64,000 nt of DNA from Amycolatopsis balhimycina FH 1894. Its GTDB lineage: Bacteria; Actinomycetota; Actinomycetes; Mycobacteriales; Pseudonocardiaceae. Position numbers and translations under genes: made by a program. Shown in pieces: positions 1 through 64,000 of the stretch. The stretch lies in the NCBI RefSeq assembly GCF_000384295.1, contig NZ_KB913037.1, positions 10,057,508-10,121,507 of the forward strand. Reading direction: 5' to 3'. The notes under the pieces were generated by a model that made no database searches, was not told the origin of the DNA, and was given only the letters and a program-made list of their open reading frames with translations. Every line of letters starts with the position of its first letter. Position 1 is the first letter of the stretch.

Positions 1-1
1 G

Positions 2-979
2 AAGAAGGCCGAGGAGGCACTCCACGGCCTCGACGGCGACAAAGACGGGAAGCCCGACGGCCTGCTCGGCGAAGACGGCGACGAACCCGACACCCTCAAG
101 GTCAAGCAGGGCGACAAGACCTTCGAGATGACCGAGCCCGACCACGACGGCAAGATGGACATCAAGGTCGGCGAGGGGCACGGCGACCCGAAGGACTTCA
201 AGCTCGACTGGTCGGCGGACGGTCCACAAGGGACGGATGACGACGGCTGTCACCACCCCGGCCCCGACGGCAAGATCCACATCGAGGACGGGGATCTGAA
301 GATCACCGCCGAACGGCCGGACGGTGCGGCCGGTCCGACGGTCGTCACCGTCGACGACGGCAGTGGCACCCCGACGTCCTACACCCTCGGCGAGGATCAC
401 AAGCCGTCGGACGCGCTCGGCGACACGCCCGCGAAGCACGACGACCTACCTACCCACCGCGGCACCCTCGATGACCTCGGCACGGGCACGGATGGTTCCG
501 GCGCGCACCACAGCACGGACGGCCCGCCCGGCGGCCACGGTGCCGGGTCACCCGGCGGCGACGGCGGGTCGGACGGTGCCGGGTCGCACCACGGCGGAAC
601 CGGCGCGGCCGGGTTCGGCGGTGGTGGGCACGGCGGTCCGTCGACGGCGGGGTTCGACCCGTCCGGCGCCGGGCTCGGTGACACGCCGACGTCCGGCGGA
701 GCCCACACCGGTGTCGGACTCGCCCAGCCGCAGCCGGCGGCCGCGTTCGCACCCGCCGGCGCGACCGCCGGTCCCGGTGGCCAGTCGATGTCCGGGATGC
801 CGGGCATGGGCGCCATGGGCGGGGGCGCGCACGGCGGCGGGGGCGGGGGCGACACCGAACGGCGGTCCTCGGCCTACCGGATCGACGGCGCGGTGTTCGA
901 CAACCTCGGCGAGCCGGGCCGCCGGATCATCGGCTCCCTGAACGACGACGAAGACCCGGCGTCCGCCCGGACCTGGTAG
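2..979 (+). CDS. Gly/Asp-rich protein, C-terminal part (5' end outside window)
   Basis: The frame is open from the first bases of the window, so only the C-terminal part (about 325 residues) is seen. The visible N-terminal third has Asp/Gly-rich segments spaced like short beta repeats (DGDKDGKPDG, DHDGKMDIKVGEG, PGPDGKIHIEDGDLK). The middle is a low-complexity Gly/Ala/Ser/His-rich linker. The last 45 residues become ordinary again (YRIDGAVFDNLGEPGRRIIG...) and end in TW. Long disordered linkers ending in a short ordered tail are common in actinobacterial type VII secretion-associated proteins, but no WXG motif or ATPase is visible, so that role is only a guess. The next gene follows after 8 bases and is probably co-transcribed. 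I do not recognise a named family. Confidence 0.75.
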   Translation, partial: KKAEEALHGLDGDKDGKPDGLLGEDGDEPDTLKVKQGDKTFEMTEPDHDGKMDIKVGEGHGDPKDFKLDWSADGPQGTDDDGCHHPGPDGKIHIEDGDLKITAERPDGAAGPTVVTVDDGSGTPTSYTLGEDHKPSDALGDTPAKHDDLPTHRGTLDDLGTGTDGSGAHHSTDGPPGGHGAGSPGGDGGSDGAGSHHGGTGAAGFGGGGHGGPSTAGFDPSGAGLGDTPTSGGAHTGVGLAQPQPAAAFAPAGATAGPGGQSMSGMPGMGAMGGGAHGGGGGGDTERRSSAYRIDGAVFDNLGEPGRRIIGSLNDDEDPASARTW

Positions 980-987
980 GAGGACGC

Positions 988-1365
988 ATGACCGACATCA
1001 CCGGGATGAAGGCGGAGCTGGACGGCCTCGTCCGCGAACAGGGCGAGCGGCGCGCGCTGCGCGAGCAACGGGGCGAGGAGCTCAAGGCCCGGTCGCACGA
1101 GTACATGACCAAACAGGTCCAGGCGGCCGAGCGGTACGTGATGCACCGCCGCGAGCTCGCGCAGCGCAAGACCAAATCCGGCTGGAGCACCGACCGGTCG
1201 CAGGCGGAACCGCCGTCGGCTTTCGACGACGGGGTGGAGTTCCCGGGCGCGGGCGAGGCTCCGCCCTTCGCACCGGCGCGCCCGGCCAGGGACGACTCTC
1301 CCCGGCACGCCCGGCGCCACCGCGCGGCGGAGGACACCGACGAGTTCGACAACAACCCCTGGTGA
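988..1365 (+). CDS. Small charged hypothetical protein, partner of the upstream gene
   Basis: A 125-residue protein whose ATG lies 8 bases after the upstream stop, with an AGGAGG site just before it, so the two genes form an operon. Residues 1-60 are predicted to be one long amphipathic helix or coiled coil rich in Glu, Arg and Lys. Residues 65-125 are Pro- and acid-rich, probably disordered, and end in NNPW. There is no signal peptide or membrane segment. In actinobacteria small helical proteins like this often follow large disordered genes in type VII secretion-related sets, but nothing here proves that. The function is unknown. Confidence 0.7.
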   Translation: MTDITGMKAELDGLVREQGERRALREQRGEELKARSHEYMTKQVQAAERYVMHRRELAQRKTKSGWSTDRSQAEPPSAFDDGVEFPGAGEAPPFAPARPARDDSPRHARRHRAAEDTDEFDNNPW

Positions 1366-1383
1366 AACCGTCCACAGTGGACG

Positions 1384-2187
1384 TCACGGCCGCCAGAGGT
1401 CGACGGCGATTTCGGGCAGCCGCTCGGTGAAGGTCCCGTCCGGGCTCGCCCGGTGCAGCAGCTGCCGAAGCTCGCTCTCGAACTCCGCGCGGCGGCCGCC
1501 GAACAGGGACGGCGTCGAGCTGGACAGCGAGAAGACCGCGGCGACGACCTCGTCGGCGGTGCGGTCGGCCACCCACCCCGGGACCACGAACCGCCGCGGC
1601 CCGGTGAACCCCGCGCCGCGGTAGATCGCCGGTTCGCCGCCGGGCGTGCCCGCGGGGAGGACACCCCGTCCCGCGCGCCGCACCGGGCCGAGGTACTCCC
1701 GCACCAGCTCGGTGATCGCGTCGTGCGGGACGGATCCCTCGACGCCTTCGTGCGTATTCGCGTGCACGTGGGCGCAGCACCCGCCGGATTCGACCATCCC
1801 GCGCACCGCCGCGGCGACCCGGGGCCGGTCGAACCAGTGGAACGACTGGGCGAAGGTCACCAGCCGGAACCGGCCGAGCCCCGCGGGCAGTTCCTCCGCG
1901 CGCCGGTGCACCCACCGGCAGTTCGGGATCCCCGCCGCCTGACGGCTCGCTTCGCCGAGCATGTCCGCGTCCGCGTCGAGCCCGACCGCCTCCTCGAACA
2001 TCCCCGCCAGCAGCAGGGTCAGCGACCCGGGTCCGCAGCCGACGTCGAGCAGGCGGCCCGAGCCGTCCAGCCCGAGTTCGGTCGCGAACGCCGTCGCCAG
2101 CCCGGGCGGGTACGCGGCCCGGCCCCGCGGGTAGAACTCCGCGCTGCCCGAATAGAGGGACGGGTCCCATTCCCACGTGTCGGCCAT
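1384..2187 (-). CDS. Class I SAM-dependent methyltransferase
   Basis: A 267-residue cytosolic enzyme expected to transfer a methyl group from S-adenosylmethionine to a small molecule. The SAM-binding motif I is clear near residues 46-54 (LLDVGCGPG), followed by an acidic residue at the end of strand 2 (VGLDADADM) and a motif near residue 110 (FRLVTFAQSFHWFD) typical of methyltransferase type 11/25 proteins, including trans-aconitate and ubiquinone-type methyltransferases. Length matches that family. The gene converges on the upstream pair and stands alone. The substrate cannot be told from sequence. Confidence 0.88.
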   Translation of the reverse strand: MADTWEWDPSLYSGSAEFYPRGRAAYPPGLATAFATELGLDGSGRLLDVGCGPGSLTLLLAGMFEEAVGLDADADMLGEASRQAAGIPNCRWVHRRAEELPAGLGRFRLVTFAQSFHWFDRPRVAAAVRGMVESGGCCAHVHANTHEGVEGSVPHDAITELVREYLGPVRRAGRGVLPAGTPGGEPAIYRGAGFTGPRRFVVPGWVADRTADEVVAAVFSLSSSTPSLFGGRRAEFESELRQLLHRASPDGTFTERLPEIAVDLWRP

Positions 2188-2218
2188 GCCCTCAGCGTAG
2201 ATACTCGGGTGTCATGGA

Positions 2219-2518
2219 CTCCGCGAACTGATCGCTGAAGCGCACCGCTCGGGCTGCGGGTGCTGATCGACGTCGTGCCGAACCACACCTCCGACCGGCA
2301 CCCGTGGTTCCGGGCCGCGCCGGCCGCCGGGCCCGGCTCACCGCCCGCGCCGGAACACGTCTTGTCCTTCATGCGCGAGCCGGGGTTCGGATGCGTCGTG
2401 AACCCTGTCGGCCGAGCCGTGCGAGCTGCCGGACGGTGCGCGGGTGCTGCCGGCGGGCGGGCCGCTCGACGGCGGCCGGGTGCCGCCGGATACCGCGGTG
2501 TGGCTCGTGAGGAGTTAA
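2219..2518 (+). pseudogene. Remnant of a GH13 alpha-glucosidase
   Basis: Two ends of a glycoside hydrolase family 13 enzyme are joined with most of the gene missing. The first part reads LRELIAEAHRSG, then after a one-base deletion LRVLIDVVPNHTSDRHPWF, which contains the conserved GH13 region I (DVVPNHTS). The second part matches a typical C-terminal strand set: FMREPGFGCVVN, then after another frameshift LSAEPCELPDG and PPDTAVWL, stopping at 2516-2518. Catalytic regions II-IV are absent. With at least two frameshifts and a large internal deletion this cannot make an active enzyme. A functional maltose-processing gene was probably lost here. Confidence 0.8.
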
Positions 2519-2548
2519 AGGGCGCCATCGAGAAGGGTTCGGTGGAGG

Positions 2549-2573
2549 GTGTGAAACCGGCGCGACGGGGTAT
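2549..2573 (+). promoter_or_regulatory. Candidate sigma-B/F-type promoter (GTGT-N15-GGGTAT)
   Basis: GTGT at 2549-2552 and GGGTAT at 2568-2573 are separated by 15 bases, matching the actinobacterial general-stress pattern GTTT-N14-16-GGGTAT apart from one base in the -35 element. It lies 45 bases before the mini-ANTAR gene and could drive the run of small genes through hemerythrin. Motif match only. Confidence 0.45.
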
Positions 2574-2617
2574 CCGGTCGCGTTCGTTCCGCCGCCGACC
2601 GAGCCGGAGGTCTTCCG

Positions 2618-2806
2618 ATGCCCGCGCGAACCGCGCCGCCAGCTGCCACCGACGTCGTCGGGGTGGCGCTGAAAGTCCTGATGGCCCAAGGCCTGAGCCG
2701 CTCGGCCGCGTACGCGGCCCTGGTTTCGATGGCGCAGGACAGAGGCGTCCCGGTGGCGCGCTGCGCGGCGCAGGTGGTGGCCGCAGTCGACGGGAGGGCG
2801 GGCTGA
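2618..2806 (+). CDS. Stand-alone mini ANTAR-like protein
   Basis: A 62-residue protein preceded by a GGAGG site 7 bases before the ATG. Residues 14-58 follow the three-helix ANTAR pattern: a first helix (VGVALKVLMAQ), the conserved Ala-rich second helix (SAAYAALVSMAQDRG) and a third helix (VARCAAQVVAAV). It resembles the C-terminal domains of the ANTAR proteins at 4193, 7081 and 7939 but has no GAF or other sensor domain. ANTAR domains bind paired hairpins in RNA to control transcription termination. A bare ANTAR this short could act as a constitutive or competing form, or could be the remnant of a larger regulator. Its stop overlaps the next ATG (ATGA). Confidence 0.6.
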   Translation: MPARTAPPAATDVVGVALKVLMAQGLSRSAAYAALVSMAQDRGVPVARCAAQVVAAVDGRAG

Positions 2807-2904
2807 TGGCCGTCACCGGGGGAATCCCGCGGGCCGCGAACGAGGACACCGCTTCGGTGGGCGGCGGCGTGCTGTGGCTCACCGTGGCGAACCGGGACGC
2901 GTAA
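2806..2904 (+). CDS. Possible 32-residue coupled small protein
   Basis: The ATG at 2806 overlaps the stop of the mini-ANTAR gene in an ATGA arrangement, which usually means translational coupling. The product has 32 residues with a short hydrophobic stretch near its end (GGGVLWLTVANRDA) and no recognisable domain. It ends 53 bases before the hemerythrin gene. The overlap is the only support; it could also be chance reading of intergenic DNA. Confidence 0.3.
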   Translation: MAVTGGIPRAANEDTASVGGGVLWLTVANRDA

Positions 2905-2957
2905 CCCGCTCGCGACGGGGAAAGCCTCCTCCACACCGATCGAGGAGGAGATTTTCC

Positions 2958-3512
2958 ATGGCGGAGAACCACGAGGACGTCATCGAGCTGCTGCAGCGCC
3001 AGCACCGGGAGATCCGCGAGCTGTTCGCCGGGCTGGACACGGCCGAGGGCGACCGTCGGCGGGAGCTGTTCCACGACCTCGTGCGGCTGCTGGCGGTGCA
3101 CGAGACCGCGGAGGAAATGGTCGTGCACCCGGAGATCCGCGACCTGGAGCCGGCGGCGAAGCCCGTCGTCGAGGCCCGGCTGGGCGAGGAGCACCGGGCC
3201 AAGGAACTGCTGACCACCCTGCAGAAGCTGGGCCCCGACGCGGACGGGTTCGACACCCTGCTCGTGCAGCTGCGGGACGACGTGCTCGCGCACGCCGAGC
3301 ACGAAGAGCGCGAGGAGTTCCCGCTGCTGCGGGCCCACCGCCCGCCGGAGCGGCTGCGGGCCATGGCCGCGACGGTCAAGCTGGCCGAAGCGGTGGCGCC
3401 GACCCGGCCGCACCCCGGCGTGGAGAGCGCGAAGGCGAACCTCCTGCTGGGCCCGCCGGCGGCGATCATGGACCGGGCGCGCGACCTCATCCGCGGCGCG
3501 CTGGGGAGCTGA
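2958..3512 (+). CDS. Hemerythrin-domain protein (HHE type)
   Basis: A 184-residue cytosolic protein starting 6 bases after GAGGAGGAG. Residues 5-145 fit the four-helix HHE cation-binding domain: QRQHREIRELFAG supplies the first His, VHETAEEMVVHPEI the second His/Glu group, and HAEHEEREEFP the last group. Such proteins hold a non-haem di-iron centre that binds oxygen, nitric oxide or peroxide and are often stress-induced in actinobacteria. The remaining 40 residues are Pro-rich and helical. The neighbours (a possible sigma-B-type promoter, ANTAR, STAS and PP2C proteins) support a stress role. The next small gene starts 5 bases downstream. Confidence 0.85.
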   Translation: MAENHEDVIELLQRQHREIRELFAGLDTAEGDRRRELFHDLVRLLAVHETAEEMVVHPEIRDLEPAAKPVVEARLGEEHRAKELLTTLQKLGPDADGFDTLLVQLRDDVLAHAEHEEREEFPLLRAHRPPERLRAMAATVKLAEAVAPTRPHPGVESAKANLLLGPPAAIMDRARDLIRGALGS

Positions 3513-3517
3513 CCGCG

Positions 3518-3655
3518 ATGACGGATCCGGACGACGGCGAGCCGGTCGACCCCGAAGAGTTCGCGGAGGAGGCCGGCCTCGACCCGACCTCGCAGGAAGT
3601 GGCCGAATACGAAGAGCTGGCGAGGAAGAACCCGCCCTGGTCGTCGCCGGCCTGA
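3518..3655 (+). CDS. Small acidic protein, 45 residues
   Basis: The ATG at 3518 lies 5 bases after the hemerythrin stop, so the two are likely co-transcribed. The product is 45 residues, strongly acidic ([18 protein letters not shown]), with no cysteine, signal peptide or membrane segment, and ends in NPPWSSPA. Synonymous positions are strongly GC-biased as in its neighbours, which supports real coding. Function unknown. Confidence 0.55.
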
Positions 3656-3660
3656 GGGCT

Positions 3661-3757
3661 TCGGGGGGTCCGGGTGGCGGAGCCCCCGGCCCGAGGCGGA
3701 GCCTCGGTTGGGCACTGAGGGCTTTCGGGGGTTCGGGTGGCGGAGCCCCCGGCCCGG
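3661..3757. repeat. Two copies of a GC-rich dispersed intergenic element
   Basis: Two near-identical segments, about 3661-3691 and 3725-3755, each read (T)CGGGTGGCGGAGCCCCCGGCC. The same element in the other orientation occurs at 15751-15795, 33000-33040 and 33065-33105. Each copy holds GGGGGCTCCGCCACCCGG and can fold. They lie between genes, so they may act as terminators or be decayed mobile repeats. Confidence 0.75.
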
Positions 3758-3770
3758 GCGCTACCAGAGG

Positions 3771-4196
3771 ATGCGCGACTTCGGCCGCACGGCCGAGCCG
3801 GCGGGCGGGACCGTGGGCGGCCCGGACGGGCACCGGTTCGTGGTGCAGCGGCACCGGGCCCGCCGGCTGCACTACGACTTCCGGCTGGAGCTCGGCGGCG
3901 TGCTGGTCACCTGGGCCGTGCCGAAGGGACCCACGCTGGACCCGAAGGCCCGCCGGCCGGCCGTGCACGTCGAAGATCATCGGCGAGAAGCTGGCCGGCC
4001 TGGACGCCGCGGCGCTCGACTCCCGGCAGGACGTGCTCGACCGCGGCTGACGCCCGGTCGGGTCAGCGCGTTGCGCCGGACGGCCGTGCCGGTGCCGTTT
4101 CCGCGTGGCCGGTCACACAAAGCGGCCCGGCGACGGAGGCGAAGCACCGGGACTTGCGGTAAATCAAGAGCACCAAGACCGGTGGAGGTGCGGTGA
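3771..4196 (+). pseudogene. Truncated LigD 3'-phosphoesterase domain
   Basis: From the ATG at 3771 (AGAGG just upstream) the first 70 residues match the start of the LigD 3'-phosphoesterase domain: [19 protein letters not shown] carries the His and Asp/Arg residues of the active site, and [15 protein letters not shown] and AVHVEDH follow in the right order. Immediately after VEDH the homology stops. The rest of the domain (normally continuing to an EGEYG...W segment) is missing, and the frame runs on as Arg-rich non-homologous sequence. In another frame [24 protein letters not shown] follows and stops at about 4050, apparently the tail of a different gene. This is a broken NHEJ-processing gene, fused by deletion. 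Confidence 0.7.
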
Positions 4197-4975
4197 CCGA
4201 GACACTGATGAACGCGGCGGACCGCTGGAGACCGCTGACCGAATTGCTGCGGGCCCTGCTCGAGCGGATCGGCAGTGAGCTGCCCGGGTGCCTCGGCGCG
4301 GGCCTGACCGTCAGCCACCGTGGGCGGCCGCTGCGGGTGCTGGCGACCGCGGGGATCGCCGAGTACCTGGTGCCCGTCCAGCTGGCGCACGGCGGTCCGG
4401 TCGCCGTCGCGGACGCGACCGGTGAGGCGGTCACGACGGACGACCTCTTCGGCGACCGGCGCTGGCCCGCGCTGACCCTGGACGCCGTGATCGCCGCCGG
4501 TCCGGAGTCGGCCGGGCTCTTCGCGGCGATCCGTGGCGCCGTCGCGCTGCCCGGGTTCTGGGACGACAGCGGGGCGTTCGTGCTTTCGGTCACGCTGGAC
4601 CGGCCGCCCGGCGACGGAACACTGGCTGTTCTGCGGCGCTACGCGAAGCTCACCGAAATGACCCTGGTGGTCGCGGAGACCGCCACCGCGGGCGACCCCG
4701 GCCAGATGCTGGACCTGCTGGCGTCCCGCGCCGCCATCGAGCAGGCGAAGGGCGTGGTCATGGCGGTGCGGCGGTGCTCGCCGGAAGAGGCCTGGCAGAC
4801 CCTGCGCCGGGCCAGCCAGGAGTTCAACGTCAAGGTCCGCGAGCTGGCCGTCGCCCTCGTCGAGCACCTCGGCGGCCACTCGGCGGACCGGCCGGAGGGC
4901 ACCCGGGAGATCCGGCCCGGCGCGCCCGCACGCCACGCGGCTGAACGGCTCTGGTCGGCATTCACCACCCACTAG
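4193..4975 (+). CDS. ANTAR-domain regulator with GAF-like N-terminal region
   Basis: A 260-residue cytosolic regulator. The GTG start follows GGTGGAGGT. Residues 20-165 have the alternating hydrophobic pattern of a GAF-like sensor domain. Residues 178-232 are a clear ANTAR domain: [20 protein letters not shown], then [29 protein letters not shown] domains bind tandem RNA hairpins and prevent transcription termination. The C-terminal 35 residues look disordered. It is one of four ANTAR-type proteins in 6 kb. The STAS gene downstream has its own promoter-like sequence, so the two may be separate units. The signal sensed is unknown. Confidence 0.85.
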
Positions 4976-4978
4976 AGC

Positions 4979-5003
4979 GTTTCCCGATCGGATGGTTGGG
5001 TAT
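4979..5003 (+). promoter_or_regulatory. Sigma-B/F-type promoter, exact match (GTTT-N15-GGGTAT)
   Basis: GTTT at 4979-4982 and GGGTAT at 4998-5003 with a 15-base spacer match the actinobacterial general-stress promoter exactly. The -10 element overlaps a possible upstream ATG at 4992 of the STAS frame, so transcripts from here cannot use that ATG and the gene probably starts further in. Not tested by transcription data. Confidence 0.6.
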
Positions 5004-5072
5004 CAAGACCCCGTCCTTGATCACGTCACTGCGTCGCCGGCCCCGGTCCGGCGCGGAAGGCCTGCCGAACCC

Positions 5073-5468
5073 GTGTCCCCCACCTCCCCGGTCCGCACCC
5101 GGTCCGCGCCGCTGACGGCGCGCCGGACGGCGTACCGCCCCGGTCTCCTGGTGCTGACCTTCGCCGGCGAGATCGACGCCCTGACCCTGCCGATCCTCGA
5201 GCGCGAGCTGGGCGCGGCGCCACCGGGGACCACGATCGTGGACCTCACGCAGGTGGAGTTCATCGGCCTCGCGGGCGCCCGCGCCCTGGCCGCTGCGGCC
5301 GAACGGGCGGGCACCGAGGGACGGCGGTTCGGGGTCGTGGCGAACAGCCGCACCCTCGCGCGCCTGTTCCGGATCACCGGCCTGGCCGCGGTGGTGCCGA
5401 TGTTCGCGTCGCTGTCGGACGCGCTGCGGGAGCTGCTGTCGGCCGGGGTGCACGACACCGCCTGCTGA
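5073..5468 (+). CDS. STAS-domain protein (anti-anti-sigma type)
   Basis: From the GTG at 5073 the product has 131 residues, the usual STAS length. The frame is open back to an ATG at 4992, but a promoter-like GGGTAT lies across that ATG, so I chose 5073. Residues 20-120 give the STAS pattern: LLVLTFAGEIDALTLPILERELG, TIVDLTQVEFIGLAGARAL, and a final helix (SLSDALRELLSA). Anti-anti-sigma factors of this fold are normally phosphorylated on a Ser in a DSSGL-like loop. Here the loop reads GLAGA with no Ser or Thr, so phosphorylation at that site is impossible. It may bind its partner constitutively, or be a non-switching STAS. The PP2C phosphatase gene lies just downstream on the other strand. 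Confidence 0.82.
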   Translation: MSPTSPVRTRSAPLTARRTAYRPGLLVLTFAGEIDALTLPILERELGAAPPGTTIVDLTQVEFIGLAGARALAAAAERAGTEGRRFGVVANSRTLARLFRITGLAAVVPMFASLSDALRELLSAGVHDTAC

Positions 5469-5585
5469 CGCGGCCGGCCGGGATGCCCGGCGGCTCGCCC
5501 GAAACTGTCGGACCCCTGCGGTAACGTGAAATTCGGGGGTCCCCCTGGCAGGCGACCTCCGCTTGGTGCCGCCCGCACGCATCCC

Positions 5586-5646
5586 CAAGTTCGTGATGGC
5601 CACCTTGAGGAACTTCAAGTTCCTCAAGGTGGCCATCACGAACTTG
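5586..5646. repeat. Perfect 30-bp inverted repeat with a one-base centre
   Basis: The left arm 5586-5615 is the exact reverse complement of 5617-5646, leaving a single base at 5616. The arm begins CAAGTTCGTGATGGCC. It lies between convergent genes (STAS to the left, PP2C phosphatase to the right, whose stop is at 5669), so it could act as a two-way terminator. The very long perfect arms also fit a palindromic mobile or repetitive element. Confidence 0.9.
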
Positions 5647-5668
5647 CCGGGAGCCGGGACGGCCGACC

Positions 5669-7084
5669 TCAGGAGCGCCAGCGGGCGACCAGCACGGCTG
5701 TGTCCTGCCGCAGCTCGCCGCCGCTGTGGGTGAGGATCGCGCGGGTGAGCCTGCGGGCTATTTCCGGGGGCAGCTCGCCGGCGTCGTCGCCGAGGTGCCG
5801 GGCGATCCGGTCGCGGCCGAACGGCTCGCCCGTCCGGTCCCGGTTTTCGGCGGCGCCGCGGGAGTGCAGGACGAGCAGGTCGCCCGGTTCGAGCCGGACC
5901 ACGGCGGCCCTGGCCGGTCCGCCCGTCGCCGCGGACCGCGTGCCACCGGCGGCGGCCGCGGGGAAGACCTCGCCGCCGCGAACGAGCAGTGGCCCGGGGT
6001 GCCCGGCGCCCAGCCAGCGCAGCTCGCCGGTGCCCAGGTCCAGCTCGGCGACCACGCCGGTGACGGGTGGGGCGTCCGGCAGGGCGGCCGGCTCGGCGCC
6101 GGCCGCGGCGAACTGGTCGCCGAGCGGGGCGCCGTCGTGCCGCGCGGCGCGGTAGGCGGACAGGGCGTTGACCACGGCGATGTTCGCGCCGCCGGAGCAC
6201 GGCCCGGCGTCCAGCAGCGCCAGCTGCGCCCGCTGTTCCGAGAGGGCGTAGTCGAACACCGTGCCGCACAGGTCGTACGCCGGCTGGATGCTCGCGCCGA
6301 CGACGACGCTCTCGGTGGCGCCGGTCAGCGGCGGCAGGCTCTGCCACAGCAGCTCGGCGGGGGAGCCGCGGTGCCGTCGCCGTCGCCGGCTGTCCAGGCC
6401 GTCGCCGTACTGGGTCGTGACGGTGACGAGGTGCCCGAGCAGCGCGGCCAGCCAGCGGCACTGCTCCCGCAGCACCGGGTCGTCCGGGTCGGCGTCGTCG
6501 GCCGGGACGATCTCCAGCACCCCGAGCCGTTCCACGCCGTCGAGCAGCACCGTCCACAACGTGCCTTCCCGCGTGACGGTGGTCCCGGCGCGGCGGTACA
6601 CGTCCCCGCCGACGGTCGTCTCGATGTCCAGCTCCGCCGCGCCCGGCCGCAGCGGCACGAGCGTGCGCTGGTCGTAGTCGGTGAGGTAGACGCCGATCGT
6701 CAGGTCGAGCGCGCGCCCGGCCTCGGCGACGACGGCGGGGAGCCGCTCCGGCGGGGCGCAGTGCGCGCCTTCGAGCAGGTCGACGAGCGCCCTCAGCGGG
6801 CCGTGCAACGGTTTCGCGTCGCTGACGGAGTGGCTGTAGGGGGCGCGGGCCGGGCCGGCCACCTCGTCGAGCCGCTCGTTGACGGCGTGGGCGAGCATGT
6901 CGCGGTCGACGCGGGGCAGCGCGGTCAGCCCGTTGAGGTAGGCGTCGAGCTCCAGCAGGCTCAGGCTGCCGCCGAGCGCGAAGTACCGCATCCACAGCTG
7001 TTCCAGCGTCAGGTCGCTCCGGGCGAAGCAGGCGACGATCAGCCGTCGCTGTTCCTCCTCGGGCAGGAAACGCATGCGGCTCAC
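5669..7084 (-). CDS. PP2C-type (SpoIIE-like) Ser/Thr phosphatase with sensor region
   Basis: A 471-residue cytosolic protein starting with a GTG at 7084 that overlaps the stop of the ANTAR gene (GTGA), so the two are translationally coupled. Residues 1-75 are a helical domain (EEEQRRLIVACFARSDLTLEQLWMRY) seen in other actinobacterial regulators. Residues 105-225 look GAF-like. Residues 255-470 are a SpoIIE/PP2C domain: VVGASIQPAYDLCGTVFDYAL, GPCSGGANIAVVNALSAYR, LGTGELRWLGAGHPGPLLVRGG and GELRQDTAVLVARW. The usual first metal-binding motif D-x-x-G appears as YDLCGTVFDY, so the key Asp residues are present. Such enzymes dephosphorylate STAS proteins, but the nearby STAS lacks the target Ser, so the substrate may lie elsewhere. 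Confidence 0.85.
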   Translation of the reverse strand: MSRMRFLPEEEQRRLIVACFARSDLTLEQLWMRYFALGGSLSLLELDAYLNGLTALPRVDRDMLAHAVNERLDEVAGPARAPYSHSVSDAKPLHGPLRALVDLLEGAHCAPPERLPAVVAEAGRALDLTIGVYLTDYDQRTLVPLRPGAAELDIETTVGGDVYRRAGTTVTREGTLWTVLLDGVERLGVLEIVPADDADPDDPVLREQCRWLAALLGHLVTVTTQYGDGLDSRRRRRHRGSPAELLWQSLPPLTGATESVVVGASIQPAYDLCGTVFDYALSEQRAQLALLDAGPCSGGANIAVVNALSAYRAARHDGAPLGDQFAAAGAEPAALPDAPPVTGVVAELDLGTGELRWLGAGHPGPLLVRGGEVFPAAAAGGTRSAATGGPARAAVVRLEPGDLLVLHSRGAAENRDRTGEPFGRDRIARHLGDDAGELPPEIARRLTRAILTHSGGELRQDTAVLVARWRS

Positions 7085-7833
7085 CGGCCCGACGGCGCCG
7101 GGGCGAGGAGGCCCGCGGCGGCCTCGGCGGGGCTGCGGCCGTGGGCGCGCGCCAGCGACAGCAGGCGGTCGAAGGCGGTCTCCTCGTCGACGCCGTCCCG
7201 GCCCATGAGGAACCCTTTGGCCAGCGCGATCAGGTCGCGCTCGCGGAGGGTCTGCTTGAACTGCTCGCTGAACCGGCTCGCCCGTTCGTAGGCGCGGGTG
7301 TTGGCGACCAGGATCGCCGCGCGCCCGGCGAACGTCACCAGCGTCCGCTCGTCGATGGGCCCGAACGCGCCGGGCGTCGTCGCGTAGACCTTGATGGCGC
7401 CGTGGCAGCCGTCCTCGGTGGCCATCGGCGCGGTGAGCACCGACCGCAGCCCCGAGCCGGCGACCGCGGCGCACCACCGGGGCCAGCGGCGCTCGGCAGC
7501 GACGTCGTCGATCCGCTTCGGCGCGCACTCGGCCAGCGCGGCTATGCAGGGGCCTTCACCCAGCTGGTACTGCAGCGTGTCGGCCTCGCGCACGAGAGGA
7601 CTCGACGCACTCGTCGTGGTGAGTTCGCCGCCGGGGTCGACGAGAGTCACCCCCACGCCCGCCGCGGCGGTGATCGTCGTCCCGGCGAGCGAGACGATCA
7701 GCTCCAGCACCGAACCCACGCTCTCGCGCGACAGCAGCAGCCCGGACATCCGCGCGGCGACCGCGGCCAGCTCGCCGTCCAGCGGCAATCCGCCCGGCGA
7801 CCCCTGTTCCGACGACCCCTGTTCGGACGACAT
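7081..7833 (-). CDS. GAF-ANTAR transcription antitermination regulator
   Basis: A 250-residue protein. Residues 25-170 form a GAF domain (LELIVSLAGTTITAAAGVGVTL, YQLGEGPCIAALAECAPKRIDDV, LTAPMATEDGCHGAIKVYA). Residues 190-245 are an ANTAR domain (QTLRERDLIALAKGFLMGRDGVDEETAFDRLLSLARAHGRSPAEAAAGLL). The N-terminus holds a repeated SSEQGSSEQGSPGG segment. GAF-ANTAR proteins bind RNA hairpins in response to a ligand or phosphorylation. Its stop overlaps the start of the PP2C phosphatase, so the pair is one operon. A possible stress promoter (GTTT-N16-TGGTAA on the minus strand, about 7843-7868) lies just upstream. Confidence 0.88.
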   Translation of the reverse strand: MSSEQGSSEQGSPGGLPLDGELAAVAARMSGLLLSRESVGSVLELIVSLAGTTITAAAGVGVTLVDPGGELTTTSASSPLVREADTLQYQLGEGPCIAALAECAPKRIDDVAAERRWPRWCAAVAGSGLRSVLTAPMATEDGCHGAIKVYATTPGAFGPIDERTLVTFAGRAAILVANTRAYERASRFSEQFKQTLRERDLIALAKGFLMGRDGVDEETAFDRLLSLARAHGRSPAEAAAGLLAPAPSGR

Positions 7834-7938
7834 GGCCGCGGGTTACCAACCGGCGGCCACCGGCAAACCTGTCCGTACATGGCCGCTGCGGGAACGGGGT
7901 ACCCGGCAGCTTCACGGGTGCGAGCGGGAGGAGCAGAC

Positions 7939-8685
7939 ATGGACCGGCCGGAACCCACCGTTACGGCTTCGCCGCTGTTCGACGACGTCACCGGGGCGCT
8001 GGAGGCCTTGACCGCCGTCCTCGAGGAGGAGGACGACTTCCGGATCCTGCTGCGGCACGTGTGCCTGCAGGTCCGGCACGCCGTTCCAGGGGTCGGCGAG
8101 GCTTCCGTCACGCTGGTGACCGGGGAGGTGCCGCACACGGCGTCGGCGACGAGCGGCGTGGTGAGCGACCTCGACGGTGACCAGTACCGGCTCGGCGACG
8201 GCCCTTGTCTCGAGGCGGTCCGTAGCGGCAAGATCGTCCGGACGTCGATAGCCGGCGCGGTCGAGAACTGGCCGGACTTCGCCCGCGGCGCGAAGGAGGC
8301 GGGGTTCGGGAGCTTCCTCGCCGCGCCGCTCGTGGCCGACGCGCAGTTTTCCGGTGCGGTCAACTGCTACGGCCGGCAGGACGACGGCTTCGAGGAGATC
8401 GAGGGCCGGCTGCTCGAGCTCTACACCGCCGCGTTGGAGGCCATCCTCCGCGTGTACCACCGGTACCTGCGGGCCCGGGAGACCACGGAGCACCTCCGGA
8501 CGGCGTTGACCTCGCGCGCGGTCATCGACCAGGCCAAGGGCATGCTGATGGCGATCCGCCAGATCGACGCCGACGACGCGTTCGCCCTGCTCGTCGAGCA
8601 GTCGCAGCGCGAGAACACGAAGCTGCGCGAAGTCGCGGAGCGGTTCGTCGAGCGGGTGGTCTCCGGCCACGTCGTGCCGCGGTAG
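7939..8685 (+). CDS. GAF-ANTAR transcription antitermination regulator
   Basis: A 248-residue protein starting at the ATG at 7939, 5 bases after GGGAGGAG. Residues 15-165 are a GAF domain (FRILLRHVCLQVRHAVPGVGEASVTLV, YRLGDGPCLEAVRSGKIV, FLAAPLVADAQFSGAVNCYG). Residues 185-240 are a classic ANTAR domain (TALTSRAVIDQAKGMLMAIR, DADDAFALLVEQSQRENTKL). It is divergent from the GAF-ANTAR/PP2C operon, and the two share the 105-base gap, which contains GGGTAC at 7897-7902. The architecture is very close to that of the gene at 7081, so the two probably arose by duplication. Targets would be hairpin pairs in mRNA leaders; none is obvious here. Confidence 0.9.
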   Translation: MDRPEPTVTASPLFDDVTGALEALTAVLEEEDDFRILLRHVCLQVRHAVPGVGEASVTLVTGEVPHTASATSGVVSDLDGDQYRLGDGPCLEAVRSGKIVRTSIAGAVENWPDFARGAKEAGFGSFLAAPLVADAQFSGAVNCYGRQDDGFEEIEGRLLELYTAALEAILRVYHRYLRARETTEHLRTALTSRAVIDQAKGMLMAIRQIDADDAFALLVEQSQRENTKLREVAERFVERVVSGHVVPR

Positions 8686-8694
8686 CGTGGGCTC

Positions 8695-9615
8695 GTGGCG
8701 GGGAGCCGGATCACGGTGCGGGTCGGTGCGCGGCAGCTGACGCTGTCGAACCTCGAGAAGGTGCTCTACCCGCGGCACGGGTTCACCAAGGGCGAGGTGC
8801 TCGACTACTACACGCGGATCGCGCCGGTGCTGCTGCCGCACATCCGCGACCGGGCGATGACGTTCGTGCGGTTCCCCGACGGCGTCGCCGGTGGCTCGTT
8901 CTTCGAGAAGGACGTCTCCCGGCACGCCCCGGACTGGGTCCGCACCGCGCGCCTGGCCGTCGGCGGCCGGGGCAAGGACACCGAGATCGTCGCGTACCCG
9001 TTGATCAACGACCTGCCCGAGCTCGTGTGGGCGGCCAACCTCGCCGCCCTCGAACTGCACGTCCACCAGTGGACCGTCGGCCCCGGCGACGAGCGGAGCA
9101 CCCCGGACCGGCTGGTGTTCGACCTCGACCCGGGCCCCGGCGCGACGGTGGTCGACTGCTGCCGGGTCGCCGAACGGCTTTACGACGTCCTCGTCGCCGA
9201 TGGGCTCACCCCGGTGGCGAAGACGAGCGGCTCGAAGGGCATGCAGCTGTACGCGGGCGTGGTGACGGCCGACGGCGGTGAGCCGTCGCGGTACGCGAAG
9301 GCCCTGGCCGAGCGGCTCGCCGCGGAGACGCCGGACCTCGTCGTGGCGCGGATGACGAAGAACCTGCGGCCGGGCAAGGTGTTCATCGACTGGAGCCAGA
9401 ACAACCCGTTCAAGACCACGGTGGCGCCGTACTCGCTTCGCGGGCGCGACGAGCCGACGGTGTCGGCTCCGGTCACGTGGGACGAGGTCCGCGCCTGCCG
9501 GCACGTCACGCACCTGCGGTTCACCGCCGAGGACGTGCTGGAGCGCGTCGAGCGGCTCGGAGATCTCTTCGCCGGGTTGGAGCGGTCCCGCGTGGCGATT
9601 CCGGCAATCGGCTGA
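8695..9615 (+). CDS. ligD: LigD-type polymerase/primase domain (NHEJ)
   Basis: A 306-residue stand-alone polymerase domain of the bacterial non-homologous end-joining enzyme LigD. It fills or extends broken DNA ends, preferring ribonucleotides. The fold markers are LTLSNLEKVLYPRHGFTKGE at residues 16-35, MTFVRFPDGVAGGSFFEKD, the metal-binding Asp pair in FDLDPGPG (D143, D145), the nucleotide-binding TSGSKGMQLY loop, and a third acidic residue in FIDWSQN (D232). The GTG start lies 9 bases after the GAF-ANTAR stop with a weak ribosome site. No ligase domain or ku gene is present here; a broken phosphoesterase piece lies at 3771, so LigD functions appear split among separate genes. Confidence 0.92.
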   Translation: MAGSRITVRVGARQLTLSNLEKVLYPRHGFTKGEVLDYYTRIAPVLLPHIRDRAMTFVRFPDGVAGGSFFEKDVSRHAPDWVRTARLAVGGRGKDTEIVAYPLINDLPELVWAANLAALELHVHQWTVGPGDERSTPDRLVFDLDPGPGATVVDCCRVAERLYDVLVADGLTPVAKTSGSKGMQLYAGVVTADGGEPSRYAKALAERLAAETPDLVVARMTKNLRPGKVFIDWSQNNPFKTTVAPYSLRGRDEPTVSAPVTWDEVRACRHVTHLRFTAEDVLERVERLGDLFAGLERSRVAIPAIG

Positions 9616-9828
9616 ACTTTCCGGACCCGCCATTTCGCCGTGCGCCCGGACGGTTTTCGCGGAAATTGCGGAAAACCGGTGTCACCAGCGGATTTGATCG
9701 TCCACAGTAGATCGATGCACGTGCAGACGCCGTGGGTCACTGCACGATCTCCGCGCGGGTAGATCCTCGTTGTGGGCCCGCGCCGGTGATCTCGGTACGG
9801 TCTACGCACGAATCATGGCGGCCGTCTC

Positions 9829-10311
9829 GTGGTGGAAGACAATGCTATCGCGGCCGTCACCGATATTGTCGAACGTGGCGAAAGGAAACGGGTGTCCGGC
9901 CTGATCGACACCGATCTCGAGTTCTGGTTCCAGCGCGGCCTGCGCGCGTATCTGGGCGAGGTGGCCAGGGCGCTCGGCCTCGGCCTCGAGTCCTGCACCG
10001 TGGACGTGGACGTCCCGGTGTCGGCCTACCTGGCGGTGGACTGGCGGCTGCGCCGGTTCCCCGACCGCGACGTGGCGTTGCTGTGGGACGAGGTGCACGG
10101 CTGGGCGGTCGCGGTCGAGGCGGCGTGCGGCGAGGAGATGATCGTGCTGGCCTACCTCGGCGGGGAGGACATCCTGCCGGAGCCGCGCGTCATCGTGCGG
10201 TTCCTGGGCACGCTGCGGGCCGGTGCCCGGGTGCCGGACGGGCCGGGTTCGCCCGTGCTGCGCCGCGCCGGCCGCCACCAGGAGCTGCTGCCGCTGCTGC
10301 CGGCCCGGTGA
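9829..10311 (+). CDS. DUF6292-like small protein
   Basis: A 160-residue cytosolic protein. Residues 30-125 align well with the protein at 57367: both have GLRxYLxxVAxxL, DVDxPxxAYLAxxxRLxRFP, ALLWDExxGWAxAVExAxGExxIVLAYLGG, then a Pro-Glu-containing segment. This matches the actinomycete family I know as DUF6292, which has no assigned role. The GTG at 9829 begins MVEDN. An ATG at 9815 is in another frame. The 213 bases upstream are lower in GC than the coding DNA and probably hold the promoter. Confidence 0.75.
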   Translation: MVEDNAIAAVTDIVERGERKRVSGLIDTDLEFWFQRGLRAYLGEVARALGLGLESCTVDVDVPVSAYLAVDWRLRRFPDRDVALLWDEVHGWAVAVEAACGEEMIVLAYLGGEDILPEPRVIVRFLGTLRAGARVPDGPGSPVLRRAGRHQELLPLLPAR

Positions 10312-10481
10312 CCGCGCTCGCGAACCCGGAATTGCCGGTGGGGCGTGCTTGGGCCGTGCCATGACGCCTTCGGTGCTGAACGCTCCGCCCGGCCGCATCC
10401 ACCGGGCGGACGTCGCCGTCATGGAACGGACTGCCGCCGGGAACACTGCCGCCGGCCCGTGACCGGCGTCACCTCCAGGGC

Positions 10482-10508
10482 TGTCACATCGGCCGGGACC
10501 GCGGAGTC
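10482..10508 (+). promoter_or_regulatory. Candidate ECF41-type promoter (TGTCACA-N16-AGTC)
   Basis: TGTCACA at 10482-10488 followed by 16 bases and AGTC at 10505-10508 closely matches the ECF41 sigma-factor consensus TGTCACA-N16-CGTC. The DoxX gene starts 54 bases downstream, and ECF41 systems are often linked to DoxX-type and redox genes. A 10-bp inverted repeat (10469-10478 with 10511-10520) encloses the site. Confidence 0.55.
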
Positions 10509-10562
10509 GTGGAGGTGACGGACCCCGGCCCCGGGCGTCCGCGAACCCCACGAGGAGTTCCG

Positions 10563-10901
10563 ATGTCCACCGCCTCCCTGATCGTCACTCTCGCCGCCGC
10601 GGCCTTCGTCGGGTTCTCGGCCGTTTCGGTGTTCGCCCACGCGAAGTGGGTCGTCGAGCCGATCACCGAGTACGGCGTGCCGCGGTCGTGGTGGCCGTGG
10701 CTCGGCACGGCCAAGGCCGCCGGTGCCGCCGGCCTCGTCGCCGGGTTGTTCGTGCCGCCGATCGGGGTCGCCGCGGCGATCGGGCTGGTGCTGTACTTCA
10801 CCGGCGCCGTCGTCACGGTGGCCCGGGCGCGGTCGTACGGGCACCTGGTGTTCCCGGTGCTCTACCTGGCGCCGGTGGTCGCTTCGCTCGTCCTGCTGTG
10901 A
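10563..10901 (+). CDS. DoxX-family membrane protein
   Basis: A 112-residue integral membrane protein with a clear ribosome site (GAGGAG). Four membrane segments are seen: about residues 4-26, 45-65, 70-90 and 93-112. The first is followed by the conserved FAHAKWVVEPITEYGVP loop, and GTAKAAGAAGLVAGLFVP supports DoxX family membership. DoxX-like proteins have been linked to thiosulfate oxidation and thiol stress in other bacteria. An ECF41-type promoter lies upstream although no ECF41 sigma gene is in the window. The last 40 bases overlap the end of the convergent hydrolase gene. Confidence 0.85.
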   Translation: MSTASLIVTLAAAAFVGFSAVSVFAHAKWVVEPITEYGVPRSWWPWLGTAKAAGAAGLVAGLFVPPIGVAAAIGLVLYFTGAVVTVARARSYGHLVFPVLYLAPVVASLVLL

Positions 10902-11725
10902 CCGGCGAGCCAGGTGAGGGCGCCGGCGGCGTGGCTCAGCACGGACAGGTGCCCGTCGCCGGGGGTCGGCCGGTACTCGGCGTCCGGGCACCGCCGGGCG
11001 AGCCACGCGCTGTGCGTGGCGGGGATCATCCGGTCCTGCTCGCCGTGCACCAGCAGGACGGGCGCGGTGATCCGCCCGGGGTCGGCACCCCACGGCACGA
11101 CGTGGGCGAGGTCGTCGTCGATCAGGCCGCCGAGCCCGTCCGCGAGCGCCGCGCGGACGACTCCGTCGAGCCACGACCACGACCCCTTCAACGTGGCGAG
11201 GTCGGCGGCGGTGAAGACGTCGGGATCGAACTCCGCGGCTGCTTCGTGCTTCTCTTTCGCCGCACGGCCTTCGGTGGCCGCGCGCAGCGAAGCGGCGGTC
11301 GCGGCGGCCATGCCGCCGAACCAGTCGAGCCCCTCGGCGCCGAACGGCGCGACCGCCGCGAGGCAGGCGACGGCGACGGCCCGCTCCGGCAGCAGGGCGG
11401 CGCAGGCGAGGGCGTGCGAACAGCCGCCGGAGTGCCCCATGAGGGCGAACTCGCCGATGCCGAGCGCGTCGGCGACCGCGCGCACGCACTCGGCGGCGTT
11501 CGCGACGGTCCGCCCCGGCACCGGCGTGGAGTTCCGGTAGCCCGGCCGGTCGTAGGACACCCAGCGCACACCGAGCTCCCGGGCGAGTGGCAGCAACGGC
11601 CCGGGCGGCTCGCCGGTGTTCGGCGAGCCGTGGTGCCAGAAGACGGTGAGCCGGGCCGGCCCACCGGTGTCGTAGACGTGCAGGGTGCGCCCGCCGGGCA
11701 GGGCCAGATCGGTCTCGGTCACCAT
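10862..11725 (-). CDS. Alpha/beta hydrolase
   Basis: A 287-residue cytosolic hydrolase. The oxyanion region is FWHHGSPN near residue 30 and the nucleophile elbow is GHSGGCSH with Ser99. The acid and His are likely in VHGEQDRMIPATHS and PGDGHLSV near the C-terminus, giving a complete triad. The cap region is unusually Ala/Glu-rich. The family includes esterases, peptidases and haloperoxidase-like enzymes, so the substrate is not clear. The gene converges on the DoxX gene, overlapping it by 40 bases. Confidence 0.87.
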   Translation of the reverse strand: MVTETDLALPGGRTLHVYDTGGPARLTVFWHHGSPNTGEPPGPLLPLARELGVRWVSYDRPGYRNSTPVPGRTVANAAECVRAVADALGIGEFALMGHSGGCSHALACAALLPERAVAVACLAAVAPFGAEGLDWFGGMAAATAASLRAATEGRAAKEKHEAAAEFDPDVFTAADLATLKGSWSWLDGVVRAALADGLGGLIDDDLAHVVPWGADPGRITAPVLLVHGEQDRMIPATHSAWLARRCPDAEYRPTPGDGHLSVLSHAAGALTWLAGHSRTSEATTGAR

Positions 11726-11758
11726 CCGGCCGAGCCTAGCGAAGCGCCGCCGGCGCCG

Positions 11759-11803
11759 TGAACGACTCGTTCACCTCGCCCGACGTCAGGAACGAGTCGT
11801 TCA
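11759..11803. repeat. Dispersed inverted repeat, copy 1 (AACGACTCGTT type)
   Basis: A 14-bp perfect stem (11759-11772 with 11790-11803) and a 17-base loop lie between two minus-strand genes. The same design recurs at 42066-42110 and 62218-62270, with arms starting TGAACGACTC and ending GAGTCGTTCA. It may serve as a terminator for the esterase gene. The repeated occurrence points to an expanded element family. Confidence 0.85.
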
Positions 11804-11823
11804 TGACGTCGGACCCGGCGTGC

Positions 11824-12846
11824 TCAGCGGGCCAGCCGCTCCGCGAGCCAGGCCAGCGAAAGCGGGTAGCGGTAGTCGATCCCGCCGTGGCCGGCGTCGA
11901 ACAGCTCGAACTGGATCCGGTCCTCCGGCAGGCCCGCCCGCACCGCTTCCGCCCGGAAGGCCTCGGCGCCGAGGTCGAGGAACCATTCGTCGCTGGTGCC
12001 CGCGTCGATCCACACCGCGCGCAGCGACCGGACGGCTTCGGCGTGGCCCGCCACCATCCGGACCGGGTCCCAGTCCAGCCAGCGCTGCCATTGTTCCGGC
12101 CGCAACGCACCGGTCAGCGGGTCGAACGGCAGCTCCGGCGTCCCGTCCTCCCGTGCCGAGAAGCACGCCGAGACGCCGAAGAGCATCAGCAGCGTCGAGT
12201 CCTCGGGCCGGGTGAAGGCCGGACGGCTCCGGAAGTCCGCCCACCACGCCTGGATGTCCTGGCCGTAGTCGCGCAGCGCGCGGGTGGCCTTGCCGAAGTC
12301 GGGGACGTAGCACAGCTCGTACAGCGCGTCTCCGGCGTGCGTCGCCAGCGCGCCGAACAGGTCCGGCCGCAGCATCGGCGTGATCATCGCGCCGAACCCG
12401 CCCGACGACTTCCCGGCGATCGCGCGGGATTCGCGGTCCGGCAGCGTCCGGTAGTGCTCGTCGACCCACGGCACGATCTCGTCGCACAGGTAGGAGTGGT
12501 AGCGGCCGGTGCCCGGCGAATCGACGAACTGCGAGCCGCCGTACGCGGTCCACGCGTCGACGTAGACCACGACACAACCCGGCGCGCCACCGGCGAAGAC
12601 GGCGTCGGCCGTCTCCACGAACGGCTGCCGGAACGGCATGCGGTTGGCCCACATCGTCAGGTGCCCGGTGTAGCCCTGGATGACGTACACCGCCGGGTAC
12701 CGCTCGTCGCCGTCGTCGTAGCCGGGTGGGACGTACACCCAGAGCGGCCGCTCGTGCGGGTCGCCGAGCGGATTGCCGCGCAGCAGCGCGGAGTTCACGG
12801 TGTGCCGGTCGAGCCGGCCGGCGAGTTCGCCGTCCCAGGGCAGCAT
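11824..12846 (-). CDS. Putative esterase (esterase D/enterochelin-esterase fold)
   Basis: A 340-residue alpha/beta hydrolase of the putative esterase family. After a Pro-rich lead, RPLWVYVPPGYDDGDERYPAVY is the typical first strand pair. The nucleophile motif is G145-K-S147-S-G149. The acid is probably in VWIDAGTSDEWF and the His in ELFDAGHGGIDYRYP. There is no signal peptide. Family members hydrolyse acyl esters of small molecules such as S-formylglutathione or siderophores; the substrate is not shown here. I chose the ATG at 12846 because the family domain starts within 30 residues of it. The gene is divergent from the DUF3800-like gene, about 100 bases away. Confidence 0.88.
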   Translation of the reverse strand: MLPWDGELAGRLDRHTVNSALLRGNPLGDPHERPLWVYVPPGYDDGDERYPAVYVIQGYTGHLTMWANRMPFRQPFVETADAVFAGGAPGCVVVYVDAWTAYGGSQFVDSPGTGRYHSYLCDEIVPWVDEHYRTLPDRESRAIAGKSSGGFGAMITPMLRPDLFGALATHAGDALYELCYVPDFGKATRALRDYGQDIQAWWADFRSRPAFTRPEDSTLLMLFGVSACFSAREDGTPELPFDPLTGALRPEQWQRWLDWDPVRMVAGHAEAVRSLRAVWIDAGTSDEWFLDLGAEAFRAEAVRAGLPEDRIQFELFDAGHGGIDYRYPLSLAWLAERLAR

Positions 12847-12949
12847 CCGGCCAGTCAACCACGACCCGCCGAGGGCGGGCCGCGTCGACGGCCGCGTCCC
12901 GGCCCGTAATCCGCTCGCCGTCGCCTTCCCGGTCTGGCACGATCGGGGC

Positions 12950-13876
12950 GTGCGCCCGGTCGAGATCGCCTGCGACGAGTCGGGCTCGGAGGGCGAGAAC
13001 CTGCTCGGCGGCGAAACGGACGTCTTCGCCCACGCCGGCGTGCGGATACCGCTGCCCGCGGCGGCCGCCTGCGTGCGCGAGATCCGTGAGCGCATCGGGT
13101 CGCCCGCGGAGGAGTACAAGGCCAACCACCTGCTCCGCGCCAAGCACCGCGCGGTCCTCGAATGGCTGCTCGACCCCGGCGGCCCGCTCGCCGGCCGCGG
13201 CCACGTGCACCTGACCGACAAGACGTTCTTCGCGGTACGGGCCGCCGTCACGCTGCTGGCCGAAGACGGCACGGAGGCGTCGGCCCGCACCCTCCACCGA
13301 GCGGGTCCGGCCGCCTTCGGCGCCGCCCGCTGGGAGTTCTTCCTGACCGCGTTCACCAGCGTGCTGCGGCTGAACCCCCGGCGCGGCGTGACGACGTCGC
13401 CGCGGGAGTTCTTCGCGCTGGCCGGCGAACTCGCCCGGGTTCACGGCGAAGCCGGTGAGATCGTCGGCCGGTTCCGCGGTGGCGAAGAGCGCGTGGCCGC
13501 CTACCGGGCCCGGCTGGCGAGCGATCCGGGCCTGGTGCCCGTGCTGGATCCGCTGGTGCCGGCGGTGATCCACACGGTCCGGCACTGGAGCGCGGACGGC
13601 ACTCCGGTCGCCCTGGTGCACGACGAGCAGCTCGCCCTCACGGCCGAGCGCGTGCTCCAGCTCAAGGCGACCCTCGGCCACCGCCTGGCGGGCGTGCGTT
13701 TCGTCGACTCCCGGTCCGACGCCCGCGTGCAGCTCGCCGACTTCCTCGCCGGCGTGGCCCGCCGGATCGCCTCCGACGAGCTGAACAGCCGCGGCGACGC
13801 CCGCCTGACCGCCCTGCTGGAGTCCTTTGTGGACGCGGAGTCGGTCTGGGGTGGCTCCCGTCCGGCCATTCTCTGA
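12950..13876 (+). CDS. DUF3800-like (RNase H-fold) protein
   Basis: A 308-residue protein from the GTG at 12950, chosen because MRPVEIACDESG puts the conserved acidic motif right at the N-terminus. The acidic residues (CDESGSEG near 8-15, HLTDKTFFAV near 87, and VRFVDSRSDARVQLADFLAGVARR near 255-278) are spaced as in DUF3800 proteins, which have an RNase H-like fold and often lie in mobile or defence regions. The nuclease role is inferred from the fold. The gene ends inside the palindromic operator of the MarR-acetyltransferase gene. Confidence 0.72.
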   Translation: MRPVEIACDESGSEGENLLGGETDVFAHAGVRIPLPAAAACVREIRERIGSPAEEYKANHLLRAKHRAVLEWLLDPGGPLAGRGHVHLTDKTFFAVRAAVTLLAEDGTEASARTLHRAGPAAFGAARWEFFLTAFTSVLRLNPRRGVTTSPREFFALAGELARVHGEAGEIVGRFRGGEERVAAYRARLASDPGLVPVLDPLVPAVIHTVRHWSADGTPVALVHDEQLALTAERVLQLKATLGHRLAGVRFVDSRSDARVQLADFLAGVARRIASDELNSRGDARLTALLESFVDAESVWGGSRPAIL

Positions 13877-13893
13877 CTATAGTCAGAGAATGG
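13866..13893 (+). promoter_or_regulatory. Perfect 28-bp palindrome over promoter and start codon
   Basis: Bases 13866-13879 are the exact reverse complement of 13880-13893; the centre reads GACTATAGTC. The palindrome contains a -10-like TATAGT (13878-13883) exactly 6 bases before the ATG at 13890, so transcripts probably begin at or next to the start codon. It also covers the stop of the upstream gene. It is very likely the operator for the MarR domain encoded immediately downstream. Confidence 0.75.
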
Positions 13894-14792
13894 ACCAGGG
13901 CCTGGTGAAGGACCTCCGGCGGTTCAACCGGACCGTCACCCAGCGGATCGGCGCGCTCGACGACGCTTTCCTCGCCCGCGCCCGCCCGCTGGGGCAGGCC
14001 CGGGTGCTGTGGGAGATCGGCGAGGCGGGCCGGGACGTCCGCGAACTGCGGGCCCGGCTCGGCCTCGACTCCGGGTACCTGAGCCGGCTGCTGCGCGGGC
14101 TGGAGCAGGACGGCCTGGTGCGCGTCGAGCCCAGCGACGGCGACGGCCGCGTCCGGACCGCGCGGCTGACCGAAGCCGGGCTGGCCGAACGCGCCACCCT
14201 CGACCGGCTCTCCGACGACGCGGCCGGCGCGATCCTCGCCCCGCTGTCCGGCGGGCAGCGCACCCGGCTCGTCGCCGCGATGGCCGAGGTCGAGCGGCTC
14301 CTGACGGCTTCGGCGGTCCAGGTCACCCCGCGTCCGCCCGGCCACCCGGACGCCCGGTTCTGCCTGCGGGCCTACTTCGCCGAGCTGGCCGGGCGGTTCG
14401 ACGAGGGCTTCGACCCGCGGCTCAGCATTTCCGCGGCCGACGCCGAGATGACCCCGCCCGCCGGGGTTCTGCTGGTGGCCGAGCTGCACGGCGAACCGGT
14501 GGGCTGCGGCGCGCTGAAGTTCCGCGGCGCCGCGCCGGCCGAGGTCAAACGGATGTGGGTGGCGCCGGCGGCACGCGGCCTGGGGCTCGGGCGGCGGCTG
14601 CTGGGCGAACTGGAGGCGTACGCCCTCGGGCGAGGCGTCCGGACGCTGCGGCTGGAGACGAACCGCGTGCTCGCCGAAGCGATCGGGCTGTACCGCGCGG
14701 CGGGGTACCGGGAGGTCGCGCCGTTCAACGACGAGCACTACGCCGATCACTGGTTCGAGAAGATCCTTCCCGGCCCCCGTACGCTGGCCTAG
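13890..14792 (+). CDS. MarR regulator fused to a GNAT acetyltransferase
   Basis: A 300-residue protein. Residues 1-145 are a MarR winged helix (TQRIGALDDAF, LGQARVLWEIGEAG, LRARLGLDSGYLSRLLRGLEQDGLVRVEPSDGDGR). Residues 150-298 are a GNAT acetyltransferase with the acetyl-CoA loop RGLGLGRRLLGELE and a final ETNRVLAEAIGLYRAAGYRE motif. The fusion implies a regulator that also acetylates a small molecule or protein. The ATG sits inside a perfect palindrome that should be its operator, so it probably represses itself. It overlaps the sirtuin start by one base (TAG/GTG), pairing an acetylase with a deacetylase. Confidence 0.93.
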   Translation: MDQGLVKDLRRFNRTVTQRIGALDDAFLARARPLGQARVLWEIGEAGRDVRELRARLGLDSGYLSRLLRGLEQDGLVRVEPSDGDGRVRTARLTEAGLAERATLDRLSDDAAGAILAPLSGGQRTRLVAAMAEVERLLTASAVQVTPRPPGHPDARFCLRAYFAELAGRFDEGFDPRLSISAADAEMTPPAGVLLVAELHGEPVGCGALKFRGAAPAEVKRMWVAPAARGLGLGRRLLGELEAYALGRGVRTLRLETNRVLAEAIGLYRAAGYREVAPFNDEHYADHWFEKILPGPRTLA

Positions 14793-15697
14793 TGCGCACC
14801 CGGCCCACTCTCTCCTGGACGTCGGCGGACGCGCCGCTGCCGCGGACGTCCAGCCTCGACGAGCTGACCGGTGTCGTCGCGCGCGGCCGGGTCGCCGTGC
14901 TCAGCGGCGCCGGGCTGTCCACCGAGTCCGGGATCCCCGACTACCGCGGCGAAGCCGGCAGCCTGCGCCGGCACACGCCGATGACCTACGACGAGTTCGT
15001 CACCAGCGCCGCGGGACGGCAGCGGTACTGGGCGCGCAGCCACCTCGGCTGGCGCACCATCGCCCGCGCCGGCCCCAACGACGGCCACCACGCGGTGACC
15101 GCCCTGCGCGACGGGGGTTTCGTCGGCGGCGTCATCACGCAGAACGTCGACGGCCTGCACCGGGCGGCGGGCACCGCGGACGCGGTCGAGCTGCACGGCA
15201 GCCTCGACCGCGTGATCTGCCTGGACTGCCGCCGCACCAGCCCGCGCGCGGACCTGGAACGGCGGCTGCGGGCGGCGAACCCCGGCTTCGAGGGCACGGC
15301 GAGCCGGATCAACCCGGACGGTGACGTCGAGCTGCCCGAGGACGTCGTGCTCGGGTTCCGGCCGGTGCCGTGCGAGGCGTGCGAAGGCGTGCTCAAGCCG
15401 GACGTCGTGTTCTTCGGCGAGAACGTGCCGCGGCCCCGCGTCGAGCAGTGCTACCGGCTGGTCGACGACGCGGCCGCATTGCTGGTGCTGGGCTCGTCCC
15501 TGACGGTGATGTCCGGGCTGCGGTTCGTCCGGCACGCCGCGAACGCGGGCAAGCCGGTGGCGATCGTCAACCACGGCGAGACCCGCGGCGACCGCTACGC
15601 GTCGCTGCGGGTCGACCTGCCGCTGGGGCGAGCGCTGACCGAGCTGGCCGCCCGGCTGGGCTGCGGGCTCAGCGAGGATCGCGGCCGAACCGCGTGA
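14792..15697 (+). CDS. Sirtuin, NAD-dependent protein deacylase
   Basis: A 301-residue sirtuin. The signature motifs are present in order: GAGLSTESGIPDYRG near residue 40, TQNVDGLH near 115, the catalytic His in VELHGSLDRV, two Cys pairs for structural zinc (CLDC and CEAC), LKPDVVFFGENVP, and GSSLTVMSG with IVNHGETRGD for NAD binding. It removes acyl groups from lysine using NAD. Length and motifs are those of class II/III bacterial sirtuins. Its GTG overlaps the stop of the MarR-GNAT fusion by one base, so the two are co-expressed and may form an acetylation/deacetylation pair. Confidence 0.93.
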   Translation: MRTRPTLSWTSADAPLPRTSSLDELTGVVARGRVAVLSGAGLSTESGIPDYRGEAGSLRRHTPMTYDEFVTSAAGRQRYWARSHLGWRTIARAGPNDGHHAVTALRDGGFVGGVITQNVDGLHRAAGTADAVELHGSLDRVICLDCRRTSPRADLERRLRAANPGFEGTASRINPDGDVELPEDVVLGFRPVPCEACEGVLKPDVVFFGENVPRPRVEQCYRLVDDAAALLVLGSSLTVMSGLRFVRHAANAGKPVAIVNHGETRGDRYASLRVDLPLGRALTELAARLGCGLSEDRGRTA

Positions 15698-15741
15698 GCG
15701 CCGCGGCCCCGCCCGCCGCGGCGCTCACGCGGTTCGGCCGC
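15681..15741 (+). terminator. Perfect 26-bp stem at the sirtuin stop
   Basis: Bases 15681-15706 pair exactly with 15716-15741 around a 9-base loop. The left arm overlaps the last codons of the sirtuin gene. There is no U-run, as is usual for actinobacterial terminators. It probably ends the MarR-GNAT/sirtuin transcript and is followed directly by a copy of the GC-rich dispersed element. Confidence 0.8.
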
Positions 15742-15797
15742 TGTGACAACCGGGGCTTGGCCCCGGGCCGGGGGCTCCGCCACCCGGACCCCCGAAA
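15741..15797. repeat. GC-rich dispersed element, copy 3
   Basis: This copy reads CTGTGACAAC, then GGGCTTGGCCCCGGG, then GGGGGCTCCGCCACCCGG and ACCCCCGAA. The order and the leading TGTGACA match the two copies at 32982-33112, and the core matches the two copies at 3661-3757 in reverse. About 115 further bases to 15912 hold no gene. Confidence 0.8.
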
Positions 15798-15912
15798 GAA
15801 TTCTGATGGACGAGCCGGTCCGGGCGAGTGGGGGGAACCCGTCCGGACCGGCTCTGGCGACGGACCTCCACAGCCGGTCGTCGCCTGCAAGACGCGGCGG
15901 CCGCCCGGAGCG

Positions 15913-16368
15913 TTACACCGCCTGTAACCCATCCCACGACCAGCGGGGCATGGCCAGCCCTGCGGGGACGCCGTCGGCCGTACCCGGGTAGGTGAGCACC
16001 TCGGCCACCGCCCACTCCATGTAGGCCCGCAGCGCGGCGCGGAACTCGGGATCGGCGGGCAGGCCGGCGTCGTCCGCGGCCTGGACGAAGCAGGCAACGA
16101 ACCGGCGGCCGAGGTCGCTGATGTCGCCGTTGCCGGCGTGCATCCTGAGCATCGCAGAGTGGTCGCCGCACTCGCGGGAGAACCGCGGCGGCCCGCCCAT
16201 GACCTCCGCCCAGTACCAGCCGAGCCGGTCGACGTGCTGCGGGTGCTGGTCCGGGTGGGAGAACGGGTGGTTCAGCTCCGGGTCGGCCAGGCAGCGCTCG
16301 TGGTGGGCGGCGGCCAGCGCGCGGAACGCGGGGTCGCCGCCGGCGAATTCGTACAGCGTCGGACGCAT
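15913..16368 (-). CDS. Truncated haemoglobin-like globin (group II type)
   Basis: A 151-residue globin. TLYEFAGGDPAFRALAAAHHERCLADPELNHPFSH matches the A-E helix pattern of truncated haemoglobins, followed by HVDRLGWYWAEVMGGPPRFS with the Tyr/Trp features of group II, and a proximal His in GDHSAMLRMHAG. These proteins bind oxygen or nitric oxide and protect against nitrosative stress. The C-terminal 25 residues are longer than usual. It is convergent with the sirtuin and separate from the flavoprotein gene by about 40 bases on the same strand, with which it may be transcribed. Confidence 0.88.
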   Translation of the reverse strand: MRPTLYEFAGGDPAFRALAAAHHERCLADPELNHPFSHPDQHPQHVDRLGWYWAEVMGGPPRFSRECGDHSAMLRMHAGNGDISDLGRRFVACFVQAADDAGLPADPEFRAALRAYMEWAVAEVLTYPGTADGVPAGLAMPRWSWDGLQAV

Positions 16369-16407
16369 CCGGCGAGCGTCGCACGCGGGGCCACCGGACG
16401 CCAGGGG

Positions 16408-17346
16408 TCAGCGTGCCCCGGCGGCCGCGCGTTCCGCCGTGGGGGAGAAGCCGGCGAAGCCGTCGACCGCCCGCTGGACGTCTTCGGTGACGAGGTCGTG
16501 GTTGAGTGCGCCCGCGGCGGCCGCGCCCTGGGCCGCGGCGATGATCACGGTCGCCCGCGCGTCGACGACGTTCCCGGCCGCCCACACGCCCGGTACACCG
16601 GTCTTCCCGGACAGGTCGACGTCGCCTTCGACATAGCCGAGCCCGCGCAGCAGCTCGTCGTGAGGCACGGTCCGGGTGCGCAGGAACAGCGCCGTCCGCG
16701 GCACGAACCGGGCCCCGAGTTCGACGCCGGTGAGGTGGCCGCCTTCGCGCCGCACGGCGGTGACGACGCCGTCGACGACGCGGATTCCGCGCGCGTCGAG
16801 CCGTTCACGGTCCTCTTCGGACAGTGGTTCGGTGTGCGCGAAGTAGACGATGTCCGGTGACCACTGGCGGACCAGCAGCGCGTGCTCGACGCTCACGGGT
16901 TCGGTGCCGAGCACGCCGAGCGGCTGGTCACGGACCTCGTAGCCGTGGCAGTAGGGGCAGGTCATCGCGTCGGTGCCCCAGCTCTCCCGCAGGCCGGGGA
17001 GGTCCGGCAGGTCGTCGTGGACGCCGGTGGCGACCAGGACACGCCGGGCGGTCAGCTCGCGGCCGCTCGCCAGGCGGGCGGCGAACCCCGGTTCGAGCCG
17101 GGTCACGTGGTCTTCGACGAGCTCCACGCCGTAGCCGCGGAGTTCTTCGCGGCCGATTTCGAGCAGTTCGGACGGCGGCAGGCCGTCGCGGGAGAGGAAG
17201 CCGTGCATGTGCGGCGCGGGGGCGTTGCGCGGCGCGCGGGCGTCGACGACCAGGACGCGTCGCCGAGCCCGGCCCAGCATCAGGGCGGCGCTGAGCCCGG
17301 CCGCGCCGCCACCCACCACCAGGACGTCATAGCTGTTTTCGGTCAT
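16408..17346 (-). CDS. FAD-dependent oxidoreductase, thioredoxin reductase-like
   Basis: A 312-residue flavoprotein with an FAD-binding VVGGGAAGLSAAL at residues 10-22, the second FAD motif GVPGVWAAGNVVD near residue 275, and a redox-active CPYC pair at residues 130-133 (TCPYCHG). This is the thioredoxin reductase-like layout, but the NADPH-binding Rossmann motif (GxGxxA/G) is weak at VLGTEPVSVEHALLV, so the electron donor is uncertain. It may be one of the bacillithiol- or mycothiol-related or holomycin-type disulfide oxidoreductases. It is divergent from an XRE-cupin gene with a 78-base shared promoter region. Confidence 0.85.
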   Translation of the reverse strand: MTENSYDVLVVGGGAAGLSAALMLGRARRRVLVVDARAPRNAPAPHMHGFLSRDGLPPSELLEIGREELRGYGVELVEDHVTRLEPGFAARLASGRELTARRVLVATGVHDDLPDLPGLRESWGTDAMTCPYCHGYEVRDQPLGVLGTEPVSVEHALLVRQWSPDIVYFAHTEPLSEEDRERLDARGIRVVDGVVTAVRREGGHLTGVELGARFVPRTALFLRTRTVPHDELLRGLGYVEGDVDLSGKTGVPGVWAAGNVVDARATVIIAAAQGAAAAGALNHDLVTEDVQRAVDGFAGFSPTAERAAAGAR

Positions 17347-17379
17347 GCCGCCACGATGGACCGGGCTTGGCGATTCCGA

Positions 17380-17391
17380 CAACAAATGTTG
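17380..17391. promoter_or_regulatory. Small inverted repeat between divergent genes
   Basis: CAACA (17380-17384), two bases, then TGTTG (17387-17391) lie 34 bases from each divergent start. Such a short symmetric site is the likely operator of the neighbouring XRE-type regulator. Confidence 0.4.
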
Positions 17392-17424
17392 CCGTTTCCG
17401 GGACGAGCGGGTTTCCTGGAGGAC

Positions 17425-18012
17425 ATGACGGACGCGATCACCCAGGCCCTGGCCGAGGTCGGCCCCCGGCTCAAGCGGGTCCGCACGCAGCGGCGGGTCA
17501 CACTGGCCGACCTGTCCGAGGCGACGGGCATTTCGAAGAGCACGCTGTCGCGGCTGGAGTCCGGGCAGCGGAAGCCGAGCCTGGAGCTGCTGCTGCCGAT
17601 CGCCCAGGCCCACCAGGTGCCCCTGGACGAGCTGGTCGGCGCCCCGGAGGTCGGCGACCCCCGGGTCCGCCTGACCGCCCGCCGCATCCCCCGCCACAAC
17701 GGCGCGGCGATGACGGTGCTGCCGCTGACCCGCCAGCCGGGCGCGCCCCAGGCGTTCAAGATGATCCTGGAACCGGAGACGGGCGAACCCGACCCGCAGG
17801 TCCACGAGGGCTACGAGTGGCTGTACGTCCTGTCGGGCCGGTTGCGCCTGGTCCTGGCCGACCGGGACATGACGCTGGGCCCGGGAGAGGCGGCGGAGTT
17901 CGACACCCGCCTCCCGCACTGGTTCGGCGCGGTCGACGGCCGGCCCGCGGAGATCCTCAGCCTGTTCGGCAAACAGGGGGAGCGGCTGCACCTGCGGGCG
18001 AAGTCCCGTTAG
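17425..18012 (+). CDS. XRE-family regulator with cupin domain
   Basis: A 195-residue regulator starting with an ATG at 17425 after CTGGAGGA. Residues 12-68 are a helix-turn-helix domain (RLKRVRTQRRVTLADLSEATGISKSTLSRLESGQRKPS). Residues 100-190 are a cupin (EGYEWLYVLSGRLRLVLADRDMTLGPGEAAEFDTRLPHWF). Such proteins bind DNA as dimers and sense a small ligand or metal in the cupin barrel. The Glu and His ligands are partly present. It is divergent from the FAD oxidoreductase, its likely target. Its last bases overlap the acetyltransferase gene end by four. Confidence 0.93.
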   Translation: MTDAITQALAEVGPRLKRVRTQRRVTLADLSEATGISKSTLSRLESGQRKPSLELLLPIAQAHQVPLDELVGAPEVGDPRVRLTARRIPRHNGAAMTVLPLTRQPGAPQAFKMILEPETGEPDPQVHEGYEWLYVLSGRLRLVLADRDMTLGPGEAAEFDTRLPHWFGAVDGRPAEILSLFGKQGERLHLRAKSR

Positions 18013-18497
18013 CCCAGTTCGCGTTGCATCAGCAGGGTGTCGAGCCGGCGGTCGTGCTTGAAGCCGACGCGGCGCAGCACACCGGCGTCGGTGAAGCCGG
18101 CCGCTCGGTGCAGGTTTCGGGATGCCGGGCTGCCGGAGTCGACGATGACCGCGATCGCCTGCCGCGCCCCGGCGTCCCCGCACCGCTTCACCAGCTCGTC
18201 GAGGAGGCGCCGCCCGTGGCCGCGGCCGGTGGCGGTGGGCGCGAGGTAGATCGTCGTCTCCACCGAGTACCGGTACGCCGGCTTCGGCCGCCACGGTGCT
18301 GCGAGCGCGTAGCCGAGGATCTCGCCTTCGTCCGCGAGGACGAGGAACGGCCACGCGCTCTCGCGGATCTTCGCGCGCCACTGGTCCGCGGTCGGCGGTG
18401 TGGTCTCGAAGGTGACGACGGAATCGGTCACGTACGGCGCGAAGACGGCGGCAATGCCTTCGCCGTCGGCCTCCGTCGCTTCCGCTATAGTGGACAT
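18009..18497 (-). CDS. GNAT N-acetyltransferase (phosphinothricin-acetyltransferase-like)
   Basis: A 162-residue enzyme that fits the amino-acid/phosphinothricin N-acetyltransferase family: IAEATEADGEGIAAVFAPYVTD, FETTPPTADQWRAKI, YALAAPWRPKPAYRYSVETTIYL, the acetyl-CoA loop GRGHGRRLLDELV, then ASRNLHRAAGFTDAGVLRRVGFKHDRRLDTLLMQREL. Acetylation of phosphinothricin or methionine sulfone/sulfoximine is plausible. The gene is divergent from an XRE-cupin gene with overlapping promoters and no leader. Confidence 0.9.
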   Translation of the reverse strand: MSTIAEATEADGEGIAAVFAPYVTDSVVTFETTPPTADQWRAKIRESAWPFLVLADEGEILGYALAAPWRPKPAYRYSVETTIYLAPTATGRGHGRRLLDELVKRCGDAGARQAIAVIVDSGSPASRNLHRAAGFTDAGVLRRVGFKHDRRLDTLLMQRELG

Positions 18498-18516
18498 GGC
18501 AGCTATTATAGAGGAA
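18485..18516. promoter_or_regulatory. Back-to-back leaderless promoters
   Basis: On the minus strand TATAAT (18510-18505) lies 7 bases before the acetyltransferase ATG at 18497. On the plus strand TATTAT (18504-18509) lies 6 bases before the XRE-cupin ATG at 18516. Both spacings put the transcript start at or beside the start codon. The two -10 elements overlap, so RNA polymerase cannot occupy both at once. Confidence 0.55.
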
Positions 18517-19106
18517 TGATCGATCCGGTGTCGCTCGGCCGCCACCTGCACGACCTGCGCACCGGCCGCGGGCTCGCGTTGAGCGCGCTGGCCAAGGACG
18601 CCGGCGTCAGCGTCAGCATGCTGTCGGCCATCGAGCGAGGCGAGAAAACGCCCACGGTCGTGGTGCTGTCCCGGATCGCCGACGGCCTCGGGCTGTCCCT
18701 CTCGCGGCTGCTGGCCGACCTCGAGACCGACCGCGTCATCGTCCGCCGCGCCGCCGATCAGGACCACGTCGCCGAACCGGGCGGCTGGCACCGCACGGTG
18801 CTGACCCCGGTGGTCCCCGGCGTCAACTTCGAATGGATCCGCACGACCCTGCCGCCGGGCTGCGACGCGGGCACGTTTCCCGCGTACGCCCCGGGTTCCC
18901 ACGAGTTCGTCGCGGTCGAGTCGGGCACGCTGTGCCTGGGCGTCGGAGAGACGGAATACGTCCTGGCGGCGGGCGATTCCCTCTACTTCCCCGCCGACGT
19001 CGAGCATTCCTACGCGAACCGCACCGAAGACCCGTGCGCGTACCACGTCGCGGCGTTGATCATGCGGCCGCGCGAAAACCGGATGACACCGGCGCGGGAG
19101 CCGTGA
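18516..19106 (+). CDS. XRE-family regulator with cupin domain
   Basis: A 196-residue regulator. Residues 8-62 form a helix-turn-helix (LHDLRTGRGLALSALAKDAGVSVSMLSAIERGEKTPT) and residues 105-185 a cupin (PGSHEFVAVESGTLCLGVGETEYVLAAGDSLYFPADVEHSY), with His and Glu residues placed for metal or ligand binding. It is divergent from a GNAT acetyltransferase with overlapping leaderless promoters, so it probably controls that gene and itself. This layout is common for antibiotic-modifying acetyltransferases. It is a distant paralogue of the gene at 17425. Confidence 0.93.
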   Translation: MIDPVSLGRHLHDLRTGRGLALSALAKDAGVSVSMLSAIERGEKTPTVVVLSRIADGLGLSLSRLLADLETDRVIVRRAADQDHVAEPGGWHRTVLTPVVPGVNFEWIRTTLPPGCDAGTFPAYAPGSHEFVAVESGTLCLGVGETEYVLAAGDSLYFPADVEHSYANRTEDPCAYHVAALIMRPRENRMTPAREP

Positions 19107-19119
19107 CATCCTTCCCGTC

Positions 19120-19206
19120 ATGTTCCCCGTGACCGATAGCGCGACGCTCGCAGGACTGTCCCTGCCGAGCGCCCTGTCGGCACGGCTGACCGGCGCTCGA
19201 AGCTGA
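19120..19206 (+). CDS. Possible 28-residue leader peptide before the EF-Tu paralogue
   Basis: An ATG at 19120 opens a 28-codon frame rich in Leu, Ala and Ser codons that stops at 19204-19206, 27 bases before a strong hairpin. No good ribosome site is seen. A leader peptide controlling the EF-Tu gene is possible, but chance is not excluded. Confidence 0.25.
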   Translation: MFPVTDSATLAGLSLPSALSARLTGARS

Positions 19207-19232
19207 CCCTTCCCCGATTTCCCCCGCCCTGG

Positions 19233-19280
19233 GCGCGAAACCGCCGGGGGAGGGTCGACGCGCTCCGCCCGGTTTCGCGC
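19233..19280 (+). promoter_or_regulatory. Leader hairpin upstream of the EF-Tu paralogue
   Basis: An 11-bp perfect stem pairs GCGCGAAACCG (19233-19243) with CGGTTTCGCGC (19270-19280), and inner G- and C-rich stretches can extend it. It lies 28 bases before the ATG and could be an attenuator or an mRNA-stability element. Confidence 0.55.
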
Positions 19281-19308
19281 ATTCTGTTCTCCAGCGCAGG
19301 GAAAACTC

Positions 19309-20496
<1,188 letters not shown>

Positions 20497-20503
20497 AGAT
20501 CGG

Positions 20504-20533
20504 GCTCGTCCCCGCCTGCGGGCGGGGACGAGC
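20504..20533 (+). terminator. Terminator of the EF-Tu paralogue
   Basis: A 13-bp perfect stem (GCTCGTCCCCGCC at 20504-20516 with 20521-20533) and a TGCG loop begin 7 bases after the EF-Tu stop. The GC-rich stem and position make a terminator very likely. Confidence 0.85.
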
Positions 20534-20562
20534 TTGACTCATCCGATCATTTGCTCTTAGCT
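20534..20562 (+). promoter_or_regulatory. Candidate housekeeping promoter for the GH28 gene
   Basis: TTGACT (20534-20539), a 17-base spacer and TTAGCT (20557-20562) resemble a vegetative promoter. It starts at the end of the EF-Tu terminator and lies about 70 bases before the GH28 start. Motif match only. Confidence 0.5.
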
Positions 20563-20589
20563 GAAGACGCATTCCCGATCCGCCGTCGG

Positions 20590-20607
20590 AAGCACCCCGA
20601 GGTGCTT
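20590..20607 (+). terminator. Small hairpin with T-run in the GH28 leader
   Basis: AAGCACC pairs with GGTGCTT across a CCGA loop and is followed by TTTG, the form of a weak intrinsic terminator. It lies between the candidate promoter and the GH28 ribosome site, so it could attenuate expression of that gene. Confidence 0.5.
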
Positions 20608-20633
20608 TTGCCGTTGCGAGGTAGGGAGCTGGA

Positions 20634-22199
20634 GTGGGAAGAGCGTTGAGCCGCCGCCGTGTCGTGGCCTGGGGAGCAGCGGGTGCTGCCGGTTCGGTAC
20701 TGCCATTGGTCGGATCTCAGGCGGCCGAAGCTGAAGAACTGTCGAGCGCACCGGGCCGTTTCTTCGACGTCACGAAGTTCGGCGCGAAAGGCGACGGGCA
20801 CACCATCGACACCGCCGCGATCAACCGCGCGATCGACGCGGCCGCCACCCGCGGCGGGACCGTTTACTTCCCGGCCGGGACGTACGCGAGCTATTCGATC
20901 CACCTCAAGAGCAACATCGCGCTGTACCTCGCGGCGAACGCGACGATTCTCGGCGCCGCCCCGGCCGGTGGCCAGGGCTACGACCCCGCCGAACCGGGCG
21001 CGGGCAACCCGTACCAGGACTTCGGGCACAGCCACTGGCACAACAGCCTGATCTGGGGCGAGAACCTGGAAAACGTCACCATCGAGGGACCGGGCAAGAT
21101 CGACGGCAAGGGCCTGGTCGCCGGCGGCAGCGCGGAATCCGCGCCGCTCAACGGGAACAAGGCGATCGCGCTCAAGCTGTGCCGCAACGTCGCGATCCGC
21201 GACATCACCATCGTCAACGGCGGCCACTTCGGCATCCTCCCCACCGGCGTCGACAACTTCCGCATCGACGGCGTCGTGATCGACACCAACCGCGACGGCA
21301 TCAACATCGACTGCTGCAAGAACGTCCGGATCGCCAACACGACGGTGAACTCGCCCAACGACGACGCCATCGTGCTCAAGAGCACGTACGCGCTGAACCA
21401 GGTGCGCGACACCGAAAACGTCACCATCGACAACTGTTTCGTCAGCGGCTACGACCTCGGCACGCTCGTCGGCGGGACCTTCAAGACGGCGGCGTCGTAC
21501 GGCCGCACCGGCCGCGTCAAGTTCGGCACCGAATCCAACGGCGGTTTCCGCAACATCGCGATCTCCAACGTGGTCTTCGAGCACTGCCGCGGCCTGGCGC
21601 TGGAGACGGTCGACGGCGGCTGGCTCGAGGACGTCACGATCAGCAACCTGACGATGCGCAACGTCCAGATGCCGCTGTTCCTGCGGCTGGGCGCGCGGAT
21701 GCGGGGGCCGGCGGGGATCCCGGTCGGGTTCCTGCGCCGGGTGAGCATCAGCGACGTCACGACGATCGACGCGGACCCGCGCTACCCGTCGTGTCTCGCC
21801 GGGATCCCGGACCACCCGATCGAGGACGTGAAGCTCAGCAACATCCGCCACCACCTGGCCGGCGGGCTCACCCCGGGCGACGCCGTGCAGAACCCGCCGG
21901 AGCTGGAAACCGCGTACCCGGAGCCGTCGATGTTCGGCACGCTCCCGGCGTACGGCTTCTTCGTGCGCCACGCGCGCGGGATCAGCTGGGACAACGTGGC
22001 CGTGCGGTTCGGCAAGCCGGACACGCGCCCGGCGTTCGTCCTGCGGGACGTGGCCGACGCGGACGTCCACCACTGCCGCGCGGACAAGGTGGCGGAGACG
22101 CCGGCCTTCGTGCTCGACGGCGTGGACGACTTCCGGGTCAGCGACGGCCGCCCGGTGGCGGAGGCTCGGGTGGAACACGCGGACCACCAGGAGCTGTAA
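20634..22199 (+). CDS. Secreted glycoside hydrolase family 28 (polygalacturonase-like)
   Basis: A 521-residue enzyme. Residues 1-35 are a Tat signal peptide (LSRRRVVAWGAAGAAGSVLPLVGSQAAEA), so it is exported folded. The rest is a right-handed beta-helix starting with DVTKFGAKGDGHTIDTAAINRAIDAAA, typical of GH28. The catalytic set is recognisable: TNRDGINID (equivalent to NTDG), NDDAI with the Asp pair, and GRVKFGTES (equivalent to RIK). The usual GHG motif is not clear. It probably cleaves galacturonan or a related plant or microbial polysaccharide. The GTG start follows GGGAGCTGGAG. It is transcribed from its own promoter after the EF-Tu terminator. Confidence 0.87.
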   Translation: MGRALSRRRVVAWGAAGAAGSVLPLVGSQAAEAEELSSAPGRFFDVTKFGAKGDGHTIDTAAINRAIDAAATRGGTVYFPAGTYASYSIHLKSNIALYLAANATILGAAPAGGQGYDPAEPGAGNPYQDFGHSHWHNSLIWGENLENVTIEGPGKIDGKGLVAGGSAESAPLNGNKAIALKLCRNVAIRDITIVNGGHFGILPTGVDNFRIDGVVIDTNRDGINIDCCKNVRIANTTVNSPNDDAIVLKSTYALNQVRDTENVTIDNCFVSGYDLGTLVGGTFKTAASYGRTGRVKFGTESNGGFRNIAISNVVFEHCRGLALETVDGGWLEDVTISNLTMRNVQMPLFLRLGARMRGPAGIPVGFLRRVSISDVTTIDADPRYPSCLAGIPDHPIEDVKLSNIRHHLAGGLTPGDAVQNPPELETAYPEPSMFGTLPAYGFFVRHARGISWDNVAVRFGKPDTRPAFVLRDVADADVHHCRADKVAETPAFVLDGVDDFRVSDGRPVAEARVEHADHQEL

Positions 22200-22243
22200 G
22201 GGAATTCCGGTCGGGCCCCGGCGCCGCGGTGGGGCCCGGCCGG

Positions 22244-22459
22244 TCAGCGGCCGCGCAGTTTCGGCCGGGCCAGACCGACCGCCGAGACGGCGATCAGGCC
22301 GGCCGCCGCCACCGCCGCGATCACCGTCAGGACGGGTGCCCGGCCTTCCGTGCCGATCAGGGTGAGGATGCTCGAGACGAGCAGGATCGCCCCCACGCCA
22401 AGGTAGAGCCAGCACAGCGAAGCCGTCGTCGGGATGAAGTGCCAACGCCGTTCGGCCAT
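22244..22459 (-). CDS. Small two-helix membrane protein
   Basis: A 71-residue protein preceded by GAGGAGG 6 bases before the ATG. Two membrane segments are seen at about residues 12-35 and 42-63, and the C-terminus is basic (ARPKLRGR), so both ends probably face the cytoplasm. No family is recognised. A near match to the stress promoter (GTTT-N15-GGGGAA, minus strand, about 22516-22492) lies upstream. It is convergent with the GH28 gene and divergent from the acetaldehyde dehydrogenase gene. Confidence 0.7.
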
Positions 22460-22671
22460 CGCAACCTCCTCGATCGGGTGTATTCCGGAATTTCCCCGAT
22501 CGGAAGTCGATCAAACCGGCGGAATCCGCCATGACCCCGCCCGGCGATCAAGCTGTCGCGACCCTGCCGGCCGGCGCCCTCCGGCGCCGGTCGCCGGGTG
22601 CCGGACCGCGCGTTCCGGTGAACGGAACGCCTGACTGTCGTGAGCCGTGGCCGTGGTGCGACGGTCGGGAC

Positions 22672-23571
22672 ATGGCTCCCGTGATGGCGGCGATCGTCGG
22701 CCCCGGCAACATCGGCACCGATTTGCTGGCGAAGCTGCGACGCAGTGAAGTACTCGAAGTCGGTTACGTGGTCGGCGTGGTCGAGTCCGACGGTCTCGAA
22801 CGCGCCCGCGCCCAGGGCATCCCGGCCTCCGCGGAAGGCGTCGACTGGCTGCTGCGCCAGGATCCCCTGCCGGAGCTGGTGTTCGAAGCGACGTCGGCGA
22901 AGGCGCACGCCGCGAACGCGCCGCGGTACGAGGAGGCGGGCATCCAGGCGATCGACCTGACCCCGGCGCACCTCGGCCCGATGGTGTGCCCGCCGGTGAA
23001 CCTCGGCGCGCACCTCGAAGCCCCGAACGTCTCGATGATCACCTGCGGCGGGCAGGCCACGATCCCCATGGTGCACGCCGTTTCCCGGGTCACGCCGGTG
23101 CCGTACGCGGAGATCGTCGCGTCGGTCGCTTCGCGCGGCGCGGGTCCGGGGACGCGGGCGAACATCGACGAGTTCACGCGCACGACGTCACAGGCGGTGG
23201 CCGAGATCGGCGGGGCAGGGCGCGGCAAGGCGATCATCATCCTCAACCCGGTCGAACCGCCGATGATCATGCGGGACACGGTGTTCTGCGCGATCGGGAT
23301 CGACGCCGACCGCGAAGCCGTTACCGCGTCGATCCACGAAATGGTCGCCGAGGTGCAGCAGTACGTCCCCGGCTACTCCCTGCGCGCGGATCCGCAGTTC
23401 GACGACGCGCGCGAGGACTGGGACGGGAACGCACGGGTCGGGATCTTCCTCGAGGTCCGCGGCAACGGCGACTACCTGCCCGAGTACGCCGGCAACCTGG
23501 ACATCATGACCGCCGCGGCCGCCCGGGTCGGCGAGCTGATGGCGCGCGCGAAGCAGGAGGTGCCGGCGTGA
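22672..23571 (+). CDS. Acetaldehyde dehydrogenase (acetylating), DmpF/MhpF/HsaG type
   Basis: A 299-residue enzyme that oxidises acetaldehyde to acetyl-CoA with NAD and CoA. The NAD-binding motif [11 protein letters not shown] is at residues 8-18, and the catalytic Cys is in [16 protein letters not shown] near residue 125. [17 protein letters not shown] and [40 protein letters not shown] are typical of the family. Its stop overlaps the GTG of the aldolase gene (GTGA), the usual arrangement because the two enzymes form a complex that channels acetaldehyde. This is the last step of meta-cleavage pathways for aromatics, phenylpropionates or steroids. Confidence 0.93.
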
Positions 23572-24593
23572 GCCGTCCGGAACTGAAGCACGACGTCCGG
23601 ATCGTCGACACGACGCTGCGCGACGGCAGTCACGCGATGGCGCACCGCTTCACCGAGCAGCAGGTGCGCGACACGGTGCGCGCCCTCGACCGGGCCGGCG
23701 TCGAGGTGATCGAGGTGACCCACGGCGACGGCCTCGGCGGCTCGTCGTTCACCTACGGCTTTTCCGCCGTCGACGAACTGAAACTGATCGCGGCGGCACG
23801 CGAAGAGGCGAAGCAGGCGAAGATCGCCGTGCTGCTCGTGCCCGGCATCGGGACGGCCGAGGACCTCCAGCGAGCTTTCGACGCGGGCGCCGAGATGGTG
23901 CGGGTGGCGACGCACTGCACCGAGGCGGACGTGTCGCCGCAGCACTTCGGGCTGGCGCGGGAGCTCGGGATGGAGACCGCCGGATTCCTCATGATGGCGC
24001 ACCGGACGCCGCCGGAAGACCTGGCGAAGCAGGCCCGGATCATGGTGGACGCGGGCTGCCAGGCGGCGTACGTGACGGACTCGGCCGGCGCGCTGCTGAT
24101 GCACGAGGCTCGTGCCCGCTTCGAAGCGCTGGTCGCCGAGGTGGGCGACACGGCGTGGGTCGGCTACCACGGGCACCAGAATCTTTCGCTCGGCGTCGCG
24201 AACTCGGTGCTGGCGTACGAAGCCGGCGTCCGCTACATCGACGGTTCGCTGTGCGCGCTCGGCGCGGGCGCGGGCAACTCCCCGACGGAGGTCCTCGCGG
24301 CGGTGTTCGACCGCCTGGGGATCGGCACCGGCCTCGACGTCGCCGGCCTGCTCGACGCGGCCGAAGAGGTGGTCCGCCCGTACCTGCACCGGTGGCCGAA
24401 GCTGGACCGCAACGCGATCGTTCAGGGCTGGGCCGGGGTCTACTCGAGCTTCCTGCTGCACGCGGAGCGGGCGGCGGACCGCTACGGCGTCCCGGCGCAG
24501 GCGATCCTGCGCCGCTGCGGCGAGCTCGCCCTGGTCGGCGGCCAGGAGGACATGATCATCGACGTCGCCGTGCAACTGGCGGCCGAGGGGTAG
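23568..24593 (+). CDS. 4-hydroxy-2-oxovalerate aldolase, DmpG/MhpE/HsaF type
   Basis: A 341-residue class II aldolase that splits 4-hydroxy-2-oxoacids to pyruvate and an aldehyde. The HMGL-like barrel begins with [19 protein letters not shown] at residue 10, giving the metal-binding Asp and the catalytic Arg. The metal His pair is in [12 protein letters not shown] near residue 200. The C-terminal communication domain ([23 protein letters not shown]) needed for channelling to the partner dehydrogenase is present. It is translationally coupled to that gene. The upstream hydratase and dioxygenase genes of the pathway are not next to this pair, so the hydroxy-oxoacid must come from elsewhere in the genome. 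Confidence 0.93.
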
Positions 24594-24616
24594 ACGTTCG
24601 GGCTAAGTTGGGCGGT

Positions 24617-25228
24617 ATGGGGAGATTCCGGCAGGCGCTCGTGGTGGTACTGGTGACGGCTTGTCTTGCCGCCTGCTCGGCACCGGGGGCGCCCACCGCG
24701 CCGTTCACCGTGCTGCTCACCGCGGAGAAACCGGGCACGACCACGAAACCGCCGTCGCGCACACCGCCGCCGTTCACACCGCCGGCCTCGCCCGCGAAGG
24801 TCGCCGCCGCGTGCCCGTTCCTCGGTACCGCGGAGCTGCAACAGCTCTTGGGGACGAGCGAAGACCTCATCGCGACCGAGCTGCCGCCCGGGGGCGAGTT
24901 CGTTCCCGGCACCGAGTTCCACTGCCGTTACGAGGGGAAGTACGTGCACCCCTGGCTGCTCGAACTGTGGATCACCGCCCCGGCCGGCTCCTCCCGGCCC
25001 GCCGAGTCCCTGGAGAACTACAAAAAGGACTGCGGCGGCCCGGTGACGGCGGTGCCCGGCGCCGGCGAGGGGGCGTACTTCTGCGATCGGGTCGGCCCCG
25101 CCGTCGCGGAGATGGTCATCACCGGTAAGCGGAGCCAGGGCGAGAACCGGCTCGCGATCGCCTACGTGGTCAAGCACCGCGACGAGGTCTACGCCGGGTT
25201 GGCGAAGCTGCTGGCCGAGCGGCTCTAG
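24617..25228 (+). CDS. Lipoprotein, DUF3558-like
   Basis: A 203-residue exported lipoprotein. The signal peptide ends in the lipobox LAAC, with Cys20 lipidated. A Thr/Pro-rich linker (residues 30-60) is followed by a domain starting KVAAACPFLGTAELQQLLGTSED, which is the pattern of DUF3558-type actinobacterial surface lipoproteins, with further cysteines (HCRYEG, DCGGP, FCDR) that could form disulfides. It lies 23 bases after the aldolase stop, but the switch to a surface protein suggests an independent role. Function unknown. Confidence 0.82.
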   Translation: MGRFRQALVVVLVTACLAACSAPGAPTAPFTVLLTAEKPGTTTKPPSRTPPPFTPPASPAKVAAACPFLGTAELQQLLGTSEDLIATELPPGGEFVPGTEFHCRYEGKYVHPWLLELWITAPAGSSRPAESLENYKKDCGGPVTAVPGAGEGAYFCDRVGPAVAEMVITGKRSQGENRLAIAYVVKHRDEVYAGLAKLLAERL

Positions 25229-25240
25229 GTCCGGTCCGCG

Positions 25241-26203
25241 CTAACGGGCGAACCGGTCCAGGGCGGCGAGCTTCCAGGCGCGTTTGACGTCGCCGGCGCC
25301 GTGCCCGGACCGGTCGTCGACGAGCAGTTCGGCGCCCGGCCACGCTTCGGCCAGCTCCCACGCGGTCGTCACCGGGCAGCTGAGGTCGAGCCGGCCGTGG
25401 ATCAGCACGCCGGGGATGCCGGACAGGCGCCCGGCGTCACGGATCACCGCGCCCTCCTCGAGCCAGCCGGCGTGCGCGTAGTAGTGCGTGGTGAGCCGGA
25501 CGAACGCCAGCAGCGCGTCGTCCGGTGGTCCACTGTCGAGTCCACTGTGGAGTCCGGCGTGGCGCCCGGCCGGTGCGCCCGGTTCCAGGGAGAGGACCGT
25601 TTCCTCCCAGGCGTTCCACGCGACGGCGGCACTGTCTCGCCGGTCCGGGTCGGCCATCAGCCGGGCGTAGGCGGCGACGACGTCGTCGTCCCCGGCGCCG
25701 TCGCGGAAGCGTTGCCACGCCTCGGGGAAAAAGCGGCCGACGCCGCGGTACAGCCAGTCGATCTCCGACCGGCGCGTCGTGCTGATCGCGCTGACCACGA
25801 TCTCCGTCACCCGGTGCGGGAAGCGCTCGGCGTACACGAGCGCGAGCGTCGTGCCCCACGAGCCGCCCGTCACCAGCCAGCGCTCGATGCCGAGGTGCTC
25901 CCGCAGCCGTTCGAGATCGGCGACGAGGTGGTTCGTGGTGTTGTGCCGCAGAGACGTCGCGGGGTCGGCCGCGTGCGGACGGCTCCGGCCGCAGCCGCGC
26001 TGGTCCAGCAGCACGACGCGGTACCGGGCCGGGTCGAACGTCCGCCGCATGCCCGGCGTGCAGCCCTGGCCGGGGCCGCCGTGCAGCACCACCGCCGGCT
26101 TGCCGTCCGGGTTGCCGCAGGTCTCCCAGTACACGTGGTGCCCGTCGCCGACGTCGAGCAGCCCGTGGTCGTAGGGCTCGATCGGCGGGTGGAGTTCGAT
26201 CAC
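25241..26203 (-). CDS. pip: Prolyl aminopeptidase
   Basis: A 320-residue peptidase of family S33 that removes N-terminal proline from peptides. LHGGPGQGCTPGMRRTFDPARYRVVLLDQRGCGRSRPHA is the family hallmark for the oxyanion and substrate site. The nucleophile is Ser115 in GGSWGTTLALVYAERFP, the acid Asp273 in IHGRLDLSCPV and the base His301 in RSGHGAG. Cytosolic, no signal peptide. It uses a GTG start. It is convergent with the lipoprotein gene and is followed on the same strand by the monooxygenase, about 50 bases away. Confidence 0.94.
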   Translation of the reverse strand: MIELHPPIEPYDHGLLDVGDGHHVYWETCGNPDGKPAVVLHGGPGQGCTPGMRRTFDPARYRVVLLDQRGCGRSRPHAADPATSLRHNTTNHLVADLERLREHLGIERWLVTGGSWGTTLALVYAERFPHRVTEIVVSAISTTRRSEIDWLYRGVGRFFPEAWQRFRDGAGDDDVVAAYARLMADPDRRDSAAVAWNAWEETVLSLEPGAPAGRHAGLHSGLDSGPPDDALLAFVRLTTHYYAHAGWLEEGAVIRDAGRLSGIPGVLIHGRLDLSCPVTTAWELAEAWPGAELLVDDRSGHGAGDVKRAWKLAALDRFAR

Positions 26204-26251
26204 CGGCCCATTCTGCCGGGGCGCGCCGGGGAAGCCGACGCGCCCACCGCG

Positions 26252-27766
26252 TCAGGCGGGTTCGCCGAACCACCGCCGAAGCGCCGCTTCGAGGCCGGCC
26301 GTCGATCCGTCCTCGCGAGCCCAGGCGATGTGCCCGTCCGGGCGGATCAGCACGCCCGTCAACGCCGGTTCGCTGTCGCACTTCGCGGTCAGCACCCCGA
26401 CCCGTCCGGCCCAGCCGCTCGCCGTCGCGCGCAGTGCGGTGTCCTCGGCGAGGTCCAGCAAGAGTGCCTTGCCGTCCTGGAGGTGCTCGCCGAGGCGGGT
26501 GCCGTCGGCGAACGCGAAGTCGGGCGCGGCGCGGCCGGTGAGGTCGTGCTCGCCTTCGATCGGGTACCGGTGCAGGACGCCCGAGAGCTTCTTCGCCAGG
26601 TACGTCGCGCCGTCGTCGGTGAGCAGCAGGTCCGTGACGACCTGGCGCAGCGCCTTGGTCCGCACGTCGCTGCGCATCAGCGCGACCTGCGCCCGGGTCC
26701 ACTCCAAGACCCACTCGCCGATCGGGTGCCGCTCGGTCGTGTAGGTGTCGAGGAGGCCGTCGGGCGCCCAGCCCCGGATGGTCGCGGCGAGCTTCCAGCC
26801 CAGGTTGACCGCGTCGCCGATGCCGAGGTTGAGGCCCTGCCCGCCGAAGGGCGAGTGGACGTGCGCCGCGTCGCCGGCCAGGAGCACGCGGCCCAGGCGG
26901 TAGGTGGTCGCCTGGCGCGCGTTGTCCGTGAAGCGCGTCGCGCTGTGGACCTTCGTCACCCTGATGTCCGCACCGGACACCCGCCGGAAGCTGGCTTCGA
27001 GCTCGTCGGCGGTGATCGGGGCGTCGCGGTCGGCGGGGGGCCCGTCGAACTCGACGGTGAGCATCCGGCCGGGGGTCGGCCCGTGGACGTAGAGCCCGCC
27101 GGTGCCGTGCTGCCAGCCGGCGGGCAGCACCTCGGCACCGGTCAGCTCCGCCAGCGCCTGCCGCCCGGTGACGGCGGGATCGGTGCCGGGGAACTCGAAC
27201 CCGGCCCGCTTGCGGACGAAGCTGCGGCCGCCGTCGGCGCCGACGAGCCAGCCGGCGCGCACGGGTTCGCCTTCGGAGAGGTGCGCGGTCACGCCGTCGG
27301 CGTCGGCGTCGAACCCGATGAGCTCGACGCCCCGCCGGATTTCCACGCCCAGTTCGGCGGCGCGTCCGGCCAGGATGGCCTCGACGGCCTGCTGCTGGAT
27401 CACGACCACCCGGCCGGCGGGCCCGACGTCCCGGAAGGCGGGATCGCCGAAGTCGACGCCGGTCGAGGTGACCATGATCCCGGCGAAGTGCCCCACCGGG
27501 ACAGCTTTCGGCCCGCCCCCGCCCCGTGACTCGAGGAACTTCTGGATCTGTTCGAAGTTCCGCCGCACGACCTCGTCCATCGCGGGCAGCAGACCCCGGC
27601 GGTAGAAGGCTTCGGCCGTCGTCAGGTTGACCGACCCGGCCTTGATCGTCTGGTCCGGCTCGGGCAGCCGTTCGACGACGAGCACGTCCACGCCCGCCAG
27701 CCGCAGTTCACAGGCCAGCATCAAGCCGACCGGTCCGCCCCCGGAGATCACCACATCCCTGTTCAT
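26252..27766 (-). CDS. FAD-dependent aromatic-ring monooxygenase
   Basis: A 504-residue flavoprotein of the p-hydroxybenzoate hydroxylase fold. Motifs are VVISGGGPVGLMLACELRLAG at residue 5 (FAD), an internal DG motif (LVGADGGRSFVRKRAG near 175) and GRVLLAGDAAHVHSPFGGQGLNLGIGDAVNLGWKL near 290. The C-terminal thioredoxin-like domain (from about residue 400) is seen in rifampicin- and tetracycline-type hydroxylases and in phenol hydroxylases. It probably hydroxylates or cleaves an aromatic drug or metabolite. It is divergent from a TetR gene, which suggests ligand-induced expression. Confidence 0.92.
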   Translation of the reverse strand: MNRDVVISGGGPVGLMLACELRLAGVDVLVVERLPEPDQTIKAGSVNLTTAEAFYRRGLLPAMDEVVRRNFEQIQKFLESRGGGGPKAVPVGHFAGIMVTSTGVDFGDPAFRDVGPAGRVVVIQQQAVEAILAGRAAELGVEIRRGVELIGFDADADGVTAHLSEGEPVRAGWLVGADGGRSFVRKRAGFEFPGTDPAVTGRQALAELTGAEVLPAGWQHGTGGLYVHGPTPGRMLTVEFDGPPADRDAPITADELEASFRRVSGADIRVTKVHSATRFTDNARQATTYRLGRVLLAGDAAHVHSPFGGQGLNLGIGDAVNLGWKLAATIRGWAPDGLLDTYTTERHPIGEWVLEWTRAQVALMRSDVRTKALRQVVTDLLLTDDGATYLAKKLSGVLHRYPIEGEHDLTGRAAPDFAFADGTRLGEHLQDGKALLLDLAEDTALRATASGWAGRVGVLTAKCDSEPALTGVLIRPDGHIAWAREDGSTAGLEAALRRWFGEPA

Positions 27767-27792
27767 GCTCTGAGGATGCCGCAAAACTTTTA

Positions 27793-27825
27793 CCGAGTCA
27801 AACTTTGTGTCCGGTCTATACTCGG
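27793..27825. promoter_or_regulatory. Divergent promoter and probable TetR operator
   Basis: CCGAGT (27793-27798) and ACTCGG (27820-27825) are inverted around 21 bases holding two AAACTTT-like sequences. TATACT (27817-27822) lies 6 bases before the TetR ATG, so that gene is probably leaderless. TTTGAC on the minus strand is a likely -35 for the monooxygenase. Confidence 0.5.
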
Positions 27826-27828
27826 CGC

Positions 27829-28461
27829 ATGGCGGACCCCGGACTGCGCGAGCGCAAGAAGCAGGCGACGCGGCTGCTGATCTCGAACGTGGCCACCGGC
27901 CTGTTCATCCAGCGCGGCTTCGACGAGGTGACGGTCGCCGAGGTCGCCGAAGCCGCCGGCGTCTCGAAGATGACGGTGTTCAACTACTTCCCCCGCAAGG
28001 AAGACCTGTTCCTCGACCGGCACGCCGATCGCTTGGCGGAGCTGACGGCCGTGGTCCGGTCCCGCCCCCCGGGCCTGTCGGCTTGTGCCGCGTTGCGGCG
28101 TCACCAGCACGAGCTGCTGGCTTCCGGGCACCCTCTCTCCGGCGCGATCGCCGGCGGGCCGGGATTCTGGTGGGTGCTGACGTCGAGTCCGGCGCTGATG
28201 GCGCGCTGGTACGAGCAGGAACGCGAGATCGCGGACGCGTTCACCGAGGTGTTCACGGAGGAAACCGGCGACGCGTTCCGCTCCCGCATGGCGGCCGGCC
28301 TGCTGACGACGGCCATCGCCACGATCTTCGCCTACGCGATGAGCAGGGTACTCGCGGGCGACGACGTCGAGACGGTCCGGCGGGAGCAGGCCGGCTTCAT
28401 CGACCAGGCCTTCGACCTGGCCGAGCACGGGGTGGGCGGCTTTCCGGGCAGCCCGGGCTGA
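27829..28461 (+). CDS. TetR-family regulator
   Basis: A 210-residue regulator. Residues 8-60 are the TetR DNA-binding domain (RERKKQATRLLISNVATGLFIQRGFDEVTVAEVAEAAGVSKMTVFNYFPRKEDLF), and the rest is a helical ligand-binding region with WWVLTSSPALMARWYEQEREIADAF. It is divergent from the FAD monooxygenase, whose expression it should repress until a ligand binds. The start sits 6 bases after a TATACT box, indicating a leaderless mRNA. The following 175 bases to the next operon hold no gene. Confidence 0.93.
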   Translation: MADPGLRERKKQATRLLISNVATGLFIQRGFDEVTVAEVAEAAGVSKMTVFNYFPRKEDLFLDRHADRLAELTAVVRSRPPGLSACAALRRHQHELLASGHPLSGAIAGGPGFWWVLTSSPALMARWYEQEREIADAFTEVFTEETGDAFRSRMAAGLLTTAIATIFAYAMSRVLAGDDVETVRREQAGFIDQAFDLAEHGVGGFPGSPG

Positions 28462-28636
28462 CCTGGCCGCCCGACGGCCGCGGCTCGCGCCGCAGCCGGT
28501 CGCGGGAGTGTGCGGCGACCGGTGAAGCCGAGGTGCGCTCCCGGCCTGCACGGGGCGGAACCTCCGCCGGCCGGTCGCGAGCACCTCATCCGCGGGGCGG
28601 CGCATCACCGAGGTGACTTGCCGTTCTGGTATCGGG

Positions 28637-29821
28637 TCAATCGCGTCGCGAAAGCGTCACGGCCCCCGGCCGGTGGCCGTTGCGCCTCGGCGTCACCGGC
28701 CGGTCGGCGCGGCTCTCCGCGGCGACCCCGGCCGGGCGCTGGCGGTCGATCGGCAGCACTCCCGGCGAGCTCGTCCGGTCCGCCACCCGCAGCGACTGCG
28801 CCGACGTGATCCACTCTTCGGCAGGCTCGGCGATCTCCAGCAGCAGCGCCTCGAACTCCGACCGCGTCGTCTCCAGGATGTGCGGGGCGGCGAGCCAGCG
28901 CAGCACCTGCCGCCCGGTGACCGCCATCCGCTGCCGCGGCGACGACACCAGCCGTTCGTCGAAGTACCGGATCAGCACCTTGTCGACGGTGTCCCAGGCG
29001 TTCGTCGCGCCGAACAGGTCGCGGACGTCCTCCGCGCCCAGGATCCGGAACGCCTCGGTCAGCAGCTGCATCACCTCGACGCGGAGCACGTTCAAGTGAC
29101 CGTAGGAGGTGAACTTCAGGTTGTTCCGCAGATCCAGCCCGCCGCGCCGGACCACGGCGACGCTGCCGAAGCTCGGGTCGTAGGCCCGTTCCCGGATGAC
29201 GTCGGAGATCCGCTTGTCCCGCCAGAACAGCGCGACCTGGTTGTTGAACTGCGTGAACAGCTGGTGGAAGTCGGTGTTCGGCCGGGCGTTGGCCGAACCC
29301 AGGCCACGGCCGTAGCCGAGCACGCGCCGGTACGCGTCGATCCGGTCACGCTTGGTGTAGCGCAGCACGTCGCGCCGGTCGAACCGGTACAGCCCGAACG
29401 CGCCCGGTCCGTCCGACAACCGGATCGCGCCGCGCTGGAACAGCTCCTGCAGCTTCTGGACGACGCGGAACACGCCGATCCGCTCGTGCTGGTAGAGGTA
29501 GTACAGGTCGCCGACGGCGATGACGCGTTCCGAAGCGACGGTCTCGTCGTACGCGTCGACGCCCGGTGGCATGCTCGTCTGGCCGAGGTCCGGCGCGCTC
29601 GTGTCGCCGATGCCCACCAGCGACGCGATCCCGCCGTCGGCCGGCCCCGGCTTCGTCCGCTGGTCGGTCTCGACCGCGACGAGCATGTCGTCCAGCTGCT
29701 TGAGCAGGGCGTCGCCCAGCTTCGGGTCGCTCCCCAGCTCGTTGGCCAGCTTGCCCGCGACCTGCCCGCGCAGCGCCGCGACGCGGTCGAACAGTTCCCG
29801 GTATTCCTTCTCGGTCCCCAT
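28637..29821 (-). CDS. Unknown protein, last gene of the charged-protein operon
   Basis: A 394-residue cytosolic protein without a recognised domain. Residues 5-60 are helical (EYRELFDRVAALRGQVAGKL). A central region contains LYYLYQHERIGVFRVVQKLQELFQRGAIRLSDGPGAFGLYRFDRRDVLRYTKRDR, aromatic-rich and positively charged. Then follow TDFHQLFTQFNNQVALFWRDKR and a helical segment ending with LRWLAAPHILETTRSEFEALLLEIAEPAEEWI. The last 50 residues are Arg/Pro-rich and probably disordered. It lies 24 bases after the previous gene of the five-gene operon. The conserved aromatic patches suggest a structural or partner-binding role, but the function is unknown. Confidence 0.8.
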   Translation of the reverse strand: MGTEKEYRELFDRVAALRGQVAGKLANELGSDPKLGDALLKQLDDMLVAVETDQRTKPGPADGGIASLVGIGDTSAPDLGQTSMPPGVDAYDETVASERVIAVGDLYYLYQHERIGVFRVVQKLQELFQRGAIRLSDGPGAFGLYRFDRRDVLRYTKRDRIDAYRRVLGYGRGLGSANARPNTDFHQLFTQFNNQVALFWRDKRISDVIRERAYDPSFGSVAVVRRGGLDLRNNLKFTSYGHLNVLRVEVMQLLTEAFRILGAEDVRDLFGATNAWDTVDKVLIRYFDERLVSSPRQRMAVTGRQVLRWLAAPHILETTRSEFEALLLEIAEPAEEWITSAQSLRVADRTSSPGVLPIDRQRPAGVAAESRADRPVTPRRNGHRPGAVTLSRRD

Positions 29822-29845
29822 GGTGTCCCTCCCGTGCGGGTCCGG

Positions 29846-31255
29846 TTACTGCCCGGACCGCTTGCGCGGCGCCCGGGTCTTCGGCGTCTCCGCCTCGGAT
29901 GGCTCGGATGGATCGGCCGCCTCCGCGGCGTTCCCTTCGCGAAGCTCGGCGACGGACGGCACCACCGGCCGACGTCCCGCCGGGCCGGTCGGCGGCGGCG
30001 CCGTCGGCACCGGCGGCAGCGTGACCAGCGGGCCCGGCGGGGACGTGGGCGGTGGTCCCGGGTTCCCGATCGGCCCGGCGATCCGGACGATCTCCTGCAG
30101 GTGGTCGTCGAGTTCGTCGATGGCCCGCTGCACGCGGAAGCTGAAGAAACCGGGCGGCAGCGTCGCGCGGAAGTTGTCCGGCACGTCGCGGTTGTCGCCG
30201 TTAGGGCTCTGCCGGGGCAGGCCCGCGACGATCTGCCGCAGCTGCGTCGCGACCTGCACGAACGCCGTGCCGACGCCTTCCCGGCCCGCGGATTCGATCA
30301 GCTGGCCGCCTTCGACGGAAGCGAAGTCGCGGACCCAGCGCAGCAGCCCGCCCAGCGACATCGTGCCGCCGTCCGTTGCGGGGACGGGGATCCGCAGCAC
30401 CTCGAGGTCCTCCTGCTGGATGAACACCGACTGCAGCATCGCGATCACCTCGTCGACCTGAGCCGCGGTGGCGGCCAGGAGCTGCGAGAGCGCGACCACG
30501 GCCGGGCCGAAGAACGGCTGCCCGGTCGCCGGCTGCGAGAAGGGGTCGATCCGGTCGCGCGAGTCGAGCCAGCCCCGGAACAACGACACCACCCAATCCG
30601 TCAGCGTGATGAAGGAGGTCTGGACGCGCTCCTCTTCGATCGTGTTGACCTGGCCGGAAATCAGGCCGAACTCGTCGCGCAGCCGGCCGAGGTGACCGCC
30701 GACGCGGTCGGCGTCCGTGTCGCCGGACCCGCCCCCGCCCGACGTCGTGGCGGGCCCCAGCAGCAGCGAGAAGAGCTGGTCGACCCGGGGCACGCGGATG
30801 AGCGGGCTCTCCAGTTCCTGGCGGATCTGTTCCAGGTCGTGCCGCACCAGAGCGCGGAAACCCTCGGCGTTCTCCGGATCAGCGTTCGTCCTCAGTGGAC
30901 GGAGCGAGTCGAGCAGCGCCAGCGCGTCCTTCGCCGCGCTGCGGGCCCGGGCGGCCAGGGACGCCTGGCCGCCGGTGACCGCGCCCAGGTCCGCCTGGAT
31001 GGCGTAACCCCGCGGAGTCCACGTCGCCTCCGTGCGTCCCTGCGCCCCGGACAGCTTGAAGCTGCCGGTCAACGCGGCGACGAAACCCTTCGTGTCGCCT
31101 TCCCGCCACCGCCAGCCCAGAACGTCGCTGATCGCCTGCTCGGCCAGCTTGCCCGTCGTCGGCGCCGAGGAGTACTGCCGCGCCGGCGACGGGTACGCCG
31201 TGTCGAATTCCTGAGCGGGCGGCAGCTGCGCGCCGCGGTCGTCGTTGATCGTCAT
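29846..31255 (-). CDS. Unknown large helical protein of the charged-protein operon
   Basis: A 469-residue protein whose ATG at 31255 overlaps the stop of the previous gene (ATGA). After a disordered start (AQEFDTAYPSPARQYSSAP) come long amphipathic helices, for example AGRSAAKDALALLDSLRPL-like stretches and LLAATAAQVDEVIAMLQSVFIQQEDLEVLRI. The C-terminal 60 residues are Pro- and Thr-rich, then basic (RAPRKRSGQ). No signal peptide or convincing membrane segment is present. The overall look is of a structural, tether or pore-forming-like helical protein. No family is recognised; translational coupling shows it belongs to the operon. Confidence 0.8.
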   Translation of the reverse strand: MTINDDRGAQLPPAQEFDTAYPSPARQYSSAPTTGKLAEQAISDVLGWRWREGDTKGFVAALTGSFKLSGAQGRTEATWTPRGYAIQADLGAVTGGQASLAARARSAAKDALALLDSLRPLRTNADPENAEGFRALVRHDLEQIRQELESPLIRVPRVDQLFSLLLGPATTSGGGGSGDTDADRVGGHLGRLRDEFGLISGQVNTIEEERVQTSFITLTDWVVSLFRGWLDSRDRIDPFSQPATGQPFFGPAVVALSQLLAATAAQVDEVIAMLQSVFIQQEDLEVLRIPVPATDGGTMSLGGLLRWVRDFASVEGGQLIESAGREGVGTAFVQVATQLRQIVAGLPRQSPNGDNRDVPDNFRATLPPGFFSFRVQRAIDELDDHLQEIVRIAGPIGNPGPPPTSPPGPLVTLPPVPTAPPPTGPAGRRPVVPSVAELREGNAAEAADPSEPSEAETPKTRAPRKRSGQ

Positions 31256-31707
31256 CGGTGTGCCCCACATCCGTCGAGTTCGGCCAGTTCCACTGCTTCC
31301 CGCCAGCACCGCAGCATCGCGTCCTCCGCGTCCCGCAACGCGTCCGCGCAGCGGTCGGCTCCGCGCCGGACGCCCTTCACCCACCCGCGCCACTCCGTCT
31401 CCCGCCCCTGGACCCCGCGCAGGAGCGCGGAAACCTCGGTGTGGGACCGGTATTCGTCGTCGATCCGGCGCCGGACCCACAGCAGCGCCGCCGCCGTCGT
31501 GTGCAGCCCATCGGCGGTGGCCGGCGCGAGCGTCGCCGCCTGGAGCTCGGCGGCGCCGTCGGTGACGACCTCGGCGAGGTGGTCGGCGACCGCGAGCCCT
31601 TCACCGCCCGGCCGGTCCTCGCACACGGCCAGCTCCAGCGCGTGCCACGCGTCGGCCAGGAGGCGGACCTTGCCGGCCAGCACGGTGAATTCGGCCCGGA
31701 ACGTCAT
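31252..31707 (-). CDS. Unknown small helical protein of the charged-protein operon
   Basis: A 151-residue, almost entirely helical protein: FRAEFTVLAGKVRLLADAWHALELAVCEDRP, AVADHLAEVVTDGAAELQAA, HTTAAALLWVRRRIDDEYRSH, DAEDAMLRCWREAVELAELDG. It ends in a Cys-Gly-His segment (DGCGAHR). It starts with an ATG overlapping the stop of the HExxH gene and ends overlapping the start of the 469-residue gene, so it is coupled on both sides. The helix lengths resemble a four-helix bundle, perhaps an adaptor or chaperone. No family is recognised. Confidence 0.8.
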   Translation of the reverse strand: MTFRAEFTVLAGKVRLLADAWHALELAVCEDRPGGEGLAVADHLAEVVTDGAAELQAATLAPATADGLHTTAAALLWVRRRIDDEYRSHTEVSALLRGVQGRETEWRGWVKGVRRGADRCADALRDAEDAMLRCWREAVELAELDGCGAHR

Positions 31708-32981
31708 CGCGACTTCCTCCCCAGCTCCTCCATGAAGAACCCGACCAGCCGCTGGGGTGGTGCCATCCGCTCGTCGAGTGCGAACCGGACCGCGCCGATG
31801 AGGAACCGTTCCGGCACCACCCCGGGGGAGACGCCGTCGGCGAGCCGCTCGGCGGCCTCCTCGATCATCGCCTGCTCCTTGGGCTCGAACCGCAGCACCC
31901 GGGCCAGCGGCCGGTGCCCGAGGGAGGGGAACGACGTGAAGCACATCGCGTCCACCACCGCGGGGATCGCCGTGGCGGCCGTGGCCTGCAGTGCGCCCGG
32001 GGCGCCGGAGAGCCGGGCACCAGGATAGAGCCGCCGCCACAGCTCGGCGTAGGAGTCCGCGTGCCGGCGGAACCCGATGCGCCGCAACAGCTCCACCGAC
32101 AGTTTCGCGCGCAGGTACGGCACGGGGTGCACCGCGCGCGGTGAGAAGCCGAGAGTCTCCGGCCCGGTCCGGCCGATGACGTCGAAGAGCGAGCCGACCA
32201 CCGCCGGGCCGCCCAGCAGCACGGCGGCCAGGTCCGCGAACGTCTCGCGGTTCCAGCGGACCCAGATCGCCACGATCGGCCGAGGCACGCCCGCTTCGGT
32301 GAGCCGGGCCGCCACCTGCAGGGGAATCGCGCGCGCCAGGCCGAGATCGTTCTGCAGGTTGTGGCTGACCTCGTGCAGGATCGCGCCGAGCGTCCACGGG
32401 TTGACCAGCCGGTGGTACGGCAGCTGGATGAGCGGGAACGGGTTCAACCGGTTTCCCAGGCGCCGCAGCGGAATCCCGCGCCGCGAGGTCGCCGGGCCGC
32501 CGCCGTGGCGCAGGTAGCAGAACGGCGGCGGCGTCGGGATCGGCCGCCAGCGCCCGAGGCCGAGATAGGCGTACTGGTAGCAGTCCAGGGCGATCCGGTC
32601 CCCGGCCACCAGCCACGGCGCGAACGCGGTCTGCCGCTGGTTGAACAGGTCGAGGTAGAAGTCCCAGACCTGTTCGGTCGCCCGCACCCAGCGGTGCGCC
32701 CGCGCCTTCGCGCGCAGCAGCGGTTCCGGATCGGCCGGCTCCGCGGCCGCCCGGCGCACCCCCTGTACCGCGGTGTGCAGCGGCTCGCGCAGCGTCGCCA
32801 TCATCCGGTTGACCGCGGCCAGGTGCGCCCGGCTCGGTCCGGTCGCCGGGTCGCCGAACTCCTCCCAGCGGAACGGCCGCAGCGCGTCGAGGTGCCGCCG
32901 CGCGTTGACGGCCTGGGTCCGCGCCCAGCCCGAAAGGTCTTCCCCGGTCGCCGGTCGTGCCCGCCGGGATCCGGTGGGCAC
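31704..32981 (-). CDS. HExxH-containing probable zinc metallopeptidase
   Basis: About 425 residues from the GTG at 32981. The key feature is GAILHEVSHNLQNDLG near residue 215, a zinc-binding HEVSH motif, with possible further ligands in a helix downstream (WNRETFADLAAVLLGG, with Glu placed like a third zinc ligand of gluzincins). The rest is helical with Arg/Pro-rich linkers. The start is uncertain: the frame is open further upstream through two dispersed repeats, and no ribosome site is seen. It is coupled to the next gene by ATGA. It could process the acidic/basic neighbour or be a toxin-like peptidase. Confidence 0.72.
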   Translation of the reverse strand: MPTGSRRARPATGEDLSGWARTQAVNARRHLDALRPFRWEEFGDPATGPSRAHLAAVNRMMATLREPLHTAVQGVRRAAAEPADPEPLLRAKARAHRWVRATEQVWDFYLDLFNQRQTAFAPWLVAGDRIALDCYQYAYLGLGRWRPIPTPPPFCYLRHGGGPATSRRGIPLRRLGNRLNPFPLIQLPYHRLVNPWTLGAILHEVSHNLQNDLGLARAIPLQVAARLTEAGVPRPIVAIWVRWNRETFADLAAVLLGGPAVVGSLFDVIGRTGPETLGFSPRAVHPVPYLRAKLSVELLRRIGFRRHADSYAELWRRLYPGARLSGAPGALQATAATAIPAVVDAMCFTSFPSLGHRPLARVLRFEPKEQAMIEEAAERLADGVSPGVVPERFLIGAVRFALDERMAPPQRLVGFFMEELGRKSR

Positions 32982-33112
32982 GGCTGTGACAGCTGGGTCT
33001 TCGCCCCAGGCCGGGGGCTCTGCCACCCGGAACCCCCGAAGAGCGGCTGTGACAGCTTGGGCTTCGTCCCGGGCCGGGGGCTCCGCCGTCCGGAGCCCCC
33101 GAGAAGCGGAAC
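32982..33112. repeat. Two tandem copies of the GC-rich dispersed element inside the operon
   Basis: Two copies (about 32982-33040 and 33042-33112) each contain CTGTGACAGC, a G/C-rich middle and GGGGGCTC(T/C)GCC followed by CGGAACCCCC or CGGAGCCCCC. They match the element at 15741-15797. They lie between the charged-protein gene and the HExxH gene, interrupting an operon otherwise joined by overlapping codons. Confidence 0.8.
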
Positions 33113-33138
33113 GGACAGCGGTCCGGGCGGCCCGCAGC

Positions 33139-33927
33139 TCAGCGGCGGCGCGCACGGCCGCGCGCCTTGCGGCGTCCCGCACCGGTGCGCGCCCGTGCCG
33201 AGCGGGCGTGCCGGGCGGCGTGCTGGTGCCGGTGGTGCTGCTGGTGACGGTGGTGGTGCCGGTGGTGCCGGTGGCGCTGCGGGCCGTTCGCGGCGTGCAC
33301 GGTGTGGCCGACCAGCCGCCGGGTGACGTAGTGCGCATCGATCGGGCGGCCATCGGCGTAGCGGCGGCCGATGTCGCGCGCGGTCCGGCCGAGGATCCGC
33401 GGCACGTGGCGGACGGCGTGCCGGGTGGCGGGGTTGCGCCACAGCCGCCGGCCCAGGTTGATCGCGCCGCGGATGAGCTGCGGCCCGTGCTTGACGATCT
33501 TCGGCAGGGCCCATTTCGCGGCCTGGAACGCGAGCGGCGCGAGTGCGCCGAGAAACGCCTCGGCCTCCTGCTCGGTCTCCGCGTTTTCGGCCTGGAACGC
33601 CAGCTGGGCCATCATTTCCGCGTCCGAGTACACGCGCCGGGCCGGATTGCTGAAACCCTCGCCCTCGAACTCGAATTCCGCTTCCAGCTCACGGACGACC
33701 GCTTCGAACTCGGCCTCCGCCTCGTCCTCGTAGTCGTCCTCGTCTTCGTCCTCGTCTTCGAGCTCGTATTCCAGCTCCCCGGCGAGCCCGCCGAACTCGT
33801 CTTCGTCCTCGTCCTCGTCCTCCAGCTCACCGAGGCCGACCTCCAGCTCGCCTTCGAGCTCGGCCTCCAGCTCCCGGTCCAGCTCGTCTTCCAGCTCGCC
33901 TTCCACGGCCGGGTAACGACGGCTCAT
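33139..33927 (-). CDS. Charge-segregated protein: acidic N-half, helical core, His/Arg C-tail
   Basis: A 262-residue protein with GGAGAGGGG 6 bases before the ATG. Residues 5-95 are about half Glu/Asp with Leu or Phe every few residues (LEDELDRELEAELEGELE, FEAVVRELEAEFEFEGEGF). Residues 100-205 form a helical core (YSDAEMMAQLAFQAENAETEQEAEAFLGALAPLAFQAAKWALPKIVKHG). The tail is basic and His-rich (HRHHRHHHRHQQHHRHQH). I recall similar E-rich proteins with a basic end from actinomycetes, cyanobacteria and myxobacteria, without known function. The His cluster could bind metal. It is the first gene of the five-gene operon. Confidence 0.85.
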   Translation of the reverse strand: MSRRYPAVEGELEDELDRELEAELEGELEVGLGELEDEDEDEDEFGGLAGELEYELEDEDEDEDDYEDEAEAEFEAVVRELEAEFEFEGEGFSNPARRVYSDAEMMAQLAFQAENAETEQEAEAFLGALAPLAFQAAKWALPKIVKHGPQLIRGAINLGRRLWRNPATRHAVRHVPRILGRTARDIGRRYADGRPIDAHYVTRRLVGHTVHAANGPQRHRHHRHHHRHQQHHRHQHAARHARSARARTGAGRRKARGRARRR

Positions 33928-34030
33928 TACGTTCCCCTCTCCTTTGCTGAGACACCCGCGATGCCCGGCGCCGTGCGTCCGTGAGCACCCGGCTCAGTCC
34001 ACGCCGCGCGGGGCCGGGCGGGTAGTGGCA

Positions 34031-34061
34031 CGTCCGCGGCGGACGCAACCGGACTAGACCA
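34031..34061. promoter_or_regulatory. Palindrome and DasR-like site in the divergent promoter
   Basis: CGTCCGC-G-GCGGACG (34031-34045) is a perfect 7-bp inverted repeat. Next to it, TGGTCTAGTCCG (minus strand, 34061-34050) matches 10 of 12 bases of the DasR box TGGTCTAGACCA. They lie between the five-gene operon and the LuxR-type gene. Binding is not shown. Confidence 0.35.
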
Positions 34062-34146
34062 CCGATGTCACACAAACCGACGATGCGCGGCCGACGTTTT
34101 GGGGGTTTCCTGGACAAGGAGGAGAAGCGGGAAAATCGGGGGAGAA

Positions 34147-34623
34147 ATGTCGATGACGACGAGTTTGTCGGCTCCAGCGGCACCCATGTTCGGTCCGAGG
34201 CGTCATCGGACGGGCGCGCGGGCCGCGGTGGTGAGCGATGACGAAACGGTCCGAAGCCTGGCCAGGGCGCTGGTCCGCCGGGTGGCCGAGCTGGCCGACC
34301 CGGACGCGGCCGGGCGGCGCCCGCTGCTGGACCTGACGGAGCTGGGGGTCCGTTGCCTGCTCGTGCCGGTGGTGCCGTCGGCGCACGACCTGCTGAGCCC
34401 GCGCGAGCACGAGATCGCCCGCATGGTCGGTCAGGGGTACACCAACCGGGCGATCGCCCGCGTGCTCGACATCAGCCTGTACACGGTGTCGGCGCACATG
34501 CGGCGGATCTTCACGAAGCTCGGGGTGGGCACGCGAGCCGCGATGGTGGCGGCGCTGTCGGGCCAGGACTCGCTCGCGGAGGCGGCCGCCGGGGGACTTC
34601 CGGTACTCGGCGACACCGACTAG
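34147..34623 (+). CDS. LuxR-type helix-turn-helix regulator
   Basis: A 158-residue protein. Residues 80-140 are a LuxR/NarL DNA-binding domain (LLSPREHEIARMVGQGYTNRAIARVLDISLYTVSAHMRRIFTKLGVGTRAAMVAAL). The N-terminal 75 residues lack a receiver or autoinducer domain and look like a short helical region. The ATG at 34147 has GGGGGAGA upstream; a second ATG lies two codons on. It faces away from the charged-protein operon and shares its promoter region, so it is a likely regulator of that operon. Confidence 0.87.
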   Translation: MSMTTSLSAPAAPMFGPRRHRTGARAAVVSDDETVRSLARALVRRVAELADPDAAGRRPLLDLTELGVRCLLVPVVPSAHDLLSPREHEIARMVGQGYTNRAIARVLDISLYTVSAHMRRIFTKLGVGTRAAMVAALSGQDSLAEAAAGGLPVLGDTD

Positions 34624-34660
34624 CGTCGCCCGTCCCGAGGTTCGCCGGCAGCGGCCCGGC

Positions 34661-34748
34661 GATGCGCCCCAGGTGGCCTTCGGTGCGGGGGATGCGCCCC
34701 GAGGTGGCCTTTCGGTGCGTCTCACGCACCCAAGGCGGCCCTCGGTGC
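34661..34748. repeat. Degenerate repeats in a gene-free stretch
   Basis: GATGCGCCCC(G)AGGTGGCC(T)TTCGGTGC occurs at 34661-34686 and 34691-34718, and a related CCAAGGCGGCCCTCGGTGC follows to 34748. Inverted relatives occur up to about 34830. The 34624-34912 interval otherwise shows no convincing gene. Confidence 0.65.
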
Positions 34749-34912
34749 TCCTGCCATGCCACCGCCGTCAACGGAGGCGCCTCGGTGCCGATTCAAACGC
34801 GGCCAAGGCCGCCTTGGGGCGTCTCCGGACTCCGTTCGGCGGGAACGCGTCGGCCGCTCCCGGCGGTCCGTGGTGATCGGCGCCGGAAGCCGGCCGGGGT
34901 CTTCGCCGAGCG

Positions 34913-34993
34913 ATGGCCTGGCGCGTTCTCGACGTCCTGATCGCCGTGACCATGACCGGCCTCGGCGCGGCGATGCTGCTCAGCCGCGTCTGA
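34913..34993 (+). CDS. Possible 26-residue membrane peptide
   Basis: An ATG at 34913 opens a frame for MAWRVLDVLIAVTMTGLG followed by AAMLLSRV, a single hydrophobic helix with basic flanks, ending one base before the stop of the convergent methyltransferase gene. There is no clear ribosome site. It may be a real micropeptide or the remnant of a membrane gene. Confidence 0.3.
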   Translation: MAWRVLDVLIAVTMTGLGAAMLLSRV

Positions 34994-35506
34994 TCACCAG
35001 AGGCCTCCGTGCGCCGGGCGTTCCAGGTCCAGCAGGAACGCCTTGCGTTTCAGCCCGCCCGCGTACCCGGTCAGCTTTCCGCCCTTCCCGACCACGCGGT
35101 GGCATGCCACCAGGATGCTCAGCGGGTTCCGCCCGACCGCCGCGCCGACTTCGTGCGGCAGCCCGCCGACCGCCCGGGCCAGGTCGCCGTACGTCGCTGT
35201 CGAGCCGTAGGGGATCTTCGCGATCTCGGCCCAGACAGCACGCTGGAACTCGTCGCCCTCGGCCCGCATCGGCGCGGCGAACTCCGTGCGCTGCCCGGCG
35301 AAGTACTCCTTCAGCTGACGAACGGCCTCGGGGAACGCCGAATCCGCACGCGTGCCGAACGCGGTACGGTCGGGCCGCGTCCAGTGGCCCGGGAAGTACA
35401 ACCCGGTCACGACACCGCCGGAGCCGACGAGGGTCAGCGAGCCGATCGGGGAATCGACCGTGGCATGATCGACCGTGGCATGATCAATCGTGGCGTGGTC
35501 CATCAT
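34994..35506 (-). CDS. ogt: Methylated-DNA--protein-cysteine methyltransferase (second copy)
   Basis: A 170-residue O6-alkylguanine-DNA alkyltransferase that repairs alkylated guanine by moving the alkyl group to its own Cys. The active-site motif is ILVACHRV with Cys135 (usually PCHRV, here ACHRV), preceded by the helix-turn-helix QRAVWAEIAKIPYGSTATYGDLARAVG. The ATG at 35506 overlaps the upstream stop (ATGA), so this is the last gene of the repair operon. The first 17 codons contain three copies of a 15-base repeat encoding DHAT(I/V), an unusual, probably slippage-prone N-terminus. Confidence 0.93.
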   Translation of the reverse strand: MMDHATIDHATVDHATVDSPIGSLTLVGSGGVVTGLYFPGHWTRPDRTAFGTRADSAFPEAVRQLKEYFAGQRTEFAAPMRAEGDEFQRAVWAEIAKIPYGSTATYGDLARAVGGLPHEVGAAVGRNPLSILVACHRVVGKGGKLTGYAGGLKRKAFLLDLERPAHGGLW

Positions 35507-35880
35507 GCCTCCCAAGTGCTGCCGTCGGCCCGGGCGCCGCGCACGCCGGGCAGCCGGAAATCCGCCAGTGGCGCGGTGACGATCGTCCGATGTGGACTCC
35601 ACGATGTCGACTGCCGCAGCCGGCTCGCCATTCCGGCCCAGCCGGCCGGCGTGGCGCTGACCACCCACACGTCCGGTTCCGGCGTCGCGAACCGCCGGGC
35701 CTGGCGCAGCCACGACGCCGCTGTCTCCGGCCAGGTCACCGTCGCCAGCACCAGGCCGCCCCACGCCGACGCGATCCGCGCGCCGCCGTCCCGCGACGCC
35801 GGGTCCGCCGCGGTGCCGATGACGACGTGGCGGGCCCGGCCGATCAGCCCCACGATCGCCTCGAGCTCGAGGGAGGTCAT
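35503..35880 (-). CDS. Unknown conserved protein in the alkylation-repair operon
   Basis: A 125-residue cytosolic protein coupled on both sides by ATGA overlaps. It starts MTSLELEAIVGLIGRARHVVIGTAADPASRDGG and has a Rossmann-like alternation (VLATVTWPETAASWLRQARRF, DVWVVSATPAGWAGMASRLRQS). No known family is recognised. Being locked between a 2OG-Fe(II) oxygenase and an O6-methyltransferase suggests a repair or damage-sensing function. Confidence 0.75.
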   Translation of the reverse strand: MTSLELEAIVGLIGRARHVVIGTAADPASRDGGARIASAWGGLVLATVTWPETAASWLRQARRFATPEPDVWVVSATPAGWAGMASRLRQSTSWSPHRTIVTAPLADFRLPGVRGARADGSTWEA

Positions 35881-36590
35881 GCCGCGTCGTGGAACACGAG
35901 GCCGAGGGTGTGCCGGTGGCCCGAGCGGACCGCCGAGACGCCGTGGCGCACCGGGGCCGCCGACCAGCCGCGGGCCGAGCGGACCGGCCGGTCGCGGGTG
36001 GTGAACACGAGGCCCTGGCCCTGCGGGATCAGGGTCGCCGTGCCGCGCGACTGGGCCCGCGGCCGCTGCTCCACCAGCAGGAACTCGCCGCCGGTGTGGT
36101 CGGTGCCCGGGTCGTTGAGGTTGATCACGACCTGCAGCGGGAACACCTTGTCGCCGTAGAGGTCCCGGTGCAGTGCGTTCCAGCCGCCCGGCTCGTAGCG
36201 CAGCAGGATCGGCGTGGGCCGCCGCTGCCCGGCGGCGTGGCAGACGGCCAGCCACTCGTCCAAAGTGGACGGCCACTCCGCCTCGCGGCCGAGCCGGGCG
36301 TGCCAGTCCCGCGCGATCGGCAGCAGCCGTGGGTAGAGCGCCTTGCGCAGCCGCTGGACGGGCTCGGGAAACGGCGCGGCGAAGTAGCGGTAGTCGCCGT
36401 GGTCCCCGAAGCGGTGGCGCCGCAGGTTCACCGTCGCCCGGAAGTGCGATGGCTCTTCCCACAGCGTGATCAGCCGGGCGCACTCGGCCGGGGTCAGCAG
36501 CGGGGGCAGGAGCGCGCAGCCGTAGTCGTCGACCTCCGCCGCCACCGCGTCCCAGTCGGCTGCCGCGACCCGCTTTTCGAACGCTGTCAC
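35877..36590 (-). CDS. 2-oxoglutarate/Fe(II)-dependent oxygenase, AlkB/proline-hydroxylase-like
   Basis: A 237-residue oxygenase. The iron ligands fit H141-x-D143 in ALHRDLYGDKVFPLQVVINL and the distal His216 in APVRHGVSAV, with the 2-oxoglutarate-binding Arg near HRHTLGLVFHD. GGEFLLVEQRPRAQSRGTATLIPQGQGLVFTT is typical of the double-stranded beta helix. The fold is that of 2OG-Fe(II) oxygenases annotated next to ada/ogt genes, where direct oxidative dealkylation of DNA is suspected. The GTG at 36590 overlaps the upstream stop (GTGA), and the stop overlaps the next ATG. Confidence 0.9.
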   Translation of the reverse strand: MTAFEKRVAAADWDAVAAEVDDYGCALLPPLLTPAECARLITLWEEPSHFRATVNLRRHRFGDHGDYRYFAAPFPEPVQRLRKALYPRLLPIARDWHARLGREAEWPSTLDEWLAVCHAAGQRRPTPILLRYEPGGWNALHRDLYGDKVFPLQVVINLNDPGTDHTGGEFLLVEQRPRAQSRGTATLIPQGQGLVFTTRDRPVRSARGWSAAPVRHGVSAVRSGHRHTLGLVFHDAA

Positions 36591-37180
36591 GCCGCCTCCA
36601 TCGTCAGGAGGGTCCGCTTGGCTTCCTCGCCGCCCGCGTACTGGCCGTACGACCCGTCGGACCGGACGACCCGGTGGCACGGCACCACCACCGGCAACGG
36701 GTTGAGCGCGCACGCGGTGCCGACCGCGCGGACCGCCTTAGGGCTGCCCGCGGCCGCCGCGACCTGCGCGTAGCTCTCGGTGCGCCCGTAGGCGATCTCC
36801 GGCAGGTGCTCCAGCACGGACAGGCGGAACCCGCGGGCCAGCCGGAAGTCCAGCGGCACGTCGAAGGCGCGCCGCCCGCCCGCGAAGTACTCGTCGAGCT
36901 GCCGGACGACCGGGGCAAGCCGGGCGGGCGCCCGCAGGATCCGCGGGCTGATCGTCTTGGCCAGCTCGGCCAGCACGGCCTCGTGGTCCTGGCGGTCGAA
37001 GGCCACCTTGACCAGGCCCTGCTCGGTCGCGGCCAGCAGGAGCGACCCGACCGGCGTGTCGACGGTGTGGTAGGCGACGTCCAGCAGCCCCTCCCGGGAA
37101 GCGGCTTCGGTGAGCTGCTCGTGCAGGCGGTCCGGGAGGACCTCGTAGGGCACCGGAAGCGACGCGATGATGTCGATCAT
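36587..37180 (-). CDS. ogt: Methylated-DNA--protein-cysteine methyltransferase (first copy)
   Basis: A 197-residue O6-alkylguanine-DNA alkyltransferase. The active site is VVVPCHRVVRSDG with Cys168, preceded by SVLEHLPEIAYGRTESYAQVAAAAGSPKAVRAVGTA. The N-terminal 35 residues (IASLPVPYEVLPDRLHEQLTEAA) are an extra segment that replaces the Ada-type zinc domain. It is translationally coupled to the sigma-factor gene upstream (ATGA) and the oxygenase gene downstream. Together with the copy at 34994 this gives two different suicide repair proteins in one operon. Confidence 0.93.
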   Translation of the reverse strand: MIDIIASLPVPYEVLPDRLHEQLTEAASREGLLDVAYHTVDTPVGSLLLAATEQGLVKVAFDRQDHEAVLAELAKTISPRILRAPARLAPVVRQLDEYFAGGRRAFDVPLDFRLARGFRLSVLEHLPEIAYGRTESYAQVAAAAGSPKAVRAVGTACALNPLPVVVPCHRVVRSDGSYGQYAGGEEAKRTLLTMEAA

Positions 37181-37653
37181 GAGTGCGCTCCTTCCAAGGG
37201 ATAGGTGGCCCGCAGGGCTTTGATGCCGTCGGCGGCCGCCCGGCGGGCGGCGTCGGTGCTGCCCCCGGTGATCTCCGCGATCTCGCGGTAGGGCAGCCCG
37301 GCCAGGTAGTGGTAGGCGACGGCGGCGCGCTGCTTGTCCGGCAGCCTTGCCAGCGCTTCCCACAGGTCGCCGTCGCGGGTGTCGGCGTGGCCGGGCCGGT
37401 CCGGGATCTCGCCGACCGGAACCGGCCGGCGCGCCTGGGCACGGGTGACGTCGACGGCCTTGCGGTGCGCGATCGTGACGAGCCACGCCTGGACGTTCGC
37501 GTCGGCGGGCAAGCCGGGGTACGCCTTCAGGGCCGCCAGGAAGGTCTCCGACCAGGCGTCTTCGGCGTCGGCCGGGCCGAGCACGGCCCGGCAGACCCGG
37601 AGGACCATCGGCCCGTGCTCGGCCACGATCTGCTCGAACGGTTTCACGATCAC
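37177..37653 (-). CDS. ECF-type sigma-70 factor at the head of the repair operon
   Basis: A 158-residue RNA polymerase sigma factor. Region 2 is GPMVLRVCRAVLGPADAEDAWSETFLAALKAYP and region 4 is EALARLPDKQRAAVAYHYLAGLPYREIAEITGGSTDAARRAAADGIKALR. It starts at the GTG at 37653 (or at a second GTG two codons on) and overlaps the first methyltransferase gene. No anti-sigma factor gene is adjacent. It most likely controls its own operon, so that DNA alkylation or another signal induces repair. The direct sensor is not visible. Confidence 0.93.
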   Translation of the reverse strand: MIVKPFEQIVAEHGPMVLRVCRAVLGPADAEDAWSETFLAALKAYPGLPADANVQAWLVTIAHRKAVDVTRAQARRPVPVGEIPDRPGHADTRDGDLWEALARLPDKQRAAVAYHYLAGLPYREIAEITGGSTDAARRAAADGIKALRATYPLEGAHS

Positions 37654-37688
37654 ACCTGGTAGACGTCCGGGGCCGCCGGAACGTGAGA

Positions 37689-38456
37689 TCAGATCTCGGC
37701 GGTGCCGGTCACGACGGTCGCGCCCTGTTCTTCGGACTCGTGCACCCCGGGCGTCAACCCGGCCGCGGCGAGGATCCGGCTCAGCACGGGCGCCTGCCGT
37801 TCACTCGATTCGATCAGCACGGTGCCGCCCGGCGCCAGCCAGCGGGGCGCGCCCGCGGCGACCCGGCGGGCGAGGTCGAGGCCGTCCGCGCCGCCGTCGA
37901 GCGCCACGAGGGGCTCGTGCAGCCGGGCCTCCGGCGGCATGGTCGCCACGGCCTCCGACGGGACATACGGCACGTTGGCCAGCAGGACGTCGACGCGGCC
38001 ACGCAGGGAAGCCGGCAGGGCGTCGTAGAGATCGCCCTGGTGGACCCGGGCGTCCGGGAGGTTCACGCGGGCGCACTCGACGGCGGCGGGTTCGACGTCG
38101 GCCGCGTGCAGCTCACTCGGCCGCACCGCCGCGGTGAACGCGGCGCCGAGCGCGCCCGAGCCGCAGCAGAGGTCGAGGACCACCGGGTCCGGTGGCGCGA
38201 GCGAGACGGCGACGTCGACCAGGAACTCGGTGCGGTGCCGGGGGACGAACACCCCCGGCCGCACGACGACGCGAAGGCCGTGGAACTCGGCCCAGCCGAG
38301 CAGGTGCTCCAGCGGGAGCCCGGCGACCCGGCGCTCCACCAGCGAGTCGAGCTCGGCGGGAGTCGAGGCGGCCGCGACGAGCAGGTCCGCCTCGTCCTCG
38401 GCGAACACGCAGCCCGCGGCGCGCAGCCGGGAGACGACATCAGGAATGGCCAACAA
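37689..38456 (-). CDS. Putative protein N5-glutamine methyltransferase (HemK/PrmC-related)
   Basis: A 255-residue methyltransferase. The SAM motif is VVLDLCCGSGALGAAF near residue 95. The usual NPPY motif that binds the glutamine amide is changed to NVPYVP (ANVPYVPSEAV near residue 163), as in a PrmC-related actinobacterial subfamily. The N-terminal helical domain (VVSRLRAAGCVFAEDEADLL) matches the PrmC release-factor-binding domain. The likely start is a TTG at 38456 or 38453. It lies on the same strand as the transpeptidase gene, about 10 bases away, so the two may be co-transcribed. Confidence 0.88.
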   Translation of the reverse strand: MLAIPDVVSRLRAAGCVFAEDEADLLVAAASTPAELDSLVERRVAGLPLEHLLGWAEFHGLRVVVRPGVFVPRHRTEFLVDVAVSLAPPDPVVLDLCCGSGALGAAFTAAVRPSELHAADVEPAAVECARVNLPDARVHQGDLYDALPASLRGRVDVLLANVPYVPSEAVATMPPEARLHEPLVALDGGADGLDLARRVAAGAPRWLAPGGTVLIESSERQAPVLSRILAAAGLTPGVHESEEQGATVVTGTAEI

Positions 38457-38466
38457 GGGGACGAGC

Positions 38467-38994
38467 CTACAAGACCTGCACCGCGTCCCCGACGTTCAGC
38501 CCGTCGAAGAACGCCGCCGAGTCGGTGTCCGTGAGGTGGACACAGCCGTGCGAAGGCGCGTCCAGCGGCCCGGCGTGGAACGCGATGCCGCCGGCCGCGA
38601 AGAACACCGAGTTGGGCATGTCGGTGCCGTAGACGCTGCTGCGGTGCTCGCGGTCCTTCCACACGACGTGGAACGACCCGGCCGGCGTCGCGTCCTCCGG
38701 CGGCCCGAACCCGGCCTGGACCGGGCCGCGCACGACCCGGCCGTCCCGCAGCAGCCAGGCCAGCCGCTGCGCCAGGCTCACGCAGGCCCCGGTGGTGACG
38801 GCGCACGGCGGCGGGGGCGGCAGCGTTTTCGTGTGCGGCGGGGTTTTCGTGTGCGGCGGGGTCGTCGTAGGCGGCGGGGTGGTGGTCAGCGGGACCGGCT
38901 CCGCGATCGGGCTCGGCGTCGTGGTGTGCGGCGCCGCGCAGGCCGCCGTGACCAGCACCGATCCGAGCAGGGCCGCCACCCCGGTTCCGCGCAT
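38467..38994 (-). CDS. L,D-transpeptidase lipoprotein (YkuD domain)
   Basis: A 175-residue cell-wall enzyme. The signal peptide ends with a lipobox (VTAACAAP, Cys20 region). A Pro/Thr linker contains the repeated PPHTKTPPHTKT. The YkuD domain spans residues 70-175: VQAGFGPPEDATPAGSFHVVWKDREHRS, IAFHAGPLDAPSHGCVHLTD, with catalytic Cys151 in SHGCVHL and the upstream His in AFHAG. It would form 3-3 or protein-peptidoglycan cross-links. The domain is short compared with Mycobacterium LdtMt2 and lacks Ig-like domains. Confidence 0.9.
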   Translation of the reverse strand: MRGTGVAALLGSVLVTAACAAPHTTTPSPIAEPVPLTTTPPPTTTPPHTKTPPHTKTLPPPPPCAVTTGACVSLAQRLAWLLRDGRVVRGPVQAGFGPPEDATPAGSFHVVWKDREHRSSVYGTDMPNSVFFAAGGIAFHAGPLDAPSHGCVHLTDTDSAAFFDGLNVGDAVQVL

Positions 38995-39086
38995 GCCGTT
39001 CCCTCCTCGCCGGGGATTCCTCCCGGAGAGCAGTACGGCTGAGCGGCCCCGGAGGTTGCGCCGGCCGGATGGGGCAGGATGTCCGA

Positions 39087-39632
39087 ATGATCCTTCGTCG
39101 CGTGTTCGGAGCCGTACTGGCCGTCCTCACCGGGCTCGTCGTGCTCGCCGGGCCCGCCTCGGCCCACACCGAGCTCGTGTCGAGTTCACCCGCTGAAGGC
39201 GCTTCGCTCGCGACGGCTCCGACGCAGCTCCAGCTGACCTTCGGCGAGCCGGTCACGCTGCCGCCGGACCCGGTCAGGGTCATCGGCCGCGATGGCGCCA
39301 GGTGGCAGATCGCCACGCCGTCGGTGACGGGCGGGGTCGTGACGGTGCCGGTGACCCCGGCGGGCGGGGCCCAGGCCTACACACTGACCTGGAAAGTCAT
39401 CGCGAAGGACGGCGACAACGTCACCGGCATCGTGCACTTCACGCTCACCGCCCCGGCGTCCGCCCAGGCGACTACGGCTACGACGGCGCCGACCGAGACG
39501 ACCGCCGCGGCCGCGCCTGCCGCTGTCGGCACCACCGGCATTCCCGGCTGGGTGTGGGTCCTGGTCGCGGTCGCCGCCGTGCTCGCGGCGGGCGTCGTGC
39601 TGGTGCGCGTGCTGAAAGGTCCGAAACGCTGA
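39087..39632 (+). CDS. CopC-domain membrane-anchored copper-binding protein
   Basis: A 181-residue exported protein. The signal peptide ends in ASAH, so the mature protein begins with His, the first copper ligand of the CopC/PCuAC-like fold (HTELVSSSPAEGASLATAPTQLQLTFGEPVTL). The domain ends with DGDNVTGIVHFTLTAP. A Thr/Ala linker then leads to a C-terminal membrane helix (WVWVLVAVAAVLAAGVVLVRVL). It binds copper outside the membrane. A second CopC-like gene lies at 55637. I chose the ATG at 39087 (MILRR) over an upstream GTG/ATG because it gives a standard signal peptide. Confidence 0.9.
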   Translation: MILRRVFGAVLAVLTGLVVLAGPASAHTELVSSSPAEGASLATAPTQLQLTFGEPVTLPPDPVRVIGRDGARWQIATPSVTGGVVTVPVTPAGGAQAYTLTWKVIAKDGDNVTGIVHFTLTAPASAQATTATTAPTETTAAAAPAAVGTTGIPGWVWVLVAVAAVLAAGVVLVRVLKGPKR

Positions 39633-39778
39633 CCCGTCCACTATGGACAGTCGGGTGGCGTTAGCCCGAAAGTGCAGCGTTTCGCCTGATCACGGCCGCC
39701 CTGGGTACCGTGGACGGCAGGGGGACCGGGGGAGTGGGCCGTCCGCGCCCGGCCGCGCCCCCGGGGAGGAGCACCCCC

Positions 39779-40987
39779 ATGACCGCCACCACGGACACCC
39801 CGCGCCTGCCGTTCGACCGGCCGAGCGTCCTCGAGATCGCGCCCCTGTTCGAGGTGCTGCGCCGCCAGGGGCCGGTGGTCGCGGTGACCACCCCGGCGGG
39901 TGACCCGGCCTGGCTGGTCACCGGGTTCGAGCAGGTCCGCGCGGTGTTCACCGACCCGAGGTTCGGCCGCTCGCACCCGGCACCGGAGGAGGCCTCGGCG
40001 CTGTCGGCCGCGGCCATCCTGAGCCGTCCGCAGGGCGACCACGAGACCGAGCACGCCGAACACGCGCGGATGCGGCGGCTGCTCGTGCCCGCGTTCTCCG
40101 CCAACCGGATCCGCCGGCTCGCCGGCCACGTCCAGGAGCTCGCCGACGGCTGCTTCGACGCGATGGACCGGGCCCGGCACGAGGACGAGCCGGTCGACCT
40201 GCACGAACACCTCTCGTTCCCGCTGCCGGTGCTGGTGATCTGCGAGCTGCTCGGCGTCCCCTACGAAGACCGCGGCACGTTCCGCGTGCTGTCGGAACGG
40301 ATGGGCCGGATGGACATCGGCGACGGTGCGGACGCGGCGCTCGACGAGTTCGCCGGCTACATGAGCCGGCTCGCGGCGGTCAAACGCCGGCAGCCCGCCC
40401 AGGACGTCGTCTCCGACCTGGTCCGCGCGCAGGCCGACGACCCGTCCTTCGGCGACGGCGACGTCGCCCGGCTCGCCGCCGGCCTGCTGTTCGCCGGCCA
40501 CGAAACGACGTCCAACCGGATCGACCTCGGCGTGCTGTACCTGCTCACCGACCTCGCCCGGCGCGACGCGCTGGCCGCCGACCCCGAAGGCCGCGTGCAC
40601 GGGGTGGTGGAGGAGATTCTGCGGCTGGCCGCGCCGAGCGGCCTCGGCGTCCTGCGCTACGCCCACGACGACGTCGAGATCGGCGGCGTCGCCATCGCTC
40701 GCGGCGACGCGGTGGTCCTGGCGCTCGGAGCCGCGAACCGGGACCCGGCGGTGTTCCCGGCCGCCGGGACGTTCGACCCGGACCGCAAGCCGAACTCGCA
40801 CATCAGCTTCGCCTACGGCGGCTGGTTCTGCATCGGCGCGAGCCTGGCCCGCACCGAACTGCGGGTCGTGTTCGGTTCGCTGCTCCGCCGGTTCCCCGGG
40901 CTGCGCCTGGCCGTGCCGGTGGATGAACTCGAGGTTCGGACGAACCGTGTCACCGGGGGAGTGGACCGCGTGCCGGTCCTCTGGTAG
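39779..40987 (+). CDS. Cytochrome P450
   Basis: A 402-residue monooxygenase. The start is the ATG at 39779, with GGGGAGGA upstream. The I-helix oxygen-binding motif is AGHETTSN (about residues 239-246), the K-helix ExxR is EEILR near residue 280, and the haem-binding loop is [15 protein letters not shown] with Cys351. The loop lacks the usual His/Arg two residues before Cys (Trp-Phe instead), which is a change from FGxGxHxCxG. The sequence is closest in style to bacterial CYP105/CYP107-like enzymes. It heads a run with an unknown 129-residue protein and a LuxR-type regulator. No ferredoxin or cluster genes are adjacent. Confidence 0.92.
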
Positions 40988-41019
40988 ACCATCGGCGTCC
41001 GCTAGTGGAGGAACAAGAC

Positions 41020-41409
41020 GTGACCCTGTGGGAAAAGCTCGGGATGGACGACAAGCTCGTCAAGGTGCTGAAGGAGATCCCGCCGGGACCCGACGCCGCC
41101 GAGTTCGGCCAGGCCTACGTCACGATCCACCAGCTGGCCGTTGAGCTGGACCAGCGGTTCCCCGAGGTGCGCACGCAGCTGGACGTGCCGCTGGGCGGCG
41201 GCGCGACCCGGCACGCCGGCCTCGTCGAGCTGCTCGGCAAGGAGCTGGTGGACAAGATCAAGCGCTACGGCGACGTCTACCCGATCGAGGCCGCGCAGCT
41301 GTCGTCCGTGCGGTTCCGTGAACTGCGGCTTCGCGGTCCCGGTGGGCGGGACCTGGTCGGCGCGTCGAAGAAGGACCTGCCGTTGATCCGCCTGCGGCCG
41401 AAGGACTGA
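41020..41409 (+). CDS. Unknown 129-residue protein between the P450 and the LuxR gene
   Basis: A GTG at 41020 has GGAGGA exactly 7 bases upstream; an in-frame GTG at 41005 overlaps that site and is rejected. The protein begins MTLWEKLGMDDKLVKVLKEIPPGP and has a helical N-half and a beta-rich C-half (VRFRELRLRGPGGRDLVGASKKDLPLIRLRP). No domain is recognised. It starts 32 bases after the P450 stop and ends 3 bases before the regulator start, so the three genes are probably one operon. Confidence 0.78.
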   Translation: MTLWEKLGMDDKLVKVLKEIPPGPDAAEFGQAYVTIHQLAVELDQRFPEVRTQLDVPLGGGATRHAGLVELLGKELVDKIKRYGDVYPIEAAQLSSVRFRELRLRGPGGRDLVGASKKDLPLIRLRPKD

Positions 41410-41412
41410 GTG

Positions 41413-42063
41413 ATGCTCGCCCCGCCGGTCCGGGTCCTCGTGGCCGACCGCGACCCGGCGGTGCGGGCCCGCGTGGGCACGATCCTCGGCGAGGCCGACG
41501 GCATCGAGGTGGTCGGTTCGGCCCCCGACGCGACGGCGGCGCTGGTCACCCTCCGGCGGCGGCTGCCGGACGTGATCCTGCTGGACCTGCGCCTGGGACT
41601 GCCGGTGCGGGAGCCGGTTTCCCGGCGGTCCGCGGTGGTGGCGCTGGCGGCGTTCGACTCGGACGCGGGAATCCTGCGCGCGCTGCGGGACGGCGCGGCC
41701 GGGTTCCTGCTGCGCTCGGCCCGCCGCAACGAACTGGTCAAGGTGGTCCGCCTGGCCGCGGACGGCCACCTGGTGCTGTCCCCCGACGCGACCCGCCGGC
41801 TGGTGTCGGCGGCGACCCGGTTGTCCGGCCCGCGCGACGAGCGGCTGGCGCAGGTGGACCGGTTGTCGGCCCGCGAGACCGACGTGCTCGTCGCGATCGG
41901 GGCGGCGCTGACGAACGCCGAAATCGCCTCGCGGCTCGGCCTCCCGGAGCCGGTGGTGCGCGACTGCGTCGCGAGGGTGGTGCGCAAGCTCGGCTGCGCG
42001 CACCGGACGGCGGCGGGGCTGCTGGCGTACGAGCGTGGGTTGTGCCGTCCGGGCGTGAATTGA
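41413..42063 (+). CDS. NarL/LuxR-type response regulator
   Basis: A 216-residue regulator. Residues 5-115 are a receiver domain: VRVLVADRDPAVRARVGTIL gives the acidic pocket, VILLDLRLGLPV the phospho-acceptor Asp, and the conserved Lys is at the end (LLRSARRNELVKVVR is unusual there, with Arg/Ser in place of the standard Lys region). Residues 145-205 are a LuxR domain (LSARETDVLVAIGAALTNAEIASRLGLPEPVVRDCVARVVRKLGC). No sensor kinase is adjacent. The GTG at 41410 is an alternative start. It ends just before the dispersed inverted repeat at 42066. Confidence 0.9.
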   Translation: MLAPPVRVLVADRDPAVRARVGTILGEADGIEVVGSAPDATAALVTLRRRLPDVILLDLRLGLPVREPVSRRSAVVALAAFDSDAGILRALRDGAAGFLLRSARRNELVKVVRLAADGHLVLSPDATRRLVSAATRLSGPRDERLAQVDRLSARETDVLVAIGAALTNAEIASRLGLPEPVVRDCVARVVRKLGCAHRTAAGLLAYERGLCRPGVN

Positions 42064-42065
42064 CG

Positions 42066-42110
42066 TGAACGACTCTTTCCTGATGTCCGACGACAGGAAA
42101 GAGTCGTTCA
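42066..42110. repeat. Dispersed inverted repeat, copy 2
   Basis: A 17-bp perfect stem (42066-42082 with 42094-42110) and an 11-base loop, arms beginning TGAACGACTCTTTCC. It lies between convergent genes (the LuxR-type regulator and the sedolisin) and is very similar to the copy at 62218-62270. Confidence 0.9.
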
Positions 42111-42128
42111 TGACATGCCTGCTCGCCG

Positions 42129-43295
42129 TCAGAAGCCGGCGAGGCCGTCCGGGACGCCGACGCCCGTCGGAGCGTCGTAACCCGGGCCCGCGAGGCACAG
42201 GTAGTCGCCGCCGCACTTCTGGCCCGTGCCCGTCCGGTCGTTGCTGCCCGTGGTCACGTCGGTGAACGAACCGGCCTTGGCGTACAGGCCGGCCGGCTGA
42301 ACCGCTCCCGCGTGCCCGGACCGGCCGGCCAGCCCGGCGACGAACGGCGCCGAGGCGCTGGTGCCGTTCACGCTGATCCAGCCGCCGGCGTCGGCGAAGT
42401 GGATGGCGATGTCCTCCGCCACCGCGGCGATGTCCGCTACCGTTCGCTTGGCGCAGTGGGTGTCCGCCTGCCACGCCGGTTTCGCGATGTACGCCGAACA
42501 GCCGCTGCCGCCGCGTCGCCACGCCGACTCCGTCCAGCCCCGCGGGGAGTCCGGGTCGCGGGCCAGCGACGTCCCGCCGACGGCGATCGTCGAGGCCACC
42601 ACCGCCGGATAGCTCGCCGCTGTGAAACCGGTGTCGCCCGAGGACGCCACGACCGTGACGCCCGGGTGCTGGTAGTGGCTCGCGAAGGCCAGCGGAGTGC
42701 TGCCTTCGCGCGCGCCGTAGCTGTTCGACACCACCTTCGCGCCCAGCAGGACCGCTGTGTCCTCCGTCTCCGCGAGGTCGGCGAACCCGGGCGAATGGCC
42801 TTCCACCACGACGATCCGGCACGACGGGCACGCCGCCGACACCATCGAGACGTCCAATGTGGACTCCATCGCCCAGCCGGAGTCCTCCGGCGGCAGGGGA
42901 GCCGGCGTGCCCTGCTGGTTCACCTTCCGGAAGCAGCCGTTCGCCGTGGTGCACGGCGGCAGGCCGTACTGCGTCCGGTAGGCGGCGAGGTCGGCCTCCA
43001 GGCTCGGGGCGTCATAGGCGATCGAGATGCCGACGACGGTGTCCGGCCCCGGCTGGCCGGGCAGCCGGTAGGCCGACGCGAGGTCGCCGGCACCCCAGCC
43101 GGCCGGGCCGTCGACCAGGGTGCGCGCCGCACCCGGTGTGTACGTCGTGAGGCACCGCAGGACGTCCGGACCGGTGTCGGGACACGCCGGGCGCGGGACC
43201 GGCGCCGCGGACGCGGCCGGGGCGACCGCGCACCCGATGGCCGCCGCCGCGCACACCGACGTCAGCGCGCGAATCAATGTGTTCACTGTGGACAT
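42129..43295 (-). CDS. Secreted S53 family (sedolisin-type) serine peptidase
   Basis: A 388-residue exported peptidase with a signal peptide ending near residue 31 (AASAAP). All sedolisin catalytic residues are present: E134-x-x-x-D138 in MESTLDVSMVSAACP, D211 in SSGDTG and Ser303 in NGTSASAPFVAG. A C-terminal calcium-site pattern (FTDVTTGSNDRTG) is also seen. Unlike most sedolisins it has no recognisable pro-domain, and cysteines suggest disulfides. The start lies 5 bases after the stop of the 703-residue exported protein upstream, so they are one operon and that protein may act as inhibitor, chaperone or partner. Confidence 0.9.
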   Translation of the reverse strand: MSTVNTLIRALTSVCAAAAIGCAVAPAASAAPVPRPACPDTGPDVLRCLTTYTPGAARTLVDGPAGWGAGDLASAYRLPGQPGPDTVVGISIAYDAPSLEADLAAYRTQYGLPPCTTANGCFRKVNQQGTPAPLPPEDSGWAMESTLDVSMVSAACPSCRIVVVEGHSPGFADLAETEDTAVLLGAKVVSNSYGAREGSTPLAFASHYQHPGVTVVASSGDTGFTAASYPAVVASTIAVGGTSLARDPDSPRGWTESAWRRGGSGCSAYIAKPAWQADTHCAKRTVADIAAVAEDIAIHFADAGGWISVNGTSASAPFVAGLAGRSGHAGAVQPAGLYAKAGSFTDVTTGSNDRTGTGQKCGGDYLCLAGPGYDAPTGVGVPDGLAGF

Positions 43296-43300
43296 TCCCC

Positions 43301-45412
43301 TCAGTACGGATAGACGTGGTAGGCGGCGGTGATCGTCTCGGCGATCGTCGCCCCGGCGGCGTCGGTGGCCGTGACGCGCAGCGAGACGTCCGTGGCCGCG
43401 GTGAAGTCCGCGTGGAAGACGCCGTCGCCGCGGGGTGACATGGTCGCGTCCTGCCAGGTGGTGCCGTCCGTCGAGTACTGCACGGTCGCGGCCGTCACCG
43501 GCGAAGCGGTGCTCAGCTGCAGGTGCCCGACCGTGAGGTCCAAGCTCTGCGGGCCACGCGGGGCAGACCCGTCCAGACGCAGCCCGCCGACCGAGTAGCC
43601 GAGCGTCAGCATCGGCTCGACCGCGCACGACCGCTCCTGGCCACGCGCGCTGCAGTACAGCGCCGTCGGCAGCGTGCTGCCGTCGACGTGCTGCGACTTC
43701 CACGTCCACTCGGTGTGGCTCGCCGTGCTGAGGGCGTACATCGGGCCCGTGCGGCTCGCGTCGATGGTGAGGCCCAGCGTCGACGGCCCGGGGGCGACTT
43801 CCTGGGCCAAGCTCACCGCGGTCGACCCGGCGGTGGCGCCGCCCTCCGCGAGCTTCGCGCCGTCCTGGGTCAGCGTGTAGTGCCCGGTCAGCGTGTCCCG
43901 TGGCTCGGCGACGAACCCGAACCCGGTATGGCCGGCCTGGTTGTCGCTGAACGGGGTGACCGCCAGCCGCAGCAGGTCACCCGCCCGGGTGGCCGCCGGT
44001 TGCTCCGGGGCCCGGCCTTCGGTCAGGGGCAGCAGCGCCACGCGACCCGCCGCGTGCAGCGGGAACCGGTTCCAGTCCTCCGTGACGGTGGAACCGCCCT
44101 GGTAGAGGTGGAACGCTTCGTACTGAGCCCCGGCCCAGCGGGGATCCGGCCCGGGCACGACGTACTTCGAGAGCGCGCCGAACCAGATCAGGTCCGGCGC
44201 GGCCGAGACGTACTCCGTCTGCTTCCGGGGCAGCTCGATCGCGTGCGCCGGCCGGCCGCCGCCGTCCTCGAAGGAGAAGATGCCGCTGCGCTGGCGCAGC
44301 CCCATCGTGGCGTACTCGCTGAAGTAGGCGGCGTTGACGGTGGCGACGTCCTTCGCCGTGATCACGTACCACTGCTGCGGAATCGTGCCGATGGCCGCCT
44401 TCTGCACCACGTATTCGTACGGCGTGCCCGGTCCGGGCGGGGACACGAGCCTGCTGTACGGGTAGGTCTGCAGGGCCCCGGTGCGCACCGGGACGGCCGT
44501 CGGGGAGACCGAAATCGGCACGCCGGGCCCCGCGTCGAAGTCGATCACCTGTGCCGGCCCCGTCTTCGCGGCGCGGCGGAACAGGAACCCGTTGTCGTCG
44601 AGCAGCGCCGGACGCGGCGTCACCCAGGTCACCTTGCTGGACGCGCGCTTCGCGTCGACGCGGACGGTCGTGTCCGCCTTGACCGCGAACTCGGGCTGCG
44701 CGCTGAACCGCAGCTCGGTCGGGTTGCCGTCGGCGTCGGCCGTCCAGAAGACGCCGAGCGCGCTGTAGTTCCCGTCCGGCACGCTGAACTTCGCCGTGCC
44801 GCCCGAGAAGTAGTTCAGGGTTTCGTCCAGGTCGAGGAGGTTCCCGTCGTCGGTGTTGTACAGGAACGCCATACCGGTGCCGGCCGGCTTCCCGCCGATG
44901 TCGGTGGCGTCGACCGACACCGTGCGCATCACCGACCGCGGCTGGACGGCTTGCCGCTTCGGCGTCCCGGAGAGCGCGAAGCTCGCTCCACCGGCGAAGA
45001 GGCCTTGCCCGCCGAAATGCCCGCGCGCGTTGTCCTCTTTGAACTGCTTCGCCAGGGCGGCGCCGAAGGTCCTGGTGTCGGCCGGGGCTTTCGCGCCGGC
45101 CAGCACGGCCTTGACGTCGAACAGGCTCAAGTCCAGCCCACGCCCGAGGTAGGGGAGCGCGGTACCGGGGACCTCGTAGGCGCGACCGCCGAGCCGCAGG
45201 TGCACCAGCGCCCGCGCCATGCCTTTCCCGGCGGCCGGCTGGACCTCGAACGTGTCACGGCCGTCCGGAGTGGTCCGGACGGTGACGCGGTCTCCGGTGA
45301 CGAGCGTCGCGGTCGACGGCGGGATCGCGGCGACCGCGGACGGCGGGGCGAGCCCGGCCAGGCCCGCCTGGCCCGCGAGCAGGACCCCGATGATGGACGA
45401 GCTTCTTCGCAC
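43301..45412 (-). CDS. Large secreted protein with subtilase-like accessory domains but no catalytic domain
   Basis: A 703-residue exported protein. I chose the GTG at 45412 because a perfect GGAGG lies 5 bases before it, giving a typical signal peptide; a longer start at 45439 has no such site. After the signal, STATLVTGDRVTVRTTPDGRDTFEVQPAAGKG and a following KFEVP-like region match the N-terminal segment of actinobacterial S8 peptidases, and the C-terminal part has Ig/FN3-like strands (VQYSTDGTTWQDATMSPRGDGVFHADF). No Asp-His-Ser catalytic motifs are found in between. It may therefore be a degenerate peptidase relative or a secreted partner of the sedolisin encoded 5 bases downstream. Confidence 0.8.
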   Translation of the reverse strand: MRRSSSIIGVLLAGQAGLAGLAPPSAVAAIPPSTATLVTGDRVTVRTTPDGRDTFEVQPAAGKGMARALVHLRLGGRAYEVPGTALPYLGRGLDLSLFDVKAVLAGAKAPADTRTFGAALAKQFKEDNARGHFGGQGLFAGGASFALSGTPKRQAVQPRSVMRTVSVDATDIGGKPAGTGMAFLYNTDDGNLLDLDETLNYFSGGTAKFSVPDGNYSALGVFWTADADGNPTELRFSAQPEFAVKADTTVRVDAKRASSKVTWVTPRPALLDDNGFLFRRAAKTGPAQVIDFDAGPGVPISVSPTAVPVRTGALQTYPYSRLVSPPGPGTPYEYVVQKAAIGTIPQQWYVITAKDVATVNAAYFSEYATMGLRQRSGIFSFEDGGGRPAHAIELPRKQTEYVSAAPDLIWFGALSKYVVPGPDPRWAGAQYEAFHLYQGGSTVTEDWNRFPLHAAGRVALLPLTEGRAPEQPAATRAGDLLRLAVTPFSDNQAGHTGFGFVAEPRDTLTGHYTLTQDGAKLAEGGATAGSTAVSLAQEVAPGPSTLGLTIDASRTGPMYALSTASHTEWTWKSQHVDGSTLPTALYCSARGQERSCAVEPMLTLGYSVGGLRLDGSAPRGPQSLDLTVGHLQLSTASPVTAATVQYSTDGTTWQDATMSPRGDGVFHADFTAATDVSLRVTATDAAGATIAETITAAYHVYPY

Positions 45413-45531
45413 TGGCGCCTCCGTGTGATGGCTGAGCACACTTCCGGAGAACCAGTTGCCTCGACCGTTGAAGGACGTTCACGATCTTGCCGGAATTACG
45501 CCGATCGGCTCAGCGACGCACCGTGGCGACG

Positions 45532-45861
45532 CTAGCCCTGGGCGCGTGCCTTCTCGAGCTCGGCGAGGAATTCCGCGACCTTCTTGCGGTCGCCGTAGTC
45601 GTACTGGAACGCGTTGCCGGCCAGCTTGTCGGCGAACATCGGCACATTCGTGACGACGTCGGGGGACGAATCCGGGGTCACGAACACGATCTTGCCCGGT
45701 TTCCACGCCGTCGCCGGGCTGTGCTCGACCCGGGTGATCTTCGCGACCGGGAACCGGTTCTTGGTGTCGTCGGGGACGATTCCCCAGCTCGTCGTCGCGA
45801 TGCTGAGCGTGACGGTGTGTCCGTCGAAACGGATCGACCGGCGCCTGGACCTGATGTGCAC
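45532..45861 (-). CDS. PH-like domain protein
   Basis: A 109-residue protein (GTG start at 45861). Strands FDGHTVTLSIATTSWGIVPDDTKNRFPVAKITRVEHSPATAWKPGKIVFVTP and a final helix (KKVAEFLAELEKARAQG) match the short bacterial PH-like/DUF4429-type layout, in which a beta barrel is closed by one helix. Cytosolic, no signal. It is on the same strand as the kinase gene, about 70 bases from its stop. Function unknown. Confidence 0.65.
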   Translation of the reverse strand: MHIRSRRRSIRFDGHTVTLSIATTSWGIVPDDTKNRFPVAKITRVEHSPATAWKPGKIVFVTPDSSPDVVTNVPMFADKLAGNAFQYDYGDRKKVAEFLAELEKARAQG

Positions 45862-45932
45862 GATGCCTCCCCGAAGGCCGCGCTCCGACTATCGCAGAGC
45901 ACGCGGCCGGGGGAACAGGTGCTTTCGGGTGC

Positions 45933-47285
45933 TCAGAGAGTCCGGCAGGTGAGGGACGGGCGGGCGCCGCCGCTTCCGCTCTGCGTCAAGGCGATGAAGC
46001 CGAACGTCGTCGACCCGCTCGCGTCCAGCTTCGCGTTCCAGGACGCGTTTTCCACCGTCACCGCCGAACCCTCGACGGTGAAGCTGCCGTTCCACAGGTC
46101 GCTGATGCGGTGCCCGGCGGGCAACGTCCAGAGGACGCGCCAGCCCGAGAGGCCGGCGCCGTGGTCGTTGCGGACCGTCACCTCCACCTGGTAGCCGCCC
46201 GGCCAGGAGTTCGTCACCTCGTAGCGGGCGGCACAGCCCAGGTCGGTGGTGGTCGTCGGGGACGGCGGCGTCGTGCCGGGAGGAGAGGACGAGACCGGCG
46301 CCGCGACGGTGGCCGTGCCGTCCGGGACCAGCGCCGTCCCGATCACGACGCCCAATGCCAGCAGGACCGCACCGGCCGCGGAGGCCAGGACGATCGGGCG
46401 CCGCGAACGCCGGACGCGGATCAGGCGGGTCGCGGTCCGCCGGGGCCGCGACGGCGGCAGCGGACGGTTCTCGGTGACCGCCTCGAACAGCTCCTGGGCT
46501 TCGACCATGGTCGGGCGTTCCGCGGGATCGCGCCGCAGGAGCCGGCCGAGGACCTCGGCGAGCGGCCCGTCGTGCCGCGGCGGGATGACCTCCTCCTTGG
46601 CGACCTTCAGGAGCAGGGCGATCGGGTTGTCGTCGGTGCCGAACGGCGGCGTGCCCTCCAGCGCGCGGTAGAGCGTCGCGCCGAGCGCGAACACGTCCGC
46701 CGGGAAGCCGCCTTCGCCGCCGCCGGCGACTTCGGGGGCCAGGAAGGCGGGAGTGCCGGCGATGAAGCCGCCGCCGGTCACCAGTCCTTCGCCGGTCGCC
46801 CGGGAAATGCCGAAGTCGGCGATCTTGGCGACGCCGGATTCGCCGATGAGAACGTTGGCGGGCGTGACGTCGCGGTGCATGACGCCTTCGGCGTGCGCGG
46901 CCGCGAGCGCCGACGCGATCTGCGCGCCGATGCGGGCCACCTCGTCGGCGGGCAGCCTGTCCCGGTCGAGCAGGATGTCCGCGAGACTGCGCGACGGCAG
47001 GTACTCCATGACCAGGTAGGGCTCGCCGGACACCTCGACGACGTCGTGCACCGTGACCGCGTGCGGGTGCCGCAGCCGCGCGGTCAGCCGCGCTTCGCGC
47101 AGGGCGCGCAGGGCCGCCTGGTCACCGGCGGCCTGCCCGATGGCCGGGTCGTAGTCCAGCTGCTTCACCGCGACCACGCGGTCGAGCCGCTCGTCGCGGG
47201 CGCGCCAGACGACGCCCATCGCCCCCTGGCCGATCCGCTCGGCCAGCCGGTAGCGCCCGGCGATCAACTCTCCTGCGTCGGTCAC
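45933..47285 (-). CDS. Receptor-like Ser/Thr protein kinase with an extracellular CBM2 domain
   Basis: A 450-residue Hanks-type kinase (GTG start). Kinase residues 12-270: the Gly-rich loop is IGQGAMGVVW, Lys41 in VAVKQL, HRDVTPANVL at 137-144 with catalytic Asp139, and DFGIS at 157. A basic stretch precedes one membrane helix (297-320). A Thr/Pro linker then leads to a family 2 carbohydrate-binding module (351-450): CAARYEVTNSWPGGYQVEVTVRNDHGAGLSGWRVLWTLP, WNGSFTVEGSAVTVENASWNAKL, with Cys351 and Cys447 for the usual disulfide and several Trp. CBM2 binds cellulose or chitin, so the kinase should sense insoluble polysaccharide outside the cell. The HRD loop has Thr in place of the usual Lys. 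Confidence 0.93.
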   Translation of the reverse strand: MTDAGELIAGRYRLAERIGQGAMGVVWRARDERLDRVVAVKQLDYDPAIGQAAGDQAALRALREARLTARLRHPHAVTVHDVVEVSGEPYLVMEYLPSRSLADILLDRDRLPADEVARIGAQIASALAAAHAEGVMHRDVTPANVLIGESGVAKIADFGISRATGEGLVTGGGFIAGTPAFLAPEVAGGGEGGFPADVFALGATLYRALEGTPPFGTDDNPIALLLKVAKEEVIPPRHDGPLAEVLGRLLRRDPAERPTMVEAQELFEAVTENRPLPPSRPRRTATRLIRVRRSRRPIVLASAAGAVLLALGVVIGTALVPDGTATVAAPVSSSPPGTTPPSPTTTTDLGCAARYEVTNSWPGGYQVEVTVRNDHGAGLSGWRVLWTLPAGHRISDLWNGSFTVEGSAVTVENASWNAKLDASGSTTFGFIALTQSGSGGARPSLTCRTL

Positions 47286-47383
47286 GACGACCTCCCGGCC
47301 TTCCCACCGGACACACGGGTGCGGAAGACGATCGGTTCGAGCTTAGCGACCTGCCCGCCGGAATGCCGACGGACAGGTCGCGC

Positions 47384-47845
47384 TCAGGCGCCGGGCCGGT
47401 GCAGCTGGTCCCACGTCGGGACGTACGGGGCGAAGCGGAGCTTCATCCCGGCCTCGCCCGGCAGCTTGTCCGCCTTCCGGGCGTTGCAGCTGCGGGCCGT
47501 GCCGCCGCACGCGGCGACGGTGTTGAGCCAGTCGGTCCGGTCGCCGCCGCGGCTGATCGGCCGCACGTGGTCGATCGTGGTGGCGCGCTGCCCGCAGTAC
47601 GCGCAGCGGTGCCCGTCCCGGACCAGCACACCGCGCCGGGACCAGCGCGGTGGCTGCGTATATCGCCACTTCATGACGACGTACCGCAGCAACCGCACGA
47701 TCTTGGGGCGCGGGAACAGCCCGTAGGCGAGGCCGTCTTCGGCCTCGTGGATCTCGGCGACGTGCCGCACGAGCATGCGGATCGCGTGCGGGACGGAAAC
47801 GGTCTGCAGCGGCTCGTAGCCGGCGTTGAGGACGAGAACCTTCAC
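47384..47845 (-). CDS. HNH endonuclease family protein
   Basis: A 153-residue protein (GTG start). The HNH motif is RDGHRCAYCGQRATTIDHVRPISRGGDRTDWLNTVAACGGTARSCNARKADK, with CxxC...CxxxxxxC for structural zinc and His-Asn-like catalytic residues (IDHVRP). The N-terminal part (VLVLNAGYEPLQTVSVPHAIRMLVRHVAEI) is typical of the widespread small HNH proteins of actinobacteria. Its substrate is not known, and such proteins are often housekeeping rather than mobile-element genes. Confidence 0.88.
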   Translation of the reverse strand: MKVLVLNAGYEPLQTVSVPHAIRMLVRHVAEIHEAEDGLAYGLFPRPKIVRLLRYVVMKWRYTQPPRWSRRGVLVRDGHRCAYCGQRATTIDHVRPISRGGDRTDWLNTVAACGGTARSCNARKADKLPGEAGMKLRFAPYVPTWDQLHRPGA

Positions 47846-48064
47846 GGCGCACCTCTTTCTGCTTCGAATACGCGGAAAGCCGCCCGGCCGGCGGCTTCTC
47901 TCTGGTACGGATCATCGTCGCCGAGTGGCCTGAGCTGCGTCAATCGTGTTTCACCGCGGCGGGCGCGTACGGAAGAAACGCCCCGTGACCGCCGGTCGCG
48001 TCGATGCCCCCCGGCGCCGCTCGGTAGGATCGACCCACCCTCGCCGAACCGGAAAGGAACGGAA

Positions 48065-49960
48065 GTGACCACCCCGATCGAGACGCTGGAATTCCAGTCG
48101 GAAGCGCGTCAGCTGCTCCAGCTGATGATCCATTCGATCTACTCGAACAAGGACACCTTCCTGCGGGAACTCGTGTCCAACGCCTCCGACGCCCTCGACA
48201 AGCTGCGGCTGGAGTCGTACCGCGACAAGGACCTCGACGCGGACACGGCCGACCTGCACATCACGATCGAGACGGATCCGGCCGAGCGGACCCTGACGGT
48301 GCGGGACAACGGCATCGGCATGACCCGCGACGAAGTGATCGCCCTGATCGGCACGATCGCCAAGTCGGGCACCGCCGACTTCCTGACCAAGATCAAGGAG
48401 GCGAAGGACGCCGCGGCGTCGCAGGACCTGATCGGGCAGTTCGGCGTCGGGTTCTACGCGAGCTTCATGGTCGCGGACAAGGTCACGCTCATGACGCGCC
48501 GCGCCGGCACCGCCGAGGGCGTCCGCTGGGAGTCGACCGGCGAAGGCACCTACACGATCCAGCCGGTCGAGGACGCGCCGCAGGGCACCGCGGTGACCCT
48601 GCACCTCAAGCCCGAGGACGCCGAGGACCACCTCTACGACTACACGTCCCCGGCGAAGATCCGGGAGATCGTGAAGCGGTACTCCGACTTCATCACCTGG
48701 CCCATCCGGATGACGGGCGAGGGCGAGGACGCCAAGGCCGAGACCGTCAACTCGATGAAGGCGCTGTGGGCGCGGTCGTCGAGCGAGGTCTCCGAGGACG
48801 AGTACCACGAGTTCTACAAGCACGTCAGCCACGACTGGCAGGACCCCCTGGAGACGATCCGGCTCCAGGCCGAGGGCACGTTCGAGTACCAGGCGCTGCT
48901 GTTCCTGCCCTCGCGCGCGCCGATGGACCTGTTCATGCGGGAGCGCAAGCGCGGCGTGCAGCTCTACGTCAAGCGCGTCTTCATCATGGACGACTGCGAG
49001 TCGCTCGTCCCCGAGTACCTGCGGTTCGTCAAGGGCGTCGTCGACGCGCAGGACCTCTCGCTCAACGTTTCGCGGGAGATCCTGCAGCAGGACCGGCAGA
49101 TCCAGCTGATCCGCCGCCGCCTGGTCAAGAAGGTCCTCTCGACGGTCAAGACGATGATGACCGCCGACGCCGAGAAGTACGCGACGTTCTGGCAGGAGTT
49201 CGGCCGCGCGGTCAAGGAAGGCCTGCTCGACGACTTCGAGAACCGCGAAGCCATTCTCGAGATTTCGTCCTTCGCGTCGACGCACGACGCCGAGAAGCCG
49301 ACGTCGCTGCGTGCGTACGTCGAGCGGATGAAGGACGGCCAGCAGCACATCTACTACATGACCGGCGAATCGCGGTCGGCGATCGAGAACTCGCCGCACA
49401 TGGAGGCGTTCCGGGCCAAGGGCTACGAAGTGCTGGTGCTGACCGACCCGATCGACGAGATGTGGGTCGACGCGGTGCCGGGCTTCGACGGGAAGCAGTT
49501 CCAGTCGATCGCCAAGGGCCAGGTCGACCTCGAGTCGGACGAGGACAAGAAGGCCACCGAGGTCGCCCGCGAGCAGCAGAAGAAGGACTTCGAAAGCCTG
49601 CTCACGTGGATGGCGACGGCCCTGGGCGACACGGTCAAGGAGGTCCGCCTGTCGTCGCGGCTGACGACGTCGCCCGCCTGCATCGTCGGCGACACGCACG
49701 ACCTGACGCCGACGCTGGAGAAGATGTACCGCGCGATGGGGCAGGAGCTGCCGCCGATCAAGCGGATCTTCGAGCTCAACCCGGAGCACGCGCTGGTGAC
49801 GGGCCTGCGCGAGGCGCACGCGTCGCGGCCGGACGACGAGGGCCTGGCCGAAACGGCCGAGCTGCTGTACGGAATGGCGCTCCTGGCGGAGGGTGGCGAG
49901 CTGGCCGACCCGTCGCGGTTCATCAGGCTGCTGGCCGGCCGCCTGGAGAAGACGCTCTGA
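48065..49960 (+). CDS. htpG: Molecular chaperone HtpG (Hsp90)
   Basis: A 631-residue Hsp90 starting with a GTG that follows AAAGGAACGGAA. The ATP-binding N-domain shows [37 protein letters not shown] and [21 protein letters not shown]; the middle domain includes the catalytic Arg region ([25 protein letters not shown]); and the C-domain provides dimerisation ([13 protein letters not shown]). It remodels client proteins under stress with ATP. Length and motifs are standard for actinobacteria. It is a single gene with its own 210-base upstream region; a large palindrome lies after it. Confidence 0.97.
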
Positions 49961-50000
49961 CGCGTGACTGAGCCCGGAACTCGCGTGTCCGGGGCCGTGA

Positions 50001-50050
50001 CTCGCGTGATTGAGGCCGTAACTCGCGAGTTACGGCCTCAATCACGCGAG
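50001..50050. repeat. Perfect 50-bp palindrome
   Basis: Bases 50001-50025 are the exact reverse complement of 50026-50050, with the centre ACTCGCGAGT. Imperfect copies of the half-site (ACTCGCGTG..GGCCGT and GATCACGCGAGTTGCGGGGC) flank it from about 49970 to 50085. It lies between htpG and the convergent GH76 gene, so it could terminate both, but its length suggests an element rather than a simple terminator. Confidence 0.9.
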
Positions 50051-50083
50051 ATCCGGGTCTGATCACGCGAGTTGCGGGGCTGA

Positions 50084-51508
50084 TCACGGCGCCGCGTTCA
50101 TCAGGTCCAGGGCGCTTTGCTGGCGGGCCGCGTCGGGCTGGTCGAACGGGCCTGCCCACAGCAGTCCGTACGCGTCCGCGCTGGTCCGGTCGTTCGCGTA
50201 CGCCGAGTTCGCCTGGCGCTGCAGGTAGCCCGTGTACGGATGATCCGACAGGGCCGCGTTCAGCACCGCGAGGTCCCGGACGTACACGCCCTTGAACGTC
50301 GGACCGTCGAGGCCGCCGCCACCCGCCGTTTCGCCCGGGTCGCGGAGGATGCCACCCGGGTTCAGCGCCGCGTTCGTCGTCGACGCCGAAGCCATCGCGC
50401 GGGCCTTCGTCAGCAGGCCCGCGTCGCCGGTGGCGCGGTACAGCTCGGTCAAAGCCGCCAGCGGCACGCCCTGGTTGTACGTCCAGACCGGCTGGCCGTT
50501 GTTCGCGCACGTCGACATGTCGAGGCCGTCGTTGACCAGGTTCGCGCCGTTGATCACGCCGCTGCCGGAGAACCACGTCCAGCCCGCGCGAGCGCGCGCC
50601 AGGTACGCCGTGTCGCCCGGGATCCGGTTGTGCAGGGCCGCGTTCAGCTGGATGTACAGCGAGTTCGGGATGGCGTTCTTCGTCGCCCGCGAAGTGTTCC
50701 ACCAGACCCCGCCGCCGCAGACGCCGTCCCAGTAGGCGTACATGTGGTCGGCGTCGGCGCGGGCTGTGCTCAGGTACTTGCTGTCGCCGGTCAGGTCGTA
50801 CGCGTCCACCCACGCCAGGCCCCACCACGCGGTGTCGTCCAGGTAGTCGTTGCGGAAGCTGCCGCCCTGCGCCGCGAGGTTCTTCGTGTACGTCGTGTCG
50901 ATCGCGTAGCGGTAGCTGCCCATGCCGCTGACCCGGACGTTGCCGATGATCGCGGTGAGCGCGTTGGCCGAGTTCCACCACCCGGTGGTGTCGAACAGGC
51001 CCGTGCTCAGGTTGTAGCGCTCCATCAGCGCCGTGGCGGCCGCGGTGCGCCGGTCCCAGGCGTTCCACGTCGGGCGGGCCCAGCCGGTGCAGGCGATGGT
51101 CCCGGACCCCGTGGGCTGCCCGCACGCGCGCAGCAGCCCGACGCCCTTGTTCGCCCAGTCGTCGGCGTTGTACATCAGGGTCCGCCAGCCGGTCGCTCCG
51201 GACGGTGTCGCGGTGTCGCCGAGCTTGCTGCCCGACGCCCATGTCCGCCCGGCGTCGAACGACCGGTCCAGCCAGACGTGGTCGCCGGCCGCGCCGCCGG
51301 TGATCGCCGCCCAGCCCATGTCGTCGCCGTCGTCGAAGTGCAGGGAGATCCGGCGTGACCCGGCGGTCGCCGAGGCCCCTTCGCGGTCACCGGGTGACAA
51401 CGCGGGATCCCTGGCGTCACAGTATTTTCCGCAGATCGGGGCGGCGGCGGGCACCGCGGCCGGAGTAGCCGCCATGACCAGGCTCAGCAAGGGAACGAGG
51501 AAGTTCAT
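50084..51508 (-). CDS. Secreted glycoside hydrolase family 76 (alpha-1,6-mannanase-like)
   Basis: A 474-residue exported enzyme with a signal peptide ending around residue 23. The mature part is an (alpha/alpha) barrel: WANKGVGLLRACG, ALMERYNLSTGLFDTTGWWNSANALTAIIGN, and the catalytic DD pair of GH76 in FRNDYLDDTAWWGLAWVDAY near residue 222. GVPLAALTELYRATGDAGLL and the closing ADAYGLLWAGPFDQ are also typical. The enzyme should cut alpha-1,6-linked mannan, for example from yeast walls or the lipomannan backbone. Cys residues may form disulfides. Confidence 0.9.
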   Translation of the reverse strand: MNFLVPLLSLVMAATPAAVPAAAPICGKYCDARDPALSPGDREGASATAGSRRISLHFDDGDDMGWAAITGGAAGDHVWLDRSFDAGRTWASGSKLGDTATPSGATGWRTLMYNADDWANKGVGLLRACGQPTGSGTIACTGWARPTWNAWDRRTAAATALMERYNLSTGLFDTTGWWNSANALTAIIGNVRVSGMGSYRYAIDTTYTKNLAAQGGSFRNDYLDDTAWWGLAWVDAYDLTGDSKYLSTARADADHMYAYWDGVCGGGVWWNTSRATKNAIPNSLYIQLNAALHNRIPGDTAYLARARAGWTWFSGSGVINGANLVNDGLDMSTCANNGQPVWTYNQGVPLAALTELYRATGDAGLLTKARAMASASTTNAALNPGGILRDPGETAGGGGLDGPTFKGVYVRDLAVLNAALSDHPYTGYLQRQANSAYANDRTSADAYGLLWAGPFDQPDAARQQSALDLMNAAP

Positions 51509-51601
51509 CGGCCACCTTCCACTCCGAAGGGCGATGCTTCCATTTTCAGGGATCGGTCACAGTGGTCCAGTCCTTTCCCGGGACAGGTTCCGGACAGGAA
51601 T

Positions 51602-52213
51602 TCACGCCCTTCGCGAGCCCAGCAGGAGCAGGCACAGCACGGCGATCCCGGTGACGAGCCCGGCGACCAGCAGCATCGGGTCCAGGGTGGGTGGGGTCGC
51701 CGCGGCCGCCTGCTGGACCACCGGGGGCGTGGACGCCGGAGCGGCCGGTGGCGTGGTGGCCGGGGGAGTGGTCACCGGCGCCGCGCCGGCCGGGCCCGCG
51801 GCGGGCGTCGTGGTCCGGGCCGGCGCCGGTTTGGCCGCGGCCGGCGTGGTCGGCGCCGGTTTCGGGGCCGCCGTCGTGGGTGCGGGCAGGACCGTCACCG
51901 AGGCCCGCATGTCGGGGTGCACCGAGCAGTAGTACTGGTAGGTCCCGGGCTGCCGGAACGTGTAGCTCCAGCTCTGGCCGGCCGACAGCTGCGGGCTGCG
52001 GAACGCGACCGGCGCGCTGGTCGTGACGACGTCGTGCGGCGCCTGGTCGTGCTGCATCCAGGTGACCGTGTCGCCGACGCGCACGGTCAGCGCGGCCGGG
52101 GAGAAGGCGTAGTCCTGCATCATGACCTGCTGCGTCGCCGCGGTGGCCTGGCCCGCGAACGGCAGGTTCAGGAACACCAGCAGGCCGGCGACGACGAGGG
52201 CGGCGCGCCTCAT
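51602..52213 (-). CDS. Membrane-anchored cupredoxin
   Basis: A 203-residue exported copper protein. After the signal peptide (residues 1-25), TQQVMMQDYAFSPAALTVRVGDTVTWMQHDQAPHDVVTT begins a plastocyanin-like fold. The type 1 copper ligands are His60, Cys96, His99 and Met102 (YYCSVHPDM). A Pro/Ala/Thr linker leads to a C-terminal membrane helix (residues 178-200). It would bind copper for electron transfer or storage outside the membrane. Its ATG overlaps the stop of the YceI-like gene (ATGA), so the two are coupled. Confidence 0.9.
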   Translation of the reverse strand: MRRAALVVAGLLVFLNLPFAGQATAATQQVMMQDYAFSPAALTVRVGDTVTWMQHDQAPHDVVTTSAPVAFRSPQLSAGQSWSYTFRQPGTYQYYCSVHPDMRASVTVLPAPTTAAPKPAPTTPAAAKPAPARTTTPAAGPAGAAPVTTPPATTPPAAPASTPPVVQQAAAATPPTLDPMLLVAGLVTGIAVLCLLLLGSRRA

Positions 52214-52659
52214 CGGACGAACTCGATCGCGATCTCGACGCGCAGCCGCCGCCGGGCGAGCAGCCGCACCAGCCGTCCCGCCCGCCGCGGTTTCCGCCGG
52301 ACCGGGGGGACGACTCCCACCGCCCAGACGACCACACCTTGTTCGTCCCGGTGCCGGACCTCCCCGCACAGCCGGACCTCGCGGCCGGCCACCCGGCCCT
52401 CGGCCAGGAAGGGATCTTCGCCGACTACGTCGGCGGTGAAGGTGAGTTCGCCACCGCGGAACGCCCGGCCGAGGAAGGGGATTCCGGTCCGCAGCGAGCC
52501 GGGATCGAAGGTGACCGTGAGCGTCGAGCCGGGCGTCCAGTGCCCGCCGGTCGCGGTGAGCCGGCCGCGGACCAGGGGCGGCCGCGGGGAAACCTCGATG
52601 ACGCAGCGGTCGCGGCGCAGGGTGTAGCCGATCGCCGGCAGGACGGCGGTGTCGGTCAT
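52210..52659 (-). CDS. YceI-like domain protein
   Basis: A 149-residue protein with no signal peptide. YTLRRDRCVIEVSPRPPLVRGRLTATGGHWTPGSTLTVTFDPGSLRTGIPFLGRAFRGGELTFTADVVG fits the antiparallel barrel pattern of YceI proteins, which bind isoprenoid or amide-like ligands. The C-terminal 40 residues are Arg-rich and end in a hydrophobic strand. It is coupled to the cupredoxin gene by ATGA. YceI genes are often next to cytochrome b561 or redox carriers, which fits this copper/redox locus. Confidence 0.8.
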   Translation of the reverse strand: MTDTAVLPAIGYTLRRDRCVIEVSPRPPLVRGRLTATGGHWTPGSTLTVTFDPGSLRTGIPFLGRAFRGGELTFTADVVGEDPFLAEGRVAGREVRLCGEVRHRDEQGVVVWAVGVVPPVRRKPRRAGRLVRLLARRRLRVEIAIEFVR

Positions 52660-52730
52660 GGGGATGGCCTCCGGGGAAGGGAGCGGGTGGCCCGGCTGGG
52701 AAACCGGGCCACCCGCGGGGATGGCGAACC

Positions 52731-53705
52731 TCAGCAGCTCGCCTGGTTCAGCAGCGGCGTGAGCACGTTTTCGAGCCACACCGTGTGCGTCTTGATGTAC
52801 TGGTCGAGGTTCAGCAGGTCGGTCACCTGCTGGCCCAGCGACTCGTCGAGGTGCGCGCTCTTGATGTGCGCGACGATCGGCGCGAGCGTGTCCGTGAGGA
52901 CCTTGCTGCCCGAACCGTCGAACGCCGGGGCGAGCACGGTTTCCAGCCAGACCGTGTGGGTCTTGATGTACTGGTCCAGGTTGAGGATGTCCTGCACCTG
53001 CTGACCCGGTGAGGTCTCCAGGTGCGCGCTCTTGATGTGGTCGATGATCGGCTGGAGGGCCGCCTTCGGCACGCAGGAGCCGCCGCCGGCCGGGGTGGAC
53101 GGCATCGGCATCGAGTGGGTCGGGGTCGTGGTCGGCGCCGACGTCGGGGCCGAGGTCGGCGGGGTTGTGGTCGGGGCCGCGCCGGTCACGGTGATCGTGG
53201 CCTTCATGTCCGGGTGGATCGAGCAGTAGTAGGAGTAGGTCCCGGCCTTGGTGAAGGTGTGGCTGAACGTCTGCCCGGTCTGCAGGGTCGGCGAGGTGAA
53301 CTTCTCCGGCCCGTCGGTGACCACGACGTTGTGCGGTGCGGTGTCGTGGTTGGTCCACGTCACCGTGTCGCCCACCGAGATGGTCAGGCTCGCCGGGCTG
53401 AATTTGTAGCCCATCGCCTCGACGGACTTCGTCGACGGCGCGGCAGCCGGCGCCGCGGCGCCACCGGCCTGTTCCGCGGCGAGGCCCTGGTAGAGCGGGA
53501 CCGCGAGGGGGCCCTGCTGGGCCAGCGCGGCGAGGTCGACGTTCGCGGCCTGGCTCGGCGCGGCCTGTTCGGTCTGCCCGCCGCGAAGCGTGGAGAGACT
53601 GAACAACGCCGTCGCCAGGGCGAGGATCGCCACGGCGATCGGCCAGTTCCGCCGTCGCCGCTCCACCTCCGGCTGCTCGGGGGCGGCGGGGTTGGGGTTG
53701 TCCAT
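52731..53705 (-). CDS. Cupredoxin with a duplicated C-terminal helical module
   Basis: A 324-residue protein with one N-terminal membrane helix (residues 20-40) and the rest outside. A cupredoxin spans about 93-175: copper ligands His125, Cys161, His164 and Met167 (YYCSIHPDM). A Thr/Pro linker follows. The C-terminus has two copies of a 39-residue module (220-258 and 277-315) with xxHIKSAHLxxSxGQQVxDxLNLDQYIKTHTVWLExVL, separated by 18 residues, flanked by C211 and C324. The repeated His residues could bind a metal or haem. I do not recognise this module. The gene is part of the copper locus. Confidence 0.87.
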   Translation of the reverse strand: MDNPNPAAPEQPEVERRRRNWPIAVAILALATALFSLSTLRGGQTEQAAPSQAANVDLAALAQQGPLAVPLYQGLAAEQAGGAAAPAAAPSTKSVEAMGYKFSPASLTISVGDTVTWTNHDTAPHNVVVTDGPEKFTSPTLQTGQTFSHTFTKAGTYSYYCSIHPDMKATITVTGAAPTTTPPTSAPTSAPTTTPTHSMPMPSTPAGGGSCVPKAALQPIIDHIKSAHLETSPGQQVQDILNLDQYIKTHTVWLETVLAPAFDGSGSKVLTDTLAPIVAHIKSAHLDESLGQQVTDLLNLDQYIKTHTVWLENVLTPLLNQASC

Positions 53706-53729
53706 CGAGAGACTCCTTTCACAGGGCCA

Positions 53730-54644
53730 TCAACGGCCGGGGCTGGCCGTGACGAGGAAGCTCGCCGCGAGGAGGACCACGAGCACGAGCGTGGTCTCGG
53801 CGGCGACGGAATAGACGAACGGGCGGACGGTGCCGGCGTCCCCGCGCAGGACGACGGCGAAGTCGAGACGGCGGCCCACCCAGCTGCGGCTGGCCTGGGC
53901 GATGAGCAGCACGACGGCGAGCACGGCGAGCTTGACCAGCAGGGTCTGCCCGTAGGTCGTGCTGAATACCCGGCCGATGCTGCCGATGGTCTGCCACGCG
54001 AGCACCACGCCCGCGGTGACCACCACGGCGACCGACGTCATCGCCAGCTTCGAATACCGGGGGACGACCGTGGCGAGCTCCTCGGGGTCACGACGGGCCA
54101 GGACGCCGAACAGCAGCACGGCGAGACCGCCGATCCACGCGGAGGCGCCCGCGAGGTGGGCGAGATCCGCGAGCTGGGTCAGCCACGGCCGGGTGCTTTC
54201 CACCGCGTGGCCGGTGAGCCCGGTCGTGCGGAGCAGCCCGAGCAGGACCGCGCCGGCTCCGACGCGCCAGGGCAACGCCGTCGCGGCGACCCGGCCGCGT
54301 TGCAGCAGCCAGGCCAGCACCACCCCGCCGAGCAGCCAGAGCAGCGCCCTGGCGAACCAGATCCGCCCGAACTGGCTGTCCAGCGCCTGGCCGAGGAGGT
54401 CCAGAGCGAGGAGGTCGCCGGGCGGGCGTTGCGCGGCCCACGCCGCTTGCAGGCCCAGGCCGGCGAGCGTGCCGAGCAGGCCGAGGAGCCAGCCGGCCAC
54501 CAGCACCGAACGGGCGCCGCGGTGGCCTGCCCCCGCGGGCCACAGGACGGCCAGGAACAGCAGCCCGCCGGCGAACAGCGTGAGGCCGGCGTAGTCGACG
54601 GTGCGGGCGAGCACGTACCAGGCCTTGACGGGTTCCACGCTCAC
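53730..54644 (-). CDS. CopD-family copper export/resistance membrane protein
   Basis: A 304-residue membrane protein with about eight helices. The GTG at 54644 overlaps the stop of the upstream gene (GTGA), which fixes the start. Motifs typical of CopD: WYVLARTVDYAGLTLFAGGLLF, LTQLADLAHLAGASAWIGGLAVLLFGVL and YSKLAMTSVAVVVTAGVVLAWQTIGSIGRVFSTTYGQTLLVKLAVLAVVLL. CopD helps move copper across the membrane together with CopC-type proteins, which are encoded at 55637 and 39087. It lies between the cupredoxin and the Pro-rich gene in one operon. Confidence 0.9.
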   Translation of the reverse strand: MSVEPVKAWYVLARTVDYAGLTLFAGGLLFLAVLWPAGAGHRGARSVLVAGWLLGLLGTLAGLGLQAAWAAQRPPGDLLALDLLGQALDSQFGRIWFARALLWLLGGVVLAWLLQRGRVAATALPWRVGAGAVLLGLLRTTGLTGHAVESTRPWLTQLADLAHLAGASAWIGGLAVLLFGVLARRDPEELATVVPRYSKLAMTSVAVVVTAGVVLAWQTIGSIGRVFSTTYGQTLLVKLAVLAVVLLIAQASRSWVGRRLDFAVVLRGDAGTVRPFVYSVAAETTLVLVVLLAASFLVTASPGR

Positions 54645-55246
54645 CGTCCACTCGGGACGGTCGTGGCCGGGACGCCGACGGCGCCGGCGGGGACCATCGC
54701 GGGTTCCAGGCCGCCGTCGGTCGCGCGGCAGTAGCCGAGGACGAGCGCGCCGACGCCGTCCGGCCCGGTCACCCCGAGACCGGTGGTGACGGAGCCGAGC
54801 AGGGGCAGCCCGCCGACGGTGTCCAGCACCTGCTGCGGCACACCGGGCCGGCACGGGGGCACGTCGGTGCCCGGTGGCACCGGCGTCGTCGGCGGAGGCG
54901 TGGGTTCCGGCGAGCCGGGCTCCGTGGGCTCCGGGGCCGGGGCCGGCACCACGCCGATGTCGCCCGGCATCGACGGCATGGTCTGGACCGGCTGGTCGCC
55001 GACGGGGACCGCGGGCAGCGGGGCCGGCGGCACGTCCGACGGCGGCAGTCCCGGCGGAAGTGGTTGCGTGCCGGGGGTTGCCGGGGTGGCGGGGTGCCCG
55101 CCGTCCGCGACCACGGGCGGGGTGGCCGCATCGGCGGTGCCACCGGGACGCAGGCCGATGCCGGACGCGTAGCCGACGACGATCACGACCGCGCCGGCCA
55201 GGCTCGCGGCGATGACGTGGTCACGGCGCAGGGCGGGTCCTCGCAC
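54641..55246 (-). CDS. Pro-rich single-pass exported protein of the copper locus
   Basis: A 201-residue protein from a GTG with GGAGG 8 bases upstream, which fixes the start. One membrane helix (HVIAASLAGAVVIVVGYASGIGL) lies near the N-terminus. A long Pro/Ala/Glu linker follows with a Met-containing segment (PVQTMPSMPG), then a short C-terminal domain with two cysteines (CRPGVPQQVL and GYCRATDGG) that may be disulfide-linked. No family is recognised. It is coupled to CopD, so a role in copper handling or anchoring is likely. Confidence 0.75.
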   Translation of the reverse strand: MRGPALRRDHVIAASLAGAVVIVVGYASGIGLRPGGTADAATPPVVADGGHPATPATPGTQPLPPGLPPSDVPPAPLPAVPVGDQPVQTMPSMPGDIGVVPAPAPEPTEPGSPEPTPPPTTPVPPGTDVPPCRPGVPQQVLDTVGGLPLLGSVTTGLGVTGPDGVGALVLGYCRATDGGLEPAMVPAGAVGVPATTVPSGR

Positions 55247-55636
55247 GGTTTCGTCCTCCAAAGAACGGGAATCCACTCCCAGGAAAAGGGATGTGCCGGA
55301 ATCCGGGAGCGGTGGGAAAGAACGGGATGTGGGGAGCAGAAAACCAGCCGTCACGTTTCAGAGGGTGATCTTCACATGAAGGCCAGGTAAACTCGACAGC
55401 CTCGCCGGCAGCTCGCGACGGTGAGAAGTTGCGCCGAACGCCCCGAATGCTGCGCCGTTCGGGTGGCTGGGGTGGCGAACCACTGGAGTAGTCGCCCGGT
55501 TTGCCCGGTTCGCGGGTGGTCGTCCGGTGCGGCGGTGAGAATTGCTTAACACAGCCGTTTCACGGCTTCCGTTGCGAGGCCGGGCGTGCTCGTTACGGTT
55601 CCCCTGTCGCCCGAATTCCCAGAACGCGAGGAAATC
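55247..55636. other. 390-base divergent intergenic region of the copper locus
   Basis: No convincing gene is seen in either strand. The region holds the ribosome site of the Pro-rich gene at its left end, a short symmetric GTGAAGATCAC near 55360, and a small stem (AGCCGT at 55552-55557 with ACGGCT at 55561-55566) before the CopC gene. It should contain both divergent promoters and any copper-responsive operator. A CsoR or CueR-type box could not be identified by eye. Confidence 0.5.
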
Positions 55637-56188
55637 ATGACTTCCCGCTTGCCTTTCCGCGTCCGGATCGCCGCCGCGCTGGCGGCCGCCGGCTGCGCGG
55701 TCCTGCTCGGCGCGCCCGCGGCGGACGCGCACAGCGTCCTGGTGTCCAGCACTCCGGCCAAGGACGCGGCCGTCGCCACTTCCCCGGCCGAAGCCGCGCT
55801 CGTGTTCAACGAGCCCGTCGAGAACCAGTTCACCGAACTCGCCGTTCTCGGGCCCGACGGCACTTCGCACTGGGAGGCCGGCCCGGCGTCCGTTGTGGAC
55901 GCCCGGGTGTCCGCGCCGCTGCGCCCGCTCGGCCCGGCGGGGGTCTACACCATCCGGTACCGGGTCACCTCCGCCGACGGGCACCCGGTTTCCGGCTCGG
56001 TCCCGTTCCGGCTCACCGTCGCGGGCCCGGAGCAGGCGGTACCGGCGGCCGCGGTGCCGGCCGCCGCGGGGGCGGCGAGTCCGGGCGGCGACGGCTCGAT
56101 GCCACTGTGGCCGTGGATCACCGGGGGTGCCGTGCTGCTCGGGACGGGGTTCGCGGTGGCCAGGCGGCTCTCGCGCGCGAACGCTTGA
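55637..56188 (+). CDS. CopC-domain membrane-anchored copper-binding protein (second)
   Basis: A 183-residue exported protein starting with an ATG at 55637 after GCGAGGAAA. The signal peptide ends ADAH, placing His at the mature N-terminus as a copper ligand. The CopC domain (HSVLVSSTPAKDAAVATSPAEAALVFNEPVE, DGHPVSGSVPFRLTVA) includes the conserved His near the end. A linker and a C-terminal membrane helix follow (WPWITGGAVLLGTGFAVARRL). It is divergent from the CopD operon and is probably expressed together with it. Confidence 0.9.
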   Translation: MTSRLPFRVRIAAALAAAGCAVLLGAPAADAHSVLVSSTPAKDAAVATSPAEAALVFNEPVENQFTELAVLGPDGTSHWEAGPASVVDARVSAPLRPLGPAGVYTIRYRVTSADGHPVSGSVPFRLTVAGPEQAVPAAAVPAAAGAASPGGDGSMPLWPWITGGAVLLGTGFAVARRLSRANA

Positions 56189-56194
56189 GCGGGG

Positions 56195-56220
56195 GTGTGC
56201 GGCGGTCGCCGTCCGGGTAA
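56195..56220 (+). promoter_or_regulatory. Candidate sigma-B/F-type promoter (GTGT-N16-GGGTAA)
   Basis: GTGT (56195-56198), 16 bases, GGGTAA (56215-56220) lie just before the DUF6221-like gene, whose ATG at 56230 is 9 bases after the -10, so the transcript would have almost no leader. Confidence 0.45.
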
Positions 56221-56229
56221 CCCTGGCGT

Positions 56230-56568
56230 ATGACGAACCTCGACGACACCACGACCGCGAAGCTCGACGAATTCGTGCTCGCCCGGCTCGCGGAGGACGA
56301 AGAGCGTCTCCGGGCGGGCAGCCTGCCGCTGATCGACGAGGCCGAGCGGCGCGGGCGGCTCCGGATCATGTACGCCGACGACGGTGACGGGTTGCTGCTC
56401 GCCGGCGGGCCGGTCGAAGCGATGGAAGACCGGCACCCGGTGCCCTTCGCCGAGAAGGCCGAGTTCCTGCGCCGCGAGATCCGCGACGCCCACGACGACG
56501 CCTCGGTCAAGCTGATCGCGTCCGTGTACGAGGCCCACCCCGACTGGCGCGACGAATGGCGTCCCTGA
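56230..56568 (+). CDS. DUF6221-like small protein
   Basis: A 112-residue cytosolic protein. LDEFVLARLAEDEERLRAG near the start and the ending KLIASVYEAHPDWRDEWRP match the actinomycete DUF6221 pattern (xHPDYreeWrP). Rich in Glu, Asp and Arg, no cysteine. Its function is not known; members often lie in phage- or stress-related regions. It is followed 13 bases later by the phosphoribosyltransferase gene, so the two may be co-transcribed from the promoter just upstream. Confidence 0.75.
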   Translation: MTNLDDTTTAKLDEFVLARLAEDEERLRAGSLPLIDEAERRGRLRIMYADDGDGLLLAGGPVEAMEDRHPVPFAEKAEFLRREIRDAHDDASVKLIASVYEAHPDWRDEWRP

Positions 56569-56581
56569 GCGGTTCCCGCCG

Positions 56582-57247
56582 GTGTTCCGAGCCGCACGGG
56601 CGAAGCCGCCACTGATGTCCGGGGTCTTCGCCGATCGCGAAGACGGCGGACGGCGGCTCGCCGCGGAACTGCGGCGCCGCGACTGGACCGACCCGCTCGT
56701 GCTCGGGCTCGCCCGCGGCGGCGTCCCGGTGGCCGCCGTGGTCGCCCGCCGGCTTGGCGCCGAACTGGACGTCGCGGTGGCTCGCAAGATCGGCGCGCCG
56801 CGGCGGCGCGAGTACGGCGTCGGGGCGGTGACCGCCGACGGCCCGGCGATCTACGACGAAGCCATCCTGCGCACGCTGAAGCTGACGGCGGCCCGGATGG
56901 CGCGGGCGGAGAGCCGGGAGCGGGCGGAGGCGCGCCGCCGGCTCGAGCGCTACCGCGCCGGCCGGGCGCCGATCCGCCTGACCGGCCGTGACATCCTTCT
57001 CGTCGACGACGGGCTGGCCACCGGCGTCACCGCGACCGCGGCGCTGCGGGACATCCGGGCGGCCCACCCGCGGACGCTCGTATTCGCCACGCCGGTCGCC
57101 GCCCCGGGCGTGGCCGCGCGGTTGCGGGAGGAGGCCGATGACGTCGTCTGCGTCGCCGAACCGCCGGAATTTCGCGCGGTCGGCCAGTGGTACGCCGACT
57201 TCCGCCAGACCGGCGACGACGACGTGCTGCGGCTGCTCGGCCGGTGA
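56582..57247 (+). CDS. Phosphoribosyltransferase-domain protein
   Basis: A 221-residue protein. The PRPP-binding loop is DILLVDDGLATGVTATAAL near residue 140, and the preceding hood region (LVLGLARGGVPVAAVVARRLGAELDVAVARKIGAP) is typical of stand-alone PRT proteins of actinobacteria, often found beside dienelactone hydrolase or stress genes. The base acceptor is not known and some members may be regulatory. The GTG at 56582 is used; an ATG at 56615 is a second option. The stop overlaps a GTG of the next frame, though I prefer a later start for that gene. Confidence 0.87.
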   Translation: MFRAARAKPPLMSGVFADREDGGRRLAAELRRRDWTDPLVLGLARGGVPVAAVVARRLGAELDVAVARKIGAPRRREYGVGAVTADGPAIYDEAILRTLKLTAARMARAESRERAEARRRLERYRAGRAPIRLTGRDILLVDDGLATGVTATAALRDIRAAHPRTLVFATPVAAPGVAARLREEADDVVCVAEPPEFRAVGQWYADFRQTGDDDVLRLLGR

Positions 57248-57305
57248 CCGTCGGGAATCCACACTGGACGGGCCGTGACGTGCTGCTCCACCTGGGGAAC
57301 GCCGG

Positions 57306-57330
57306 GTTGACCGAGTGGGTGACGGGGTAT
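57306..57330 (+). promoter_or_regulatory. Candidate sigma-B/F-type promoter (GTTG-N15-GGGTAT)
   Basis: GTTG (57306-57309), 15 bases, GGGTAT (57325-57330) lie 36 bases before the ATG of the DUF6292-like gene. Only one base of the -35 deviates from GTTT. Confidence 0.5.
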
Positions 57331-57366
57331 CACCGGGCGGGGGCACCGAGCGGATGGGCAGGCGCG

Positions 57367-57801
57367 ATGATCGAACGGGACGGGCTCGGCGCGGCGGCGC
57401 GCGGGCTGAGGCAGTACCTGCTGGCCGTCGCGGCCAAGCTGGACGTGCCCGCTTGGTTCTGCGACGTCGACGCACCCGCCGGCGCCTACCTCGCGCTGGA
57501 GCGGCGGCTCACGCGGTTCCCCGGCCACGAGACGGCGCTGCTGTGGGACGAGCGGGACGGCTGGGCGGCGGCGGTCGAGTCGGCGACCGGCGAGGACGTC
57601 ATCGTGCTCGCCTACCTCGGCGGGGACGTCCTGCCGCCACCCGAGACCGTGGTGGCGTTCGTGCGGGACCTCTACGGCGAGGAGTACCCGGGACAGCCGG
57701 ATCCGCCGGGGTTCCGCAGAGCCGGGGCCCCGGACGGCTTCGACGAACGCCTGGCCGCCCATGCCGGCGACACCGTCCCGCTGCCTGAGGGCCATTCCTG
57801 A
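57367..57801 (+). CDS. DUF6292-like small protein (paralogue of 9829)
   Basis: A 144-residue cytosolic protein aligned over most of its length with the gene at 9829 (GLRQYLLAVAAKL, ALLWDERDGWAAAVESATGEDVIVLAYLGG). I chose the ATG at 57367: a promoter-like element ends at 57330, and the sequence before it has ordinary, not strongly GC-biased, third positions. A longer frame from the GTG at 57244, overlapping the previous stop, is possible but less likely. Function unknown; a stress-type promoter suggests general-stress expression. Confidence 0.72.
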   Translation: MIERDGLGAAARGLRQYLLAVAAKLDVPAWFCDVDAPAGAYLALERRLTRFPGHETALLWDERDGWAAAVESATGEDVIVLAYLGGDVLPPPETVVAFVRDLYGEEYPGQPDPPGFRRAGAPDGFDERLAAHAGDTVPLPEGHS

Positions 57802-57802
57802 G

Positions 57803-58165
57803 CTAACGCGGCGGGAGCACGCAGAATTCGTTCCCCTCCGGGTCGGCGAGGACGATCCACGGGTCGTCGGGTGGGTCGTCGAGGACCTTCGCCCCGAGCA
57901 TCACCAGCCGTTCCACCTCCGCCCGCTGGTCGCGGCCCACCGGGGCGAGGTCGAGGTGCAGCCGGTTCTTTCCGGCCTTCTCTCCGGGGACCGGCTGAAA
58001 CAACAGCGCGGGGCCGTCGGCGAAGTCGATCTGGCGGTAGGTCAGGCCGTGCGAGTCGGTCCACGTCCGGGTCTTTCCGTTCCCCAGTGCCTTTTCCCAG
58101 AACTCGGCGAGCAGGTCCGGCTGACGGCAGTCGAGGGCCACGGCGAGGATGCGGGTGGTCGTCAT
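57803..58165 (-). CDS. VOC-family (glyoxalase-like) protein
   Basis: A 120-residue protein of the vicinal oxygen chelate fold. ILAVALDCRQPDLLAEFWEKALG starts the beta-alpha-beta unit, NRLHLDLAPVGRDQRAEVERLVMLGAKVL is the second half, and the ending WIVLADPEGNEFCVLPPR carries the usual Glu/Asp metal-site residues. Such proteins bind a metal and may detoxify small molecules or antibiotics. Its start overlaps the stop of the next minus-strand gene (ATGA), so the two form one operon. It is convergent with the DUF6292-like gene and ends 2 bases from it. Confidence 0.88.
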   Translation of the reverse strand: MTTTRILAVALDCRQPDLLAEFWEKALGNGKTRTWTDSHGLTYRQIDFADGPALLFQPVPGEKAGKNRLHLDLAPVGRDQRAEVERLVMLGAKVLDDPPDDPWIVLADPEGNEFCVLPPR

Positions 58166-58593
58166 GCGCCCGCCACGATCCGGTTGACGGCTTCGGCGAC
58201 CAGCTGCGGTTCGGCGACCGTCACGGTCAGGCCGGGGTGGCGGATCCGGCCCCACGGGTCGATCCCGGCCACCGGCTCCCGGAACCGGAGGCACACGCCG
58301 CCTCGGGTCGTGGTGCCGAAGGTCAGGCCGCGGTCGGCGAGCGAAAGCCGGACGCCGAGGCCGCGGAAGACGCGGTACGGGCCGGTGGCCTCCGCACCGG
58401 CCAGATTGCTCAGCGGAGTCTCCAGCAGCCACGGGCCGAACCGGACGCGCAGGCCGGCGGCGTCCAGTTCCAGGCCGCTGCCCGGGCCCAGGACGCGGCG
58501 CAGCCACGGGAACGGGACCGCGAAGTCCGCGTGAAGCCGGTGATGCACGACGACGGTCGGCTCGCCCGCCGCCGCCGGTTCGCCGGTCGTCAT
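58162..58593 (-). CDS. Unknown 143-residue protein coupled to the VOC gene
   Basis: A 143-residue protein with AAAGGAGG 5 bases before the ATG. Strand-rich sequence (TVVVHHRLHADFAVPFPWLRRVLGPGSGLELDAAGLRVRFGPWLLETPLSNLAGAEATGPYRVFRGLGVRLSL near the middle) suggests a beta-barrel or PH-like fold, ending with a helix (PQLVAEAVNRIVAGA). No family is recognised. The stop overlaps the start of the VOC gene. Confidence 0.75.
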   Translation of the reverse strand: MTTGEPAAAGEPTVVVHHRLHADFAVPFPWLRRVLGPGSGLELDAAGLRVRFGPWLLETPLSNLAGAEATGPYRVFRGLGVRLSLADRGLTFGTTTRGGVCLRFREPVAGIDPWGRIRHPGLTVTVAEPQLVAEAVNRIVAGA

Positions 58594-58642
58594 GGTGCCT
58601 CCTTTTACCCGCCGGAGGGGTGGGAAACGAGGGAGTGGAAGG

Positions 58643-58677
58643 GGCCGGGCGGCGTGCTGGGAAGCCGCCGCCCGGCC
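58643..58677 (-). terminator. Hairpin between two minus-strand units
   Basis: GGCCGGGCGGC (58643-58653) pairs with GCCGCCCGGCC (58667-58677) across a 13-base loop, between the gene at 58162 and the mini-gene at 58729. Position and a GC-rich stem suit a terminator for the mini-gene. Confidence 0.6.
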
Positions 58678-58728
58678 CGCGGCCGGGACCCGCGCCGGTC
58701 CCTGCAGCCAGGACGCGGGCCCCTGGTC

Positions 58729-58887
58729 TCAGGGGGAACGCCAGTCGCGGTAGGGGGTCTCGTGCTGGGCACCCATCAGGAGCAGGCCGCCGTCGGCGAG
58801 GGCCTCCGCGACCGAGCGGCCGATACCGGTGACGACAGCGCGCCGTGGCGAGGCGGCTTCCGCGGGCAGGGGCGCCGGGAGCGACAC
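58729..58887 (-). CDS. Small protein of about 52 residues
   Basis: A short gene with AAAGGAG placed 6 bases before a GTG at 58887 (an ATG two codons earlier is too close to the site). The product begins MSLPAPLPAEAASPRR and has one likely helix (GRSVAEALADGGLLLMG) before a polar end (YRDWRSP). A stress-type promoter-like sequence (GTTT-N15-TGGTAG) lies upstream. No family is recognised. Confidence 0.5.
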   Translation of the reverse strand: MSLPAPLPAEAASPRRAVVTGIGRSVAEALADGGLLLMGAQHETPYRDWRSP

Positions 58888-58913
58888 GGGCATCTCCTTT
58901 CGTCACCGGTTGG

Positions 58914-58938
58914 CTACCACCTCGGCCGAGGACTAAAC
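58914..58938 (-). promoter_or_regulatory. Candidate sigma-B/F-type promoter (GTTT-N15-TGGTAG)
   Basis: On the minus strand GTTT (58938-58935) is followed by 15 bases and TGGTAG (58919-58914), about 27 bases before the small gene at 58887. The -35 is exact; the -10 has one change from GGGTAN. The rest of the gap to 59088 shows no gene. Confidence 0.45.
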
Positions 58939-59088
58939 ACGCCGCCCGCGCGTACACCAGCCGGACGAGGCTCGCGGTGCTGGACACCGGGTCGAATTCG
59001 GCTCAGCTGCAACCGTTGACCCACCACCCGGACGCACGGTGCGCCGGCTGCACCCGGAGGGGGAACAGCCGGTGCCGCAGCGTGTTCC

Positions 59089-61833
59089 CTATCGAGATTC
59101 GCCGATGTCGTCCGTGCCCGGTCGGCGCATCCGGATCGCCGTGACGTGCAGTCCTGCGCCGTCCGCGGTCTCCAGCAGGGGCCGGTGGTCGCAGTCGTCC
59201 TGCATGGCCAGCGGCTCCATGAGGTTCACCGCTTCCACGATGTCGATCTCCCACAGCTCGGCGATCGTCCGCACCACCAAGCCGACGGAACCGAAGTTGC
59301 CGGTGTCGTACCACCACGTCCGGGCATCCCAGCCGGACGGCGGCTCGACCGCATCGACAAACCGTTCGTCCCGCGGACGTGGTCGTACTTCTTCGGGGTA
59401 AAACCAGGCGGGGTTGAGTCCCACGATCAACGCGTGGTCAGGAATTTCGACGCCGATGCCTTCGAAGGTGAAGAACTGTGTGCTTCGCCCGGCTTGGCCG
59501 AACCAGTTGACGCTCGCACCTGCGACGAGCAAAACTTCGCCGCGACCCTGCAGCCATTCCCGCAGCTCGTGCGCGTTGAGCTGGCCCCGGGTGCTCTGCG
59601 CGCACGGAAGTCGTGGGGCGCTGGCGTCGAGCCCCCGCGCAAGGTACCCGGCGTACCAGAGATCCACGGGGTCGGACCACTTGCCCTCACCCACCGAATC
59701 GGCCTGTGCCTCCAGCCACCGCCGGAACTCGGCCGAATCCGCGAGCGGAAACGCCCGGAGGCGGTCGGCGGTCAGCGGATACCCGCAGAAGACGCCCATG
59801 CAGAACTTGATCTCGTCGGCGTAGAGACCACCGACGTAGATGGAGGCTTCCGGCGGCTGCATCCAACGTAGGTCGGGATGGATGATTTCCCAGCCCGACG
59901 CCATCATCGCGCGGCCGATGAGGTTCCCGTCCGGGTCGTGGAGATCCCGGGCACGGTCGATGAAGACCTTCTCATACCCGTCGTACACGACGCGATCGAG
60001 GTGGCTGGCCTCCTCACGCCGGTACACCCGGCGGAACAGCTCGCTGCGGCTGATCCGGCGCCAGTCGTCGGCCTGGATGATCCGGACCGGCTGGGAGTCG
60101 TCCGGACCCTGGACCTTGATGTCGACGTCGGACAGAGCGCACAGCCGCGTCATCCTGCTGTGCAGCAGTTCTGTCTCCGACAGGCGCCGGTTCGTGGTCT
60201 GGAACAGGCCTTCTTCGGTACGGGGAGCTTCACGCAGCTTGAGCCGCACGAGCGTCCCGCTGTTGCGCAGCCGCTCGTGGAAGTCGGCTTGGCGGAGCAT
60301 CGGCCGGCCGGTCACGCCGTGGCGGAACTCGAGCACGTGGGTGGACCGCGGTGCCTCGTCGTAGCCGAGACTGCGCACCTCGACCTGGTCGGCGATCATG
60401 AAGACCGCGAAGAACCCGATCCCGAACCGGCCGGTGGGCTGGAAGCCCTTGCCCAGCAACCCCGGGAAGTCGTTGAGCATGTCGGAGGCGAGCCAGCGGG
60501 AGTGCCCGAAGTCCGTGAGCGCGGTGACCATCGTCTCCGGTGCCATGCCGATACCGTGATCTTCGACGGTGAGCCACCACTCGCCGTCTTCCGAGGACAG
60601 CCGGATCGTGGCAGCGCCGCCGTAGTCGCCTTCGTGGACACGCCGCGCCCTCGTGGCATCCGCGGCGTTCGCCACCAGCTCACGGATGGCGACTTCGGGT
60701 TTGTTGCCGTAGAGATCCTTGCCGCCGAGGTTCGCGATCAGCTGGGTCGCGTCGCTGACGCGCAGCCGGGCATCCAGCGGCTCCCACAGATCCGTGCGGA
60801 TGTAGAGCGCCAAGCGGGCGGGAGAATCGGCGCCGGCGACGGACCGGACCGCGAAGCGCGGGCGGTCGAGATCGGCACACAGCGCGTCGACTCGGCGCAG
60901 TTCGTTGTCGATGGTGCGGATCACCTCGTAGGCGAGCCACCACGCCGCCGCTTCGTCGCGGCCGAAGGGCCGGGTCGCGGTGTACACCAGCCGGTCGGCT
61001 TGCACGCGTGGCCGGGTCAGCCGCTCCTGGAAGTACCAGTGGTCGTGGGACGTTCCCGTCGGTTTGCGGAAAGCGTGCAGGTAGGGTGACGCCCGCCGCT
61101 GGTCGACGTGCGCCGCGTCGGCGAGCCGGAGCACGCAGGCGATTTTGAGCGGATCGACTTCCCAGGAAGTCGGGTGGTCGATGCACGAGCCCTGGGGTTG
61201 TTCGAAGGCGCGGAGGTCCGACACGTCGAACCAGTGACTGTGGGCGATCCGGCCGATCATGGACCCGAACGTCTGCCGGAGCACGACATCTTGAAGCAGG
61301 TAAAAACCTTCGCCGTCGGATGTGGTGAACGTCGTGGCCACGAGCCGCTCGGCCTGCTCCGCGTGCCGGAGCCGGAGCAGGTCGGCGACGGTCTGCTCGC
61401 GAGCGGACCGTTCGAGTGCCGCCCCGCGAGCCGACGGATCCGTGCGTCGCAGCCGGGCCAGGGCGCTGGCCATCAGGTCGTCGAACTGGGGGTCGTTTTC
61501 GATCGCGGTCAAGCCGCCGGAGTAGGAGGCGAGTCCCATCCCGAGGTCGTGCAGCAGGAACGCGCCTCCGAGCACGAACGCTTCGGCGGCGTTCAGGGGG
61601 AAGGATTCGCCGCAGATGAGCGAGGCGGTGTCCCACAGTGCGTCCACGTGAGTGATCGAGTGATCGGTGAACATCGGCATGGATCGGCTGATCTCGGCGG
61701 CGAGAGGTTCGACGGTCGAGCGGAACTGCAGGTAAGCCGACCGCAGGTGCTCCCGAGGTTCCCGTTCGGGATCATCCGTGGACTGCGGCGCCAAGGTGTG
61801 CCGCCACAGCGGGGTCTGCTCAAATCCGTGCAC
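59089..61833 (-). CDS. HD-domain protein fused to an Hsp90-like (GHKL) ATPase
   Basis: A 914-residue protein (GTG start). Residues 55-320 hold an HD-type metal phosphohydrolase domain with H58-x-x-x-H62, D64, H95-D96 (HDLGMGLASY), H198 and D239. Residues 378-560 are a GHKL ATPase related to Hsp90: IRELVANAADATRAR (E385, N389), VEDHGIGMAPETM (D425), and GRFGIGFFAVFMIADQVEV. The C-terminal 350 residues are a predicted mixed alpha/beta region without a known family (DWRRISRSELFRRVYRR, VYDGYEKVFIDRARDLHDPDG). HD and Hsp90-like fusions with such tails are known from bacterial conflict or stress systems. It overlaps the next gene by 14 bases. Nucleotide or signal hydrolysis by the HD part and remodelling by the ATPase part are inferred. 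Confidence 0.88.
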   Translation of the reverse strand: MHGFEQTPLWRHTLAPQSTDDPEREPREHLRSAYLQFRSTVEPLAAEISRSMPMFTDHSITHVDALWDTASLICGESFPLNAAEAFVLGGAFLLHDLGMGLASYSGGLTAIENDPQFDDLMASALARLRRTDPSARGAALERSAREQTVADLLRLRHAEQAERLVATTFTTSDGEGFYLLQDVVLRQTFGSMIGRIAHSHWFDVSDLRAFEQPQGSCIDHPTSWEVDPLKIACVLRLADAAHVDQRRASPYLHAFRKPTGTSHDHWYFQERLTRPRVQADRLVYTATRPFGRDEAAAWWLAYEVIRTIDNELRRVDALCADLDRPRFAVRSVAGADSPARLALYIRTDLWEPLDARLRVSDATQLIANLGGKDLYGNKPEVAIRELVANAADATRARRVHEGDYGGAATIRLSSEDGEWWLTVEDHGIGMAPETMVTALTDFGHSRWLASDMLNDFPGLLGKGFQPTGRFGIGFFAVFMIADQVEVRSLGYDEAPRSTHVLEFRHGVTGRPMLRQADFHERLRNSGTLVRLKLREAPRTEEGLFQTTNRRLSETELLHSRMTRLCALSDVDIKVQGPDDSQPVRIIQADDWRRISRSELFRRVYRREEASHLDRVVYDGYEKVFIDRARDLHDPDGNLIGRAMMASGWEIIHPDLRWMQPPEASIYVGGLYADEIKFCMGVFCGYPLTADRLRAFPLADSAEFRRWLEAQADSVGEGKWSDPVDLWYAGYLARGLDASAPRLPCAQSTRGQLNAHELREWLQGRGEVLLVAGASVNWFGQAGRSTQFFTFEGIGVEIPDHALIVGLNPAWFYPEEVRPRPRDERFVDAVEPPSGWDARTWWYDTGNFGSVGLVVRTIAELWEIDIVEAVNLMEPLAMQDDCDHRPLLETADGAGLHVTAIRMRRPGTDDIGESR

Positions 61834-62095
61834 TGCCCAGCCCTCCGTTTTCCGCCTTCGCCGGGGTTGGTGGCAGCTGCGGTCCGGTCAGCTGGGATTC
61901 CTGCTCTGCCGTGGGCAAGCCTCTGGACCAGCGGGCTTTGCGTTTTTTCTCCGTCGGGTACCAGTCGATCGCGTCATGGGCGGCCTGTTCCGCGCGCTCG
62001 TACACCTCGCCGAGGCTGCTTTCGCCGGTCCAGCGCAGGACAGGCAGCCTGCGCAGCGTGAGATCCCGGCTTCGCTGTGTCGCCGACCGGGCCAT
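61820..62095 (-). CDS. Probable truncated SLATT-domain protein
   Basis: A 91-residue protein (ATG start) that overlaps the HD-ATPase start. Residues 26-60 (SLGEVYERAEQAAHDAIDWYPTEKKRKARWSRGL) look like the entry helix of a SLATT domain, which normally continues as two membrane helices (WYxxKRxxKxxxSRxLR then hydrophobic segments). Here, immediately after SRGL the sequence becomes polar and Pro-rich (TAEQESQLTGPQLPPTPAKAENG) with no membrane helix. It is either a shortened SLATT relative or a gene truncated by deletion. SLATT proteins are thought to act as membrane effectors in conflict systems, so the pairing with an HD-Hsp90-like protein is notable. Confidence 0.55.
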   Translation of the reverse strand: MARSATQRSRDLTLRRLPVLRWTGESSLGEVYERAEQAAHDAIDWYPTEKKRKARWSRGLPTAEQESQLTGPQLPPTPAKAENGGLGSARI

Positions 62096-62217
62096 GGATT
62101 CGCACGCTCCCCTCGTGGGCTGACCGCTCTCAGGGTCGCGGCGTGCGTGTTTTTGTTACAGGCTGCTTTCACCTCGGCGGGGAGAGTCATGGTGCGGCGC
62201 GCCAGCAGACCGGTGCC

Positions 62218-62270
62218 GTCGTGAACGACTCTTTCCTGTCGCCGGACGACAGGAAAGAGTCGTTCACGAC
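62218..62270. repeat. Dispersed inverted repeat, copy 3 (24-bp stem)
   Basis: A perfect 24-bp stem (62218-62241 with 62247-62270) and a 5-base loop. It overlaps the stop region of the GT9 gene and matches the copies at 11759 and 42066 in the TGAACGACTC...GAGTCGTTCA arms. It may terminate the GT9 transcript. The rest of 62096-62217 holds no gene. Confidence 0.9.
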
Positions 62271-63307
62271 GTTGCCGCCGCCGGGACCGGTGGGACGACG
62301 CCGGGCTGGGCGAGCGCGGTGACCGCGCGGCAGACGTCTGCGGGGTCGATCGTGTCGAGGCAGGGGTGGCCCGGGACCGGGCACGCCCGGGCGCGGCTGG
62401 CCCGGCAGGGTGCCTGCTGGTCGCCGAGCACCACCGTGGGGACGCCGTACGGTGCCCATCGCTGCGGCGGCACCACCGGGGCGAACAGCGACACCACCGG
62501 CGTGCCCGCCGCCGCGGCGAGGTGCGCCGGGCCTGTGTTGGGCGCCACCACGACCTGGGCGCCGGACAGCACCGCCGCCAGCTCGGCCAGTGACGTCCGG
62601 CCGCCGAGGTTCACCGCCGACGTCCCGGCCACGTGCTGAGTCAGGGGCCGTTCCGACGGCGCGCCCGTCACGAGCACCCGGTGCCCGTCCCCGGCCAGCG
62701 CCCGCACCATCCGCCGGCTCCAGTCCGCGGACGGCTGGCGGGCGGGCACGGACGCGGCCGGGTGCACCACGACGTACGCGCCGCCGCCGGTCAGCCTGCT
62801 CGTGTTCGGCAGCGGGCGCCGCAGTGCCAGGGCGCCGTGATCGTCCGGCGGTAGCGAAAAACCCGCGGCTTCGGCGAGGGACAGCATGCGCACCGGCTCC
62901 GGCGGATCGCCGTCGACGCGGTGGCGCAGGTCGAGCAGGCTGCCCGGATAGTCCTCGGAAATCGCGCCGATCCACGGCACGCCGGCTTGCCGCAGCAGCA
63001 GCGCCAGCGGCAACGGCGACTGGTGGAACGACGTCAGGATCAACGCGCGATCGAACGACTTCGCCCGGATGAGCGCGACGAACGCGCCGGTGTCCGCCGC
63101 GGTCACCGGCGGCGGCTCGGGGTCGATCCACGGCGCTGTCCACGTCAGCACGTCGTCCACGCCCGGCAGCAGTTCGGCGGCGGCGCGGCCGTGCGGGCCG
63201 GCCAGCAGCGTCACGTGCGACGCCGACGCGGCGACCGCGCGGACGCAGGGCCCGGCGAGCAGGACGTCCCCGAGGTTGTCCTGGCGGGCGACGAGCACCC
63301 GGGTCAT
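62264..63307 (-). CDS. Glycosyltransferase family 9 (heptosyltransferase-like)
   Basis: A 347-residue enzyme of the GT-B fold. VLVARQDNLGDVLLAGPCVRAVAAS begins the N-domain as in ADP-heptose:LPS heptosyltransferases, with SFHQSPLPLALLLRQAGVPWIGAISEDY; the C-domain nucleotide-sugar site is VVVHPAASVPARQPSADWSRRMVRAL, LGGRTSLAELAAVLSGAQVVVAPNTGPAHLAAAAGTPVVSLFAPVVPPQRW. Its start overlaps the stop of the phosphatase gene (ATGA), so the pair forms an operon. It probably adds heptose or a related sugar to an actinobacterial glycan or natural product. Confidence 0.92.
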   Translation of the reverse strand: MTRVLVARQDNLGDVLLAGPCVRAVAASASHVTLLAGPHGRAAAELLPGVDDVLTWTAPWIDPEPPPVTAADTGAFVALIRAKSFDRALILTSFHQSPLPLALLLRQAGVPWIGAISEDYPGSLLDLRHRVDGDPPEPVRMLSLAEAAGFSLPPDDHGALALRRPLPNTSRLTGGGAYVVVHPAASVPARQPSADWSRRMVRALAGDGHRVLVTGAPSERPLTQHVAGTSAVNLGGRTSLAELAAVLSGAQVVVAPNTGPAHLAAAAGTPVVSLFAPVVPPQRWAPYGVPTVVLGDQQAPCRASRARACPVPGHPCLDTIDPADVCRAVTALAQPGVVPPVPAAATS

Positions 63308-64000
63308 CCGGCGAACCCGGCGACGCGCAGCGCTTCCGACAGATCCCGCGCGACGGCGGCGTCCCGGCGGGCCCTGGCGATCTCCGGTTCGAGCGTCCGG
63401 GCGGTCGGCACCAGCACCGCGCGGGCGCCCGCGGCGAGAGCGGCGTCGACGTCGGCGCCGGTGTCGCCGATGAGCACGCAGGACGCCGGATCGACGCCGA
63501 GCTCGTCGGCCGCCCGGAACACCATGCCGGGGGCGGGTTTGCGGCAGGCACACCCGTCGCCGTCGTCGTGGACGCAGACCTGCCAGGTGCCGAACGGGCC
63601 GAAGAGCTCCTTGACGCGGGCGTTCACCGCGTCGAGCTGTTCCGGGGTGATCAGTCCTTTCGCGACTCCGGACTGGTTGCTCACCACCCCGACCGGGACT
63701 CCGCGCTCCCGCAGCCCGCGGACCAGCTCGACGGCCCCGGGCACCGGGCGGACGCCGTCCGGGTCGTTCAGGTAGGGGACGTCGACGATCAGCGTGTCGT
63801 CCCGGTCGAACAGCACCGCGACGGGCGGCCGGGGCCGCCGGGCCGCGATTTCCCCGCGCAGCCGGTGGTAGCACGCCGCGGGCGGGATGAGCGCGCTGGT
63901 GACGACCATGCGCGCGACTTCGCCGGGTGTCCGAGGGCCCGGCAGGATCCGCCGGGTCGCGAACTCCGCGGTCAGCCCGGCCCAGATCCCGGCCGCGAGC
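63304..64000 (-). CDS. HAD-IIIA (GmhB-type) phosphatase fused to an upstream domain; 5' end outside window
   Basis: The frame is open through the right edge of the window. The C-terminal 175 residues are a D-glycero-D-manno-heptose-1,7-bisphosphate 7-phosphatase-like HAD domain: VAVLFDRDDTLIVDVPYLNDPDGVRPVPGAVELV with the nucleophile Asp, VGVVSNQSGVAKGLI, a CxH...CxC zinc loop (CVHDDGDGCACRKPAPGM) and LIGDTGADVDAALAAGA. The preceding visible part (WAGLTAEFATRRILPGPRT, EVARMVVTSALIPPAACYHRLRG) looks like the end of a glycosyltransferase, so a bifunctional protein is likely. An internal ATG at 63909 could start the HAD part alone. It is coupled to the GT9 gene. Confidence 0.82.
   Translation of the reverse strand, partial: LAAGIWAGLTAEFATRRILPGPRTPGEVARMVVTSALIPPAACYHRLRGEIAARRPRPPVAVLFDRDDTLIVDVPYLNDPDGVRPVPGAVELVRGLRERGVPVGVVSNQSGVAKGLITPEQLDAVNARVKELFGPFGTWQVCVHDDGDGCACRKPAPGMVFRAADELGVDPASCVLIGDTGADVDAALAAGARAVLVPTARTLEPEIARARRDAAVARDLSEALRVAGFAG

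Follow-up and report, generated by a model that had tools for sequence, protein, structure and literature searches.

The described systems that lie close to the locus examined here include polymorphic toxin systems, in which a constant N-terminal part is joined to interchangeable C-termini, and eCIS/PVC particles. In the sections of the survey by Zhang et al. (2012; PMC3482391) that deal with PVC-type systems, many of these are described as having no adjacent immunity genes, HExxHxxQ...E is given as the signature of the PVC metallopeptidase, and Het-C and OmpA domains are named among the PVC toxins. The window (the whole 64,000-nucleotide stretch of Amycolatopsis balhimycina FH 1894 DNA that was analysed) contains a single operon-like row of five genes on the minus strand (28637-33927), all of them at the position originally noted. 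The row, here called G1 to G5, and the features beside it are:

G1, 33139-33927, minus strand: 262 aa protein with an acidic N-terminal half, a helical core and a basic (here His/Arg-rich) C-terminus
G2, 31704-33155, minus strand: zincin-like protein with HEVSHNLQ...ETFAD, 483 aa if the GTG start at 33155 is used
G3, 31252-31707, minus strand: small 151 aa protein that looks helical on inspection, the least conserved of the five
G4, 29846-31255, minus strand: 469 aa protein of an unnamed family
G5, 28637-29821, minus strand: all-helical protein of 394 aa, the best conserved member and the search anchor
LuxR-type (GerE) regulator, 34099-34623, plus strand: GerE match at E 1.6e-15, with a possible alternative ATG start at 34147
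Conserved 22-base block, 34066-34087, plus strand: possible regulatory site between the LuxR-type gene and G1
Second conserved short block, 34021-34033, plus strand: closer to G1, from an alignment of the intergenic regions

The tight junctions that had been noted are present, with ATGA overlaps at G2/G3 and G3/G4 and a gap of 24 bases at G4/G5. The end of G2 at 31704 is certain and its start is unsure, the GTG at 33155 implying a 17-base overlap with the end of G1. The LuxR-type neighbour was also correctly called, but it points away from the operon rather than facing it. Searches of Pfam, NCBIfam, PHROGs and PADLOC returned no creditable match for G1-G5, so the claim that they belong to no known family holds within these libraries, and no ATPase, channel or secretion family was matched by the core proteins of the window. 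Full-text searches of a library of PMC papers found no description of the module. A phage or prophage origin was rejected: the best PHROG comparison for G1-G5 was no better than E 0.5, G5 matched none of 50,697 phage records, and no G5 relatives were confirmed in viral_contigs.

Searches with G5, which has 3034 homologues among 7998 scored candidates, located 44 loci, of which 43 were used for gene order after one with a 33-residue G5 remnant (L054) was left out. G1, G2, G4 and G5 follow one another in this order on one strand at 39/43 loci; two of the four exceptions are cut by contig ends and two have parts in diverged or extra copies. The loci span seven phyla, and their hosts include actinomycetes, cyanobacteria and Burkholderiaceae. 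A check of co-occurrence in myxobacteria had also been suggested; it was found in the actinomycetes and cyanobacteria, but none of the 44 loci is myxobacterial. Sequence distances of G2, G4, G5 and the LuxR-type protein are correlated (none of 999 permutations was as high, in six comparisons), and therefore the set has been inherited jointly. Together, the order, the seven phyla and the correlated distances bear out the prediction of a conserved functional module. The cassette is rare, patchy and in part transferred between lineages; a search of the order sample gave 10 hits, including one remnant (G055) and one doubtful match at E 8e-4 (G063).

The LuxR-type gene is part of the set: a homologue is present at 32/43 loci, and its distances follow those of G5, G2 and G4. 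A degenerate pattern of the 22-base block recurs in seven of the nine Amycolatopsis and Saccharopolyspora cassette loci that were fetched, and the second block has one match in the window where 0.02 are expected. We looked for a LuxR-box dyad shared by the intergenic regions and did not find one.

The motif HExxH followed by ExxxD is that of gluzincin-type zinc peptidases. The HEVSH noted earlier lies in G2, and HExxH with ExxxD 30-48 residues later occurs in 42/42 G2 copies (38 aligned rows and 4 others). H261, E262, H265, E304 and D308 are invariant in all 38 aligned rows; this alignment (A1) omits L012, L022, L044, L050, L051 and L023, the last a contig piece that carries no G2. Judged from these residues, G2 retains a complete, putative zincin-type metal site. 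A putative peptidase, it differs from the gluzincins in having no Pfam or NCBIfam peptidase match, and its predicted structural model, a confident one (pLDDT 81.6), gave weak fold matches only.

G1 had been described as charge-segregated and His-rich. The charge split is a family trait: in the window's copy, net charge is -47 over residues 1-123 and +31 for the rest (0 of 10,000 shuffles of its charges reach such a minimum), and an acidic part precedes a basic part in 46/46 aligned rows, with median charges of -33.5 and +27.5 (alignment A4, 46 rows out of 68 clustered ORFs). The His-rich tail, on the other hand, is largely a peculiarity of the window's copy, which has 18 His after the charge minimum; the 45 aligned relatives have 0 to 15, and 35 of them fewer than six. 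G1 occurs in tandem copies at 28/43 loci, and in a further 16 genomes or records with a cassette its homologues lie at that cassette, save one weak hit. G3 homologues were found at 28/43 loci. G4 is longer in many relatives; its alignment (A3) covers 35 loci. The predicted G5 model has a pLDDT of 71.1; its alignment (A2) omits L011, L022, L044, L047 and L051 and takes 10 of 120 listed database proteins. Remote G5 homologues also occur in two larger clusters, L058 (25% over 240 aa, alongside a wall amidase/papain-like protein and an S8 peptidase) and L093 (28% over 276 aa). These clusters share a G5 homologue with the cassette but otherwise comprise another gene set, with no convincing G1, G2 or G4 (the weak alignments reach at best E 5e-5 with G1 and 1e-4 with G2).

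New in this analysis is that the position following G5 varies in content and acts as a slot. Among the slot genes that could be identified, those for an M20 peptidase (16/43 loci) and an amidohydrolase (5/43) are the most frequent, and wall hydrolases, nucleases and Het-C-like proteins were found at 10/43 loci, mostly in cyanobacteria. Slot domains include PG_binding with OmpA (L036), DUF2272/CHAP (L040) and M15 with PG_binding (L042), and slot nucleases include an NS endonuclease (L039) and a GIY-YIG protein (L053). Two slot families, type 71 (L038, L053, L090) and type 23 (L030/L032, L039, L043), have a constant N-domain followed by swapped, unrelated C-termini, and across 27 database proteins the N-domain of type 71 is joined to up to 13 classes of C-terminus. 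This is the likeness to polymorphic toxins as treated in the relevant sections of Zhang et al. (2012), and the swapped C-termini include GIY-YIG, NS endonuclease and wall amidase domains. The likeness belongs to the relatives, however; the window encodes no such protein, and both the slot N-domains and the G1-G5 core are without a Pfam family. No recognised slot gene was found in the window or in nine other Amycolatopsis and Saccharopolyspora copies.

G1 and some slot proteins share an acidic/aromatic N-terminal tag. An acidic-hydrophobic-acidic motif, picked after inspection, is commoner in 15 slot proteins (two of them G1-like) than in 29 control ORFs (p 2.6e-4) and is missing from four of the 15. 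At L091, an LFEAP-type N-terminus is common to the slot genes and two of the three G1 copies. Raised overall acidity of slot N-termini was rejected (p 0.57). The pattern WLFE[AT]P, searched in 20 genomes, has three hits in G703, all close to the cassette; as a genome-wide tag marker it was rejected, because single hits in G508 and G510 look like chance and the reversed control hits once in each of five genomes.

We tentatively propose that the window holds one copy of a mobile module, made up of the five genes and the LuxR-type gene, through which the cell is armed with tagged effectors. A fuller version, which we regard as doubtful, is that G1-G5 would be the core of an undescribed effector-delivery or effector-release system, present in seven phyla as an operon without a recognised secretion gene, in which the tag recruits G1 and interchangeable enzymes of the wall-hydrolase, nuclease and Het-C-like kinds, while G2 as a zinc peptidase and the helical G3-G5 assemble or free the cargo. 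Such a system may exist, since the unit travels between distant bacteria and toxin-like genes follow it in relatives. In the proposed module the N-terminal tag would mark cargo; G1 proteins could be carriers, or membrane-active cargo that the acidic half of the protein keeps neutral; binding or assembly of tagged cargo might be the task of G3, G4 and G5, G2 might remove the tag or free the cargo, and the LuxR-type protein would turn the set on. Because the core matches no ATPase, channel or secretion family, cargo could leave the cell by lysis or general export just as well as through a dedicated machine. The effector-module reading is supported by the conserved gene order, the correlated distances, the toxin-like slot proteins with their swapped C-termini, the slot tag motif, the L091 N-termini and the G2 metal site. 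It is weakened by the missing slot gene in the window and its nine related copies, by the M20 peptidase, not obviously a toxin, being the commonest slot gene, by the acidity result, by the post hoc motif and the slot proteins without it, and by the presence of G3 at only part of the loci. The effector system suggested originally draws indirect support from the slot genes of relatives and none from the window itself, where the cargo would have to be G1.

The charge layout of G1 also fits an antimicrobial-peptide or pore system, in which the acidic propiece neutralises the cationic helical half until G2 removes it, the basic part attacks membranes and slot enzymes help. The invariant G2 metal site and the glycine-rich hydrophobic stretch of many longer G1 copies agree with this, but a 19-residue window with mean hydropathy of at least 1.6 is found in only 2/46 G1 rows and the conservation of G3-G5 is left unexplained, and we consider it unlikely. 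No such window occurs in any of 49 G5 rows, which would suit an internal assembly, a cytosolic body condensed by the charged halves of G1, with G3-G5 as structural parts, that stores or scaffolds enzymes. Its usual clients would be the M20 peptidase and amidohydrolase that lead the slot; a benign body is an awkward place for nucleases and wall hydrolases whose C-termini are swapped, which makes this distinctly unlikely.

A role as an eCIS/PVC accessory, in which the module readies cargo for a contractile particle whose genes lie at another genomic site, is in our view very unlikely, even though HExxHxxQ is present in 41/42 G2 copies, matching the PVC signature in the sections cited above, and the payload kinds named there (Het-C, OmpA) overlap with the slot domains. 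Any sequence relation of G2 to the eCIS_core metallopeptidase (PF13699) is undetectable beyond the 8-residue motif: there was no Pfam hit at E 1, and hhalign aligned 8 columns of the two profiles with a probability of 3.4%. Of 28 extracted stretches, those with an uninterrupted reading frame and HExxH (26 going by the rows) made up the eCIS_core profile of this comparison. The eCIS_core family is present in 17/25 cassette genomes. The tube family (PF06841) occurs in 20/31 cassette genomes (of the 31, G097 and G495 look like one genome counted twice) against 80/200 in the order, where it is common in any case, and therefore is not a constant cassette partner; in the genome of the window, ~235 kb separates the tube genes from the cassette. 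A required eCIS link was rejected, given the 11/31 cassette genomes missing the tube family and a G2 outside the eCIS_core family.

If the effector-module reading is true, actinomycetes, cyanobacteria and Burkholderiaceae would share an effector system built of families unnamed in the libraries searched. The visible cargo slot would then indicate which genes to test first and would supply new toxin and lytic domains. G5, whose homologues number in the thousands, would serve as a search handle, as would the G2 motif. Even without an effector role, these co-inherited, unannotated families, of which G2 and G5 retain about 50-60% identity between phyla, are a well-defined target for function finding.

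The cassette in the window consists of five consecutive genes (G1 to G5) and a neighboring regulator gene, in a 10.86 Mb genome assembled as a single contig:

28637-33927, minus strand: G1 (charge-segregated protein), G2 (HExxH protein) and G3 to G5 (helical or unknown-family proteins)
31704-33353, minus strand: G2 reading frame
34021-34087: intergenic region between LuxR and G1, with two conserved blocks
34066-34087: 22-base conserved block
34099-34623, plus strand: GerE-type regulator gene (LuxR), pointing away from G1 to G5

As in the original prediction, G1 to G5 are all on the minus strand; ATGA overlaps join G2 to G3 and G3 to G4. Searches of Pfam, NCBIfam, PHROGs and PADLOC returned no creditable match for any of the five (best rows: G3, E 0.058; G4, E 0.52). 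The G2 frame remains open deep into G1, so its start is not decidable from sequence alone; in the GTG-started version, good conservation starts near residue 74.

A protein search yielded 3034 G5 homologues among 7998 scored candidates, and a scan of the species-genome collection yielded 44 G5 loci, 43 of which entered the order count (L054, a 33-residue G5 remnant, was omitted). The proposed co-occurrence in other genomes is borne out: G1, G2, G4 and G5 follow one another in this order on one strand in 39 of the 43 loci. Two of the four exceptions are truncated by contig ends (L023 and L034), one has G1 copies upstream plus an extra one after G5 (L037), and in L048 a G4 too diverged for tblastn was assigned to its place by clustering. 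A G3 homologue is detectable in 28/43 loci, at least two G1 copies occur in 28/43, and LuxR is present in 32/43 (upstream on the opposite strand in 24; co-oriented with the cassette in eight, of which seven have it downstream). G5, G2, G4 and LuxR show correlated pairwise distances across 32-43 loci (r 0.77-0.89); in none of the six comparisons did any of 999 permutations reach the observed value. Thus, these four genes are inherited together, with shared taxonomy contributing to the correlation. Matches to a G1 profile in 16 cassette genomes or records sit at cassette coordinates, bar one weak match (E 5e-6) on the Paraburkholderia plasmid described below.

G2 residues H261, E262, H265, E304 and D308 are invariant in 38/38 aligned rows. 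HExxH and ExxxD are found in 42/42 copies (the 38 rows plus L057, L090, L091 and L092, the last 34% identical to a cyanobacterial G2), and HExxHxxQ in 41/42. The conserved part of the G2 structure model is confident, and hydrophobic stretches (mean hydropathy at least 1.9 over 19 residues) occur in 6/38 rows. G5 is predicted, with moderate confidence, to be all-helical. For G1, the original description holds as regards the acidic part followed by a basic part (46/46 aligned rows), but conservation does not extend to the His tail. At loci with two G1 copies, the longer one, with glycine-rich stretches, is usually first.

The position after G5, here called the slot, is variable. Based on Pfam runs on one member of each slot family, it holds an M20 peptidase in 16/43 loci, an amidohydrolase in 5/43 (three alongside M20) and trypsin-like genes in 2/43. 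Slot genes of toxin or lytic kind occur in 10/43 loci, mostly in cyanobacteria, and the slots of L037 and L041 hold an additional G1-like gene.

Slot proteins at individual loci (types 71 and 23 are two slot protein families)
L036: PG_binding+OmpA (Pfam)
L040: DUF2272/CHAP (Pfam)
L042: M15 with PG_binding (Pfam)
L039: NS endonuclease, barely above cut-off (Pfam); type 23
L053: GIY-YIG; type 71
L038: relative of the L053 protein; type 71
L030, L032, L043: type 23, without Pfam match; L030 GIY-YIG-like by eye
L052: C-terminal domain common to L090, putatively Het-C/phospholipase C-like

The domain common to L052 and L090 (34% over 248 residues, E 9e-25) gave weak Pfam rows (Zn_dep_PLPC, E 0.16; VWA7_N, E 0.0075). 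Its putative label derives from the motif H-x3-D-x5-H and from a description in PMC3482391.

Type 71 proteins of L038, L053 and L090 have an N-domain in common (72-77% identity over 124-147 residues) and are unlike beyond it, as are type 23 proteins of L030/L032, L039 and L043 (27-49% over 101-137 residues). The type 71 N-domain, about 130 residues long, is also found in 27 proteins of a large database (P0241-P0267), whose C-termini form up to 13 classes without detectable similarity, an upper figure given that several are single short or partial rows. These classes include GIY-YIG, Amidase_2 with PG_binding, and PF09533, which we take to be DUF2380. Judged from sequence, type 71 proteins look like an unnamed polymorphic toxin family. 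A constant N-terminal part with a variable C-terminus, as in types 71 and 23, is the architecture given for polymorphic toxins in PMC3482391.

Slot proteins may also be marked by an acidic/aromatic N-terminal tag. Acidic-hydrophobic-acidic motifs were counted in the first 80 residues of 15 slot proteins and 29 flanking conserved ORFs. The motif, which was picked after inspection, is commoner in the slot proteins, two of which are G1-like (mean 1.9 versus 0.31, p 2.6e-4; at least two motifs in 7/15 versus 2/29). Four of the 15 have none, and acidity as such is not raised in this comparison. In the clearest case, L091, two slot genes have 14 N-terminal residues in common, and 23 are shared by one of the two and a third gene 5 kb downstream (E 0.009 and 0.004), with no alignment elsewhere in these proteins; LFEAP begins two of the three G1 copies there. 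In the window, G1 alone scores high for tag motifs and alternating acidic residues. A tag putatively shared by G1 and slot proteins is treated as no more than a lead.

The G5 tree spans Actinomycetota, Cyanobacteriota, Chloroflexota, Verrucomicrobiota, Pseudomonadota, Acidobacteriota and Armatimonadota, seven phyla that include the actinomycetes and cyanobacteria originally suggested; the G5 of the window clusters with Amycolatopsis. The module is rare, with a G5 match in 10/200 genomes of the order (two doubtful), a G2 profile match in 1/296 genomes of the phylum (that of the window), and a G5-like gene in 6/292 cyanobacterial genomes (two remote, 36% and 29% identity). A 2.38 Mb Paraburkholderia plasmid carries two G1 copies with G2, G3, G4 and G5, and M20, amidohydrolase and LuxR genes identified by eye. 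With full support, the G5 tree puts a Nitrosomonas bin between two from Verrucomicrobiota; misbinning is possible. Amycolatopsis regifaucium retains the first 33 G5 residues only (L054:10001-10099, 97% identical), which is a scar of cassette loss. Thus, the module undergoes gain and loss and is mobile at least in part.

An extracellular contractile injection system (eCIS) operon was rejected because the tube family (PF06841) is absent from 11/31 cassette genomes and occurs widely in the order in any case, and because G2 has just eight columns in common with the eCIS_core metallopeptidase domain (PF13699). Contractile-injection tube and eCIS_core genes lie about 235 kb beyond the window's cassette (G000:C1:10326232-10354518). 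Searches against PHROGs, phage records and viral contigs gave no sign of phage origin. A different, larger cluster with a remote G5 homologue occurs in Burkholderia pyrrocinia pBPJTT (L058:5326-21483; 25% over 240 aa) and at a cyanobacterial locus (L093; 28% over 276 aa). Related proteins were recognized by eye in both, the former also encoding a wall amidase/papain-like protein and an S8 peptidase, and the cluster may be another system that uses the G5 fold.

The enzymes encoded in the slot belong to known kinds. Any novelty lies in the core: its five families are unnamed in those libraries that were searched, and full-text searches of a set of PMC papers did not show their linkage. The pattern of the 22-base block, present in 7/9 Amycolatopsis/Saccharopolyspora loci compared, fits possible control by the LuxR protein. 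The weakest point of an effector reading for the window is the missing slot gene: none was recognized there or in other Amycolatopsis/Saccharopolyspora loci, which leaves G1 as the protein that would need to serve as cargo. Tentatively, and at somewhat less than even chances, we read the module as one for effector arming or release, which would recruit tagged cargo, cut it and release it.
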